From Isoetes taiwanensis (taxonomy: Eukaryota > Streptophyta > Lycopodiopsida > Isoetales > Isoetaceae): a DNA stretch of 64,000 nucleotides. Both the position numbers and the translations under genes were made by a program. The notes beneath the pieces were generated by a model that saw nothing but the letters and a program-made list of their open reading frames with translations, was not told where the DNA came from and ran no database searches. Location of the stretch: assembly GCA_021234155.1 (NCBI GenBank), contig JAJEKV010000413.1, positions 62,001 through 126,000 of the forward strand, given 5' to 3'. Position 1 is the first letter of the stretch. Each line of letters begins with the position of its first letter. Positions 1 through 64,000 of the stretch are shown here, piece after piece.

Positions 1-1540
1 TAGACACAATTCCAGTAGCAGGGAGATGCATGACATCATTTAAGAAATGCATAGCCATATTCAAATCTATCTGACCCGCTGTATCTGTCTCGATGACCCC
101 TATGATGTGCAGATTTAATGTCTTGGTGTCAGGCACTGAGGCATCATGGGGTGGTGGCTCTGTTGTACTTGGAGGTGATGTTTGGACTCCGACCAAACAT
201 AATGTACTCTGACTCTAGTGTCTATACCTATGCCTCAATATAATGTTTTTTCTAGGACTATAACTCTGCCTCTAATGTTTGCATTGAGCGTCAGTGATTC
301 TCACATACTGGCCATTAGAGTCTGGAGCCAAGATCTAGATTAAGTGTAACAATTGTGTCCACCTAGAAATAGATACAGTAAGAGATGTAGCCGTCATTCT
401 CTCATCATGAATAGTCTGCAAGTGATCATGGAGTGTAGGTGGCAAAAATTGGACTTGCAGATCTAAAGCAACTTAGAGATCCTAACAGTCTTTGAAAGTA
501 AAATTTTCATATCTATTTGTATCAATCATAAAAGATACTGGGGACCAAAAGGGAAGATGGCAAAACTGTCTGGATATTGAGATTGGCTTGTCACTGACCA
601 TGAAGCTGTTCCTTAGACCGAACACCTATACGAAGGGGACCTCCTGCCTGAGTAGTGATTCTTGTTGGAACAGTGGTTTCTTAGGTTATCACATACAGTT
701 TTGCACTAAATTTCTCCTTATTGGAGACCCTTTCCTGCATAGTGGGTAAATTCACTAAATCAAATCAAACTGGGCAAGCACAAAGTTCGAATCAAATTGG
801 GCACAGATTTGGGCACATAAAATCCATTTGTAAAGCCCTAATCTCAAAATTTGGGCAAAATATTGTGAAACTAAATTGTAAAACAATATGATAGCACAAA
901 TCCTATATATCATACACCACCAGAAAGGTCATGGATAGAGTTTCCCAAAACAATAAATTTCACTTGAAACTGAGGCCTGGATCAAAAGTTATAGTAAGAA
1001 ATGTGCTGCCGATGGGAAAACTGCACTACATGCAAAAGTAAAAGCATGAATTCATTAATTAGAGAAATTTGGAATTCTCGTTTAGCATGAAATAGGTTAG
1101 CGGGTAGCCATATAGTGCAAAAACTACTACCAATTGAGTAAAAGTTGGCGTTTTTTTGCACAAATTCTGCAAAGGCTTCAGTCTTATTCGGAAATATAGT
1201 TTTTACTGCTAATGCAAAGGTTCACCGCGAGTATAACGTAGTAGGAGGGAGTGTTAAAACTTCTCGCAAGAAGCGTGAACGCGATGTTTCGCAGCTGAAA
1301 GGAGACAAAATAATGTGCCTTTTATTAAAACCATATGAGAGCATTGTGTTAAAAGAAGGTACCGAGGAGCAAGGATATCACACAAAATTGGTATTTAAAG
1401 CCATATAATTGTTACTCTGAGGATCGTGATTCGCGATTATTTTTAGCATTAAACATATGGTAAAAGATATGGGTAAAGACAAAACCAAAGTTCGAAACAA
1501 AATTTCCATTGAAGGAAGTAATATACAACATAATTCTTGA
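1..1540. other. Intergenic, nothing recognised
   Basis: AT-rich sequence. The longest reading frames are under 90 codons and show no recognisable motif, splice pattern or repeat boundary. Confidence 0.6.
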
Positions 1541-1553
1541 TTGAAGGAGATAA

Positions 1554-2379
1554 TTATTCTGATTGTGTTTGGATACTTGATCGAATTATCACACCCATTT
1601 CATTGGCCATCGCGATTGACATGCTCTCTACCCAATTCCATAGCTTGTGTTGTGTCCATCTCTCGAATAACCTGTGATCTACGGAACTACAACACCCATG
1701 GCCTTTTGCGATCTTGCCGCAGATGTGAATCGGGGCTCCCATTCTTCCTTGTCCATTGCCTTTGCCCCCGCCCTATAAGTTCCTTTTGCGGTAGCTCCGA
1801 TGCGTAGTATTCCTGGCGTGGATGAGAGAGCTTCGCTTCTTGTCAGGTAAATTGATGCTCCCGTGACCCAAGAACCTCATCTTGGTCAATCTCCATGTCT
1901 TCTTTGGTGCGCTTTCAATGTGTTCATACGTATTCAAACCGATGTTCAGCTGTCAAGAAAGGCATGTACCCATCAAGCTTCTCATTAAGTGCACTCAATT
2001 TTTTGAAAAGTGGGCTCTAGGGCTTCTATACCTTTTTAGTCTCTTCAAGCAAGCGCTTTGTTTCTTGCATTCTCTCTTGTTGGGACTTAGCATCGAGGTT
2101 TTCCAAAATGGAATCAACTTTGATAGATCGTGTTTTGGGTGATATCGATGTCGGGTTGAATTTGGATCAGGCTCAACATTCTCGCTTCGGCTCTTCCTCA
2201 AACCCATCGGCACTTTGATTGGCCATTTTATCAAAGCGTTTCAAAGAACGCCCTCGAAATCCAAGCACACTACCACGAACTTTTCGAAAAGCCAGCTCTT
2301 TTTGCCTTGCATAAGAGCAACACGAAGCCGGCCCCAAACGTAAAAAGAAATCGAGAACACAACCATCGGTCGGCATCAC
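1554..2379 (-). pseudogene. Decayed coding relic with a coiled-coil-like stretch
   Basis: Read on the minus strand, about 2240 down to 1910 gives protein-like sequence in one frame, broken by stop codons. It has a charged heptad-like part (ILENLDAKSQQERMQETKR) followed by KLSALNEKLDGYMPFLTAEH. Another minus-strand frame at 2379-2173 is also protein-like. I do not recognise the family. The break pattern, the lack of splice signals and the decayed surroundings suggest an old transposon or captured gene fragment rather than a working gene. Confidence 0.25.
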
Positions 2380-2399
2380 CGCTCAACAATATGGTAGGC

Positions 2400-4000
2400 A
2401 TAGGAGGTTTTCACCGGCATTTCAATACAAGATCTCCTTCCATTGCCGCCCATTTGAATCTTGGTTTTGCTCGTAAAAGAGTCCGATATTTCTTTTTATC
2501 TTCGTCGGCATCCCTCATTACTGTTAGCGGCATTGGAGGCAATGGTGTTGACTTAGGAGCCTTGCCGGGTGTGGGGATAGGTGAAGCTCCAACTCACGGT
2601 TTGCAATGTGCAGTGTTACACCTAACATCACCCTGCTAATGCACATATGACTAATAAAAAAATCGATGTTCTTTCACCCTTCGTTTGCTCTCCCATCCCA
2701 TTTCTTCATAGGAACCTAAAGATAGGTAGCCTCAATTCTGAATTTGCTTCAATCGCACAAGCAATTTGGCAAATTCAATCGAAAGCATGATAATAACCAA
2801 GTGATAAACTTTGGCAATCGTCATGGTAGCTATCCTTGTAAATAGATACGTGTATTTCTTGCAATCCCATACCTTGTTCATCCCTCTGATGTCAATAAAT
2901 ATCAATGTCGAGATTCTCGATAATTTGGGAGGAAGTAGGGGATGCCATCCTTTGTCTTTGCTATGACAATATTTTTTCTTTTCCTTTCTTTTTCTAGCCT
3001 CTTTCGGCTTTAGAATATTCCCTGATTGGCTCCGGTAAAGGCTACGGTAGGTTACCTAGTGTATGATCCTTGTTATAGTTAGCCTTCCGCGTTACTAGAC
3101 GGCAGATCCGATATATCCAATATTCTTCGCTCACAAATCGGGAAAAGCCTCGAAGCAATTCCTCAAACTTATCGGAAATCCTTTTGCAGTAAATTTGTGG
3201 CATAAGAAAAAATTTAACCAACATTCATTTATTTTAAGAATATGTCGTAATTTTGGGAGTTTTTTTCAACGCAACTTTTTCCCTCTCCGTCACTTTTTAC
3301 GCGTTTTTTCCTTCCCACGCAATTTAAAATATCCCGTCTGTTTTTCTTTCCCTCTTCTTTTTCCCACTTTTTTGCTTTCTTCGCTACTTTTAGAAATATT
3401 TTTCTTGCGGGTCGAGCTTTCTTTTCGTCTGGATGCATGCCGCAAATAGCCGACCCCTATGGCTTAAAATTTTTTTTTTTATATTTTCTAAGATTGCTAG
3501 ATAAAAGCTCTTCCTCCAAAGAATCTTCGGACGTGGAGAAGAAGGCGTGGATGAAAAGCTCTTCCCTCCAAAACTTTCCCAGAAGAAGAAGACGGATTCT
3601 CCTTCCCTCCCGTCCTGGCCTTCTTGGTTTCTATTCCACATGCAAAATGGGAATCTTTCGGATGGTTTCAATTGTGGTTTCTATTTCACATAATCGGCTC
3701 GTGATGCATTCTTACTCCCAAATATACGCCCTTTTCCAAGAAAAATTCTCTGCGGTTTGCCCTCCACCTTTGATTTTTGTACTGTAGACTATAAATGTTG
3801 TTTGGTATGGGGATTATTTCAATAGGTTCCCCCTATTCTTCAGTTGTTGCTTGCAAATGTAGAATATGGCCGATTTTCTTATTTACTTTTTCCTCAATCG
3901 CGTTTGATCCAGTGTGGTTTTGGAGTCGGTACCTCTTGCACTAGTCATATAACTGCGGGAGTGATGGCATGCCAGTTCTAGAAATTGTGAAGGCAGAACC
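2400..4000. other. Intergenic, nothing recognised
   Basis: T-rich on the plus strand from about 3200 to 3480, which makes several overlapping low-complexity reading frames. No motif or boundary was found. Confidence 0.5.
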
Positions 4001-4008
4001 TAGAAGAG

Positions 4009-4239
4009 ATGTTTTGCAAGCAGGAAAACGAAACTGCGGTTGATGCTATCAGGTATGGAAATAGGGCTTTTCTACTGCTTGGAGATCAGATCCTTTTGGC
4101 AACCATAAAAGGCAGATCCGATGCAACTAAAAACATGGCTGAAACAGTTTTCCTTTTATGTTTCATCGAGCCACATGGTGAGTTTGCTTTACAATGTGAC
4201 AAAACTTTTTGGATGGAAGAAAAGCATGCTTGTTTCTAA
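4009..4239 (+). other. Exon-like open stretch of unknown function
   Basis: A 76-codon open frame whose middle part (AVDAIRYGNRAFLLLGDQIL) reads like real protein, with a GCAG splice-acceptor-like sequence just inside its start. The family is not recognised and no matching neighbouring exon was found. It may be a captured exon or chance. Confidence 0.2.
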
Positions 4240-5170
4240 AATGTTAATATTGTAGGTTGCATTGTGAAATGGAGCTGGAGCTTGAATTGTTAAAGAGCAT
4301 GCGAGTTGAAAGGAGCTTATAAATGGCATTTTAGCTTCAACAAGCAAAAAGAAGAGATAAAAGATTTACATTTTAGCATTTTTATGTTCATCCAATTTGC
4401 TTATTACGTCCAATTTGCTTATCACGGGTTCTCTTATCACTCCTCAATAGGAAAGGAGAAAAAGAGCCAAGATATTGATGCTCATCCCCAATCACAAAGC
4501 TGGATAACACATGTTTCAGAACACTTGATTTGATAAATTACAGAGTCCATCGCATCTTGTCTTTTATTTGTAAGAATGGAGGCATATGTTTGGAAATCCA
4601 GAGCATGATATATCATTATAATAGGCCTTTGTGGAATCCATTGGTGAATCACACTCAAGTTGAAGCATTTGGCACACTGGTTGCAGCAAAGAAGCTCTAA
4701 TGCAACTAGACTGGACAAGAAATGGATACAAGCTTTGTCAGTAAATAAAAAAAGTGGATCAGATTTAGAAAAGGGATTCCCTTTTTCGCACAGAAGGAGA
4801 ACACGGGCTTGAAAGTGCAATCAGATTTGGTTGGAAATGGTTAAAGTCATGGATAATAAGAATAAGTTTATTTCGATTTTGTTACAAGGATTGGGACAAC
4901 TTTTAGTTTTTTGAAGTTTGTGTAAGTTTTAAACTGCGCCAAACGCGATTTGCAGTTCAACAAATTTTGAGTTCTATGATTTTTACGTCACATTACAACT
5001 CTTAAACCCATTTTGGAGTTCAATAAATTAAGTACAACCACCTTTACAAGCATGATTTGGATTAGACTTGTAAAATGATTTTTAAAATATTTCTCTCTTT
5101 AAGCATGTTATAGATTACTTTGATTGTTTTGTATAACCTGTATTCGAGCTTTATTTGCCCATGGTGTTGG
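4240..5170. other. Intergenic, nothing recognised
   Basis: AT-rich. A minus-strand frame at 4482-4820 has no recognisable motif. Confidence 0.5.
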
Positions 5171-5173
5171 GGC

Positions 5174-5365
5174 TTTGAACTTACAATACTCTAGAAAAGT
5201 GTAAATCAATGTATATTTTTATGTTATATATATTACATTGTATTATGGTTTATATTGTGATATTTGCCCAAGATGTCACTACTTTGAACTCTAGAAAGTG
5301 TAAATAGAGGTATATTTTTATGTTTTTCATTATAATGTCTTATGGTTAATGTTATAATATTTGTT
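5174..5365. repeat. Diverged tandem duplication, unit about 105 bp
   Basis: The block containing CTCTAGAAAAGTGTAAAT, TATATTTTTATGTT and TTATGGTTTATATTGTGATA recurs about 105 bp later with substitutions. Confidence 0.7.
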
Positions 5366-5428
5366 CAAATTTTTACTGACATATTATAAATTAAGTATAA
5401 TATGCAATGTATAACGTAAAATACTAAG

Positions 5429-6335
5429 TTAAAAAAAATTCAAAAAGCATCGAATCCATAGAAATTGACAACAAAGTGGCGCGATTTTGGAATAGACATA
5501 ATCCCAAAATAAATGAATGATGGTTATTTCTCGCCTCATAAAAGTGAGGGTTCTGATGTCAGTTGCCCGTTGTTTGCAATCAAATCTCCCGCTATAACCT
5601 GACTGCACCTTTAAATACGTCTTGCCTTCTATAATCTCATCGAGCAGCTGTGACACCTCTGCATTCGACATACCTCGTAGCAAACGGAGCCAGGTCTTGT
5701 TAAAGAAGTCTTTGGATGGCTTGTCCGGAAACTCACCATGGTCGCCATCGAAGTTTACGACTCACCCATGCACCGGCAACTTCCATTAACTTCTTTGAAA
5801 ACCTTTTCATCCATAAAATGAATTGTTTTTCATCCTTAAGCTCCCCGCACTTTCAAGGTGGTCGCTGCAATTTCATGGAAATCCGCGAAGCAATTTCAAG
5901 GTCATCAAGATCGCTACCTTTTTCCTTGGCGCAGTAGAAAACAAATAAATATCTTCCAAGCTGAAGTTTTAGCCGGTCCCTATAGGTCCTTGTGGAGGGC
6001 AACCATAAGCCTTGTGCTGATGATGACGGTTGTTGCAGTTTTCAATCGGTGGCTCTTCAGACACCGGTGTTTGCAATTACTTCATTGCATTGAATACTCA
6101 ACTCTATATATTCCTTTGTCGTAAGATTTCGTTGAGCACCCTCGATCTTCTTCTAGCATATACTTTTGGCAAATTCTCGTTGCTCGAACTCGCCGATAAT
6201 AGAACAAAGGAGTTGTGCAAACAAGAATACCGTGGGTTGCCGAAATAATATAAAATTTCTTGCCCTTCAAATCTTCCTCGATTGCTCCATGTCACCCTCC
6301 CTGAGAAAAGATAGACAACCGTCACGTCAAAACTA
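5429..6335 (-). pseudogene. Decayed protein-coding relic, possible relative of the GQHS gene at 45-48 kb
   Basis: The minus strand carries several protein-like blocks in shifting frames. In translation order these include a block around 6240-6080 with NLTTKEYIELSIQCNEVI, a block around 5990-5850 with LGRYLFVFYCAKEKGSDLDD, and the open frame 5683-5429 with LRGMSNAEVSQLLDEIIEG, which extends upstream to about 5760 (DKPSKDFFNKTW). Stops and frame changes separate the blocks, so it cannot be a working gene. The last block has the same layout as the 3' part of the minus-strand gene at 45.4-45.7 kb (NIKELEDVANALLKG), which suggests a shared family. That link is inference from pattern only. Confidence 0.35.
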
Positions 6336-7330
6336 CATAACGAAAGTGTCCAAAAGATAAAGAATTAGTTACCCGGTAATAGGGTCAAACGGAACGACGC
6401 CGCTAGGGTGTGAGGACCTCCGTCGGGTATGTCTTGAAGCTTTTAACCGAAGTTTGAACATGGTCATTTGACCGCATTCTCGTATGTCAAGTTCTTTGGT
6501 GCGGGTTCACAATCAAAAATAGAAATCTTTGTAAACCAATTAACCCCTAAGAGGTAGAACCTTTTGAACTGTTCAAGCTTCGAAAGTGGTTTGCTCGCCA
6601 TCTTTATGCCTCTTCTGGATTGAACTTCAACTCGACCGGAATGGCAAAAGCGTGGTGCCATGGCAATGCTAGTCTAGAGGAAGCATCCGTGAATCGAGGG
6701 GGTTTGTGAACTGGCGGGCTGCTGGGCTATCTTGATGAGGTGTCGATTCACGAGGTTAATTTTGAAAGGAGGGAACTTTTTGGAATAAATCCACCGCATG
6801 TAGTGCTATCCGGGGCCTTCATAGCAATAGGAAGAGTAGGGTTAACAATACGGAGGGGTTTATCGTGGATTGTGGTTCTTGAGCAATTTCTTTTGGTGCT
6901 GATGTCTCTCCCAAAGCAAGCAATAGGCTTCACACTCTTTTTCTTGGCCACGGCTCTTAGCCAATTAGTGTCCATCACGGAGGGCATTTTCTCGCCCCAA
7001 CCGCTTTCAAGGCACGGCTTCGGAGGCTTCTTGTCTCAGACAAACCATTTTCGCATGCCGAGAACCCGAAAGCAATATGTCTCGCTTTCCCTTTATACCG
7101 ACAAAGAGAGAGATTCATAGGATGGCAACAACCAGCCATAACCCTTAGTCGACGTGGGGACGTTTTCCCCTCGTGGTCGGCTTGTTCATTTTGTCGGGTT
7201 TGTCATCATAGACGGGTCATAATTGCGCCATTTCAAAATGTACCCGTAAACCGCAATGCTTGTGTGTCCTCAATGCTTCATATGATAGCATCTTGCACAT
7301 TGTTCTTTCAGGCCTTCCCACATTGCCACC
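6336..7330. other. Decayed sequence without a supportable gene
   Basis: More GC-rich and CpG-bearing than its surroundings. Both strands have mid-length open frames (6740-7120 plus, 6987-6748 minus, 6661-6464 minus) without recognisable motifs. It may be the 5' continuation of the relic at 5.4-6.3 kb. Confidence 0.4.
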
Positions 7331-7331
7331 A

Positions 7332-7702
7332 CTATGCCAACTTGTTCAACGCCCCCCCTTTTTCCAAATCAAGCGTAAAACAAAGCACGTGTCCTTTCTC
7401 AGGATCACCCTTTAATGTGCTGTGATAGCCGGTGTAATCTTCAATACACCATTTTTTCATTGAAGGGGTTATAATACCTGACGGCTCGACATCCGGTCCT
7501 CTGAAGAGAGTAAGTGCCGTAAACAAAAGCTCGCGGGTGAGTGCCCGGTAGGTCGCATAATGTGGTGCAAGGAAAAGGTATAAACCATCAGAGAGAAACG
7601 CCGACCGCGATCCCCGCCGAGCAGCCTAAAATAGAACTCCACACTATCGCGCCGCGACGCTTGTGTAGCACTTAAGCACGGGTAAGAAAACATCGCTGTC
7701 AT
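7332..7702 (-). pseudogene. Decayed coding relic, family unknown
   Basis: Two overlapping minus-strand frames (7702-7469 and 7526-7332) join across one apparent frameshift near 7560-7540 into about 95 protein-like residues containing GPDVEPSGIITPSMKKWC and STLKGDPEKGHVLC. The family is not recognised. It has the same orientation as the relic at 5.4-6.3 kb and could be its upstream part. Confidence 0.25.
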
Positions 7703-7778
7703 GAACCTAATGACGCACTACACTAGTACTCATGAAACATATAAAGAAAGAAAATCTATACTCACCTTGCATCACGGC

Positions 7779-7998
7779 CAGCGATCTTGTTGAGCAGCTA
7801 CACTTATGAAGACCGCCTAGAAATTACAAAACCTATTGTCAGCGATCTTGTTGAGCAGCTACACTTATGAAGAACGCCATCTAGAAATTACAAAACCCTA
7901 TCAAGCAAGACCGCTGCCGCGATCTTTGCTGAGCAGCCTATACTTATGAAAACAATAGAAGTGAGTAGGCAAGATCGCGCCGCGATCTTGTTGAGCTG
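7779..7998. repeat. Tandem repeat, about 67-bp unit, three diverged copies
   Basis: CAGCGATCTTGTTGAGCAGC followed by TACACTTATGAAGA and AATTACAAAACC occurs at 7779 and again at about 7840. A third diverged copy (GCGATCTTTGCTGAGCAGCC) starts near 7918, and a partial fourth ends near 7998. Confidence 0.8.
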
Positions 7999-7999
7999 A

Positions 8000-9625
8000 A
8001 ATGTTAGAAAATACCTTCCCGAGGGAGTCCTTAGGTGCCATGGGATCGCTGGCCGGGCCGAAGTTCAAAATACGAAGTCTTTTTGGAGTGGTTCGAGAAG
8101 GCCAAAGGGCGGCGCTTAGGCGCCGAATCTAAATCGCTGAGTCAAAATTTGTTTTAAAGGTTTGAAGTTTCAATTTATAGAACGCTGCCGCTGAAATTAA
8201 TTGCCCGCCTCATAATTGCATCGCGGAAAAACGCGGCGGGCTATAATAATGGCGTTGCCAGACGCCGGTTAGCATTAATTTACCCGGCCGCCGATTTATT
8301 CCCTCGACATAAATGCGGTCGTATAATATACCAACCAAAAGGCAAGTAATCCGTAGGGAAAGGTCCTTATCCACTTGACGCCCCCGCTCAAATTCGGGCG
8401 TAATTTCGACTCCGACACATTATGCGTACCATAAATGCCCCAAAAATCCGGTTTACTGGACCCGACAAAGGATCAGAGAATTTGAAGTCGGCAGAACAAA
8501 CCAATTCGAAAGGGGAAAAGCCAATTCAAATTTCATTGTTTTGCAAGATCTTCGAGGCGTGGAGCCGCGCCTAAGTTGGGCCAAGTTTCGCAAGGATTTG
8601 CATCGCATTGAAGGCGCCGACGAGGCGCCGATAATCCGCTTGTAATCCGCCACTACACATTCGAATTTCGCAACCGCATCGAATTCGTGGTTTCGGCGAG
8701 GTAAAAGGCCTATTCGATGCATATCCCTCATCAAGTGAACTCAACGCCTATGTTGTAATCAATTTTAATTATAACTACAACCTCCGAAGTCCCTCGCGAC
8801 TAACATCACTATGTATTGCATGGATTGATAAGATACCTCCGATACTTTGTTGCAACTATGTAAAAATAGATGTTCTAAGCAAAACTGCAGGCACTCCGGT
8901 GTGTTTATTATACAATGTAAACGCGGTTTCGTGTATATGCTTTCTCCATGTGGATGAAACTAAACACCGCTTTTATGACACCGCAGCCGACGGACGGTAC
9001 AAGTTGACGCTGACGCCAATCGCTACAAGTTGACGCTGACGCCACCGCATTCTCGCGGAGGTATGAGTAATGCTTTATTCGTTAAGTTCCACCGTTTAAC
9101 TTTGGTGCTCCACGAGATCGCTGGCCGCGATACCTTCAACCGCCTACACTTGCTATTGACCAATGAACTCCCAGCCTATCGATAACTTTGAGTTGAAACC
9201 ACTAGCTAGCCTCGAAATGTGATTTGCACGAAGTTCTTATCGAAACAGCCTAGTGTGAATGCTTGCAAAAGCGCCGACTTAAGTTCTTACCCATGCTCGA
9301 TAAGATCGCGGTGGTGATAGTCCCCGAAAGCATTTTTATTTTTCGGCCCTATTTTTGTAGTGGTTTGTGATCACATTGCTTTACGCATTTAGGATCACGC
9401 CGGCGCTTATTCACTACCTCTTGTTTGCGGGATGGCTGATGTAATTCACCAGATCTGGCGGGGAAAAAGGTGGCGTATGAAGAGTCCACAATTTCGCGCC
9501 ATCACAATTCGGACCGTCCCGGAGGGTATGGTTATCGCTTTCAATTGTGAATGTTCTCGATGGACATTCATCGCTACCAAATTCTAAAATGGAAATAGAA
9601 AAAATGGGTGAAGTCGGTGGGGACT
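8000..9625. other. Decayed GC-richer sequence with a 26-bp tandem duplication
   Basis: CpG-rich decayed sequence without a recognisable gene. TACAAGTTGACGCTGACGCC occurs twice in tandem at about 8998-9044. Confidence 0.5.
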
Positions 9626-9629
9626 TTTT

Positions 9630-12535
9630 GTGTTGTGGTACAAGAAGGACATTGTCGCTCAACTTGATAGAGATGAGGAAGCATGCACCCCACCAGTCGA
9701 GATAAAACGCATAGACCGGGCAGACAGAGGGAATGAGGGGTTAGCCAAGAATGAGACTAATCATGTGCAAGGGCTTTCTAGAGATGAGTTAGTTGAGAAG
9801 GCGCGGCACACTCATGCATGAATGTCGCTACATGGCTTATGCCTATGGTGTTATCGCTTTTGCCGATCCAAACCATGCTTTGGGTCCGGGACGCGGAAGT
9901 TAGGGGGAAGGCTCGATAGTCGCTACTATCATGAACATTTTTCCAATGCCCGAAAAAGATCTCTATGCTATTTGCCGGGCCCAGGCGTAAAATGCCCCAA
10001 CCAGATGACCTTGTGAGATGGCCCATAGCCCTCGTGCTCGTTGATAACATTCCAGTTTCTACTCTTGTGGTTGCAGGTGAAGGAGAAGGATGTGGAGAAT
10101 GAACCTTACTCCATTAGACCCGAAATTGGCATCACCAAAAAGAGACCTTACAGCATGGTCAATCGGAGACCCATAACACGCCCAGCACAGAGTAAATGTG
10201 AAAGAAAAACTAGTGCTGAGGCTATTCTAGACTTCAGGTCATCACTGTGCTGCATGAAACGATGCTGTGCAAATTTTACATCCCAGGAGATAGCTTGCAT
10301 GAGAACCTTTTACTGGAACATGAAGTCCTCGGAGCGCACAACTTTTGCATATAACATGCTAGATCTTTGCTCTGAAAATGGTGTAGTCCGCAAACTGATG
10401 TTGAATAACAAACAGGTGTGCGTGAAAGCATGGCATAAAGCCTATGGCATTCCCATTTCCACTTTTTACAAGTGGAAGAAGCTCTTCAATGATGGCCACA
10501 GAATTGCCGAGCACCGGAAATATCGGGTCTAAGAAGCCAAGGTCTCATACTTTTATCGGTAATGCCGCGGCTATCTATGTTCATAGATGAAAACGCAGAG
10601 ACGATGCCACAACCGCCGAAAAATTACGAAATGCAGGGTAGCGCATAAAATGTTAAGAGGCTACCTCGCCTTGACTAAGAAGGATATACACCAAGAAGTA
10701 GATATTTCCGCTACATGTAGATGACAGCAAGCATATTTCTCCTTCGCCATTTCCCCCCGCTTGGAAAGAGAATCATTCGTAGGTATCAATAGCTAAGAGG
10801 ATAGCATTTTCCAAGTGTAACACCTGTATTGTCATAAAGGAAAAGCTTGCTAAGACCAGAGATCCAAACGAAAAGAAGGGTACTTTGCAATAGAGAGGAA
10901 ATCGTGATATGACGCCCAGCATTTCTTGCAGAGCCTTTATCGGTCCCCGAGAGCTTTTGTCGATAGATCTCCCCGAAAGCACGCTTTAACCATTATACAT
11001 GATAAGATGGATCAGAATAAGACCATGGTCCCTTGTCTAGAGAAGCTAGCAAAGTCTCATGGAGGGGTGAACGATCAAGGTCGTTGTTTGTGTGCTCTCA
11101 TGCACGGCCATGGTATAGGTGCCTTGGGCCACTTCTCAATCGGACCTCCGGCCCGATGATTCTAATTTTCATGTGGGATCCTTGAATCATACCTTGAAGA
11201 CACCGGAGAATAAATCTGAGGATAATTGGGGCCATTTGAGAGATACCGATCGTCCCGGAAAGCAATTGGGGGTGCAGCAATTTTAAACACGATAACCTCG
11301 TGACAAAAAAATGATGAATGGCGAGAGAAATGATTTTATGCCTCCTATCAAAGGCCCCATGGTAGCAAACAAGTTGCCTAGGAGGCTTTATTTTGCAGCT
11401 AGATAATTGCTCAGTCGTAATAAGAATAGATATCTTTTCTCTTACTTGTCATACTTGGTTTGGTTAGGTGTATTTGATCAAGTGCAAACCGGGATTCATG
11501 ATGGTTGGACACACCCACCATGACATAGATGCCCTATTTGGAAACTACTCTACTCTAATGAGAAGATCGATGATTGACTATTCGGGGAGCTTATGCAACT
11601 CTTCGTGCAAGAAGTAGTTCAAAGGCTCCTTCAGCTTTTACCTTGTGACAGAGGTTCCCGATTGGAAGGAATTCGTGAAAGGTTTTATCCCCGATAAGAA
11701 GGACCGCTTTTATGTGGTCACTTGGAACCTCTACTCTTCAAGTTTTGCATGAAGGATGGATGGCCACCAATGTTCTACAAGATGAGGCCAGGGCATAGGG
11801 AGTGGCTCCCCCAAAAGGGAATCGAATGTGGAAGGAGGATGCCCAAGGTTTACCCATGATTCGTGAGAGGGTCACCTAAGGTCCCGCAGCCCATATGGGA
11901 GCTTGAAAGATATAGGTGCATTAAGAGCTTCTATTGCCAAGTACATGATGCACCGGGTAGCTATTTCTAGAGTCGGCGATAAGTCATGGTCCAACACATA
12001 TATGAATGAAGTTATTGACTCTCGGGTCCACCTTGTTGCGAAGTGCTTGGTGACGTGGTAGCCCGGTAGAGCTCTCATTCAGATTTCTTGCCCAAAGACT
12101 GGGCAAAGTGCATTGGAAGAACCCGAAAGAGTGTTTGTGGATGGGCACATTGAAGCATCTCATTACGTTGGGCCTTTCTGCAGACCCAAGAACCCAGCTT
12201 TTTGAAATATTCGACCCCTACCAAGATGTCAAGAAGGGAATGCTCTTGCTAATCAGACCACATGATAACTGCCCGACATGGATGGGTTTTGCCGAAGAGG
12301 ACCCAATAGAGGACCCTAATCTCCCACATTACGAAGAGGTGTTTGTCTCTTGGTTTGAACCTATTGCCAGAAAGGGAACCTCATATGCAATGCAGTATAG
12401 GGATTGCTGGAGCAAGAATTGGAGACCCAATCCTAATGACCCGCCACGCTACCAACCTTTGAAAACAATAGACTATGGTTGGGCCGTAGAGACCAGGCCA
12501 TTGTCGCTGGTGATCCCCAAGTAGTGTTAGGGCTC
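9630..12535 (+). pseudogene. Transposase-like gene of the GHTHxDID type, decayed
   Basis: Protein-like blocks follow one another on the plus strand in changing frames. They are an N-terminal block (9630-9821, then 9822-10016), a block at 10080-10532 with AEAILDFRSSLCC and KAWHKAYGIPISTFYKWKKL, a block at 10985-11160 with IIHDKMDQNKT and MHGHGIGALGHFS, a block near 11490-11545 with VGHTHHDIDALFG, and a C-terminal block at 12108-12524. This order, a helix-turn-helix-like region, an acidic IIHDKMDQ-type strand, then G-H-T-H-x-D-I-D, recalls a family of uncharacterised DDE or RNase-H-fold transposase-like proteins in non-seed plants and some other eukaryotes. The family assignment is from memory. 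Stops and frameshifts between blocks make it a dead copy. No terminal inverted repeats were identified. Confidence 0.5.
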
Positions 12536-12725
12536 GGTTTGCAAGAATTAGTGGCTAAAGAAGCTAAGGACGATGATGAGAACTCTTGAGGTATGCAATG
12601 CTCTTTTTACATAATTACTATATCATTCATAACATGAAAGTTACAATAGACTAGTTATTATTTGTTACATTTCATGTTTTTTCCATCTCAACACAAGAGC
12701 TCTTACACTATACAATGCTAAAACA

Positions 12726-13800
12726 GTGATTCATTCATCTTCGGGATACGTAGTAGTGATCCCCTCGATATCTTATAGCTCATTCGCTCAGGAAGCCAAA
12801 TCAGATGGATCATTACACGAATTGACGCAGGGCAACGAATCTCAGCGCCCAAAGCTTTTCTTCGCAGGTAGGGATCAAGAAGAAGATGCCTGTCTAGGCA
12901 ACCAACAAGATCAGAGTGGCTCATTGAGCACTTGATCTTTTTTCGATGTGGTGAAATCTGATGATGGCTTAAAAATCCATGGGAGAAGAGTGAACTTTAG
13001 CCCCGAAGTGAGAAGCTTTTATAGTGAAGTAGAATGATTGAGGTGAATTATTGGGCTTGACTTCGGCGCCATTATTGCTCGTGTATTAGACCGTTGTATA
13101 AATACAAGTATAATACATCTTTCGTATGGATATATGTATGCGTATTCAATATGTGTGTATGTTTCAAAACATGTTTGTTTGATTTAATTTAGCTATGATT
13201 GAATTCAATGACAACTTGCGTAATAAGTGGAGGTGGATAGCACATCGCTACAATATACTTTCGCTAAGGTACGGATATTACATCCTTAATCGTAATGCTA
13301 TTACATCCTTACTTAGTTATTAGGTACCCATGTCATTATTATTATTATTAAAAAGTGCATTCACTCGCCATCAACATCAAAGCTCGTGGATGCCATTCAG
13401 CTCATAGATCTCCCCGATCGGGGAAGCCAAGAATATGGACTTTAACGCGAAAGTGAGCTTCCCCGCAAGCACCAGCAGTGTCCATCAGCTTTAGATAAGA
13501 GCCATGGATCAAGCTTAACGCTATTTCTAGCGATTCGCCAGATCGTTGTAGCTCAAGTAACACTTGAAAGAGCGGATGTGCTCTGGACGAGGCGCCATGG
13601 AAGCCATGGAAGATGAATGGCCTCTACCCCCTCGTGAAGCCGTTTTTATAGTGAGGTAAAATTATTGATGTGAATTATTGGCGTACAATGTAGGGCCATT
13701 ATTGAGCTTATACGAGTGTCATGTACACGTACAAGTATAACACAAAATTTGTATGTATATGTGTATGTTAATTACCTCATGTTTGTTGGGCTCGAGTACT
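12726..13800. repeat. Diverged tandem duplication, unit about 640 bp
   Basis: The stretch at about 12740-13190 is matched in order by about 13380-13800. Shared markers are AGCTCATxxxxTC with GGAAGCCAA, then TTTTATAGTGA, GTGAATTATTGG, the CCATTATTG block, ACAAGTATAACAC and TATGTATATGTGTATG. The copies are well diverged. A short ATT microsatellite (13333-13350) lies between them. Its nature is unknown; old LTRs are possible. Confidence 0.5.
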
Positions 13801-13879
13801 AGGTGAAAGTATTCGTGCTTGAGCAAATAATGTGTGCTCAAAATTCTCAAAATTGCGTTATTTTATCCAATTAATGAAA

Positions 13880-14142
13880 TCATGCTTGTAAGCAGAAATA
13901 TTCTAGTGCACTTGTTTATTGTTTGGCATCTTTTTACTTGGCCATTACCGAACAAAGGTCTAGCATGTTGTAAGAAAAGGTGATCCTTTCAAGGATTTTA
14001 TACTCCAATAGAAAGTCCTATTGTCTGCAATCTCAGAGGCAGAAATCCTTAGGCAATAAAGTGAAGATCTGAAATCTAGAATAGCCTTTGCTATGGTTTT
14101 CTTTGAGCATTTGTTATCATCAATAAATTTTTTTGGGCACAA
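13880..14142 (-). pseudogene. Inverted fragment of the same GHTHxDID transposase family
   Basis: The minus-strand frame contains AKAILDFRSSLYC followed by NRTFYWSIKSL. These match AEAILDFRSSLCC and MRTFYWNMKSS of the plus-strand copy at 10.2-10.35 kb. The match continues past the frame end as SYNMLDLCS and NNKQV, until about 13880. Two copies of one family thus lie in opposite orientation within 4 kb. Only the region around the DFRSSL block is left here. Confidence 0.6.
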
Positions 14143-14249
14143 ATTAACTAATTATATTTAATTTTAGAATTTTAACATCCGTATTTGCCAATGGCAAAGA
14201 TTTCCAAGAGCTCGAGGACAAGTTTCCACATTTGACAGGTACAAACTAT

Positions 14250-14600
14250 CACAAGGCCCCCAAAAATGAACTACTATGATTAACTAATATCGAATCATCT
14301 AAAAACCATGATATATATGGTCTTTTATGCATGAATTTATTTGATAGAAGAAAACCACATGCCATAGTGGTTTGTCAGAACCAATAGTGGTATGTGATGT
14401 GATTATCAATGGCAGTTTTCAATGCTATAGTGGTTTGTTCAAGAGTCATGGTTCCTGAGATAGTTTTGGGCATATAATAGTGGTTTTTTAAAATCTAGTA
14501 ATGCCATGTTAATACTATCCTAAATCATGACATGGTTTGGAGGCTACTATTATTATGGTACGATTTTTGTTTGGCATGACAATTGTTAAGACATTTGATC
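14250..14600. repeat. CACTA-like left end: terminal inverted repeat plus subterminal repeats
   Basis: The terminal repeat covers 14250-14265. It is followed by repeated short motifs of the AACCATGAT / ATAGTGGTTT type in both orientations, for example near 14312, 14363, 14384, 14431, 14447 and 14478. Such clusters are normally transposase binding sites. Confidence 0.65.
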
Positions 14601-15374
14601 TAAGACAGGGCTGTAGTGGAATGAATAATAGAAACATTATCTCCATACTACTTCAAGGCCATTGCACCTTCTATCAATCCCATTTTTACTGTCCAATCAA
14701 ATGATTTCAACCTTGACAATTATCTTTATGGGGTAAGTTACCATTTATATTAATAATACTGCTGCTTCTTCCATCTCAATTCAATCCAATTATCCTCTCA
14801 AAGCCCATTTCACCAAATGATGCGACGTAGACATTCTCATTCAGTAAGATTCATCATAATAATATATAAATTGGTTTAATATTGAAGTACTAAAAAGGAC
14901 GACGGATATATTCAGCATTAAATCATGAAAACAAGTACATGAGACTGAGGTACATGCTTAAAACCCCCCCAAAAACTTATCCCTCTATGTAGAGCTACTT
15001 GTTGGCCTCAGAGTTTCTATAACCCGAATAAGTCTCATATTCTAAACCACCAATATAAACTGCCAGAGATCATTTTTTGTCGAGCTGCATTCTTAAGAGA
15101 GACAATGATTCAAACATCAGCCTGATTGATGATACTCTTAGGTTGTTGTGGGGAACCAGCAGTGTTAAAAACAAAAGGCACAATTGCACAATACATCTCA
15201 ACATTTGATAAATTGAAAATGGGATGAATCACATGTGGTGTTGATCGACATACAATCATGTCAGGAATTGAAGGCTCAACAACCTCTACCCCACGCCGCG
15301 TAAAAGCAGATGAATTAACATGAAGAACAAGTGGCATGGTATCAAGGGAAAAAAATGGCGGAAGGACAGAAGGA
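14600..15374. other. CACTA interior, no gene recognised
   Basis: AT-rich. The minus-strand frame 15337-15110 has no recognisable motif. Confidence 0.5.
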
Positions 15375-15395
15375 GAAATGAAATGAAATGAAATG
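15375..15395 (-). repeat. LINE 3' tail, (ATTTC)n
   Basis: Four GAAAT units on the plus strand, immediately after the last conserved LINE sequence. Confidence 0.8.
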
Positions 15396-15427
15396 TTGTA
15401 TTTTAGTACGTCTGCAGACCACCAGGT

Positions 15428-15900
15428 CTATGAGACGTTCAAATATGTACACTCAACATTATAGAACATGTCTTCTAATGCATCCTCTGACATAAATGCA
15501 TTAGACTCCCCCCATCCCTCATCAATTATAACATTAATTTCTTTAGCACGTAATAACTGTTCTCTCTGCGCTAATACCTCTTTCAAATACTTCCCAACTT
15601 GTTTCCCAGGTAAGTCAAAAAATTCCAGCAATGAGTTTGGACGAATGTCATGCTTATGGCGAGCCCCATTGTATGACGGACATCTTATGATCACATGTGC
15701 TTCATCTTCAACTTCCTGCATATCACATACCTTGCACAACCTCAACTCATGCGGAATATCACTCCAACGCCCTACCTCAACCCCCAACCTGTGTGAGCTA
15801 AGTAAGCATCCTCGCTTATCATGTGTCTGGTTCTTAAAGATACACCTTCTTTAAGATACTTGGCCTCTTGAAGCGTGGGATTCATATATTTTCAGAGAAT
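15428..15900 (-). pseudogene. LINE C-terminal domain with cysteine-histidine motif
   Basis: The minus-strand frame 15787-15428 encodes LCKVCDMQEVEDEAHVIIRC, a C-x2-C...H...C motif typical of the C-terminus of many LINE ORF2 proteins and thought to bind nucleic acid. It continues the reverse transcriptase protein downstream of position 16022, after a stretch with stops and a frame change (16021-15790). An acidic C-terminal tail follows. It is part of the same dead LINE. Confidence 0.7.
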
Positions 15901-16021
15901 TCTTTTTTGCTTCCTCGAACCCTCAGGTTTCTTCTAATGAGATCTTTGGTGTACCCATCCCCAAATGTTCGATCTATTCTCCTGCAGCAATGAATATCTA
16001 AACTCCATTTCCTCGCCCATT

Positions 16022-17782
16022 CTACAATGTCCGATACCAACCCCTATCTCTTGTCTCCTCCAATGCACGCCTTGGTAAGCTTTCTTCTGCCATATCAAAT
16101 TGTACCTTACAGAGATATGTGAGCATCCTACATAAAGCTTCAGCCTCCATAGGCATCATACCACATTCCACAAGCAGCATGTCATATGGGGTTTGAGCCT
16201 TAGTTCCCAGTTCAGTTCTCAAGAATTTTTTTTGCACCTTCTCAATTTTTTTCCAAGAATCTGCAGATAAACCTGGACCCCATACCTCACATCCATATAG
16301 TAGAACTGGTTGTACCAAGACACGAAACAAAGTCCGTTTCAAATTGAAATCCCATATTTCTGCTTTCCCACTTCTACGCTGCATGCTGTATAGTGCTTTG
16401 AGCCCCCCATTTACTCTATGTTCAACAGCAAGATTCCAACTAGGCCCTTTGTCTACATGTATCCCCAAATATTTATATGAGGTTACAATCTCCACAGGCT
16501 CCTCCTTAAAGTAAAATTTAAGATGCTCTACTTTATTAGCTCCAAAAACCATCACCTTAGTCTTTGTCATATTCACCCGCATACCCTTCTGATCGCAAAA
16601 GTAGGCCAAAGCATCTAAATGCTTCTGCATGCCTGCAATAGAGCGTGATAAAAGAACCACATCATCAGCATAAAGGAGCAATAAAACCACATAGCCAGAT
16701 AAAGGGGTTCCATCCCCACCATATTCTGCCATCCAAGCTTCTAGTTGGTCTATAAACAAACCAAACAGAGTGGGCGACAAAGGACACCCTTGCTTAACTC
16801 CGATATTGCTCTCCACTACTTCTGTGCACTCCTGTACATAGGGGAAAGATAATTGGACTAAAACCTTCTCATAGAGTATTTTTACTGCTTGTCTAAGTTC
16901 AATTGGCACCTCTAGGGTTTCCATTCTCTCCCATAGATAATGGCGAGATACTGTGTCAAATGCCTTAGCAAAATCAACAAAACAAGCATAAAGCGGTTTT
17001 TTCTTCCCTTTGACACAATCAACCATAGCACGCAAGGCAACTAAATGATCCACTGTGGATTTCTTAGGCCTAAAGCCTGCTTGCCCAATGGCCCTGATAT
17101 TATGCTCCTCCGACCAAGCACTCAATTTGCAGTTCAGCATAGTAGCAAATAGCTTAGCATATAAGCTACTGACCAAAATCATTCTATAGTTCCTCGGATC
17201 GCTTTCATCTCCAGACTTATGAAGTGGAACCACTCTGTTCAATTGCCAAGTGCGCGGAAATCCCTTATGCAATACAGTATTAAGCAGAGATAACAAAGCT
17301 GTATGGACCGACTTACCTGCCCATTTGAACATCTCCGCCACCAGACCTATTGCATCAGCAGCTTTCCCATTTGCAAGGTTACTTAAACCTTCTCCCAAGT
17401 TCTCCAAAGTGAAGCACAGTCGATCATCCTGCAAATATTCAACATCGCTGGTTTCATTAACACCTGGCATATGGTAAAGTTCATGTACTTGGCAGAGTAG
17501 GGCTGCTGGGTCCAAATGAATATCCTGTTGCATTCTAGTTTTCAACTTATTCCAAAACTGCTTGGGTTTTACGATAAGGTCTGCAACCAAGTCTTTCTGT
17601 CTCTGGAAGTCATGGCTTTTCTTTTTTGACTTGGTTAATGTCACATACTCTTTTTTAAGTCTCTGTCTATCTGCCCCTTTTGCTTTTTTATATTCCATTC
17701 GCTTCGCTTTACATGATGCATCAAACCAGCCATTACATGGCAATCCTTTCAATTTTCTCAAGGTGGAGACAAAAGCGATCAA
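16022..17782 (-). CDS. LINE reverse transcriptase domain, 586-codon open part of ORF2
   Basis: The longest real coding stretch of the window. It copies LINE RNA into DNA at the insertion site. Visible motifs in order: a finger region with DPRNYRMILVSSLYAKL near residues 196-212, QAGFRPKKSTVDHL, motif A CFVDFAKAFDTV, motif B GVKQGCPLSPTLFGLFIDQL, the catalytic YADDVVLLS, and YLGIHVD of motif E, followed by a thumb region and VLLYGCEVWGP. The YADD aspartates are present. The upstream endonuclease lies in another frame, joined by a frameshift near 17750-17780, so the first methionine here is not a true start. Transposon-encoded; the enzyme core looks well preserved, but the element as a whole is broken. 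Confidence 0.9.
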   Translation of the reverse strand: MIAFVSTLRKLKGLPCNGWFDASCKAKRMEYKKAKGADRQRLKKEYVTLTKSKKKSHDFQRQKDLVADLIVKPKQFWNKLKTRMQQDIHLDPAALLCQVHELYHMPGVNETSDVEYLQDDRLCFTLENLGEGLSNLANGKAADAIGLVAEMFKWAGKSVHTALLSLLNTVLHKGFPRTWQLNRVVPLHKSGDESDPRNYRMILVSSLYAKLFATMLNCKLSAWSEEHNIRAIGQAGFRPKKSTVDHLVALRAMVDCVKGKKKPLYACFVDFAKAFDTVSRHYLWERMETLEVPIELRQAVKILYEKVLVQLSFPYVQECTEVVESNIGVKQGCPLSPTLFGLFIDQLEAWMAEYGGDGTPLSGYVVLLLLYADDVVLLSRSIAGMQKHLDALAYFCDQKGMRVNMTKTKVMVFGANKVEHLKFYFKEEPVEIVTSYKYLGIHVDKGPSWNLAVEHRVNGGLKALYSMQRRSGKAEIWDFNLKRTLFRVLVQPVLLYGCEVWGPGLSADSWKKIEKVQKKFLRTELGTKAQTPYDMLLVECGMMPMEAEALCRMLTYLCKVQFDMAEESLPRRALEETRDRGWYRTL

Positions 17783-18780
17783 AGCAAAGATCCAATACCA
17801 AGTTTGCTAATTCTTTACTCAAATTTTCAGCATCACTAGGCCAAGTTTTCTCAAAAGCCTTTGCTTCACATTTATTCATGTACTTCTCTGCCTTGCGAAA
17901 GTCCATATGCATCCTTGACTTCATGGTGTTAGATTCCTGACTTGGCTTATATTTACGTGTATGTAACACAACCGTTATCGGGCGTGATCGGGAAATTTTC
18001 TCCATCTCTTCCCCTACATACATATGTAGCATCTGGTCTACAAATTGCGGTTTAGCGAGAACAAGATCCACAACACTAGCATTTCTACATGTACATCTAC
18101 CTGTGTCAGGAAACATCTGTGTACCATTATATATCACTAAATCCAGGCCACTACACATATTGAGTACGTGATTACCTTGAGGTGTAGGCCACCTTATTCT
18201 ATAGTGCATAACCCTATTCCAACCATTTTGGCTCAGCTCCGTGTCATCAAGCATTTCAACCCATATAGGGTCTCCCTCCATACTAGCTATAGCTGCTGCT
18301 TGTTAGCGATTAAGCCCATTAAAATCCCCAATAAAAAAGAACATCACCTGCCGACATCAAGGAAAGCGATCCCGCTCCAGATTAAAAAGGGGTCGTCTCG
18401 TCTAGATGCTCTCAGATTATAAATCGGGATTCTCTCGGCGGAAAGTAACAACCTGCTACAAAAATCTTTCCTCTCTGGCCAAGCATTTCAATCCAAATAT
18501 GCTGCAGTGATCCCATTCCTGTCATTAGTTTTATCAAATGTCTCATATTTGTCCTAACATAACATGCTATTCCACCGTGACCTTTTAAACGCCATCCTTT
18601 ATTATACCAGACAGAATGTAACAAAATAAAACCATGAATGTCAGGTAAGCTTTTCTCCTCGTTCTCACAAGTTTCTAGAAAAAATAAAACATCTACATTT
18701 TCAAATAATTCACCCATTACATCTACCTTATACTGGCTAAGACTATTAATGTTCCAGCATGTTATTCTGGTGGTCTCAAA
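17733..18780 (-). pseudogene. LINE apurinic-type endonuclease domain, broken
   Basis: On the minus strand the endonuclease starts with ITCWNINSLSQYKVDV (near 18765-18718) and VDVLFFLETCE, the usual N-terminal N and E motifs. Frame 18717-18412 continues to VAGCYFPPRES. After one frameshift near 18330 comes GDFNG (about 18325), then an in-frame TAA, and frame 18281-17733 ends with VVDLVLA and SRPITVVL, the usual C-terminal region. One frameshift and one stop inside the domain, and another frameshift before the reverse transcriptase, make it non-functional. This enzyme nicks the target DNA in living copies. Confidence 0.8.
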
Positions 18781-18786
18781 TACCTA

Positions 18787-19066
18787 TGCATCATCTTGGT
18801 CTTCCACGACAACTTTGCCGCGCCTCCAGAATGCTTTTTTCCCCATTTTTCTTGCGTCCTTGAGTACCTGTAATTGATTTTTGTGTTCTTGTAGCTGGGT
18901 TTTTGTAAGGTCGTCATTGATCCAAATTTTCTTCCCTTTGAGCATGGATTTCTTTTTCAATACATTAAGTTTATCTTCTCGCGAGCGAAACTTAACAACA
19001 ATGTGTCTGTCCCTGCCATTTTGTTTACCAATGCGAAATGCATCTGTAATGAGAAAGACATAGATA
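18787..19066 (-). pseudogene. LINE ORF1 C-terminal part (Transposase_22-like)
   Basis: Minus-strand sequence from 19066 to 18787 encodes DAFRIGKQNGRDRHIVVKFR, then LKKKSMLKGKKIWINDDLT and KDARKMGKKAFWRRGKVVV. This matches the RNA-binding C-terminal region of L1-type ORF1 proteins: R-x-G pattern, basic strand, INxDLT, and a terminal W-R-x-G-K. The N-terminal part is missing because the copy is truncated. The frame ends at a TAG at 18786-18784, and the endonuclease follows in the same frame without a gap. Confidence 0.7.
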
Positions 19067-19229
19067 TATCATGAGAGAAGGCAAGGGGCCTCATCGCATG
19101 GAGGACGAACAACTGAAGCCAACATAGTTGAAGCATGTATCACTATAGAAGGATCAAGAGTAGGAATGGCAAACAAAGGAATAGAATAGAATAGAATACT
19201 AGAAGTAAAACTACAAGAGGCTGAGAGGA

Positions 19230-19990
19230 CTAAGAAGATTTCAATGTTGAAGAGAGAGTCTTAAAACCAAGCGCTTGAGAGGAGGTTGGTTTTGAAGGAA
19301 AGAGATGACACTGTGGGAACATTGATATAAGTTCTTTGCCATTATGTAGATTCTTTGGCATCAAATAAAGACATCGACAACTTTTTATACCACATGCCAC
19401 TTTTAAGAACCACACAGTCAGGTATTGGATGCCCAATTGGAAGTGAGACAGAGATACCTGGACTATAAATATGCATACCTATGCCATTAGCAATGGCGAC
19501 TAGGAAATCATGGACTAATACATCAATAGGTAGATCAAAAAGCGAAAACCAACAAGGCATTAAACATGCACAGACCACAGATGGTGAGAAACGAGGAGTA
19601 TAATATTGTTATAGAATGTAAGCTGCACCCATATGCTCCATACCTCTAGAGACCAACTGTTCCACATCATTTGCATTATCAAACATAAGCAGGAAGAAAC
19701 CTTTGCCCAACTTTTTCAAGGATTGATATGCAGGCAGACCGAGGCGAGAGATATGTCGATGGAGCCAATGTGTGGACATGTTAAAGTCTAGAAAACCATC
19801 CGTATAATAAACAATAGAATGAGATGCCAAATTTTTTGTATATCTAACATGAACACCATGGTTGAGTTCTACAGAAGGAACCCCTGATATTGCTACAAAA
19901 GATGTATAGTTTGAAGAATAAAATACATCATCTAGGAGCAACTGCAAATCAACTCTTGACTGCCTAGCTTTAAGGACCTCTAAAATAGAC
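19230..19990 (-). pseudogene. DUF4283-like fragment (plant LINE ORF1 type)
   Basis: Two minus-strand frames (19947-19609 and 19578-19342) are in the same phase, separated by one stop. They contain KLGKGFFLLMFDNANDVEQL, then CWFSLFDLPIDVLVHDFLVA and IANGIGMHIYSPGIS. This fits the DUF4283 pattern found in ORF1 of plant L1-type LINEs and in captured fragments. It lies upstream of the truncated LINE in the same orientation but is of another ORF1 type, so it is probably an older insertion into which the LINE jumped. Confidence 0.5.
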
Positions 19991-19994
19991 TAAG

Positions 19995-21550
19995 CTCTTC
20001 TCTACTACCTGAGGTGAATTAGGTTTTTATAAATCTGAAAGCATTTATATACAAGTTGTTTGAATTGGAGGTCTTGACTAACTTGCAAATATACCCCAAT
20101 TATTGGATAGTCCCATGTGGCAAGTCTCGAGGTTTTAAGCGCTTTAAAGATTACCCTAGTATATTGGAAGTAGGTTGTCGGGCAAATTTCCCATATCCCC
20201 TCAACATGGAATGGGGGGGGGAGGGGGGGATGGGCAAACACAAAATTCAAGCACAAGCCAGACAAATGAGAAGAACAAAGAACTTCAAATGATGCACCAA
20301 ATCAATTTTTTATATGATAAAACAACGGAGCACAAAAGCTTTGGGCATATTTGGATATGGGGGAGGCTTTCATCCTCCTCCTTGAGCTTTTTCACTAAGC
20401 CCACATAAAATGCATTTGCCACAAGCTAGAGAGAGATATATATATTTTGACTTTTCATAATATTAATACATATAAAGTCTAATCTAGTTCATCTAAAGAA
20501 AATAGCACCTTAGAATCTCAACCCTCCATTGCACCACTTCCATCTCCACCACTTAAACTTGACCCTCCATTTGCACCACTTAATCTTGGCCTTTAAATGT
20601 TCTCCGCCTCTCCATCTCAATCATCAACTAGAATTTATTATTTTTTCTTGTTTCTTTACTTTTGTCCTTCCTCTGCAGTTTTAACCATTTTCCGTAGTCT
20701 TTACAATATTGGGTGTCAACGCCAACATAGGTTATAAGAGCCTAGATTTTATAAGAGCCTAGGTTATTTGAGTGTTTTCTTTTCTTATATTTATTAATAT
20801 GGAAGTATTTGTGGACAAAGGCTATAGGAGATAAGTTTGACAATGTATAATAGATTGAAAATTCCAAGGTAAATATAGTGGGTTCTCTTGATGATCATGT
20901 TCATGGTTGTTAGTCTCCTCCATATAGAATGAAGGTCCTACTTGAAGTTAGCGTATTATTTGTTCAAGCTATGTAATATTAGTAATAAAGCCCTCCTTTT
21001 GTTACATTTGTCCAATGCCAAATTAGTCAATGTTCATCTTGCATAGAGAATGATGCCTACTTGAATGTCGTATTTGATTTGCAATATTAGTTATCTTTTG
21101 ATTTCTCAAACACAAGTTTAGCCCATGAATGCTTCATAGTTTACTCCAAAGGTCCAATTGCCAAAAGGGTTTGCCTCTCTATTAGCATGATTGCAAACCC
21201 AACTATTCTTCATGCCTTGGCCTTGGGAAAGTGGTTCTTTATAATGTCTAAAAATGGCACATTAGTGTCGTTGCTATAATAGTGTATTTTAAGACTTTTG
21301 TGCCTTTATTTGGCATGGTATTGATGCCTCTTGGGTATAAGTCTTTTTTTGTTGGAGGGAAGCGATGCATAGTATTTCTAATTTTAAATTGGGGCGGGAA
21401 GGTACTTATTCATTTCGTGGAGGTTGAATGAAGTGGAGCACCATCATTAACGGAGGTGCCAACATTTAAAGCTAGATGGGCCCATCGTCAATTTTTTAAA
21501 TTCATATGTTCCGCCTTTCCGCCTTATTTGTTATTTGGCAATTTTCTCTT
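19995..21550. other. CACTA interior, no gene recognised
   Basis: AT-rich. A G-run-rich spot (20208-20231) is the only outstanding composition feature. Confidence 0.5.
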
Positions 21551-21555
21551 TAGGT

Positions 21556-21660
21556 ATTTGTGTGGCCTTCCGGCCATTTTCTTCTTTGGTTTTGTGTGGC
21601 TTTCCGGCCTTGAGTCATTCTATAGCTTTGGTTTTGTGTGGCTTCCGGCCTTGATTTCCC
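21556..21660. repeat. Tandem repeat, about 48 bp, three partial copies
   Basis: TTTGTGTGGCxTTCCGGCC occurs at about 21556, 21592 and 21633, with TTCTTTGGTTTTG or TAGCTTTGGTTTTG between copies. Confidence 0.7.
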
Positions 21661-22001
21661 AAGGCTTGGTGTGGTTCCATTGTTTTTTTTTGTTGCATTA
21701 TCTCTTTTGATGGTTTGTTTTTTGAACAGATTCAAGTGATTCGGCCTGTGGGCTATAGCTGGAAGGCTTTCCTGGACGTTTGCCATGATTCTTGAGTTTC
21801 TTACATGCTTCTAGGACTTTCACTCTGGCCTTGGACGCTTCATTCCGGTTTGGTTTTAGGTATCAGTTCCTTAGTTTTTTTATCTTCAATGTTTTAGTTT
21901 TAGATGTTATATCAATGCGGTGTCTAGAATCGAAGGATTTAACCTCAACGATCTATGGACTTTTGCAGAATATTTTTGATTTGATCATAGGTATCCCTTG
22001 T

Positions 22002-22106
22002 GAGGCATTTAGTGCAAGACTGATGTCATCTAGTATTGTTTTTTCAAATATTCGGGCATTTAGTGCAAGAATGATGTCATCCAGTATTGTTTTTTCAAAT
22101 ATTCGG
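22002..22106. repeat. Tandem duplication, 52 bp, two near-identical copies
   Basis: GCATTTAGTGCAAGA then TGATGTCATC and AGTATTGTTTTTTCAAATAT occurs twice back to back, with only a few substitutions. Confidence 0.85.
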
Positions 22107-22559
22107 AGCTCTTATGCTCTACTGCACCTTGACCTTGATTCTGGAATCACTTCTGTGCATGATTTATTTTCGATTTATGTCTAAAAAAATTATCCTCTAA
22201 TATGCCATTTTTATGTTTTTTTCATAGGGGATTTGCTTGCCATGGCATGATTTATGTTCTTGCCAAATTAATAAGTACGTGATCTATTAACAATGATGCT
22301 TCAAAGGATGACTATTTGTTTTCTATGGAGTAATTGCACCTTTTTTTCTGCAGGTTGCCTCTAGTTAAGCAAGATGCTAGCTATCAAGGGCGGATTTGTT
22401 TTCAAAAAATTGCAGCATTAAGTTCTGAAAATTAATCAGGTAATTATATGTCTGCTTGACCAATTTGCCTGATTGGTCTGCCTTTTGAGGCAGCCTGGAT
22501 TAGGAGATATGGAATAAAACATCCTAAAGTTCTTTCATGTAGAAATGAATCTTTTTTTT

Positions 22560-22612
22560 TGCTTTGTCATCCTAATGGAGCAAATGGAAATACCAGGGTT
22601 CAAATCCCTGGC
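22560..22612 (+). repeat. Isolated tRNA T-arm-like sequence (possible SINE relic)
   Basis: CCAGGGTTCAAATCCCTGG (22593-22611) forms a T-arm-like hairpin and matches the polymerase III B box GGTTCAAATCC. No convincing A box or tRNA fold was seen upstream, so it is not called a tRNA gene. Confidence 0.3.
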
Positions 22613-23269
22613 CCCTTGTCATGTCTGCTATATATTTAATTCCATGCTCATATATGGTTTGTTAAGCATCACAATAGTGCACATATATACTAATCATTGT
22701 TACTTTACGAACATATATGGGTTCATAAAATTTTGATGTTTTGATATAAAAACGCATATCAATTGCTTAATGGAATTTGTTAGAAATTATCAATAATTCT
22801 ATTCTCCAAAAACAAATGAAAGATTCGAAGGAATCTTTATTTGTTGTATAAAGCAATACCAATTAGAGCACAAAACCCATTAAAAATATGACAAAAACAC
22901 ATGTAAGGAGTTGATAAAAATCTTATAACAGTTGTTGGCCACTTATGTCTTTTAAATGGAAATGGTTTTTAAGTTGTGTATGTAGTATTATCTTCATTAA
23001 AGCAATACCAATTCCATGTCAAAAACATCATTGTATTTCTTATTACTAAATAGGTTAAAGATGTAAGCCTTCACTATCTTGATGAAAAAACCATTAGCAG
23101 TTAGCCTATAAGAGTTGGGATACTTTGTTGTGTAGAACAACAATGGTTCATATAAGAAGATGAAGACAACATCATTAGACAACCACTTTAAGTTGCCCAA
23201 ACAATTAACATAGAGATCATTACTAGTTTATGTCTTACATTACTAATTAGACCATGTACTTTAAACATG

Positions 23270-23519
23270 GAAATAAAGCACTACTAAAAAGCATGGTATT
23301 AAACCAAAGAGATTAACTTCCATTAAAACCATGATTAAAACCATGATGATGAACTATGATAATAAACTAGAAGAATAAACCATAAGTATGAACCACGTTA
23401 TGTAACTATTCATGGTTAATCAACATATTAACCCACAAACTTATACTACTTTTTTATAGCAGTTTAATGCAAAAATTGATGTAAAAAACTGATAACGATT
23501 AACTTTTGGGGGCCTTGTG
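23270..23519. repeat. CACTA-like right end: subterminal repeats plus terminal inverted repeat
   Basis: Repeated AAACCATGATT, AACTATGATAA, AAACCATAAGT, GAACCACG and TTCATGGTTAA motifs run from about 23290 to 23430, ahead of the terminal repeat at 23504-23519. They mirror the motifs of the left end. Confidence 0.65.
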
Positions 23520-23522
23520 TAT

Positions 23523-24045
23523 GATACAGAATATGGCCAACTCAGATATAGACTATGTCAAATCAAATTACAAGAAAGAACATGTGCTTGAAAACTTACC
23601 GAATGCGTTTCTTGGTGCAATCATTTCTATTTTGAACTTAGAAGGAACCAAGAAAATAAGAGAGAAAAGAAATAATGTGCATCTAATGACCAAGATTGGC
23701 ATAGTTTCATTTCCATCTAGACGATTATGTATGTAGATCATGGTCTAACTTCATCTGCAGCATTTTAAGGCAAAGAAGCAAGTTTGCAAGATTTGTAGAT
23801 GTTTAAAGACTGCCCTGGAAGACTTTGTAGGTTTGATAGACAAAACTTGTGAGATAACTCGATAAGATTCAACTCAATTTATTTGTTTCTATCTTAACAT
23901 CTTAGTAAATAAATCCACGTTTGGTTATGCTTCTTTCAATAAACGAATATCCCTTTCTCTCTCACCTTCCTCTAGCTGCTACATCTGCTCTTGCAGATGC
24001 CTGCAGCAATGGCACTATTATCTTATATTCAGGGGGTTCTCGACA
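23523..24045. other. Flank of the CACTA-like element, nothing recognised
   Basis: A short plus-strand frame to 23736 (NSDIDYVKSNYKKEHVLENL) looks weakly protein-like but has no recognised family. Confidence 0.4.
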
Positions 24046-24047
24046 GG

Positions 24048-24290
24048 TGATGTGACGCTCCCTGAACCTATGTGATGCTCCCATCGTATAAATAAGAGAA
24101 ATTCCCCTCCCACGGCGATTACATCACCACAGAAAGGCCCTCCGTCTGTCTCAGACTACTTGTGATGGCCAAGTGCCCGAGTGAAGGTCACGGAGGTGTC
24201 ATTCGTCCCACGCCTTCTATGGGAATCCTATATAGCAGAAGCGTACATAAAGGTTAGCACCTAGCACACAATATATAAAATAATATGCCA
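24048..24290 (+). repeat. LTR-like repeat with TATA box, copy 1
   Basis: A 240-bp block with GTATAAATAAG (promoter-like), CACCACAGAAAGGCCCTCCG, CTTGTGATGGCCAAGTG, GGAGGTGTCATTCGTCCCA and GGTTAGCACCTAGCA. The same markers occur in the same order on the minus strand at 45325-45010. It is followed directly by an ATG-led gag-like frame. The order of TATA box then leader fits the end of a Ty3-type LTR. Confidence 0.5.
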
Positions 24291-25480
24291 CCTCGAAAGG
24301 TGGCCCATCCATCAACATCACAACACATCGTAATAGTAGGAAACATAACAAATGCATCAGAAATGAAGGGCCTATTCCCCAGCTCAGACTCAATGGTGTC
24401 AACTAACAGGAAGGACCTCCAAATATTAATAGGCACAATAGTGGCAATGACATTGACTGGCATAGAACAATGGCTAGGAAATGGAGAAATCCCTTCCCAA
24501 AGCATGGTGCTTCCATGGGTGGCTAGAGGATCGTGGCCCCACTGGCAACCACGCATCCGTACCCGACTTGAACACCCCAAAATTCATAGGCCACCCCATT
24601 GTGCCAGTCGAGCCAGGACGTCCCTATAGGTACGTACCCTGCGACCCAGGAGGTGTCAAACCCATACCCAGCCCATATGCAATGGCCGACTATAGACCCA
24701 ACCACTGTAGGAAGCCTTGTAGCCATGCTAGGCAAGGTCCCACCCCCACTTCACCACCATGATCCTTATATGGCGCTCAATCACATCATACCCTCGACAG
24801 CCAGGAGGGTTCTTGTGCACAGGCTGCATTTAATGGGATTTAAGGGTTCTAACTAGGAGCATCACCTTTAGGTCTCTACCCCCCTTTAATCCATACACAC
24901 AGGAGGAACAAAAAGAGAGAACAAGCACATGCAAAACATCCATCATATTCTCAAATAGAACTTAGAATAGAGTATAATCATCCATCTATTCATACAAGGG
25001 TTAGATTGACACACAACCTACCTAAAGACTAACCTATCTCTTGGCTAGATCCATTATCTCGAAGACATCCATGATTCAAGGCTGGTTACACTATTCAATT
25101 AGCTCCTCCCTTGTCCAATCCTTTCCCAAATCGATTTGGAACAAAATTGGACGTGGAGGCCCTTGCCTTCTTCAATTAGCAAGCCTCCCTTGGCCAATCG
25201 AGTTGGGCTAAACCTAAACAAACTATTAATTAGCTTAATTAGGTTAATTAGATTAATTAATTTATGACAATTTAGTATAGCTAACATAAACCCTTTTAAG
25301 TTAGCCCCTAATGTCCCATAGTGGTCCAAATATACCTGGTGATGTGTCATAGTATTTATACGTATAGCATATAAATACATGGAACGTCACATTCTAACCC
25401 TCTTCGAATAATGTTGTCCTCATCATTGAAATACAAAATATACTCTATCATATAATCCTATCTTTATACAAGAATTTAAC
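24283..25480 (+). pseudogene. Remnant of a Ty3-type element downstream of the LTR-like repeat
   Basis: An ATG at 24283 opens a 114-codon frame (MPPRKVAHPSTSQHIVIVG...) that could be a gag N-terminus. The frame decays after 24630. Further on, 25380-25440 (CACATTCTAACCCTCTTCGA, then ATGTTGTCCTCATCATTGAA) resembles sequence common around plant Ty3 elements. No protease, reverse transcriptase or integrase motifs were found here. Confidence 0.35.
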
Positions 25481-27188
25481 GCCGGCGGGGCCGGCGCCTT
25501 GTGCAACCTTGGGAGTTGATCTCAAGTGCGACCGTCGGTGTGGCGCCCATCTACACCCTGGGCATGAGATGGAGGGAGTCCCCCCCAGTACACACCTTAT
25601 TTTTACGGAAGCAGTTCCTTGTAGACGACGTTTGTTGTAGTCTTGTTTGTCTTTAACTCGTCAAGAAGGATTAGGACGTCTTCTTTTCTTTGTACGTGTG
25701 AGCATATGCATAGTTGTCTGTGTGTGAAGACTTCAGTTCGTAGATCGAGGAGGAATGTTGAGAATGTTGCATTTTAATCTAGTAGGGGTTGGTTTGTTAT
25801 CACACCATAAAAGGTGAAGAATTTCACAAATAACATTTATAGATGAAACAATAGAGATACTTAGCTTCAAGATCAAACCCTTATAATGCAAAAATCTATC
25901 TACAAAATCAAAGCTTTGTAATAGCTTCTTGATGAAGAATGAGTTGTATTCCTGAGAATGGAAGCAAATGGCTTAGAAACATTTGAAAATATAATCTTTG
26001 GCCCATTCTTGATTCAAATTGAAGACATATATTGTCTACTTTGGAAAAGCACAAAAATACCATTTTGAACTCTGCACATGACCTTTACAAAAACTTGACC
26101 GCTTAAATGTATGGGATGCAAACTCTCTAGTTGCTTTTCACTTTGGCACAATCTGAAGTAAAATATGATCTGTTTGCTTGAATAGTACAGCCAGCAATAG
26201 TTCATGTGAATGTCAACACTGTGCATCTTCCATTAATACTGTTAAATGCGTAAAGGTAGGCCTAGGCATCCTTTACTTGAATTGAAATCTTCATAATCAG
26301 TGACCAAAACCCGGTGCCTTACAGATATATCCAACAATCGTTATTATTCTGATTGGTTACTCCATGTATTCAAAGATCCAAATATACATTCCATAGTTGT
26401 AGCGAAAAATTTACTCACCGGAGTAGATAATTTAGCCCAGCTTTAAATTTTTGGGCTGTGGTAGCCTGAGAACGGACTGCACAGCACTTTCAGATTTACC
26501 CTTCTATTTTTAAGCTGCCGGATGCTGTAACTTATCAAACTCATCAAGAAAAGGTAAGTTGGAGAAGGTAGCATCGAAATTGGTCGGAAGATGCACCGTA
26601 GAGGGCAGTGCTTACACTCCAAATCAAATTCAAACTGGATCCAGCACTACTATTGCAAACAAAAAGCTCAGTCCCTTTTTATGATGTGGGCGATGGATTT
26701 GCCCACGGGAATTGAAACCAAAGCCATGGACCAGGCAATCTCTAACGATTTTCGCTTATTCTAAGGTCGGAATTAGCTGGTTTTATGCTTGCCAAAGACA
26801 CAGAGGAGTCTTTGATTGTCCCCGAAGCTAAATGCCTCGTTCCTTCTCCAGAGCTTCGTCTTGAGGTATTCTCAATTCAGAGGATCGAGCAGAAACGATA
26901 GAAATATTGCAGCTGCTCAGACCATCGCCATAGCCCGCCGGAAGGAAATATTATGAGAGAGCGCCAGTGCAAATAAATTGCCATAGCCGGAAGCAATATT
27001 TACAGAATAGATAGCCGCAAGAGCATAGATTGCATAATAGAATGGGTCAGGTTTGGACTAAATTTCTGGGTTCCAGAGCAATAAAAAATGGAACTTGATT
27101 AGCAGAACCAGAAAATCACCTCAATAGCTAATTTGCCCCAATAGCTTGAACCAGCCTCTAATTCCGTTATATCTAATTCCAAAAATTT
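25481..27188. other. Intergenic, nothing recognised
   Basis: Starts with a GC-rich palindromic spot (GCCGGCGGGGCCGGC near 25481). The rest is AT-rich without recognisable genes. Confidence 0.5.
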
Positions 27189-27689
27189 TCTAATATAATC
27201 TTATATATCTTATATTATAATGTTTTAGTGCAAGTAATGGACCACGCCCTAAATTTGACGGCCGAGATTTCATGATGCAATCTTAGGGCTAAAAAGTGGC
27301 GTAAAAAAGGCTAAAAAAGTAACGTCCAAAAAATATTAAAAAAAAAAGGGCACGTAAACCCCAAGAATAGCCGAATCAATTTAGGGTTCAATTTAGGTAG
27401 GCAAATTTAGGGTGCTTGATCGAGGATGAGGATCGGAGATACCTGCCTACTTTACCATCTTGCCGCCTTAATTTATCCAAGATTTTCTCACCAAGAACGT
27501 TCATTAATATAAGATACTGAGCTTTAGCGATGGCAATATCACTTGCCCCTTTGGATTGGATGGCCGAGAAAGCTCTAGGGTCCTTTTTAAAACAAATCTC
27601 GAAGTTCTAGGGTTCCCAAGAGAAAACGCCCTTACCTTTTCTATCAAAAACGCAGAGCGGCAGCGGCCCGGACGCGCAAATGTACCGTG

Positions 27690-28285
27690 TAGGTTTCCAT
27701 TGATTCTCCCATTTATCCGCTAGTTTCTCCATTGCGTTTTCCCACCCGTGCATTGTTGCCGCAGCAAGCGCAGATTACCGGGGTCCATAATTCCATCGCT
27801 AATGTTCACCGGAGTATCAGTTCCTTCATGAATTTGGTCGTAAGTTTTCCAGATTGTCCAAATGGTATATGCTCCTGTAAAGCTCCATAGTATACCGGGT
27901 CCTTAGGTCGCCAATGGAGGCCTCTCGGCCATTTATGTATTCATAAGATGGGTCGAGTTAGCATCCTGCATCCATCCCATTTCCGGTACCGGGTTGTCCT
28001 TTGATCAATGGTGAAGCTCGTGAATCGCCATGCTCCAAGTGGCCATTTTGTCGTTGGAGCGTATGGGATGTGTCGCCAGATAATTTTAGGACCCTTTGCC
28101 ACACCAAAGTGGGTCCGGGTTGTCCACACCAAAGGCAAGGGAAATAGCCGAGCAGAGAAAGGTAGAAGTGGATGCGCAAATGGAAGGTATGTTTCCATTG
28201 ATCCGCCCATTTATCCGATAGCTCTCCATTGGCGCTTTTTCCAATTGCATTGTTGCCGCGGCAATCGCATTAGCCGGGTTGCCCC
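27690..28285. repeat. Duplicated block of about 100 bp, 500 bp apart
   Basis: TTTCCATTGATxCxCCCATT, TATCCG, TCTCCATTG and GCATTGTTGCCGC occur in the same order at 27690-27790 and 28187-28285. Confidence 0.7.
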
Positions 28286-29330
28286 AAAATATTATTTTGA
28301 AAATGGCTTTGCAGAAAGCAAAGAGATGCAAACAAACCTGTGCATGTAGAGGATTTAAAAAAAGCTTGAAAGTTTGAGTACTTCCACAAAGTTAATGGTA
28401 TGGAAGAGGAAACTGCCTGGAGCAGGCCATTTCGAGATGCACTTTCCATTTCTTACAGCATTTAAAGCATAAGACACAGATGTTTGATGAAATACCATGT
28501 GCTTTTCTGAATGTGGCATGTGTTTCATCCACGTCTTATATGTACCTTGATACCTTGATACCAATAGACCATGGCTAAGTAAGAAAAAGTACCTAGACTG
28601 TTAGGAGATTGAAGTTTTCAGACACATGATTTATGTTTAACTTTAGTTGCAGCAGGCATCTTATCAAGCAGTTTGTATATTGTAGGTATTTATGGAACCC
28701 AGATCCCATCAATACCGCCTGTTGGAGGCATAAGCAAGCAAGCAGTTTATGACATATGCCCAAATTGGGTCTATTTGTCATCATGTAGCAGCATGAAGAA
28801 TATAGCTTGAAGACATAAGAAGCTAAAGTATTTCATGGAAAGTTTTTCTCTCTCTTTGCAAGGAAATGCGCCATTTGTCGTGGAACACCCAAATGTGCCT
28901 ATCAAAACTTGCTTCGTGAGTTTTTAAACTTTGTTTGTATGTCCGAGAGGTTACTAGAACACGATATAATTGTAGTTGTCAAATGCTTCAAAATGCAATA
29001 TGCAATCAATATGCCAACTATGGCGTTGCTTATACAAAGAAGGTCAGATATTTATTTTGCAAAAACACTTCATTCAACTCCTCAGAAGCAAAGAATGATC
29101 TTGTTGATCTTGTCGCAAGCATGGCAAGGTGCAACATTTTTTTGCACAAGTCTCACCATAATGATGCAGCCTTTTAAGTCTTCCGGGCCTTTCCCACACT
29201 ATTATCCTCATCTACATGCTTAGCACGCCCTTGATAACCAAGCACTAAGTTGCTCTAAGAAAGATCTCAAGAACTTTTTGTTAATAGACAACATATAACT
29301 TCAAGATCTTTAGTTCAACTACGTATTTAC

Positions 29331-29521
29331 TTTTTGGAATACGCAGATAGATGCTTTAGCAACTAAAATTACAAAGTCGTGGTTGGTGCTCACGAATGAG
29401 ATTTTGTTCATGGTAAGTTTATGGCGATTCTTTTTTGGAATATGCGGTATAGATGCTTTAGCAACTAAAATTGCAAAGTCGTGGTTGGTGCTCACGAATG
29501 AGATTTTGTTCATGGTAAGTT
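29331..29521. repeat. Tandem duplication, about 98 bp, two copies
   Basis: GATGCTTTAGCAACTAAAAT, CAAAGTCGTGGTTGGTGCTC and ACGAATGAGATTTTGTTCAT occur twice in direct order, nearly identical. Confidence 0.9.
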
Positions 29522-30230
29522 GATGTTACTAATACACTCTCATATCCCCAAAGTAGTGATATAATAGTACATGTTATTCCATTTGTTTCAATTAGGTGTT
29601 CGTGTTTTTAATTTAACTACGTTTTTCAACTACTTTATTATTATTGAAAATGTCCTCTCCTTCGCAGGATAGAGAGTTCTGAATGAAATTGAAACCAATT
29701 ACTATCTTCCCATGTTCCAGCTAAAGGTTGAGCACATCACGCTGGCCCAGTTGAGTGTTTAAAATATGATTATGTAATGGCATAGCAACTGAAACCTTTC
29801 TATATAGTCCATGCCAAGTGAAGGCTAATTAGTTCTTTTTGTTGAGAAATGTAAGTGTTTATAATGATTTACTAAAATCTAAACCTTGATGCCACTATAA
29901 ATGACCCTTTACATACACAATTATTTAATAAACAAGGTAACTTTTGCACCTTGACTTCAACCTCAGCGCATAGCCTACCATGCACACCCTTCTACAAATG
30001 ATCCTATAGAAACTTTGAAATATGAAAAGCATCTAGCCTTAAAAGGGCACACCCTTCTATAAATGATCTTGCAGAAGCTTTCAAATAAGCTTTAAAAGGG
30101 TAGTTAAAGCAAAATTCTTAGAACATAAGTAGGGACACCTTCCGAGTTGAGAGCATTGCTGCCCTATCATTTATTGCACCTTTTGAGTTGCAAGCATTGA
30201 TGGCCTATCATTTACATGTCCCAAATTTAT

Positions 30231-30258
30231 ACCCAGCAACGCTGGGTACCCTTACTAG
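30231..30258 (+). repeat. Helitron-like 3' terminus of unit 1
   Basis: Perfect 7-bp stem with AAC loop, then CTAG; T follows. Confidence 0.75.
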
Positions 30259-31374
30259 TAGAAGGATTATAATGTTTTGTAATGGACCACGCCCTAGATC
30301 TAACGGTCAAGATTTGATTAGAAAATTGGACGGTCGAGATAGCCGTTTTATTTTCGTTCTAGCGATTTAGGGCTTCCTCAGCTACGGCGAAGCGGGAAGG
30401 TCTGCAATAGCCATGGAGGCAAAGCTCCACATCACCATCTGCCCAGCATGGCCATTGAAGAGCTTTTCCACCCAGCATGGCGCTTTTGGTAGAAACGCCT
30501 GGTTAGATTCAGCCATAGATCCATAAAATTGGAAAAAAACACAAATAAAGAGAAGGATAAAACGTAATCCTATGAGCGAAGATCCTACGAGCTGGTTTGT
30601 GCTTAGTGAGGTCTGTGCTTATTAGATTTGGGAAGATGGTGGATTGGTTTTAAGAAAAAAAAAATTGGCCATTTTTTCGTTACTTCTCTCCTCTTTCATT
30701 TCGTTCAGATGAGTGAGGGCAGACGACACCATGGCTAACCCGATAGCTGTGTGCCTGCTCGGGCTTCTCAGAACTCAGCGCTTAGTAATTTTTCTAAATG
30801 ATTTAAAATTTCGTTACAAGATGTGGATTCGTGATTCTGCTAAATAGTCTTCTATTGCAGGAAATTTGGCCTTGATTGAAGGGGACGTTTTAAGCCTATT
30901 CCAGGTAATTCAAGCATTCCAGGTAATCTAAAATTTGGCCAGAATATTACTACAAAGCACAGGTTACCTAGCCATCTTTGTTGGTCTTTGTTGCTAGAAT
31001 CCAAGATTTTGAAGAACCTGAAGCTGGAAAAATAAGTATCTGAAAATGTTGTGGCAGATCGTGGCTTGCATGTTCCCTTTTTATTATGGTATGCACATAT
31101 CAAATAAGGTGGAAGTAGTTTCTTAGATTCAAATAGCTTCGGGTACTTCGACACAACTAATGCTTAATTCCTTATTATGGTATCCAGGCCTTGAAAAAAG
31201 CCGCAGCATGACAACATGCTATATAGGCTCTAGAATGTGGTTTGTTTCTAACAGGTACAACGACAATGATGCATTGCAATATATTTGGTCTTCGTTTTTG
31301 TTTCTGGCTGCTTAGATACCATGCTAGAACTAAGAATAATTTTAAGATCTTACATTTACATGTCTTGATTGCAG

Positions 31375-31450
31375 ATACAGATGAGAACTTGAACAACAAT
31401 TATTGGAAACGATTGTTTAAGGCTGAATGCAAAGATGGCATAGGAATTTG
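31375..31450 (+). other. Exon-like fragment inside Helitron-like unit 2
   Basis: Flanked by TTGATTGCAG and GTGAGA. Its open frame reads DENLNNNYWKRLFKAECKDG. The source gene is not recognised. Confidence 0.35.
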
Positions 31451-32197
31451 GTGAGAAACTTAACAAGAGGAACGTAAATCCCATAAAGTGACATACTATC
31501 TATCATGTGGATTCTATTATTTTATGTTCCATCATTGCGATCGCATTCACAGATTGTTTGACATTTTATTCTGATGTTCCGGTACTTCCGGCATATGCGT
31601 AATGCATTGGCAGTCAAGCTCTGATGCCAGACCCATTCTCAATGATGCATGATCGAAGTTACTCAATGTTCTGCACTTTGTGCCAGGTAAAAATCTGCCG
31701 AAACAGGTACCTTACATCTTTAAGGGTTGAGTTCGAGTTGCTGCATCCAGTAACAATATGCAGTTTCGGTTTATTCTCAACCATGTACCTCTTATAGCTG
31801 TAGGTTATAATTGCTTCAAAATCTTTTTTTTTGTAATGCATTACTACTACTATGAGAAAAGGATGGTTCAGCAGGCCAGGCAAATTTCAAGACTGATGAG
31901 TTCATGTCTGTAATCTTATCAAATGCCCACTGCCCTATATGTCCTCTTAATGCCTATTTTAAAGAGAATCCTTTCTTAATATATGCCTTTTTCAATCTTC
32001 ACAGGATTCAGCTGAACTTAAGGAACGTTATGTACAGGATTGTGACACGAAAAGACTTAAAATTTAAATGGTCTCCTTCTTATAGAGTTAGTTAACTCAA
32101 ATTCAAATATGCAGGTGTCTTTTAGAATGCATTATTGCTATCACTATGTTTATAATCTCACTTCAACTTGGTGGCACAGTTCTGCAATTTTTTATAG

Positions 32198-32262
32198 CAC
32201 ATAGGTGCCTTTTAGAATGCACATAGGTGCCTTTTAGAATGCACATAGATGCCCTGATGGCT
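32198..32262. repeat. Short tandem repeat, about 22 bp
   Basis: GCACATAGGTGCCTTTTAGA occurs twice in tandem with a partial third copy; a diverged copy lies at about 32113. Confidence 0.8.
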
Positions 32263-33197
32263 GTCCATACACTTCAAAATGGTAGCACAACCCTGATTTA
32301 GACATCTAGCTCTTTAGACATTCTGCACTGAGCATAAATAGAATGTACACAACTGTCTTACCATGTCGACATCTAAGCAGAGAAAATAACCCTTTTAACT
32401 ATATGTTTTTAGCAAATACTTAAAGAGACCTCTTAGACAATGCCAATACTGAGTAATCTGTATACTTATTGTTCATGGGCATGTATTTCATCTCTAATAA
32501 TAGGATCTGAATAATAGGATATGCATCTCATATGAGTTTATTAGTGTGATGCTATGTGCTCATGCTACAGTGCAAGAACAAATTCCTGGTTTCAATTTGA
32601 TCAAATAATTGCAGGACAGTGATTTGCTTAAGCTTAATTGGACAATATTTATAAAAATATATTGATCTTGATGTTGTCTGCCTTTCTTTTACATCACAGA
32701 GCAACGCTTTCCACCTTACTTTCTCCATCACTTTTTTTTGATCTGTCTGATCGTGGTATGTAGCAATACTGTCTTTTTTGGTCTCCCTGATCGTGGTATG
32801 TAGTGATGGCATTGGAAATCTACCTCTATTCGTGTCTGCATCTTGAGTTCCAGTTCAGGCCATGGAGATTCTTTAAATTGCCAGTATTGTTTTGAGTTTA
32901 TACCTGACATTGTTTGCAACAAAATCTACCCTAGAGGCACTCAACAGATTTTTATTTGGATGCTACGCACCTTTTTGGTAAGTTCGTTGTCATTTGTAAT
33001 AATCATCCCTTTTCCATAAATACAGTCTTTCTTTAATTAACGTGGCAAATGGAAGGTTATTCGAAGATGGCCTATTTTGATTGCTGGATTTTCATTTTAT
33101 TTTCTTCATTTTGATTTTGTCACGTTTAATATGTTGTGTTCTTTTTAATTGGATTCCAAAGCATTCGCAACAAATGCCTTTTATTTCCATCTCATAG

Positions 33198-33239
33198 GCT
33201 GCGGCCAAACTTATCAACAAGTGTTTCACAGACTTCAAG
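33198..33239 (+). other. Exon-like fragment inside Helitron-like unit 2
   Basis: A 42-bp stretch between CTCATAG and GTAATA, encoding AAAKLINKCFTDFK with both phases 0. Too short to identify. Confidence 0.25.
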
Positions 33240-33751
33240 GTAATACATGGTTTTGTTTTTGATCAATGCTCTATAGTTCAATCCGGCCATTCAATGCACT
33301 AGACATTTCTTTTGCATATGTGCAATCAGAATTCTAGCTCCATGGAGTATGTCTTATTTGACAGCTGCATTGGCAAATGATAACATCAAATATATAAATT
33401 GAATGGTTTGCTGTTAACTTATAAATTATCTTTTTGTTGGTTGAATTCCACTTATTTTAAATAGTTCTATTTTAAACGATAGAGAAAAGAACAATAAAAT
33501 GTTTCGCGTACAAGGATTCTGGACGTGGACCTGAAAGCACCTCTTCAATAATGCTTCTTGAATTTGGTACAATAACAATATTCTGAAGTATTACAACATT
33601 GCTTTGTATCTTTGAAGGCGACAACTTACATCTGCTTATAACCTACTGAGTAACACATGTTGTTTTGTGTTTTGGACATTAAGGTCTCAATACTAACATC
33701 AATATTGTTCATATAATTTGACAATCAAAGAAAATACATAGCAGAATTGAC

Positions 33752-33862
33752 CTCAACCATGGTTCTGACCATAGCATTTTGATGTTGGAAGAGCAACATT
33801 GAACCATGGCATTTTGATGTTGGAAGAGCAGAAAACCATGCCATTTTGATGTTGCAAGGGCA
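33752..33862. repeat. Tandem repeat, about 40 bp, three copies
   Basis: ACCATxGCATTTTGATGTTG plus GAAGAGCA occurs three times (33770, 33806 and 33836 regions). Confidence 0.85.
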
Positions 33863-34868
33863 TGAAGGGCTTTAAATACCACCACAACAAATGTCTTCAT
33901 GACCTTGGATCTCAAGACTATTTTTATAACTTTGTAGACTATTAGAATTATAGTTTACACCTTTGCATTTGAACAATTGAATCACTTAAATCTTGACAGT
34001 TAACAATATTTAATGTATCCAAACATAAAAGTTGGGAGTGCACCATATAAAAAAATGTGGTTGGCAATGTGGAGCAATCATTACTGGCATGTGTAAAAAA
34101 CTGGAGATTCATTGTTGTTTTGGAAGGAGATTTTTGCCTTCTTGAGGTACACGTATATAAACACTATAAATATGCGAGTGATGAACCACAATTACAAAAG
34201 TAAACCATGTCTGTTCTTGCAAGCATCAACCTGTAGTGTTGTTGGAAGTTGCAAAATGGCCAAGTAAAATACGTCAATTGTAATTGAAAAAGCAATAATT
34301 GCAGAGGAAGGGGGCATTTTAGAAATGTGCAAGATTTGGTACTAGATCCAATAGTATTAAATTTCTTCATCCATTTGTGGCAAGAAATTATGTAACTTTT
34401 GAAATAGAATGTGCACAACTATTCAATGTTGTGATCAAGATCGATAATAAATCATTCTCTTTCATAGTCAAGGACTCAATTTAACTCAACACGTAAGGAA
34501 TTAGACAATTTGATGCTTTGAACGTATACAAGCTCTGGCCAAGCACTCCTTTAGAAATTAAAGATAAAGCGAACTCCTCAATCGCAACCTACTATTGTTA
34601 ATGTGTGCAGTAAGACGTACTTGCAAGTGAAGTACAAGAAACTAGAAAGAGTGGCTAAAAAGCTATTGCACATGTCAAAAACAAAGTTATGCCTTTGCAA
34701 CTACATCCTCTCAACATGTATTGCATGAGTAATAATATTAACATAAATCGTCTATACAATCCTAAATCTTTATCATTCAAAATATAATATCAAGAGCAAT
34801 GATGCACTTGGTTTGTTAAATATCATGTGGTTTGAATATTGGTGTTCATTGACAGCTTTTCAACATTA

Positions 34869-34896
34869 GCCCAGCAACGCTGGGCACTGTAACTAG
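34869..34896 (+). repeat. Helitron-like 3' terminus of unit 2
   Basis: Stem GCCCAGC/GCTGGGC with AAC loop, then CTAG; T follows. Confidence 0.75.
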
Positions 34897-35031
34897 TAAT
34901 GTTATATCGTAATTCTTGGATTAGATCAAGCCTTAACTTGAATGGCCAAGATGATCTAGGTGCATCCAAAGGCCGAGATTTCTCACACAACTTCCTACCA
35001 CCATGATTGGTATATTTTGATCTCTTATGGA

Positions 35032-36710
35032 GAAAAGGTAAAGGAAAATGGGGAAAAAGGAAAAGAGAGAAGGAAAGAGAGAACGTGAAGGGGCAAAAAG
35101 GCATGGGGAAAAGGGAAAAAGGGAAAGGGCAAAGGGTGGGGATAAGAAAAGAGAAAAATGCATGGGAAAAGGGAAAGGGAAAGAAAAAAATCAAAAGGGA
35201 GGGGGAAAGGGAACCTGAGAAAAAAGCACGAGGAAAAAGGGGAAGAGGTAAAGGGGAAAAGGGAAGGGGAAATGGCATAGAAAAAAGGGAAAGAATGGGG
35301 AAAAGGATGAAGAATGGGAAAAGGGTTGGGGAAAAAAAGAGCATGGGAAAAAGAAAGGGAAAAAGAGCATGGGAAAAAGGAGAAAAAGGGAAAGGGTGAG
35401 GAAAGAAGAAAAGGGAAGGGAAAAATGGCATAGGAAAGGAAAAGAGAGAGGGAAAGGGAAAGGAAAAGGGGCACTGAGAAAAGGAAAAGAGTGAAAGGTT
35501 AGGAAATTGAGGAAAAGGGGGAATAAAAAAAGAATAGGCAAAGGGAAGGGAAAAAGGGAAAGCGAAGGGAGGAATGGCACGCGAAAAAAGGAAAAAGGAA
35601 AAGGAAGAAGAAAGGGAAAAAAGGAAGCGAAAAAAAGACATGGAACAATGAAAAGGGAAGAGGGAAAGGGTGGGGAAAAAGAGGAAAAAGAGCATAGAAA
35701 AAATATGGGAAGGGCATGGAAAAAGGAAAGAAAGGAAGAAAGGGTGAAGGAAAGGGAAAAAGGGCATGGGTAAAAGAGGAAGAGGGAAGGGATCGGGAAA
35801 GGAGAAAAACGGAAAGGAAAAAGTCCAAAATGAGGAAAAGGGAGGGGGAAAAGTGAAACAAGAGAAGGGTGAGGAGCAAGGAATTGAAAAGAAGGAAGAG
35901 GAAGGGGAAGGGGAAGGGGAAAAAACACGGGAAGAAAGGGAAGAGGGAAAGGGTGAGGAAAGGGAAAAAAGAGCATGGGAAAAGGGAAAAGAAAAAAGAA
36001 AGAGAGGAAAGGGGAAAGTGGAAAAGGGAAAAGAGGGTGAGGGCAGGGAAAGGAGGAAAAGGGGCACATAAAACGGATAGAGAAAAGGAAATGGAAAGAG
36101 GCATAGGGAAAGAGAAAATGAAAAGGAAGGAGGAAAGGAAAGGGAAAAAGGGCGGGAAAAGCGAGAGGGTGTGAAAAGAATGAAACGAGAAGGGAAAGAA
36201 AAGGAAAAGGGAAAAGGAAGGCAGAAAGGGGGGAAGAGAAGGGAAAATGGGCACGAGGTAAAGGGGAGCGGGAAATAGGAAAAGAGAAGTGGAAAAGGGC
36301 AAGGGATAAAGAGGAAGAGGATGGAAAAAGGAGGAAAAGGGGCACATGAAAAGGTGGAGAAAAGAGAACGAAAAAAGAGCATGGGAAAAGGGAAAGTGAA
36401 AAGGAAATGGAAATAGAATAGAATAGAATAGTTTTTTTGGAAGAGGAAAATGAAAGGGAAAAATGGGAAGGGAAGGAAGGATGAAATATAAAGGGAAAAA
36501 GTCCGTTGGAAAAAGGTAAAGGGAAAGAGAAGGGAAGAGAAGGGAGAAGGGGTAAAAAAAAAAAAGAAAAAAGAGAGAAGGGAAAAAGAAGACGTGTGCA
36601 AAAAGTGAGGAAAAAAAAAAGGAAAATGAAAAAAGAAAGTGTGTAGGAAAAACGAAAAAAAGGGAAATGCGTGATAGAGCAAAAGGCAACGGGAAGAGGA
36701 AGGGTGTCGA
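35032..36710 (+). repeat. Polypurine minisatellite-like block, about 1.7 kb
   Basis: The plus strand consists almost only of G and A in units such as GGGAAAAGGGAAA, broken every few dozen bases by GCATGGGAAAA-type interruptions. Extreme strand asymmetry over this length keeps all frames open on both strands: a 638-codon frame of Phe/Ser/Pro/Leu on the minus strand and Lys/Glu/Gly/Arg frames on the plus strand. None is a real gene. Homopurine mirror sequences of this kind can form triplex DNA. Confidence 0.9.
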
Positions 36711-36824
36711 ATGCACAAAAACCCCTTAAAGCTAAGCAATGCCGAGCTTGGTTTCTATTATATTAAATTTATGAAAAGGAGTCTGAGCTGAATAGATTTT
36801 CGTCCACATATATTCCCAACTTAT

Positions 36825-36852
36825 GCCCAGCAACGCTGGGCACCATTACTAA
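36825..36852 (+). repeat. Helitron-like 3' terminus of unit 3
   Basis: Same stem and loop, then CTAA; T follows. It is preceded by CCCAACTTAT as in unit 4. Confidence 0.75.
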
Positions 36853-38107
36853 TATAATGTTATTCTGTAAGTCCTGGATTTGGATCAGCCCTAGATCCGA
36901 TGGCCATAAATGACCTGACCAGTTGATCCTACGGCCGAGATTTGATGCAGCTATACCACTGTTTAGTTATGCTATGGCGCCATCGAAGGCAGGGAAGAAG
37001 GGGCTATCGACGGAAGGGCAAAGCTAAAGCCGGACAACGGCTAATGCATGTCGCAACCTAAATCCGGCCACTGGAGCTTCTATTGTCCACATCAGGCTAG
37101 ATCTCTGTGCCCACATGGGCCTATCGAAGCCCTTTTTGAAGAGCTATTCATCTTATCAAAGCGAGGCTCTGTGTTTGCAAGCTTTTTATTTGGAACTAGC
37201 CGTCCATGAAATTTGGCCATGGCAGGATTGAACCCAATTATATCGTGGATGTCATGGCATTATATGCACGTAGCGGATGGTTATGGTCCCAGTGAACCTA
37301 TGCTTGGTCGCCTACCTATGCTTGGTTCCTTCAAGCGATGCTAGAAAGCTTAGAAAACGAAGGACAACCTTCCGTAGGTTTCTTCCATTCTTTTTGTTTT
37401 TTAGCTCATCGTCAAGTTATCCTCCCGCTCTTAAAATTTGTGAGTCCAGGTTGGCCCGATCGAGACCAGTAACTAGATGCACCAAATCCTTCGATATATT
37501 GTGCAAAAAACTGCTGTGCCTTGCATTTTTGAAGGGACAATTACAAGTATTTAGATAAGATAAGACCAGAGGAATGTTACTATTCTGATGTTGTGCACAT
37601 TGTGTGAGCTTGCATAAAAAGAGCAAAGAAATGCCTAGCCTTGGTGTTGATTCTGGAATGCATCAACATATTATTCTCAAAGGTACTATAGTTTGAATAT
37701 AGGTGCTTCTGATAATATAGTACCATAGTAGCCTTTTGCATCTGTCCTTATCATTGCTATGCGCAATTGATAATTGTAAGCATAAAATGCTTTTTTTTTA
37801 AGAACACAAGTTGCTTAAAGGTTGCATGTGAAAGATTGGATGTTGGCATATTGTAACCTATTTAGTTGAATGGATTGGTTATTTATTGTTGATGCGGGAC
37901 ATAAAGGATGCTTGTCATTTGTTCAACTTGATATCTGCCCATAATACCATATCATGGAGTGCATAGCACTCCATGATACAACATAAAAAAGATACAACAA
38001 AACATTCAATACAGATAAAAAAGATACAATATTCCATCACTATTACAAAACATGGCTTACCATTCCAAGTCACAAACGGTGACTTGGTCTTATCATTAAC
38101 ATGTTTC

Positions 38108-38300
38108 CAACTTTGCCTAGATAAGCAATGCACGAATTGGACCATAATATCCAAATATAAGGCAATTGATTGTATCACTAAGTGGTTTCCAACTTTGCCT
38201 AGGTAAAGAAAGCTTGAAAAGATTGGACCCCAACTTTGCCTAGGTAAAGAAAGCTTGAAAAGATTGGACCATAATATTCCAATGTAAGGCTAAAAAAGTT
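38108..38300. repeat. Tandem repeat, about 41 bp, three copies
   Basis: CAACTTTGCCTAGGTAAAGA then AAGCTTGAAAAGATTGGACC occurs twice back to back (38189-38270), with a more diverged copy at about 38108. Confidence 0.85.
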
Positions 38301-38986
38301 TGGACCATAATATCCAGATGTAAGACGATGTTACACTTTGTTAAAGTGATATCATAAATATCTTCTTTTTTAAAATGGCAAGGAGTTGGGAAATGTGCCT
38401 GGAACGCCGCAGTGCAGACGCATGCGGCGTTCCCTCCCCCCCGCGGCAGTATTTTGGCCATCTGCGTCCGATTAGGCTGCGGATTTGAAATCGAGCTCTT
38501 CTCGATATGACCACTATCTCATTCCATCCTCCTTCCTTCTCCAGTGGCGCTATTCTGGCACTTGCTCGAAGATTTGGGTGCTGCCTTCTTTCTCGCATAC
38601 ATTTCTAATTTTTGTAGATATCTTATTGACTCGAATTTTTACTGCAGAGATGCGGAGAGGAGGGAAGCGCTATTTTCAAGCAGCAAACATCATGGGGTGG
38701 CAATCTCCTCTGTCTTCCCAGATTAAGAAAATGGAGTTTAAATCTTAAAATGTTTGGGGCTCTAAAGCGAGTTTTGGGATCACCAGTTTGTGTCACAATC
38801 AGCTCTGTTTTTTTCTCCTCTGCCTTCATCGGTGAAGCTTGAAGCTTAGGATCATTTTTTGGCTCGAAAGCAAGTTTTTGGATCATTTTTAGCTTGAAGA
38901 GTATTGGCTATGGAAAAACATCTAGGTAAAGCATACGAAATAAAGGAATGCCATGTCGTTGTTTTTTAATGTTTAGGGTTTTCATC

Positions 38987-39085
38987 ATGTTTTCTTCTGG
39001 TAGTGTCAAACCGGATAAAGAGCAATTACTGGAGCCAGACTCCTATTTGCAGGCAGAGCTTGAGCCTGAATTACGAATCAAAAAG
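38987..39085 (+). other. Exon-like fragment, source gene unknown
   Basis: An ATG-led 33-codon open stretch (MFSSGSVKPDKEQLLEPDSY...) ends at AAAAG followed by GTAAAT. It is phase 0 and can join the exon-like stretch at 39153. The gene family is not recognised. Confidence 0.35.
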
Positions 39086-39152
39086 GTAAATCTTGAGATT
39101 TTCAGCACGTTTTTTGTTTTTGTTATTGTCTATTTTCCTTATTATTTATCAG

Positions 39153-39225
39153 GGCAAAGAAATACCTTCAGTGATTGGGGAAGTCCTGGAGCGATTTTTG
39201 GCTTATCTTCAGCAATACGGTGCAG
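39153..39225 (+). other. Exon-like fragment, source gene unknown
   Basis: Bounded by TTTATCAG and GTTAAT. It encodes GKEIPSVIGEVLERFLAYLQ followed by QYGA, in phase with the preceding fragment, and is helical in character. The family is not recognised. Confidence 0.35.
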
Positions 39226-39234
39226 GTTAATCCT

Positions 39235-39345
39235 CCTTACCCTGCTTGATAGTTCTTATACCCAATCCAGAAGTAAAGCCTTCAAATTTCCTTGCTTGAT
39301 AATTTTTACACCCAATCCGAAAGTAAAGTCTGCTGGATTTGCACC
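39235..39345. repeat. Tandem duplication, about 57 bp
   Basis: TGCTTGATAxTTxTTAxACCC and AATCCxxAAGTAAAG recur about 57 bp apart. Confidence 0.75.
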
Positions 39346-39943
39346 CTATTGCTTCAAGAAATGGGGCTTTTTAGCTTCTGTATCTTTTTCACTTCATTTT
39401 CATCTCCAAAAATGATATTCATGCAAATAGAAGAGTTCATTCACCCTAATCGGACTTTGGCCTTCTGTTTTCTCCTGCTGAAGAAGGCGAGCAGCTTTAA
39501 AGTATACCTTGCTTTGTTTCGCGATTCATTTATTTGGACTATGGCATTGCCTTATTCAGCTGGCCCGTGATAGTGCTGGAAATGGTGGATTTATTGTTGA
39601 TTTGGCTTCATACTTAGTTACTTGCAATTTAATCCATTCAACATTATTGATCATAGTTGTTACCTTTGCAAATAGCATATGGTCTAAAATGTCATCATGT
39701 TTTGCAGAACTTGACAGCATATTTATCTGATGCACTCCTTCAGATCTTAGTCATATTTGTATTGAGGTGAATGGTTTCTTTTTGTATTCTCTAGCTCTGG
39801 CAGCTCGTATTAGTCTTATCTCATCATCAGTAAGAAACATGAACGCAAATATAATGATTAAGTTTCTAGTGGGGTAGATTACAAGGACAACAGTATTCAA
39901 GCCAATGTAGTATATGCTACCTTATAAAGTTAATCTTAAGTAC

Positions 39944-40191
39944 CTTGCCCAGAGTTTATCAGATATAGTCTTTTGATTTGGTGCTTTCCAAGCTGGTAAA
40001 ACAATATCTTTAGCAAAATCATAACAGGAGTGGGAACCCCTCCATTCCTTGGGTATAAGGTCCCAGCTGTCAGCAGGATAAGCAGTAGTAGAAGATTTGT
40101 GCTGAACGTTCGTGTTGCCCCAATGAACAAGCATTGTACTGTTCCATATCTCCTTGGGGGCAGCGCATGCCCCCTCATCCCAGCCAAAGAA
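39944..40191 (-). pseudogene. Captured exon of a GT47 exostosin-family glycosyltransferase (EXAD-like)
   Basis: On the minus strand a 248-bp exon lies between TTTTCTGATGCAG and GTACTTAAG and is fully open. It contains FFGWDEGACAAPKEIWNS, MLVHWGNTN, STTAYPADSWD and KDIVLPAWKAP. This matches the exostosin domain of plant EXAD-type arabinosyltransferases (Arabidopsis At3g57630), which act on extensin glycans in the Golgi; the comparison is from memory. Only this one exon is present, and it runs against the direction of the Helitron-like unit and of the neighbouring plus-strand fragments. So it is best read as a gene fragment captured by the transposon, not as a working gene. Confidence 0.75.
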
Positions 40192-40944
40192 CTGCATCAG
40201 AAAACAAACATCTAAACAATCACCATATTTAGCACCCATTTTCATCTACTACTTTGGAGTTTTAGTCAATTAGAAGCTAAAGGGTAAAAGATATGCTTAG
40301 ACATTTACGGCATTAAATAGTAAAGAATGCATAAACCAATCAAGAAAAAGAGTTAGAAAGGCCATCAAGTTGGCTGCCAAGATGTTGGTTAAATTCACAA
40401 GGGCAAAAGCCTAACCTACAGATCATCATGCCCTCCAGATTGGTTCCAGAAAGGATAGTGCATGCATATATACTATTTTACCAGATTTGTACTATTTTGG
40501 AGCATTTGATTTTTTCTCCCATCCTTTCTATGCTTATGTAGAGTCAATGCAGATACTGATCTTAGAGGTAAAAACCTCATCTTTATTTTTGCTTAAAAAT
40601 AATTCAGTGTATATGAAATTCGTTATGGCGTGCCTTACTAGCATGATGCAGTAGTTCCTATGTTTTTCTTATTTAATGTGTTCTGTAATTCGTGTTGTAG
40701 GATCATTATGATCATGATGACCTGATTTGACACTGAGAACCATTATAAAGTCAATTGCACTGCAATGACAAATCCATCTTTAAGCAGTTTCGTTTCCTAT
40801 TTTTTCTAATTATACTTAATAGCTCTGAAATTGCCTATTATTGCTCGAGCTCTCTATTTACAGTCTTCTTTCTGTTTTCAGAAATAGGTAATAGCTATAG
40901 ATCTATTCCTATCTGTCTCAAAGCACCATTTCTTTTGTGTGCAG

Positions 40945-41048
40945 GGAATGAACAAACATGATAATTGGGCGCATGGTACTATTGGAGATTCTGCAAGAAC
41001 GGGAATTCGCATAATAAGATCTGGAAAGTACTATGTTCTACTTTTCAG
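40945..41048 (+). other. Exon-like fragment, source gene unknown
   Basis: Bounded by TTGTGTGCAG and GTACAAA. It encodes GMNKHDNWAHGTIGDSARTG and then IRIIRSGKYYVLLF, clearly protein-like. I could not place it in a family. It lies in the same orientation as the fragments at 38987 and 39153 and may come from the same gene. Confidence 0.4.
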
Positions 41049-42216
41049 GTACAAAATACTTAAGCCGGACAAGGGATTAATTTTATTTTCCAATTTTATG
41101 GTGACAGCAATGTTTTAAATACTGTTATGGTGTTTACAAAATATACAACTTACAGCCTGAATGCCTCTTTTTCTACTAAAAGCAAATCATTTATTGCGGC
41201 ACTGGTAATACTACTTTTATTTGATTTGTTTTGTTGTGGTGGGCTTTTTTCTGTCGAGATAGATGGGGCATTCGTTGGAGATTCATGATATGAACTATGC
41301 ATTTGAGCTACTTCTTTATGCGTAAGTTTAGGAAGATGTTTGTACATGCAATTATCTTCATTGGACCAAGTAAATGTAGAAAAGAAGAGAGTCTAGACAG
41401 TGAGATTTCATGCTTTAAACTCCAGTTGGTGATAATATCTATAAGTAGACTTTGGGCATTATGTGAGCTTTTGTTCCAATGGTAACCTTTTTCTTTTAAA
41501 CTCCTGAAAATCCACTTTTTGATCACTAGAATCTATTTTTGGAATAATGTTAAGCGAAGCAAAAAGTACATTCGTTATGAATATCTGATCATATTACTTA
41601 GCCAGTATTGGAGCACATATTATCGAGCTATGGAATCTAATGTGTGTTTCGTTTTTGTCTTCTGTATATCTTTTTAAATACCTTTACATTAGCTCTTAAA
41701 CAATGAAATTGAGAGAAATTTCATCTTCTTAAATGCCTAGCTAGGACTGGTTAATTTTATAAACGCCAAACGATGTCACATATATTATTATGCACTATAG
41801 CACTTTATTCTCAATGTGCATGCCATCACCACACTCGACTTGCAAATATCAAACCCTCAGTTGTCTTAGATACATAAACTTGCATATCAATTCAACTAAT
41901 TCAAGGCCCTATGAGCTATACCTTGGACGTATATTCTTCCGTTGCAGTATTAGAGTTTTGCATGTTGTGCAATTCCCACATGCATGGGCAAATCATCTAA
42001 GAAGTTTCTTTTGAAGGAATGCAAGGTTCCACAGAATTTGTTGTATAAACTTTACTTCAAAAAACACTTTTAGACCAAAAGACTGTAGAGATGCAAACAC
42101 TATTAATACTTAAAGAACAAGTATATGAACGTGTAGTGAATAGGTATGTGGTATAAAATTAAGCGAACAAGACATGTGGCATTTGACTTTCATACGTGTG
42201 ATGACACTTCATATGT

Positions 42217-42390
42217 GTAATGATTGCAGTGTACAAATTTCTTCCTTTTTCTTAAGATGTATTTGAGCACGAAAAGAAACATTAATGAAGAACATAAACT
42301 CTCATATCATATGTGTAAATGATTGCAGTGCACAAATCTCCCTCTTTCTTAAGATGTATTTGAGCACGAAAAGAAAAATTAATGGAGAAC
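42217..42390. repeat. Tandem duplication, about 105 bp
   Basis: AATGATTGCAGTGxACAAAT, CTTAAGATGTATTTGAGCAC and GAAAAGAAAxATTAATG occur twice in direct order. Confidence 0.9.
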
Positions 42391-43442
42391 CGGTTGCTAT
42401 AAAATTGTATAGGCCCACCCACATCAATACAAACAACTCTAGAAACAATTTGCATGAAAGTCTACACCCAATTCTACTTATTTCTTTCAATGAGTGGACA
42501 AGCATGTATTTGAGGATGTGGACATGGACTAAATATATATCTGCTAATGCTCAACGTTGACAAGCACCCTTTTTCCGTGGACGATTAATAGATATTGGTT
42601 TAGAAGTAGGGCTTTAGGGTTTAGGGCTTATAGGATTATCGTACCATCAATCAATGGAAGAGTTGCCACTAGGGTTTAAGACTTTGAGTTTAGGGTTCAT
42701 GGGGCTATGCTTTTAGGATTTAGGGCTTATAGATTATGTTTTTATGAATGCTTGAAAAAGTGAGAGGTGTAGCATTCAGCTCATGAATGGAGCATGCAAT
42801 AATATAGGTGAGCAATGTCATCACATCGCTAGATATTTCATTGCTTATATTTGGTTATTAAAATTGGACCCACTATGTTTTGGCAAAATATGTAGATACA
42901 AGTGCTTAGACATGGGAATGGGCAAAACATAGGTGGCATGAATATGTGCCAAGTAAATTTATCGCTTTCACAGAAGGAGACAATTGAGTAGCCAAGTTCT
43001 ATATTTATCACATACAATTTCTTACATTACACATGTATATTCCATACATCCACGACTAATGCCCTGCATCGTCGGGCACACGTTTCTAGTAGTTTATAAT
43101 ACGATCGTTATGTGTACTGAGGATGATGACTCCAGTTAATCATTTACAATGTCCCACTATATGCCCAGCCTCATAAAGAGTTATAGACTTTGACTATAGC
43201 CTCGCCCCAAAACCTGCTCAAATTAACACTTTACTCACACCCAGGCTTGCTATAAACAAGGACTGTGTTGTTTTAAAAGCTCTCAGAGATAATGATGAAT
43301 TATCTAACATGAGGGAGCTAAGTTTCTTTCAAATGCTGTTAAAACTTTGGATATTTTTGTTATAATAAAAAGTTACAAAATTTGAATTGTTACTGCATGC
43401 TTTTCTTATTGTGGTCAAAATGTTTACACACTCCCAACTTAT

Positions 43443-43470
43443 GCCCAGCAACGCTGGGCACCCTTACTAG
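43443..43470 (+). repeat. Helitron-like 3' terminus of unit 4
   Basis: Same stem and loop, then CTAG; T follows. It is preceded by CCCAACTTAT as in unit 3. Confidence 0.8.
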
Positions 43471-43925
43471 TAGAAAAGGTTACAGGAAGATCATAAGTGA
43501 TCAATGTTTTGGACCGGAGTCCATCCACACTATAGACATATCAGATCAAAGACATGGTGCACAACAAGACGGTCCTCAGCGGACCGTAAGGAACACATAT
43601 AATAAAAGAAAACATGGTCCCCAAAGTGAGCCGTTAGAGAACTGCAGATGCCATCGTATGCACTACTCACCTGCAGAATTATAGTAGATCAGTACTTTGT
43701 ATAATTATTTAAAGTTATGGTTGAGGGACCACCCCCTTGAATAAAAAACTGAAAACAAGGGAATTCTATCATGCCTAAGGCTTGCAGTTTGTATTGGCGT
43801 AAGAAGGAAATGTTCCCATTATAGCCACAGACAATCGCATCCTAATATGCCTATCCAATGATTCCCATCCTAGGATGCATCTAAACCCAATCCCCTGCAT
43901 GATCCCTGCCGGATCTAGCATTCAA
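43471..43925. other. Flank between Helitron-like row and chromovirus relic
   Basis: No gene or repeat recognised. Confidence 0.5.
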
Positions 43926-43929
43926 CTAC

Positions 43930-44965
43930 TTACCATTGGAGTTCATCGTGGATAGTTAGACCCTGGCATTGTCGCATAAAGTCTGGGTAAGCCTTATCGA
44001 GATCCTTCTTAAGGACCCATGTAGCATCCTCCATTAGCAAATGTTTCCGCTTAACCAAATACTGCAATATCTGGGTTCTTCTCGTTTGCTTATATGATCT
44101 ATCGAGAAGAGCTTTTGGAATGATTTCCAATTGTTCGTCGGTCATTTCCAGAAGTGTCAGTGTATCAAGGATCTCATCTGGGGTATGCTTCTTTAAAAAG
44201 TTTACATGAAAACTTTATGGACTTTGAGATATGTGGGCAAATTCAACTTATAAGACTGCAGACCTATATGTTGAATTATCTCGAAGGGTCTCGGCCATCA
44301 TGGTGCCAGTTTCTTTCAATTGCCAATCTTGAGCTTGGCCTACTTAACCTTGATCTTCAACCAGACTGAATCACCAACTTGAAATTCATGCGGCGTCCGG
44401 TGCTTGTTGGCAATTCTCTTTTGTCAGTTTCACGTTGCCAGTAAATATCCTCGGACTTCCTCTACCAAGACTTGCATATTCACAAGCAATTACTGTGAGA
44501 CTGCCACCTTGGAAACTGGATTATGCCACGTGTCTGGAGTGAGGCATTGGTAGCCATAGGTAATCATAAACGGAGACATGCTTGAAGACTCCTGCTTAGT
44601 GCTATAATGCGGTTGGTATGCTCTGCGTGATCACCTGTATGAGGGTAATACATGGTACTCATGGAGAACTTGGCTGGTATAGTGTTAAAGAAATCCTTCC
44701 AAAAGGCACTAACAAACTTAGGATCACGATCCGAAATGATGGTACGTGGCATACCATGGAGTCGAAAAATCTCTTTAAAGAATAAGAGTGCCGTATCCAA
44801 AGCGTGTCTATGGTGCGACATGGCAAGAAATGTGCCATTTTGGAAAGTTTGTCCACCACCACGATCAAGGTGTCAAATCCCTTAAGGGTCCGTGGGAGGC
44901 CCACAATAAAGCCCATGGTAATGACTTCCCATTTGGCATTGGGAATGTCCAAAGGTTCCATCTCC
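43930..44965 (-). pseudogene. Ty3-type chromovirus integrase and chromodomain remnant
   Basis: Read on the minus strand: frame 44961-44659 has MEPLDIPNAKWEVITMGFIV, GLPRTLKGFDTLIVVVDKLS and KMAHFLPC, the start of the integrase catalytic core with its first Asp region. Frame 44821-44564 has FRLHGMPRTIISDRDPKFVS, the second Asp region. Frame 44145-43930 has VKRKHLLMEDATWV, a chromodomain-like end. Frameshifts separate the parts, and gag, protease, reverse transcriptase and RNase H are missing. In living elements integrase inserts the cDNA and the chromodomain guides target choice. An LTR-like repeat lies directly upstream in the same orientation, so an internal deletion is likely. Confidence 0.8.
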
Positions 44966-45009
44966 CCTGGAGTCTGTAACTGCTCTGCTTTTGTTTGCTA
45001 TGGTGTATT

Positions 45010-45325
45010 TCCTTTGTTATGTTGGTATTCTGTTGTTAGTTATGTTGATGATGATGGGCAACCCTTCGTGGTGGTATATTATTTATTAGTATTGTTGCTA
45101 GGTGCTAACATGTATGTACGTTTCCGCTATATAGGATTTCCATAGAAGGCATGGGACGAATGACACCTCCGTGTCCTTCACCCGGACACTTGGCCATCAC
45201 AAGTGGTCCGAGTCAGACGGAGGGCCTTTCCGTGGTGATGGATTCGCCATGGGAGGGGAATTTCCTGTATTTGTACGATGGGAGCATCGTATGGATTCGG
45301 TGAGCATCACAACAACCTTTCAATA
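45010..45325 (-). repeat. LTR-like repeat, copy 2 (inverted relative to copy 1)
   Basis: The reverse complement of the 24.05-24.29 kb block: CACCACGGAAAGGCCCTCCG, CTTGTGATGGCCAAGTG, GGAGGTGTCATTCGTCCCA and GTTAGCACCTAGCA occur in the same order on the minus strand. Similarity runs on into the leader (ATATACCACCACGAAGG versus ATATGCCACCTCGAAAGG). It sits just upstream of the integrase relic and links that relic to the same retrotransposon family. Confidence 0.6.
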
Positions 45326-45387
45326 TAACCTTCCACAGCACGACGCTCGTTGATCTCTGGAACATAGAGCGGAGGTGCATGAACTCA

Positions 45388-45848
45388 TCAGTGTAAGTTG
45401 TACGGAAATGCTGTGGAAGTGTGGTGGTCAATGGAGCAGCCACGAGCAAGTTCATGCTCATCCAGGCGGCAATGTTTGAAGATTCCCTCTTTTAGTACTC
45501 GGCACTCTTTCATCCGATCAGCATACTCTGCCACATGTTCAAGCCCTCGTTCATCTGCCTTCTTGCTCTTCCAAGTAATTGAGCCTTTCAGCAATGCATT
45601 TGCAACATCTTCTAATTCCTTAATGTTTAATTGTTGTGTGCAATGAAACAATGATAAGGATATCTCTTTTCCACTTCTAGCACCTCCAGTATTCCTTGCC
45701 AATCTGGCAATTCACCCTTGTTATACATATAAATAGCTTTGCTCCACTTATCAAATATATTTCTCTTTGTTGTTAAAAGGTTATAGATCACAGAAACTGA
45801 TGCCTTCCCTCCAAATGTGACTTTTACAATTTCAGCAAACTCCTGCAT
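45388..45848 (-). pseudogene. GQHS-family gene, 3' part
   Basis: Frame 45848-45627 (KWSKAIYMYNKGELPDWQGI) continues, after one frameshift near 45680-45655, into frame 45702-45388 (CTQQLNIKELEDVANALLKG, then ADRMKECRVLKEGIFKHC). It lies downstream of the GQHS exon on the minus strand. The part ends near 45388, close to the LTR-like repeat, so the gene may be cut off here. Its function is unknown. Confidence 0.4.
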
Positions 45849-45869
45849 AATAAGAATTAGATTTATTAG

Positions 45870-45985
45870 AGACTTCCAACGATTTAGATTTATTAAAAAA
45901 TTCCAACAATCGTTGGAAGTTGAATTATGAACATTTAAATATCAAGAAACTTCTAACTTTGAACACATGTTGGAAGCGTGAGATT
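45870..45985. repeat. Palindrome copies in an intron of the GQHS gene
   Basis: CTTCCAACGATT near 45872, TTCCAAC-AATC-GTTGGAA at 45901-45918 and the half-site ACACATGTTGGAAGCG near 45963 are the same motif that is amplified at 48.9-50.2 kb. Confidence 0.7.
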
Positions 45986-45989
45986 GAAA

Positions 45990-46386
45990 TACAAAAAATA
46001 ACAAAGCAAAATAATCACCTTAAGTTCTGCACTGGTCGCCTTTCCTTGGACTGGTTTTGTAGGGCATTTCATGATTTCCCATCGTGCCCTAGCTTGCTCA
46101 AACTGGTCTAGAAAAGGTGAGACAAATTTATTTTTTTCATTCTTCTTGTTCGCCTCAAATGAGATTTCCATTAGCTTTAACATTGGTGTGTCATGGGCAA
46201 TGATCCTAGCTGCACGCATGCCCACTATCCTGTATTCTGGAGATTCATTTGAGGCATTGCCCTCATGGAATGTTGACCAGCTATTACTACAAACCTCATC
46301 TCTTTGCTACAAACTTCATCTAAATTCTTTATACAAATAGGTCGCAATGTAGTGGCATCTATAGGCAACAAGTCAGCTATCTCCGG
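45990..46386 (-). pseudogene. GQHS-family gene, central exon with ParB-like motif
   Basis: On the minus strand, PEIADLLPIDATTLRPICIK leads to RFVVIAGQHSM (frame 46425-46225). After a one-base frame change just behind GQHSM the sequence continues as PEYRIVGMRAARIIAHDTPM and FVSPFLDQFEQARARWEIMK (frame 46225-45953). The hydrophobic strand followed by G-Q-H-S resembles the G-x-H-R box of ParB/Srx-like folds. Uncharacterised eukaryotic proteins with GQHS at this place are known to me, but their role is not. The exon is broken at its 5' side by the repeat array at 46387-47830. Partial and dead. Confidence 0.45.
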
Positions 46387-47830
46387 AGTGCTAGTGGTAG
46401 AACTTAAAAGCCTATACGTGTACAAGGCCTATACCAACCCAAGCAAAGAGAATATTTCTGGCTAGTACGTATTTTTTTTATTTTTGGTCGCCTAGACTGG
46501 TCTTGTCACTAGAATATCATCTTGCGGACTAGCTAGAAATATCCCCTTCTTGGGTAAACCAAAAGTGAGGGACGATAGGCACAAGTTCTACCGCGTGGGG
46601 ATCATGGTTATAACCCGGTAACCAACTCCCAAATATAAACATACAGTAGGGTTTGAACCCCCGAGCCAAGTGCACATTTATTTGGCATTACTGGGCCTAG
46701 CTATACCAACTCACCACACATCGGGTTGGGCAAAAACTTTAGCCATACATGCACACTTTGTAGGCAAGATATATCTCCCACCTTAGGAAGTCCGGAAATT
46801 TTTGTATTTTTTTATTTTTGGTCGGCTAGACTAGTCTTGTCACTAGAATATCATCTTGTACGCACTAGCAGAAATATCCTATCTATTAGGTTGGTATAGG
46901 CCTTGCACGTGGTAGAACTTAAAAGCCTATCACGTGTCCTCCACTTTGGTTGCCTTGACCGCGAGTGGGATATTCGGCTAAGCCCTTGTAAAAGATGCTA
47001 TTTTGTACAGGACTAGTCTAGCTTGGACCTTAAACAAAAATACAAAAATACCGTGACATCCTAAGGCTAGGAGGTATCCCCGCCTACAAAGTGTGCATGT
47101 ATGGCTAAAGTTTTGCCCAACCGATGTGTGGTGAGTTGGTATAGGCCTAGTAATGCCAAAATAAATGTGCATTTGGTCGTGGGTTCAAACCCGCCGGTGT
47201 ATGTTTAGCTTTGGGAGTTGGTTACCGGGTTTATGATGATGATCCCCGACGGGTAGAACTTAAAAGCCTATACGTGTCCTCCACTTTGGTTGCCTTGACC
47301 GCAGTGGGATATTACGCTAAGCTTTAAAAGATGCTATTCTGCATGTGACTAGTCTAGCTTGGACCTTAAACAAAAAATACAAAAAATACCCGCGACATCC
47401 TAAGGGGAGGTATCCCCGCCACAAAGTGTGCATGTATGGCTAAAATTTTGCCCAACGGATGTGTGGTGAGTTGGTATAGGCCTAGTAATGCCAAAATAAA
47501 TGTGCATTTTGGTCGTGGGTTCAAACCGCCGCGGTGTATGTTTAGCTTTGGGAGTTGGTTCTTGGGGTTATAACGATGATGATCCCGACATGGTAGAACT
47601 TAAAAGTCTATAATGTCCTCCACTTTGGTTGCCTTGACCGGCAGTGGGATATTCTGGCTAAGCCTGTAAAAGATGCTATTCTGTACAGGACTTGTCTAGC
47701 TTGGACCTTAAACAAAAATACAAGTCATATAAACAAAAATACACGCCAGGTTAGTGTATAGGCTTTTAAGTTCTACTAGAACCCGGATTAGTGTATAGGC
47801 TTTTAAGTTCTATTAGAACCCGGAGTTCTC
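46387..47830. mobile_element. tRNA-like (SINE-like) repeat array in direct and inverted copies
   Basis: Two full direct units of about 340 bp (about 46911-47250 and 47251-47590), a partial third (47591-47745) and a diverged inverted unit (about 46590-46800) share GGTAGAACTTAAAAGCCTAT, GTGGTGAGTTGGTATAGGCC and GTCGTGGGTTCAAACC. The GTTGGTATA...GTCGTGGGTTCAAACCC part looks like a tRNA with a polymerase III B box (near 47183). CTCCGGA stands at both outer edges (46380-46386 and 47831-47837), a likely target duplication. The array separates two parts of the GQHS coding sequence. Confidence 0.65.
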
Positions 47831-47837
47831 CGGACAT

Positions 47838-48836
47838 TTCATTCCTCAGCCATTGAACATGACTTGGATTGAATTTCCGATAATTCCACTATGCAAACTC
47901 CTTAGATTTACTAAGGTCGGGAATAATGTAGTTATGAACATTAATCATGATGGGAAGCAGAAAACCAAATATAAAATACTTTGAATCTTCTTTAACTGCC
48001 TCTCCAGTTTCGTGTTTTTTCTTCTTCTTCAAACTTTCTACACTACCCGTTACCTTTTTTCCATCATCTATCTTCATGTTTAATGGCAAAACCTCAATAA
48101 TAGCATCATTTGGTGATCCTTATGGTAAGCAAACTATGGCTCTATCATTTGCATTTGATATTCTTACGGCATTGGCGTCTGTGCCTCTTTTCTTTGCTAA
48201 AGCTTTCTCCTTTCCCTCTTCTTGAGATTTTCTTTTCTTATTTTTTGCATCCTCCTCGTTTTCTTCTTGAGACTTCCTTTTCTTCTTTTCTACATCCTCC
48301 TTTGGAGCATCTTTTTTCTTCTTCAATAAGTTGGAACAACTTTGAAAACCGTTGGGCTTTTTATTTGCAAGTTTTGCATAAACTTGAGAACCAGTATCCT
48401 CTCTGGATAATTTTGAACAGATCATACGAAGCCCGTCATAAAGGTCATCACGAGAATGCAAACCAGCAGCTTCCAAGTCAGCATAACTAGGCAACTTCCA
48501 ACCATAACGTCGACAACTGACCTCAATTTCCTCAGTCTAAGCCATTTTATTGACATCAAAATTTTCATAGCAAACAGAGTATCCACAAATTTTGTTCTCC
48601 CTTGTGTTTTCCACCAAAGCCTCAATCATACAATTACCATCTTCACTAGGCATATCATGAAGTTTCAATAATATTCCGTAAATATGTCGATCTTCATCCA
48701 ATAAGCAAACCTCATTAAAGGATGTATACCCAGGTATAACTTCAAAAAACCATTTCTTCTTTATAAGATCTTGCTTCATATCATAGTCTTCAAAATCGAC
48801 ATCTTCCAATGATCTGAATCTTGCGTTGGTGTCTGT
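47838..48836 (-). pseudogene. GQHS-family gene, 5' exon with lysine-rich region
   Basis: One minus-strand frame stays protein-like for about 330 codons, interrupted by TAG near 48537-48539, TAA near 48120-48122 and TAG near 47889. It starts after the acceptor TTTTTGACAG (near 48836) with TNARFRSLEDVDFEDYDMKQ, contains CNEV-like and SVCYENFDVNKMA segments, then WKLPSYADLEAAGLHSRDDL, a lysine-rich stretch, and KIDDGKKVTGSVESLKKKKK. Behind the last stop the same frame reads NPSHVQWLRNEMSGE up to the repeat array, beyond which PEIADLLPID resumes. The family is not recognised beyond the GQHS motif in the next part. The stops show it is dead, or very recently inactivated. Confidence 0.5.
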
Positions 48837-48938
48837 CAAAAACATGCAGACAAATATTAATTAAACTGTAAGCATGTCCCGTAAAGTCTAGTTACTAAAT
48901 AGAAGTGTAACAATAGTAGGTTAATTTCAAGCCAAACA

Positions 48939-50211
48939 TCCAATGCATGTTGGAAGCGAGGTTTACAATCGAGTTATACGTATACATGCCACAATCTCAA
49001 ATCTACACATTAAAATGAGAATCTACGATTGAACTATAAGTTTGAAAAACCTATATTCCGACTTCCAACACACGTTGGAAGTCGCACCCTCATTTTAAAA
49101 CCAATTTCTAACACATGTTGGAAGAGATGCCACAACCTCAATTCAAAAACTCCACATTAACTTCCACCACAGGTTGGAAGACACAACCTAATTTTAAAGG
49201 TGCATTTCAAGAAGGTCACGTGCTGGAATTACAATTTGCAACACAAGTTGGAAGCCACAACCTAATTTCAAAACCAACTTCCAACACATGTTGGAAGCGA
49301 TGCCACAACCTCAAACCTCCACACTAAAACAAAATCTAAGATTCAACTATAAGTGTGGAAAACCTATATTTCACTTCAACTTCCAACAACTTATGGTTCC
49401 AAACTACAAGATCAGGTTATGTGTTCAATACATATTCTGGAAGTGGAAGAAATCCCATTTAACCTCCAACATATGCTGGCAGGTATTTAGGTTCTTCTCT
49501 AAGAACATAATGGAATCATCTTCAAAAACCTCCAACATATGTTGAAGGCCATATTAAGTGGACAGGAGACCTGGGACATAATACATATAATACAAAACAA
49601 TTAAAATTTGAATGCTCTATAAACTTCGGAACCTATATTTTAAGTTCCAACATGTGTTGGAACCAATATGTGTTGGAAGTGATGTTACAACCTCATTCAA
49701 AAACCCCAATTCTAGAAGGCCACATTCTAGAATTGCAGCTTCCAACACAAGTTGGAAGCCACAACCTGATTTCAAAACCAACTTCCAACACATGTTGGAA
49801 GTGATGCCACAACCTCAAACCTCCACACTAAAACAAAATCTAAGACTCAACTACAAGTGTGGAAAACCTAATTTTAAGCATCAACTTCCAACCAATGTTG
49901 GAAGTTAGGCCACAACTTGGGGTTCCAAGGTACAAGATGAAGCTATGAGTCCAATACATATTCTGGAAGTGGGAGAAATCCCATTTAACCTCCAACACAT
50001 GTTGGAAGGTGTTTATGTTTGTCTCCAAGGATACAATAAAATCACTTCAAAAACCTCCAACATATGTTGGAGGCCATATATTAAACTAGAGGACATGAAT
50101 TAGACACATGACTTGGGCATGGTTAAAATTTGAATGTTCTATAAGGCCAACCTCTAAAATGTGAGGAAAATTCTTGGAAATTTCATTTACCTTCCAACAT
50201 ATGTTGGAAGG
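48939..50211. repeat. Array of a 20-bp palindrome, CTTCCAACACATGTTGGAAG and variants
   Basis: At least 14 full copies, for example 49062-49081, 49106-49124, 49161-49180, 49278-49297, 49529-49548, 49644-49663, 49739-49758, 49782-49801, 49885-49904, 49989-50009, 50054-50073 and 50190-50211, plus half-sites. Several copies are perfect inverted repeats (CCTTCCAACATATGTTGGAAGG). They are embedded in a larger diverged tandem unit of roughly 505-525 bp (49278 onward matches 49782 onward; 48960-49081 is an older, shorter copy). Spacing within the unit is irregular. The array lies upstream of, probably in an intron of, the minus-strand GQHS gene. Confidence 0.9.
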
Positions 50212-50339
50212 CATCACAAACAACAAGAATTGTTTTGGAAGTGTAGGCTAGATATTAAAGTAGATGATATTATTTATATGAGATTTCTTACTTACATTTG
50301 AAGTAGATAATATGCTCTGAGGACTGTTGCAAGCAGACA

Positions 50340-50420
50340 CTAATAAGCCTCTCCTACATGACTTTAATAAACTAGATACTAATAAACCACTCCTACATGA
50401 CTTTAATAAACTATCTATTA
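50340..50420. repeat. Tandem duplication, 39 bp
   Basis: CTAATAAxCCxCTCCTACATGA then CTTTAATAAACTA occurs twice, directly beside the LINE insertion point. Confidence 0.85.
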
Positions 50421-50430
50421 CATGACATTA

Positions 50431-50444
50431 AACTATACAAAACT
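50431..50444. repeat. Target site duplication, left copy (LINE 2)
   Basis: AACTATACAAAACT, identical to 58271-58284. Confidence 0.9.
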
Positions 50445-50701
50445 GACTCTGAAAAAAATGGACGTGCGCCTATTTTCTTGCCTTTTTTGTCTTTTTTCCA
50501 TATTTTCTGTTGCAAACTCTTTCTTGATTCAAAATATGGGAAAATTTGAAATTTCTGAGATTTGAGGAAGAATTTTTGTGGATCAACCTGCTGCCCTTGT
50601 AGAAGGGTAGCTTCAGTTGAATTCTTCACATTCTGTTCTTCAAATTGATTACCTTTTTCCCATACTTATGCAGCAGTATCATCCTTTCTTTCGTCTGATT
50701 C

Positions 50702-52012
50702 ATGGAAACCTCAGTTTTCATAATTATAAGGGAGAAATCTAGAATCTCGTGTGGTTTTTTGAAGGGCTCGACCACTGATCTTTGGAATTCCTTAATCATT
50801 CATCAGTTCTTCCCGGATAATTTGTTCAGCTCTGAGTACTCTTTTGTGCCAAGCACGGTTGAATTTGAAGTTCAAATCACAAATTCGGTATCGGAGGAAT
50901 TTCTTCGGGTTCAAAGCGCATTCGCCCGCCAGGAAAATTTCGAGTTCATTGTGAATGGTTGGACTACATGATCTCTCGTTGAAGTTTATTCACCTCAAGA
51001 TCCCGCTCAATTCGGCCGGAATTTCCCCACGAAATTTTCAATTGTATCATGTCTCTTCGACATTCGATTATTGCATTGTATGGCATCCGGTCCTCTTTGG
51101 GTTAATTTTGCTTCATGCTTTTAGTTTCGGCCCCCTTTCCTCGTTATCTTTTCCCCCTTTTCAATTGTTAAAAGTTTTGCATGATCTTTTGTTGTTTCCT
51201 CCCGAATTTTTCGCAATGGTCTCCAATTTACCTAAAACCCTAAACATTTGGCTATTCTACACGCTTTTTAACCTTTTCCGCCTCCGATCGATCCTCAGTG
51301 CTCCAAAATCTGATCTCCTTTCAAGATCAACCTTCAGATACAATCCTTTTTGGGAACTTTGACAATCTGCTTCCTTTCTCTTCTTCAATGGATCCAATTT
51401 CTCATCGCGTTCAAGATTGGGACAACCTTTCTCGGGATCCCCATCGCGGGGTATCCTTCATCCCATAAATCCCGCCACCAAGCCCCCGTTCCTTATGGAG
51501 TTGCTAGAGGCCACTAGGAGATCCGTTCAAATGAAGAATTGGATGAAAGACTCAAGCGCACCACAATTCCTCATCTCAACGACCGGAAGTTGAACATCTA
51601 TCATGGTATTTCTCTAAATCTTCCGATTGTCCATTCAAAAATTCATGCATTATCAAACTCTGCTGTGATTATTAAGGTTCAAAAAAGTGGCATGAAATTA
51701 GATAAATTGTGGGCCTTTCTTCTCAGCCTTCATAAAGGTATCCTTATTCAGGCTATATATTGGCTCAATTTTCCCTACATTATGCTTGAATGTGGGAATT
51801 CTAAATCAGCCAATTTCTTCCTGAACTTTGGTCCCTTAACCTATGAGACCTCTCAATTGACCTTCCTTAAATGGCATCCAAAGCTTGATATTGACCAAAT
51901 GAATAATTTATGCATTGCTTCCACATCTTTATTTGGCCTGAATCCAATCTATTGGGATGAAGATTGCTTTAAACTCCTCTTCAACTCTATTGGAACTTAT
52001 ATTTCCATCTAA
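50702..52012 (+). pseudogene. LINE 2 ORF1 region (DUF4283-like)
   Basis: Frame 51539-52012 is open for 157 codons and contains LNIYHGISLNLPIVHSKIHA, LWAFLLSLHKGILIQAIYWL, FFLNFGPLTYETSQLTFLKW and HPKLDIDQMNN. The pattern of a hydrophobic core followed by GP...L...KWHPxxD resembles DUF4283 of plant L1 ORF1 proteins, which bind the element's RNA. Earlier frames (50702-50971, 50955-51362) are protein-like in part. Frameshifts connect them. The position directly upstream of the endonuclease fits ORF1. Confidence 0.5.
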
Positions 52013-53605
52013 TACTCCCCACCAAACCTCCTTAAGCTTTGTTCAGCTTTGATCTCCAAAGATATACCCCTATCCATTCCTTTTTACGGATGCTTTTGGT
52101 CATGAATCTTTATTAAGTCTTAGATGGTCCGGATCGCCTCACAATGTCGAGAAATGCACTCATAGGCATTTCGGTACTGAGATTAAAACCGTTAACAGAG
52201 AATTCTCAAGTCAACGACTTCATCAAGCTGCTTCAGTTCCGTGATAAGGATTCCAATCAGCATGCTTTTAACCAAAAGCACGCAATAAATGGAAACAAGT
52301 GATCCCCGGTTTCAAAGGTCATGTAAAATGATAGATTCAAATGGACAAAAGTCAATGGAAGCTACAAGAGAATCGAGAAAAACAAGGTCGCACGACGGAT
52401 GAAATGAGAGGCAAAGACAAAATATGTGAAGAAGAGTTCTCAATCCCTTCAAAAGCTCGAGCCCTAACAATTGGTGAGCCAAAACTTCCGGGTCAAAGGT
52501 ATTATGACTGAAAAACTTCTCAAGCAATCGATATGTTAAATTTCACTCGAGTGAAATAATCAAAGAGGCCAAAGAGGCCAAAAATCAAGAAAAGGTCAAT
52601 GTTCCTACAGTCTTTTATGGATTATCCTATCAAGAACAAAAGTAAGAGTGGGTCATTAACTACAAAATCTGGGACAAATCCAAGTTTCAAATTGAATTCC
52701 TCTCAGGTGAATTCACATGTTAAAATACCAAAGGGTCGCCTAATTTGAATCAGCAAGACAAAAAGTCGATGAGACAAAAATGGACAATCATTTGTCCAAT
52801 ATCATCGATCAAAGTATCGCAGATTTGACTCAAGAGTCGAATAAAGAAGTCAACTTCAAAGTCAACCGCTATAATCCTTTCCGTGTATTATCCGACCTTA
52901 ATGGTAAGCTAGACTCAATTAAATAATAGCAAAAAAATGTGTTTCCCGTGACTTGTCCCACACCTATCCATCCCTTAGCCACTTCTCATATTCATACGGG
53001 GTCTGGGTGCAAACATTGAAGAGTCGCCCTCCCTAATTGACCTTGACTCTCCCGCGTGATGGATTACTCTATAAGTCCTATCAAAATATCGATAAGTTTG
53101 TCGAGCAGATGGCCTCTCCGCAAAAATCTCGCCCACAAACTTCACTTCAAGGGATTTACAATAAATGAGATGGGGAATGATTCTCGCTTTTGCTACTCGA
53201 TTGTTCCCCGATTTTGTTCCCCGACCCTCAAGACACTCAAATTGTGGAGCTTCAAGAAAAGAAAGTACCGTGCAAGTTCTTACTGCCTCCTTCAAATGTT
53301 AATGTAAACCCTAATAACATTAATCCTATGTTTCAATTCTTTCCCCGGAGGATGTTCTGACATGTTGATAATGATGGTTTTGGGAGTGATAAAGAGAATG
53401 GGATAAAGAAGAATATTTAAATGAAAATTTTAGTATTGATCCTAAGTCCGAGAAGAGTCATTATGTGAAAAATCATCTAAAAAGGATGGAGATAAATTGG
53501 GATTGATCTTGTCTGCGGTCTAAATAAAACTCCCCGCCAAAATACCGTATAGTAAGAAAATCAAGAAAGAATAGATTATAATTTGCCTTTTCTATCTTCC
53601 TACTT
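52013..53605 (+). other. LINE 2, region between ORF1 core and ORF2, decayed
   Basis: Presumably the rest of ORF1. Short protein-like pieces occur, but no CCHC zinc knuckle could be made out. Confidence 0.4.
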
Positions 53606-53609
53606 ATAA

Positions 53610-56600
53610 TGAAGATTCTTTCCCGGAATCTTAGAGGCATAAAGGTCCTTTTTGAAAAGAAGAAGGGCTATTGCTCAAATCGGGATGTATAATGCTCGAT
53701 ATAATCCTTCTTCAAGAGCTTAAACTTCCCTCTTTTGAATGTAGCAATTTGGGGATTGGATATACCCTTCTTCTTCTTCAACTGGATTAACTCTTCCGGG
53801 GCTAGTGGTGGTTTAGCCATTGTTTGGAAAAAAGACATCAAGCATTCCTCCTTCTACAATAGCCCTTCCAAAACTTGGGGCTATGATTTGCTTTCTGTTT
53901 TAATTCCAACTTTGGAATCATCAATATATATGCCCCTACCTCTCCAAAAGATAGGGAACCTACATGGAGTGAAATTAATAGTTGGTTGGGATCTCAAACT
54001 ATAGATAACTGGATTGTTCTTTTGGAGACTTCAATAATACCCTTCTTGGGATTTTAAGTTGGGAAATAAAATAAATATGTCCTCAACAAAAGCGTAACTG
54101 ATCTGCTTATCTCGATAACAATCTCATTCATATTCCCTCTTCCTGACCACCTACACTTGGTCTAATAAGCAAAAAAGATAGAGCAAGGGTTTATTGCACT
54201 CTTGATGATTTTATGTTTCCAATCCATCTACATAGCCTTCGGGGACAATAGTTATGTAACAAGTGATGAAGGAACCTCTATTTTCGACCATCAGCCTCAA
54301 TTCCTTCATACCTCCCATGCTATTAAGATTCAAAGAGAAGGAGCACTCCTTATAAATTTAATTCTTCTCTTCTCGAGAATGAAAATTTCTCGGCCCCAAT
54401 TGAGAACTTTCTATGATGAGCTGACTAATAGATTTGCCGGGCAACTCTATGCCTCCTATGAAGCTTTTCTACTCTAAAATCAAGGAAGTCAAAAGATGGA
54501 TTAAGAATCGGTCTAAGCTTATCAAAGATAAAGCAAAGAAAAAAAAAACCAGACTTCTCATGTATATGAAGGAAATTAGATCTTTACTTCAAAATGATCC
54601 TTCCAGCTCTAACCTTCAAGTAGGGGAAGAAATTCTTGAAAGAAAAATCAAAAGTATTGAGGAGATTGAAGCTAAAGGCTCTGCAATTAGATGCAAGATC
54701 AAATATACTAATGATATGGACTCGCTCCTCGTGTTTTTCTTCGAGGGTAGCCAAAAGTAGAGTTCTTAGAAACTCCATTACTGAGACTATTGATGATCAG
54801 GATATTAAATATAATTCTCATTCTGACATTGCAAATTTCTTCAAGAGTAGATACATGGACCTTTTTAAAGACAAACCAATTCCTCCCAATGAGATCTCGG
54901 ATGCAAATGACTTTTATTCCTTAGTCAATAATATTTTTACTCGATCCTCCGGAATCCATGGACGAAGTCTCCGGGTTGCCATTCCTTCTCTTAATGAGAT
55001 TTATGACACTCTCAAGTCCTTTAGTAATGGAAAATCTCCTCGGCCCCGATGGTTTCCCAAAGAGAATTTTATATCAAAATTCGGGACATTCTCTAAAATG
55101 ACCTGATCTCTCTGATTCTAGCCTTACGGAATTCTAATCATCTTCATCCCTCTATTTCCAGTGGCCTGATCACTTTGGTTCCTAAGGTTGATCACCCTTC
55201 AAAGTTTCAAGACTGGAGACCAATCTCTCTCACAAACACTACATATAAACTTTGTGCCAAGATCATTGCTCTCAGGATCAAAAACTTTCTTCAAAGAAAT
55301 ATTAGCCCAACTCAATCTGCTTTTCTTCCAAATAGATTCATTCTGGATAACTATGTGGCTGCTATGGAGGGTCTGCACTGGAATAAAATTTCAAATCAAA
55401 ATTGCATTCTCCTTAAATTAGATTTCAAGAGAGCATTTGATTCTGTTAGGTGGGATTTCTTAGATTTTGCAATGTCCAAAATTGGTTTCCATCCCAAGAT
55501 TATTAGTCTTATTCATGGTCTGAATGCTAGATCGAACTCAGCTATTCTTATCAATGGTGTCCCCACTGGTTTCTTCCCTCTTTCTTGTGGAGTGAGGCAA
55601 GGATGTCCTCTTGCTCCCTATTTATTCTTAGTGGCTGCTGAGCTCCTAACTAAGGTTGTTATGCATTATCAGAATTCAGCTCAATTAAAAGGCTTAAATC
55701 TACCAAATTCCAATGATAGTATCACCATTCTCCAATATGCTGATGACACCTTCTCCTTTCTTGATGCTGATCTTCAAAACATCAATCTCTTCCTCAAAAT
55801 TTTAGGTCAATTCTCTCACGCGATCCGGTATCCATTTGAACTTGAACAAAAGTTTGATTATTGGAGATGTCAATACTCCAACTTTTATTTTGGGATAAAT
55901 GTTCTCCTCCAATCAGCAACCAAGCTTCTAGGTATGCCTCTTGCTATGGATCATACTATCAAAGGCCTTTTGGGACCCTATCCTCCCGAGAATCAAAAAA
56001 GAAACCGAACAATTACAGAACTATCTTTCTCTTTGCAAAAGTGAGAACTATTATTGCTAATAATCGTTCTTGCTAGCTCTCATGTATACTTCTCAACAAA
56101 CCTTGGTGGCTCCAAAATGTGTCTATCCGAGCTTGAGAAAATTCTCGTGAACTTTATTTGGAAAGGTAGTCATTTGGTCAATCGGAATTCTATCCGTAAG
56201 TTTTAAATCTTCCGGTGGTTTAGGATGCAAAAATCTTTTCGACAAGCACAAGCTCTTCCGGGAAGTTTATATGGAAATCAATACATGGGAATCCTTCTCC
56301 TACCAGAATTAATCGATATTGGATTACCCCGAAGTCATCCTCATGGTCACCCCTCTATTCAAAGACTTGCTCCCTCATTCGCCTTCAATGGCTTGAGACC
56401 GCCACTAATATTTCACCTCTTATGTGTAATCTTATCAAAGCTTGGAATGCTATCTCTCCTAACTTCCATTTTATTGCTAGGGAAAAGCTTCATGCGATAT
56501 CTTGCCAATCTTCTCGAATCCAATTTTAGTTGAGCAAAATTCTCCTGTTCTTGCCATCAAGCATCCTAGAATTTATAAGAAGTGGTCCGAGGCTGGTTTC

Positions 56601-57290
56601 CTTTACCTTAAGGACTTGATTATTGATGGGAGAGTTATCTCTTGGACTAGATCAAGGGTATGATTGGAGGTACATCATCCGATAAAAAATCTATGCTCTT
56701 ATTAAACCCTTTCTCACAATTTATCCCCCAATCGATAAACCCGATTGGACTATAAAGGAAAAGGAGTCTACAAAGTGAAGGATGTATATAATGCTATGTC
56801 CTCTAACATGGATAATTGCAAAGCTATGCTAAAATGGTCTATTTCTTATGATAAAACTTTAAGAGTCTGCATTCCATAATATTTGGAATTCTTATTGTCC
56901 TCCAAAAAATTTCCTATTTTATCTCGGTTACTTGCTAATGGCGGTCCTGAATAATGGGTCTCGTTTCCAAAAAGAAATCCTAACATCTCAAACAAATTGC
57001 CCCTTAAATTGTAATAATCTTGAGGACTGTTCTCATATTTTCTTCAACGTAAGTTAGATGATTTTTGGAACCGGATTGTCGCTAGATTTGGTATTGGGAA
57101 TAATGGAGATCTTCTCTCCCTTATTCAACATAATGATATGTTTACAAATTCAATCATTTACATAGCTTTATGGAATATTTGGAAAGCAAGAAATCGCGGT
57201 GTTATATGGTCATAAGAATCCTTCTATCTTTTTGGATTAAGATGCATTTTCAGTTTGACTTTGAGACTATTGCAACTCGCTCACAAAAAG
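53610..57290 (+). pseudogene. LINE 2 ORF2: endonuclease, reverse transcriptase, zinc-binding domain
   Basis: The start MKILSRNLRGIK at 53610 matches the N-terminus of plant L1 endonucleases (MKILSWNxRG). FGDFNNT follows near 54025. Reverse transcriptase motifs: ITLVPKVDHPSKFQDWRPIS (55165-55225), PTQSAFLPNRFILDN, motif A LKLDFKRAFDSVRWDF, motif B GVRQGCPLAPYLFLVAAELL, and the catalytic YADD near 55740. A zf-RVT-like part follows at 56870-57060 (NIWNSYCPPKNFLFYLGYLL, CNNLEDCSHIF), then ALWNIWKARN near 57165. At least eight frameshifts or stops break the protein. No RNase H domain was seen after the zinc-binding part. Confidence 0.85.
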
Positions 57291-58249
57291 AAATTTGGTA
57301 CTAACTTTGGACAGAAATGGGAGATCTTTGGGCAGTTTAGGGGACACTACAGTTTATTTGCTTCAAATCTTCATGTTGTGGATTCTAACTTGTTTCTCTC
57401 TGATGATCCTAGAGTATCTTGAATTCCTGCGTGGAGAGGGGAGAAATAAATTCGACAGCAGCCAGTCCCCTTTCAGTCAGACTTCAACTGACCACATTAT
57501 GAAGAATGACATTGCCTCCTCTATGGAATCTTTTCTCATGAAAAAAGGACATAGGAGACACCTGAAAGAAAGTGAAGATTTGTGGGCAAGCATTTTTTGC
57601 AGAGAGGTTGTGCAACTCCATTGCCTTTGGATGTTTACGTCAATCAACAATTTCCTTCTTAATGAGACTCAGGTGACTAGGTACAGAACCATGTACTATA
57701 ACCACAAATTGTTGGCCGACCTCTATGGCTCTCTTCTTTTTGCTTTTTGGAAGGAAGAGACATGTTCCGCTTCTATGCTACCATAATAATTGGGCTCCCA
57801 ATCATTATCTTTTTTGGGACTACGATGGATTCAATGCATACTTCAATTACGTTTTCTCATCCCGGCACTGATATATCCTTCTTTGTTGGCCCATCCTCCA
57901 GAAACACACTTTTGCTCTTATTTGATTTAGTGTCGGCTTACCTTTTGGTGGATTCAATTTTGGCGGTGTTATCGGGTTCTCTCTCAAGGTTCTCAAATTC
58001 TACATGGCACTGTAGAAGTTACAAAATTTTTCTATTCTCCAAGAACGGGAATACCATCGGATCTTCTTAAGTGTAGCTGCTCATTACTCTGACTCGTCCG
58101 TTTCACTGGATACAAACTCTTTTAAGTGTCCTGTTATTACTGTTATTGGCTGATTCTGATACACTTATTGGTATGCTTATTTTAAGAGCATGCTATTACA
58201 TTGTATCTCTGAGATTTTATAATTAATGACAAAACCAACTCTTACTTTC
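57291..58249 (+). other. LINE 2 3' region
   Basis: Contains two mid-length open frames (57295-57786 and 57747-58070) of unrecognised type, then the 3' untranslated part leading into poly(A). Confidence 0.5.
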
Positions 58250-58270
58250 AAAAAAAAAAAAAAAAAAAAA

Positions 58271-58284
58271 AACTATACAAAACT
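58271..58284. repeat. Target site duplication, right copy (LINE 2)
   Basis: AACTATACAAAACT directly after the poly(A) run. Confidence 0.9.
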
Positions 58285-58414
58285 ATTTTGTGACAATAAC
58301 ATTAATAAATCTACTATGACCACATACTATAGAGAAGTAAATAGCCATATTTGAAACAATTAAATATCAACTTGCATCTTATAAATGAAATAGATATAAA
58401 TTAAAAAAACACAC

Positions 58415-58484
58415 CTCTTTTGGTTCCCATCAAAATTGGATAGAACTGCAAAAAATGTTCTACAATCTTTATAACAGTCCTGGT
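58415..58484 (-). pseudogene. Possible upstream exon of the GQHS gene
   Basis: A minus-strand stretch between TTTTTTTCAAG and GTGTGTTT encodes TRTVIKIVEHFLQFYPILMG. It lies in the same orientation as the 45-48 kb gene. With the LINE and palindrome array removed it would be the next exon upstream. The assignment rests on splice-like borders and orientation only. Confidence 0.3.
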
Positions 58485-59133
58485 CTTGAAAAAAATGAAA
58501 AATTGTTTATGAGAATGACATTTCTGTATATAAAAAGTAATGTATGATAATACCTCAGTAAGGAAAGCCTTGTTATAAGAAAAGACTCGTTATGCCAACG
58601 AAAACTAGGCTAATGTTTAGATTACAGAGTCATCAACAAATAAAAAAAGCCTTGAGAGAAACAGTCACTATCATGATCGCTGTTGTTGTTCTTGAGAAGA
58701 AGGAAGCGCAGTGTAGCATCCAACGAAAGAAAAGCAAAGAAAAGGGAATGCATGTGCTTACTTTTTAAAAGTTATCCACGTGGCTATTTATTTTAGGTAC
58801 GGGACATTAAAAAATAAGAATAAGAATAAGAATAGTTTTAAAACAGGAACAAGGCGGGAAGGCGGGCATTTAAAACATCAAACGTACGCCTATTAAAAAT
58901 TCAAAAGATATACCTATTAAAAAAGGCCACGTGTTACAGTTCAAAAATTTGTTAGCCTTTTTGCGTGGCAATTAATACAGCGAAGAGCAAGAAGAAAAAT
59001 TGCCAAGAACAAGAAGAAAATTGACACGGCCACACATTCTTCTAAATTCTTGATTCTAGATTTCCACTGATTCTGCTTCTTGAATTTACAAGCATCTTGA
59101 AGCTAGTTCTTGCACCTGCAATCTGTATACAGG
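58485..59133. other. Intergenic, nothing recognised
   Basis: AT-rich. No gene or repeat boundary was found. Confidence 0.5.
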
Positions 59134-59231
59134 AATGACTTTTTTGTCGACATTCCAGCGTAGAAACGCTGCCGACGCGCGTTAGCGCGGAGGCGGCGTT
59201 GACACGCCGGAATGTCGACAAAAAAGTCATT
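59134..59231. repeat. 98-bp DNA cloverleaf: 23-bp perfect stem enclosing three hairpins
   Basis: The left arm 59134-59156 (AATGACTTTTTTGTCGACAT plus TCC) is the exact reverse complement of the right arm 59209-59231. The 52 bases between are divided without any leftover base into three hairpins with 4-nt loops: AGCGT-AGAA-ACGCT (59157-59170); GCC...GCGC-GTTA-GCGC...GGC (59171-59194, two mismatches in the stem); GGCGT-TGAC-ACGCC (59195-59208). The result is a perfect four-way junction. The inner part is very GC- and CpG-rich in an AT-rich neighbourhood. Its function is unknown. Confidence 0.95.
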
Positions 59232-59242
59232 AGTGTAACGTG

Positions 59243-60349
59243 AAGTTAACCTAGGGTTTCATTCTGTCATTTTTTTTTCCTTTCTTCCTGCGCCATCGCC
59301 ATCGTTTCTTTAGGGCGATCCACAGGTGTTTCGCGGTGGCGCCATGTTGAAGCTTCATTCCGGTGGCGCCATCTAGGTTTGAGAGTTGAGTAGGCGAGTT
59401 TTTGGAAGCTTTTGACGAAGTTGTGAAGCTTCTTGGTTTGCTTTCGTGTATTTTCTTTGTCTTTTTCCTTCGGTGGCGTCATCTTGCTCTGAGCGTTCGT
59501 TAGGCGAAACTTTTGAAGGTTTTGAAGAAATTTCTTGGTGCCTTTGGTCTGCTTTGTCTGTGTTCTTACTTGCATGGCTATTTCTTGCTATTTCTTGCGT
59601 GCTGGAGGATGTAGGACGACTCTAAAGAGAACTAGGATGGCCTTTTTGCAAGAAATTCTTGCATGCAGGTTCTCTTGTCGAAGTTTTGTGCTTCTGAGTT
59701 TGTTTCAAGTTCTGATTTATTTGTTTCAAGTCTAGGACGAGTTTCAGACTTGGATTCTAGCTTTTTGTATGATCCGGGCAGTTTGTTCAAGGATTCTGTA
59801 AAAAAGGCTGTAAAAAAGGCAAGGATCTTTGTTGTTTTTTGTTATTCTTCTTTTATTTTTCGCTTCTTGTTACTAACTTGGATTTTCTTTTGTAGATATG
59901 TGTGATGGATGATCTTGAGGAACCTATTCTTAGGGATATCACAAATAAGGGAGCTGCAGACAGAGAAGCTTGCTAGTCTGACAGAGAAGCTTGCTAGTCT
60001 TTGGCGCTGCTAGTTCTCCTTGAAGTTCTGCTGGAAGTTCTCTTTGATTTTTTGATGTGTTTGCTGGAATTGATACTTGGAAGTATCACATTTTGAACTG
60101 TAATGTGTTTTTTGAATTGATACTTGAAGTATCATCATATTTTGAATTGTATACAGGACATGCTTCTTAAATGAATGCAAGAAATTTTGAGTCTCGAAAT
60201 TTACTGTTGGAAATTTTCAGAATTGTAACTAAGTAAAAAGAAGAAATGCAAGTAAAAAACAGAATTGCAACCAAGTAACTACATTTCTGGAAAAGAAAAT
60301 CATAGCAGAATAAGGGGTAAAATGGACAGAATGAACCCTAGGTTAACTT
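59243..60349. mobile_element. 1.1-kb element with terminal inverted repeats
   Basis: AAGTTAACCTAGGGTTTCAT plus TCTGTCATTTT at the left end (59243 onward) is mirrored, with two single-base indels, at the right end (to 60349). The interior has diverged tandem duplications (GGTGGCGxCATCT blocks at about 59363 and 59473; GACAGAGAAGCTTGCTAGTC twice at 59958-60000) and no transposase, so it is MITE-like or non-autonomous. A target duplication is not obvious. The cloverleaf stands 11 bp outside the left end. Confidence 0.6.
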
Positions 60350-62100
60350 TAGGTGAAAAGGTAACAAAATGTAGCTAGCAATTGAAGCATCACAGATGAA
60401 TCTGATTTTTTTTATCTCTTTGGGGCCGATCTGAAATTCAAACTAGCCTTCTTATTACTAACTCAAATCCGACCCAGTTTGCCTTCAGATCCCGTCAAGT
60501 TTAAGCAACAGAGGTTAAATTGAACAGATTGAAACGACATGATTCAAAATACTATAACTTACCCTGCCACTCTCTGCGCAATCACCTCTTCCATCATCGA
60601 CTGCCATCTATCTGCCTGCTAAATCCTTCCTTCTGCTTCGTCTTCAAAGAGAGATTTACATAGCTTTGCATAAACGGATTTCCCTGATAAATCCCTACCT
60701 CTGGCATTTTTTTTCCAAGTATCCCACAGCTAAGTATCACATTTTTTTTCCAAGTATCCCACAGGTAATTTGAGATCTCATTTTGTCCCATTAAGGGATG
60801 CTTAAAAAGCCACGTCAGCTTTTTAAACTGTCCAATAAGAGAAGAGCTCCAGTGTATTTTATTCCAGTATTATGTGGCAGCAGTAATTAATGCAGTTCTA
60901 ACTAACTTTTGCAGTGTCATTTTTCTACGATAACTTTTGATCAAAAACTCCGATTTGAACACTATTTGTGGCAATGGATTCGTCTCCTCAAGATCTTTCT
61001 AATGACAACCCATTGTTATGTCTTTTGGGATGTAAATATATAAGAAAAGAGCAAAAAACCATATTTTTTAAGGTTAACACATATAGCTTGTATTGAAATA
61101 CATCATAACCATATATCATTTGAAAGATCTTTTCATTCTCAAGATCTAATGCAACAAACGCCACAAACATTTTCATGAGTAGATCAAAAGTTATAGGAAA
61201 AAACGACAAAGAATGAAGTTGTTAATGCTGCATTAATTGCAGTTTGATATAGAGTACTCATTCTATTGGAGGATTCTTATGGGGACAAAAGGAGATCTCA
61301 AATTACCTCTAATGGAGTATGCCAGCGAGTTAGATCGGTAAAAACGGATTCAAAGATGCATACCACAAAGAAAATCTAATCTCTCCCGCGACTCCGGGAA
61401 GAAGTAAAAGCATTTCGGGCATACAGATCTCCGCCCAATTGTAAATCGTGGAGGCCATATATGGTCGCGTTATTGCTAGTTATGGCCTGTTGCTAGTTGT
61501 TGCCTGTTGTGCCGGATCTGGATGCCAGCAGATCAGGAAGAAATGGATATATGTTACAAGATCCGGATCTGCTGGTAGAAGCTAAATGAGGCAAAGAAAA
61601 AATTTTCCTCATGGATTCGTGCACATGGCAGCATCGTCCACCTTCAAGCCGGTGGCTACTAAGCAGTGACAGAATAAAAACGCAGGGACATTGGTTGTGA
61701 GACGCCATGGCTGCTGGAGGAGAAGGAGATCCAGGAGCACACGACTACTTGCCCTAACCCTAAACGAATTTTGCCTACTTGCCCTAAGCGAATTTTGCCT
61801 CTTTGCCTCTGCCCCAACCCTGAACCCAATTCTTCATATCCAACGGTTGCCTTTGCATCTGCCCTAACCCTAAAGGTGTCTATGCAGGAAATCGGGCAGG
61901 GGGGTTAGGCAACCCTGCTAAAAAAAAGGGTTTTGGCCCATTCCTAGCTATGCCACGTGTCGTGCCACCTCAGCAAGTTTCAAGATAAGCCGTTAGATCT
62001 ATAATTTTTCACATCTACGGTCCAGAAAAATAGAAAACTTGAAGATTATTCGACCTTCTGCGAGACAAAATTCCCTCCTCTGTAACTCCGTTCTCCTTCC
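60350..62100. other. Intergenic with short tandem repeats
   Basis: TTTTTTTTCCAAGTATCCCA with CAGxTAA occurs twice at 60708-60768. GAATTTTGCCT and CCCTAA repeats lie around 61740-61880. The CCGTTAGATCT...ATCTACGGTCC inverted pattern near 61990-62020 resembles motifs in the 5' blocks of the Helitron-like units. No gene was recognised. Confidence 0.5.
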
Positions 62101-62109
62101 TCCTTTCTT

Positions 62110-62240
62110 TTGCCAGTTCTTGCTCATGCCAAACCCAAAGGGGCTTCAGCCATGATAAATCAGATGCTTGAAGAAAACATTAGGGCTTTTGACCGTGCCT
62201 TGGCATTGGATGTAGCCGAAAATAAGCAGAATCCGAAGCC
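62110..62240 (+). other. Exon-like stretch ahead of the SMN-like exons, unknown
   Basis: The open sequence contains MINQMLEENIRAFDRALALD and VAENKQNPKPYIG. No clear donor site was found, and the frame link to the next exon is unproven. It is not recognised as part of SMN. Confidence 0.25.
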
Positions 62241-62372
62241 ATATATTGGCCTTATCTCTTTTTTCTTTCTCCAACGAGCAGAATCTGGGTTCATTGTTTA
62301 CTTAATTCCGTTTTGCTTTCATCTGCAAGTTGCTGTGCCTTAACTAGTAGGCATTTAACACTGACAAAACAG

Positions 62373-62975
62373 ATGTTGCGATGGTCAATGCTTGGGATGA
62401 CTCCGCCCTTATCAATACCTTTGATGCCGCTATGAACAAGGTTCGATGCTGGATGTAGCTTAGACATGTAGGCTTTAGAATTTAGTGTCGGTTATTGATA
62501 GCCTTCCCTCTTTGAACTTACAGGAAATGCATACTTCACCTCGTGAAAGCAACAGAAGTACTGGACTGCAAGATTCTCAATGTATACAGAAGTGTGAATC
62601 GTAAGTTCATAGCTTTTTTTTATCTTGTCATCTAATTGAGGCAATCTATGAGACCTCTGGTGAATTAATTATCAGATCAGTAGGATTTTATAGCAGGTTT
62701 TATTCTTAGTTATGCTTGACAATTTTTGGATATGAAATTTTTGAAATCTCAAATGTTTTGTTATTTGAAATGTAAATTCCACAACATGCAGGGATGATAT
62801 GATCCAAGATTCGGATAAGGCAGATGTTTTGCCTCAGGAGGTATCTCAGGATATCCAATCAGAAAGGGAAACCCAGGAAACATCACATAAGTTGAATGCT
62901 GTGGCACATGGTGAATATACCCAGCAGTGGAGTATATATTATAAACAGCAAGAATTACAGCAACAATGCCTTTAG
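62373..62975 (+). pseudogene. SMN-like gene fragment (Gemin2-binding motif), three exons
   Basis: Three stretches with splice sites join in consistent phase: 62373-62440 (acceptor AAAACAG, donor GTTCGA), 62524-62600 (CTTACAG, GTAAGT) and 62792-62975 (ACATGCAG to TAG). The first contains AWDDSALINTFDAAMNK, matching the WDDSALI...A motif by which survival motor neuron protein binds Gemin2 during snRNP assembly. The second reads EMHTSPRESNRSTGLQDSQC. The third is Gln/Glu-rich and ends YYKQQELQQQCL-stop at 62973-62975. Protein-like sequence continues in frame after the stop (KLNFGIMQGLGSVENYYKYY), so the stop looks premature. The YG-box end of SMN was not found. Partial gene or pseudogene. Confidence 0.5.
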
Positions 62976-63056
62976 AAGCTGAATTTTGGCATAATGCAGG
63001 GGTTAGGTAGTGTTGAGAATTATTATAAGTATTATACGGAGCGCAGTAAATATCGG

Positions 63057-63130
63057 ACGCTGACATGTTATACCCACGGGCATATCCATGGTATATCCGT
63101 GTGTGTTTGACATGTTATAGCCACGCCAAA
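63057..63130. repeat. Short direct repeat around an imperfect palindrome
   Basis: TGACATGTTATAxCCACG occurs at about 63060 and 63108, flanking CACGGGCATATCC-ATGG-TATATCCGTG, which is nearly self-complementary. It may be a tiny insertion with its footprint. Confidence 0.5.
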
Positions 63131-64000
63131 GCTTGCAGGATTTCATTTGCTTCTTGGTAATACAGATGTACAGGCAGCTATCAGAGGTAAGCTCTTTTCA
63201 TGGTAGGGAAAAAAAACCAAATAGAGCATGAATAAAAATGGCATATCCTAACTTTGCCTCTTTCAGATTCTTCATTCCGGCTGTGTATTGATTGCTATAT
63301 TTATCACCATCGATATTGATGTCCTTTGGAAACTGAGGCAGGAATTTATGGATAATACACCAGCTAGTTGCACGATTATTACAGACAAATAGCTTTGCAT
63401 TCCATTGGTAAGGAGCTTTCATTTGTTCAAGATGAAGCATGATGCAGTTTTATCTTGCATTCTCTGATTGAATTTTTATCTACCCAAAGCCATGCCATAT
63501 CTGTTGTACAAGACTGCACAAAATGCACCTTGTTTGATTGCTTGTATTTTGAAGTTTTGTTCTGGCCTTCTGCTTTGAAAGAACTCTTGCTTTATCTTAG
63601 CCCTAGACTCGTCAGTGCATTCTTGTAATTGAGTAAAAATTGATAGCTTAACTGTGCAAGTCTTCAAGACACCGACTGGCTAAAAATAGTCACGGAGATG
63701 GAGAAGATCACGGAATAACTTCTCGTTCCTACCCCTTGCTCTAATTTCTCCTTCGGTGCTTCCCTTTTCCTCTAGCTTTTCATTTTGCCTTCTGTTTATT
63801 TTCTCAAGGGCCAGGGCGGCTGCCTCGGAGGAGCTTGCCTCGCCTCAAAGGCATTAATCTTCTGTTTCGCAGCCTATGCATAATTGAAAGCTTGTCCTTA
63901 TGTGCATGGGAAAAGCTGCGCATTCAGTTATGCCGATAGGATGTGGAACTGATGCATTGCTTGTGATGATCTATGTCATGAAACATATTTCGATCCTCTC
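63131..64000. other. No gene recognised
   Basis: Minus-strand frames at 63440-63198 and 63667-63476 (LQECTDESRAKIKQEFFQSR) look partly protein-like but belong to no family I know. Confidence 0.4.

Follow-up and report, generated by a model that had tools for sequence, protein, structure and literature searches.

A 98-bp hairpin in Isoetes taiwanensis as the probable left end of a Crypton-like tyrosine recombinase DNA transposon

The window, a stretch of 64,000 nucleotides of the Isoetes taiwanensis genome, carries at positions 59134-59231 a 98-bp palindromic structure, which the original prediction had delimited as complete within these bounds. Comparison of copies placed it instead at one end of an element of 1230 bp (59125-60354). 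Towards the right, conservation spans GTAACGTGAAGTT and the adjacent 1.1-kb inverted-repeat element and ends in ...CCTAGGTTAACTTTACGT. Since it continues through both, hairpin and neighbour are a single element, and the suspicion that their adjacency is meaningful was well founded. The features of the element, in window coordinates, are as follows.

59121-59126, + strand: left target or crossover motif ATCTGT (consensus TTHYGT), from 36 left ends and the empty sites of one insertion.
59125-59133, + strand: left terminus GTATACAGG; the flanks outside it are unique in the copies examined, and its pattern has 36 matches.
59134-59231, + strand: left end hairpin of 98 bp, from pairing seen in the sequence, DNA folding and copy alignment.
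59238-59268, + strand: inverted internal copy of the right terminus (ACGTGAAGTTAACCTAGGGTTTCATTCTGTC), from repeat comparison and pattern search.
59905-59967, + strand: remnant of the start of recombinase exon 1 (MDDLEEPILRDITN...), from tblastn with the L080 protein (71% over 21 residues) and the L081 alignment.
59983-59999, no strand: internal deletion junction, where L081 859-2716 (most of the gene) is missing, from the L081 alignment.
60000-60354, + strand: 3' end of the gene and right end region, 97% to L081 2717-3077.
60325-60354, - strand: right terminal repeat (...CCTAGGTTAACTTTAGGT; CTTTACGT in L002-L006), from copy comparison.

The 98-mer was compared with its own genome (1.66 Gb, 1110 contigs), giving at least 59 match rows from 40 scored of 116 candidates. 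A single-copy oddity, the outcome that the original prediction had set against itself, was ruled out by these genome-wide matches. Thirty-nine other hairpin places, some of them partial, were examined with 400 bp on either side. In most of them the left flank was unique up to a Y directly followed by GTATACAGG, GTATACGGG or GTATAGGGG; a few copies, such as L015, L019, L028 and L032, had a damaged left end. The left-end pattern gave 36 matches in the genome and 0 in the reversed control, and the inverted-repeat pattern 76 matches and 0 when read backwards. The inverted repeats are about 30 bp long and the inner one lies about 113 bp from the left end, behind the hairpin; where both repeat copies were paired, the terminal one was mostly ACGTAAAG and the internal one mostly ACGTGAAG. 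The structure was thus found to belong to a mobile element, as had been proposed: a multi-copy family with sharp ends that are independent of the flanks. Additionally, a second copy of the element's final 19 bp (TTTTAGGTTAACTTTACGT) directly follows the right end of copy L004, and L031 (C1030:11425828-11426705) and L042 (C1036:14886382-14887235) contain a tandem repeat of flank and part of the hairpin, as if the polymerase had jumped at the hairpin.

The pairing originally described is all in the sequence of the window copy. A perfect stem of 23 bp (59134-59156 with 59209-59231) encloses three hairpins with 4-nt loops, AGCGT-AGAA-ACGCT, GCC-GA-CGCGC-GTTA-GCGCG-GA-GGC and GGCGT-TGAC-ACGCC, packed without gaps and with zero leftover bases inside. 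The 98-mer folded as DNA with -46.3 kcal/mol (z = -12.5) and none of 200 dinucleotide shuffles was equally good, a stability far beyond chance. The proposed four-way cloverleaf is on the other hand not the better fold. With DNA parameters the cloverleaf of the window copy had -44.0 kcal/mol and a linear hairpin -46.2 kcal/mol, a difference of 2.2 in favour of the latter, and the linear fold was better in 10 of the 10 98-nt copies scored for both; in copy L009 the values were -54.6 (linear) and -43.2 kcal/mol (cloverleaf), a gap of about 11 kcal/mol. The fold of the family is a single long hairpin of 29 bp, GA/GA, 9 bp, GA/GA, 5 bp and the loop GTTA. The window copy differs from L009 in two bases, at hairpin positions 24 and 29; these substitutions turn the linear pairs 24:75 and 29:70 into A.C mismatches, and with them the first arm of the cloverleaf becomes fully paired. 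What looks like a cloverleaf in the window copy is an alternative folding of a linear hairpin that has decayed slightly; "cloverleaf" signals met in raw sequence may likewise come from linear hairpins in decay.

The 98-mer is not a tRNA, in agreement with the original prediction: this identity was rejected on a tRNA check, and no Rfam family reached its gathering score. GT/AC closing pairs at the foot of the hairpin were considered and rejected, being present in 0 of 47 minimum-energy folds. The window 98-mer contains 14 CpG and ten scored close copies contain 12-16; this richness, first read as a sign of a young or selected structure, is common to close copies and would fit either recent copying or constraint.

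Conservation of the fold was analysed in an alignment of 24 rows from close subfamilies. L017, L019, L032, L045 and L047 were excluded for a changed length or for an arm taken over by flank, the remaining 19 rows were merged to 14 distinct 98-mers, and copies of other hairpin lengths (such as L018, L020-L022 and L024-L028) were left out. In the linear hairpin, 98.2% of cells are paired and 9 pairs have changes in both partners. Such two-sided changes affect 47 cells, and 0 of 500 shuffles reached this count or the covariation score; the number of two-sided pairs, reached by 128 of 500 shuffles, was not above the control. Slid versions of the linear fold had at most 1 two-sided pair. The cloverleaf, with 96.7% paired cells and 8 two-sided pairs, was rejected as the conserved fold: 6 of the 14 rows lose its inner pairs 24:37 and 62:75, and in these same rows the linear pair 24:75 is preserved by a two-sided change. 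Across 19 distinct rows the loop GTTA never varies and the tandem GA/GA mismatches hardly do; at the AG positions the mismatches persist in 19 of 19 distinct close copies. On its own, this covariation constitutes moderate evidence, since the changes fall on few branches; compensatory changes can also stem from copying of one arm onto the other.

Stronger evidence than this covariation is the recurrence of the GA/GA steps and the tip stem in other subfamilies in which the outer stem differs, namely in L046, L094 and most of L102-L121 (20 loci picked for differing cores from 100 listed cores). Two distant hairpins found via the protein have 114 nt with 2 GA/GA loops (L100) and 115 nt with 1 GA/GA loop (L098); a 16-nt sequence following them recurs inverted downstream of the gene, with 16/16 and 15/16 matching positions, respectively. 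At least one GA/GA loop was present in 24 of 27 hairpins, 20 of which had been picked by a pattern containing part of the motif. The arms of 15 families are slightly more alike than shuffled ones (median 0.50 vs 0.41), so some sequence kinship remains among them. The keeping of the hairpin shape while the sequence changes suggests that the recombinase encoded by longer members of the family reads the shape of the DNA. Arm-to-arm copying was seen in L020, L021, L031 and L089, and in L113 (C1007:9865780-9865990) the tip is apparently inverted relative to the element ends, as if flipped by cruciform resolution or template switching; as these copies show, replication or repair also alters the shape of the palindrome.

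Longer relatives, such as L081, carry a tyrosine recombinase (YR) gene of three exons. L081 (3.0 kb) has the hairpin and the right end without the GTATAC terminus; its gene begins about 0.7 kb inside the hairpin and is directed away from it, and only YR frames were seen, as judged by eye. L080 (8.4 kb) has both ends and the same gene, split by about 5 kb. Both look damaged. The window copy aligns to L081 at 6-858 (93%) and 2717-3077 (97%), and the middle is absent. By this alignment, the window copy is read as a non-autonomous, MITE-like deletion derivative of a coding element, and the earlier statement that the structure fits no MITE was too strong. Having no enzyme, two A.C mismatches in the stem and an altered right terminus, it could be moved only in trans, if at all. 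The 5-kb copy L079 (C1036:5867744-5873159), considered as a coding element, was discarded when no recombinase frame was seen in it; it has both family ends and may carry unrelated host DNA.

The joined L080 protein had DUF3504, the recombinase domain of Cryptons, as its sole Pfam match (E 0.041, 14.4 bits vs a cut-off of 29.7). Of six divergent exon-2 proteins from this genome, three matched Phage_integrase of Pfam (best 5.9e-6, 26.6 bits, just below the cut-off of 27.1), two matched DUF3504 (best 0.014), two matched PHROG integrase families (best 1.7e-8) and one matched XerA of NCBIfam (0.0072); unrelated weak Pfam matches also occurred, such as Zn_ribbon_CSL in two of the six (best 0.012). 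Searches of the PDB and of protein collections with the recombinase found no homolog. Conserved boxes, assigned by eye, were IRGG/IRGQ, KSxR, TG(H/Q) and Y. The histidine of HxxR is K in six of six proteins and the later H is Q in four of six, the four nearer to the family of the window, both also by eye; in L089 the catalytic Y lies outside the coverage. On the basis of these matches and boxes, the gene of the coding members is a predicted tyrosine recombinase. Differences between exon-2 frames concentrate at third codon positions (0.06/0.05/0.27 for L084 vs L086), which indicates that the enzyme was under selection; the excess is weaker between distant exon-2 pairs. Genome searches gave 948 candidates with at least 152 matches among those scored for exon 1, and 2175 candidates with at least 181 matches among those scored for exon 2.

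The association between hairpin and recombinase gene was assessed from both sides. From the protein side, 14 loci were chosen by protein similarity (L084-L095, plus L096 and L097 with the upstream L098 and L100), and a long hairpin was present upstream of the gene in 12 of them. L091 retains a short remnant, and L092 has no hairpin in the 1.5 kb preceding exon 2. YR subfamilies that are about 38-45% identical in protein have the hairpin at the same place, with a different stem and again with GA/GA mismatches. From the hairpin side, a pattern of the hairpin core had 138 matches in the genome and 0 in the reversed control. Distances were counted with 100 listed of the 138 cores and 149 of the 152 exon-1 matches: YR exon 1 lay within 3 kb downstream on the same strand for 10 of the 100 listed cores (0.84-1.57 kb), within 3 kb upstream on the same strand for 0 of 100, and in other arrangements for 2, against 0.05 expected in all. 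Many copies, to judge from the cores without a nearby listed exon 1, may be non-coding.

Certain bases are preferred at the left ends: T at -4 in 30 of 36, T at -3 in 27 of 36 and Y at -1 in 36 of 36, followed by GTATA. Two of the 36 ends are spurious (L062, and L089 on the wrong strand), and without them the values are 28/34, 27/34 and 34/34, respectively. The right end is TTTACGT in L002-L006, TTCACGT in L008 and TTTAGGT in the window copy. From the preferred left bases and the right ends, a target TTHYGT was predicted, with an empty site composed of left flank, GT and right flank. This prediction was fixed before the search, and the joined flanks of L080 were used as query without GT. They matched a repeated host sequence (46 match rows), and six of six paralogous empty sites spanning the junction carry GT there (...ACTTT[TA][CT]GT, then C..). 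GT thus stands at both ends of the filled L080 site and once in its six paralogous empty sites, a result for one insertion only. The short direct repeat shared by the ends is exact for GT and approximate for TTHYGT/TTTACGT. The GT pattern fits a YR crossover at GT, with the element end recombining with a target that resembles it; alternatively, another enzyme may have duplicated 2 bp.

Taken together, the 98-bp structure is read, with a probability of about three in four, as the left terminal hairpin of an element family with coding members that bear a YR gene, most of which the window copy has lost. Of the roles first proposed for the structure, that of a recombinase target is the best supported, and nothing in these analyses pointed to a replication origin. 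The enzyme would join the two ends of the element (as joined ends or as a circle) and would recombine them with a target (TTHYGT) that resembles the right end of the element (TTTACGT). Read by its shape, whether extruded or as a single strand, the hairpin would fix the position of the left strand exchange; it has the left crossover on one side and the internal inverted repeat on the other, and its extrusion would bring this repeat near the crossover, with both ends presenting alike binding arms. For the window copy, the enzyme would have to come from another source. If the hairpin is recognised by shape, this would account for stems that drift while pairing and GA/GA steps persist. The recombinase may need the folded hairpin much as the integron integrase needs attC, by analogy.

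Four other explanations are less likely. A rolling-circle element of Helitron2/HINE type, with the hairpin at its 3' end and the window element on the - strand, would be moved by RepHel and would carry the YR gene as a passenger. Its anatomy fits closely, with one repeat at the terminus and the other just before the hairpin (features in PMC3627910), and the genome is rich in matches to Helitron_like_N (at least 150 matches, 1813 candidates), listed ones lying within 10 kb of 2 of the 100 listed cores where 0.18 were expected. Yet, within 3 kb, such matches (from the at least 150 listed among the 1813 candidates) accompany 0 of the 100 listed cores, against 10 for YR exon 1; only YR frames, and not RepHel, were seen between the repeats of the 3.0-kb L081; the YR was under selection, with the hairpin accompanying it in distant subfamilies; and the inner repeat lies about 113 bp from the end, compared with the 20-30 bp described for Helitron2 in PMC3627910. 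This origin is improbable. In a genome so rich in Helitron_like_N, hairpin elements with asymmetric repeats could be mistaken for Helitrons. An ordinary cut-and-paste MITE, moved by a DDE transposase with a GT target duplication and a captured YR-like gene, would account for inverted repeats of about 30 bp and for GT at both ends of the filled site. Both of its repeats should be terminal, however, and one is set 113 bp in from the end, beyond the hairpin; reading the L081 frames by eye revealed no DDE gene, and the target TTHYGT resembles the right end of the element itself. Such a MITE is very unlikely.

Maintenance of the palindrome by mutation in place of selection, through template switching in replication that copies arm onto arm, has in its favour the arm-to-arm or tandem copying at the hairpin in L020, L021, L031 and L089 and the apparently inverted tip of L113. 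Arm copying would nevertheless erase the GA/GA mismatches, which recur in the distant L100 and L098 and at the AG positions of 19 of 19 close copies, and it leaves unexplained why the hairpin stays at the element end beside a YR gene; we rate it about as low as the Helitron2-type origin. A function of the hairpin as RNA, for example as a small-RNA precursor or a 5' leader, agrees with its stable RNA fold (-72.5 kcal/mol). However, it starts 9 bp from the element end, which would put the transcript start outside the element or in its terminus, and it has no Rfam match; of all these alternatives, this one has the smallest chance.

Following the reading as a terminal hairpin of a YR element, the family probably consists of land-plant YR DNA transposons that are Crypton-like and have a structurally conserved end hairpin. 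It was named Crypton-like and not Crypton, because a strict R-H-R-Y and the absence of inverted repeats do not apply to it. In common with the Cryptons of Kojima and Jurka (2011, PMC3212892), its YR gene is the only recombinase or transposase seen, with no reverse transcriptase seen in L081 by eye; its recombinase has a weak DUF3504-like match; and a short sequence is common to both ends and the target (GT within TTHYGT/TTTACGT). Cryptons are described with direct repeats of 4-6 bp at both termini, where the present family has an exact GT and an approximate TTHYGT/TTTACGT. The family differs in its inverted repeats of about 30 bp and its long end hairpin, in contrast to Cryptons described without terminal inverted repeats (PMC3212892); in the residues R, KxxR and Y in place of the catalytic R-H-R-Y, with K for the HxxR histidine; and in its abundance in a land plant, as the plant host in the excerpted text of PMC3212892 is Chlamydomonas and land plants are not among the hosts named there. 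With Helitron2, Helentron and HINE elements (PMC3627910, PMC5148889, PMC4067079) it shares the asymmetric terminal inverted repeats with a hairpin beside the inner one and the abundance of non-autonomous copies, but its gene is a YR and not RepHel, its hairpin has about 100 nt and its GT is shared with the target.

The integron integrase IntI, also a YR, recombines folded attC hairpins of diverse sequence and about 60-150 nt (PMC11641012). The likeness is that of a YR-associated hairpin conserved in structure more than in sequence; in contrast, tandem GA/GA mismatches take here the place of the spacer and extrahelical bases of attC, and the plant element carries its own YR between its ends. 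The resemblance to attC is an analogy and not membership.

YR transposons are rarely reported in land plants (PMC9033089, PMC7385966): in the portions available, a 2022 review omits DIRS from land plants (PMC9033089), and Cryptons are stated to be undescribed in Arabidopsis (PMC7385966). Two sources count against novelty, a plant review that places Crypton among the class II subclasses as rare in eukaryotes (PMC11630846) and a table of a plant transposable element atlas in which 535 sequences of one data set bear the label Crypton (PMC8729191), by label only. No land-plant YR element with a hairpin end was found in the open-licence PMC literature accessible in part, and a description elsewhere is possible. 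The present data provide one plant genome with many YR element copies, a small non-autonomous form and an end shape conserved over sequence. The genome also has four matches to SAM_LFY (LEAFY), a domain not known outside land plants and their close kin, in keeping with such a host. As a tentative and rather doubtful extension, land plants might carry abundant undescribed YR DNA transposons with a left end that the enzyme recognises by its folded hairpin, a long stem broken by tandem GA/GA mismatches, rather than by sequence. They would be a eukaryotic equivalent of integron integrase and attC, evolved inside a transposon that encodes its own recombinase. Should the fold be the substrate, the family would be a eukaryotic model of structure-specific recombination, and structure-based searches could reveal such elements in other plant genomes.

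The cut-off of DUF3504 was exceeded at two separate loci of the genome only, L082 (C31:90502-90981) and L083 (C606:42685-43182). L083 aligns to the L080 protein across the catalytic boxes. The two loci represent a second, different recombinase family, both broken, in putative plant nuclear DNA. In the neighbourhood of the element, the window contains at 56500-58271 a disrupted stretch that resembles coding sequence and closes with about 22 consecutive A (58250-58271); by eye it looks like a decayed non-LTR retroelement.
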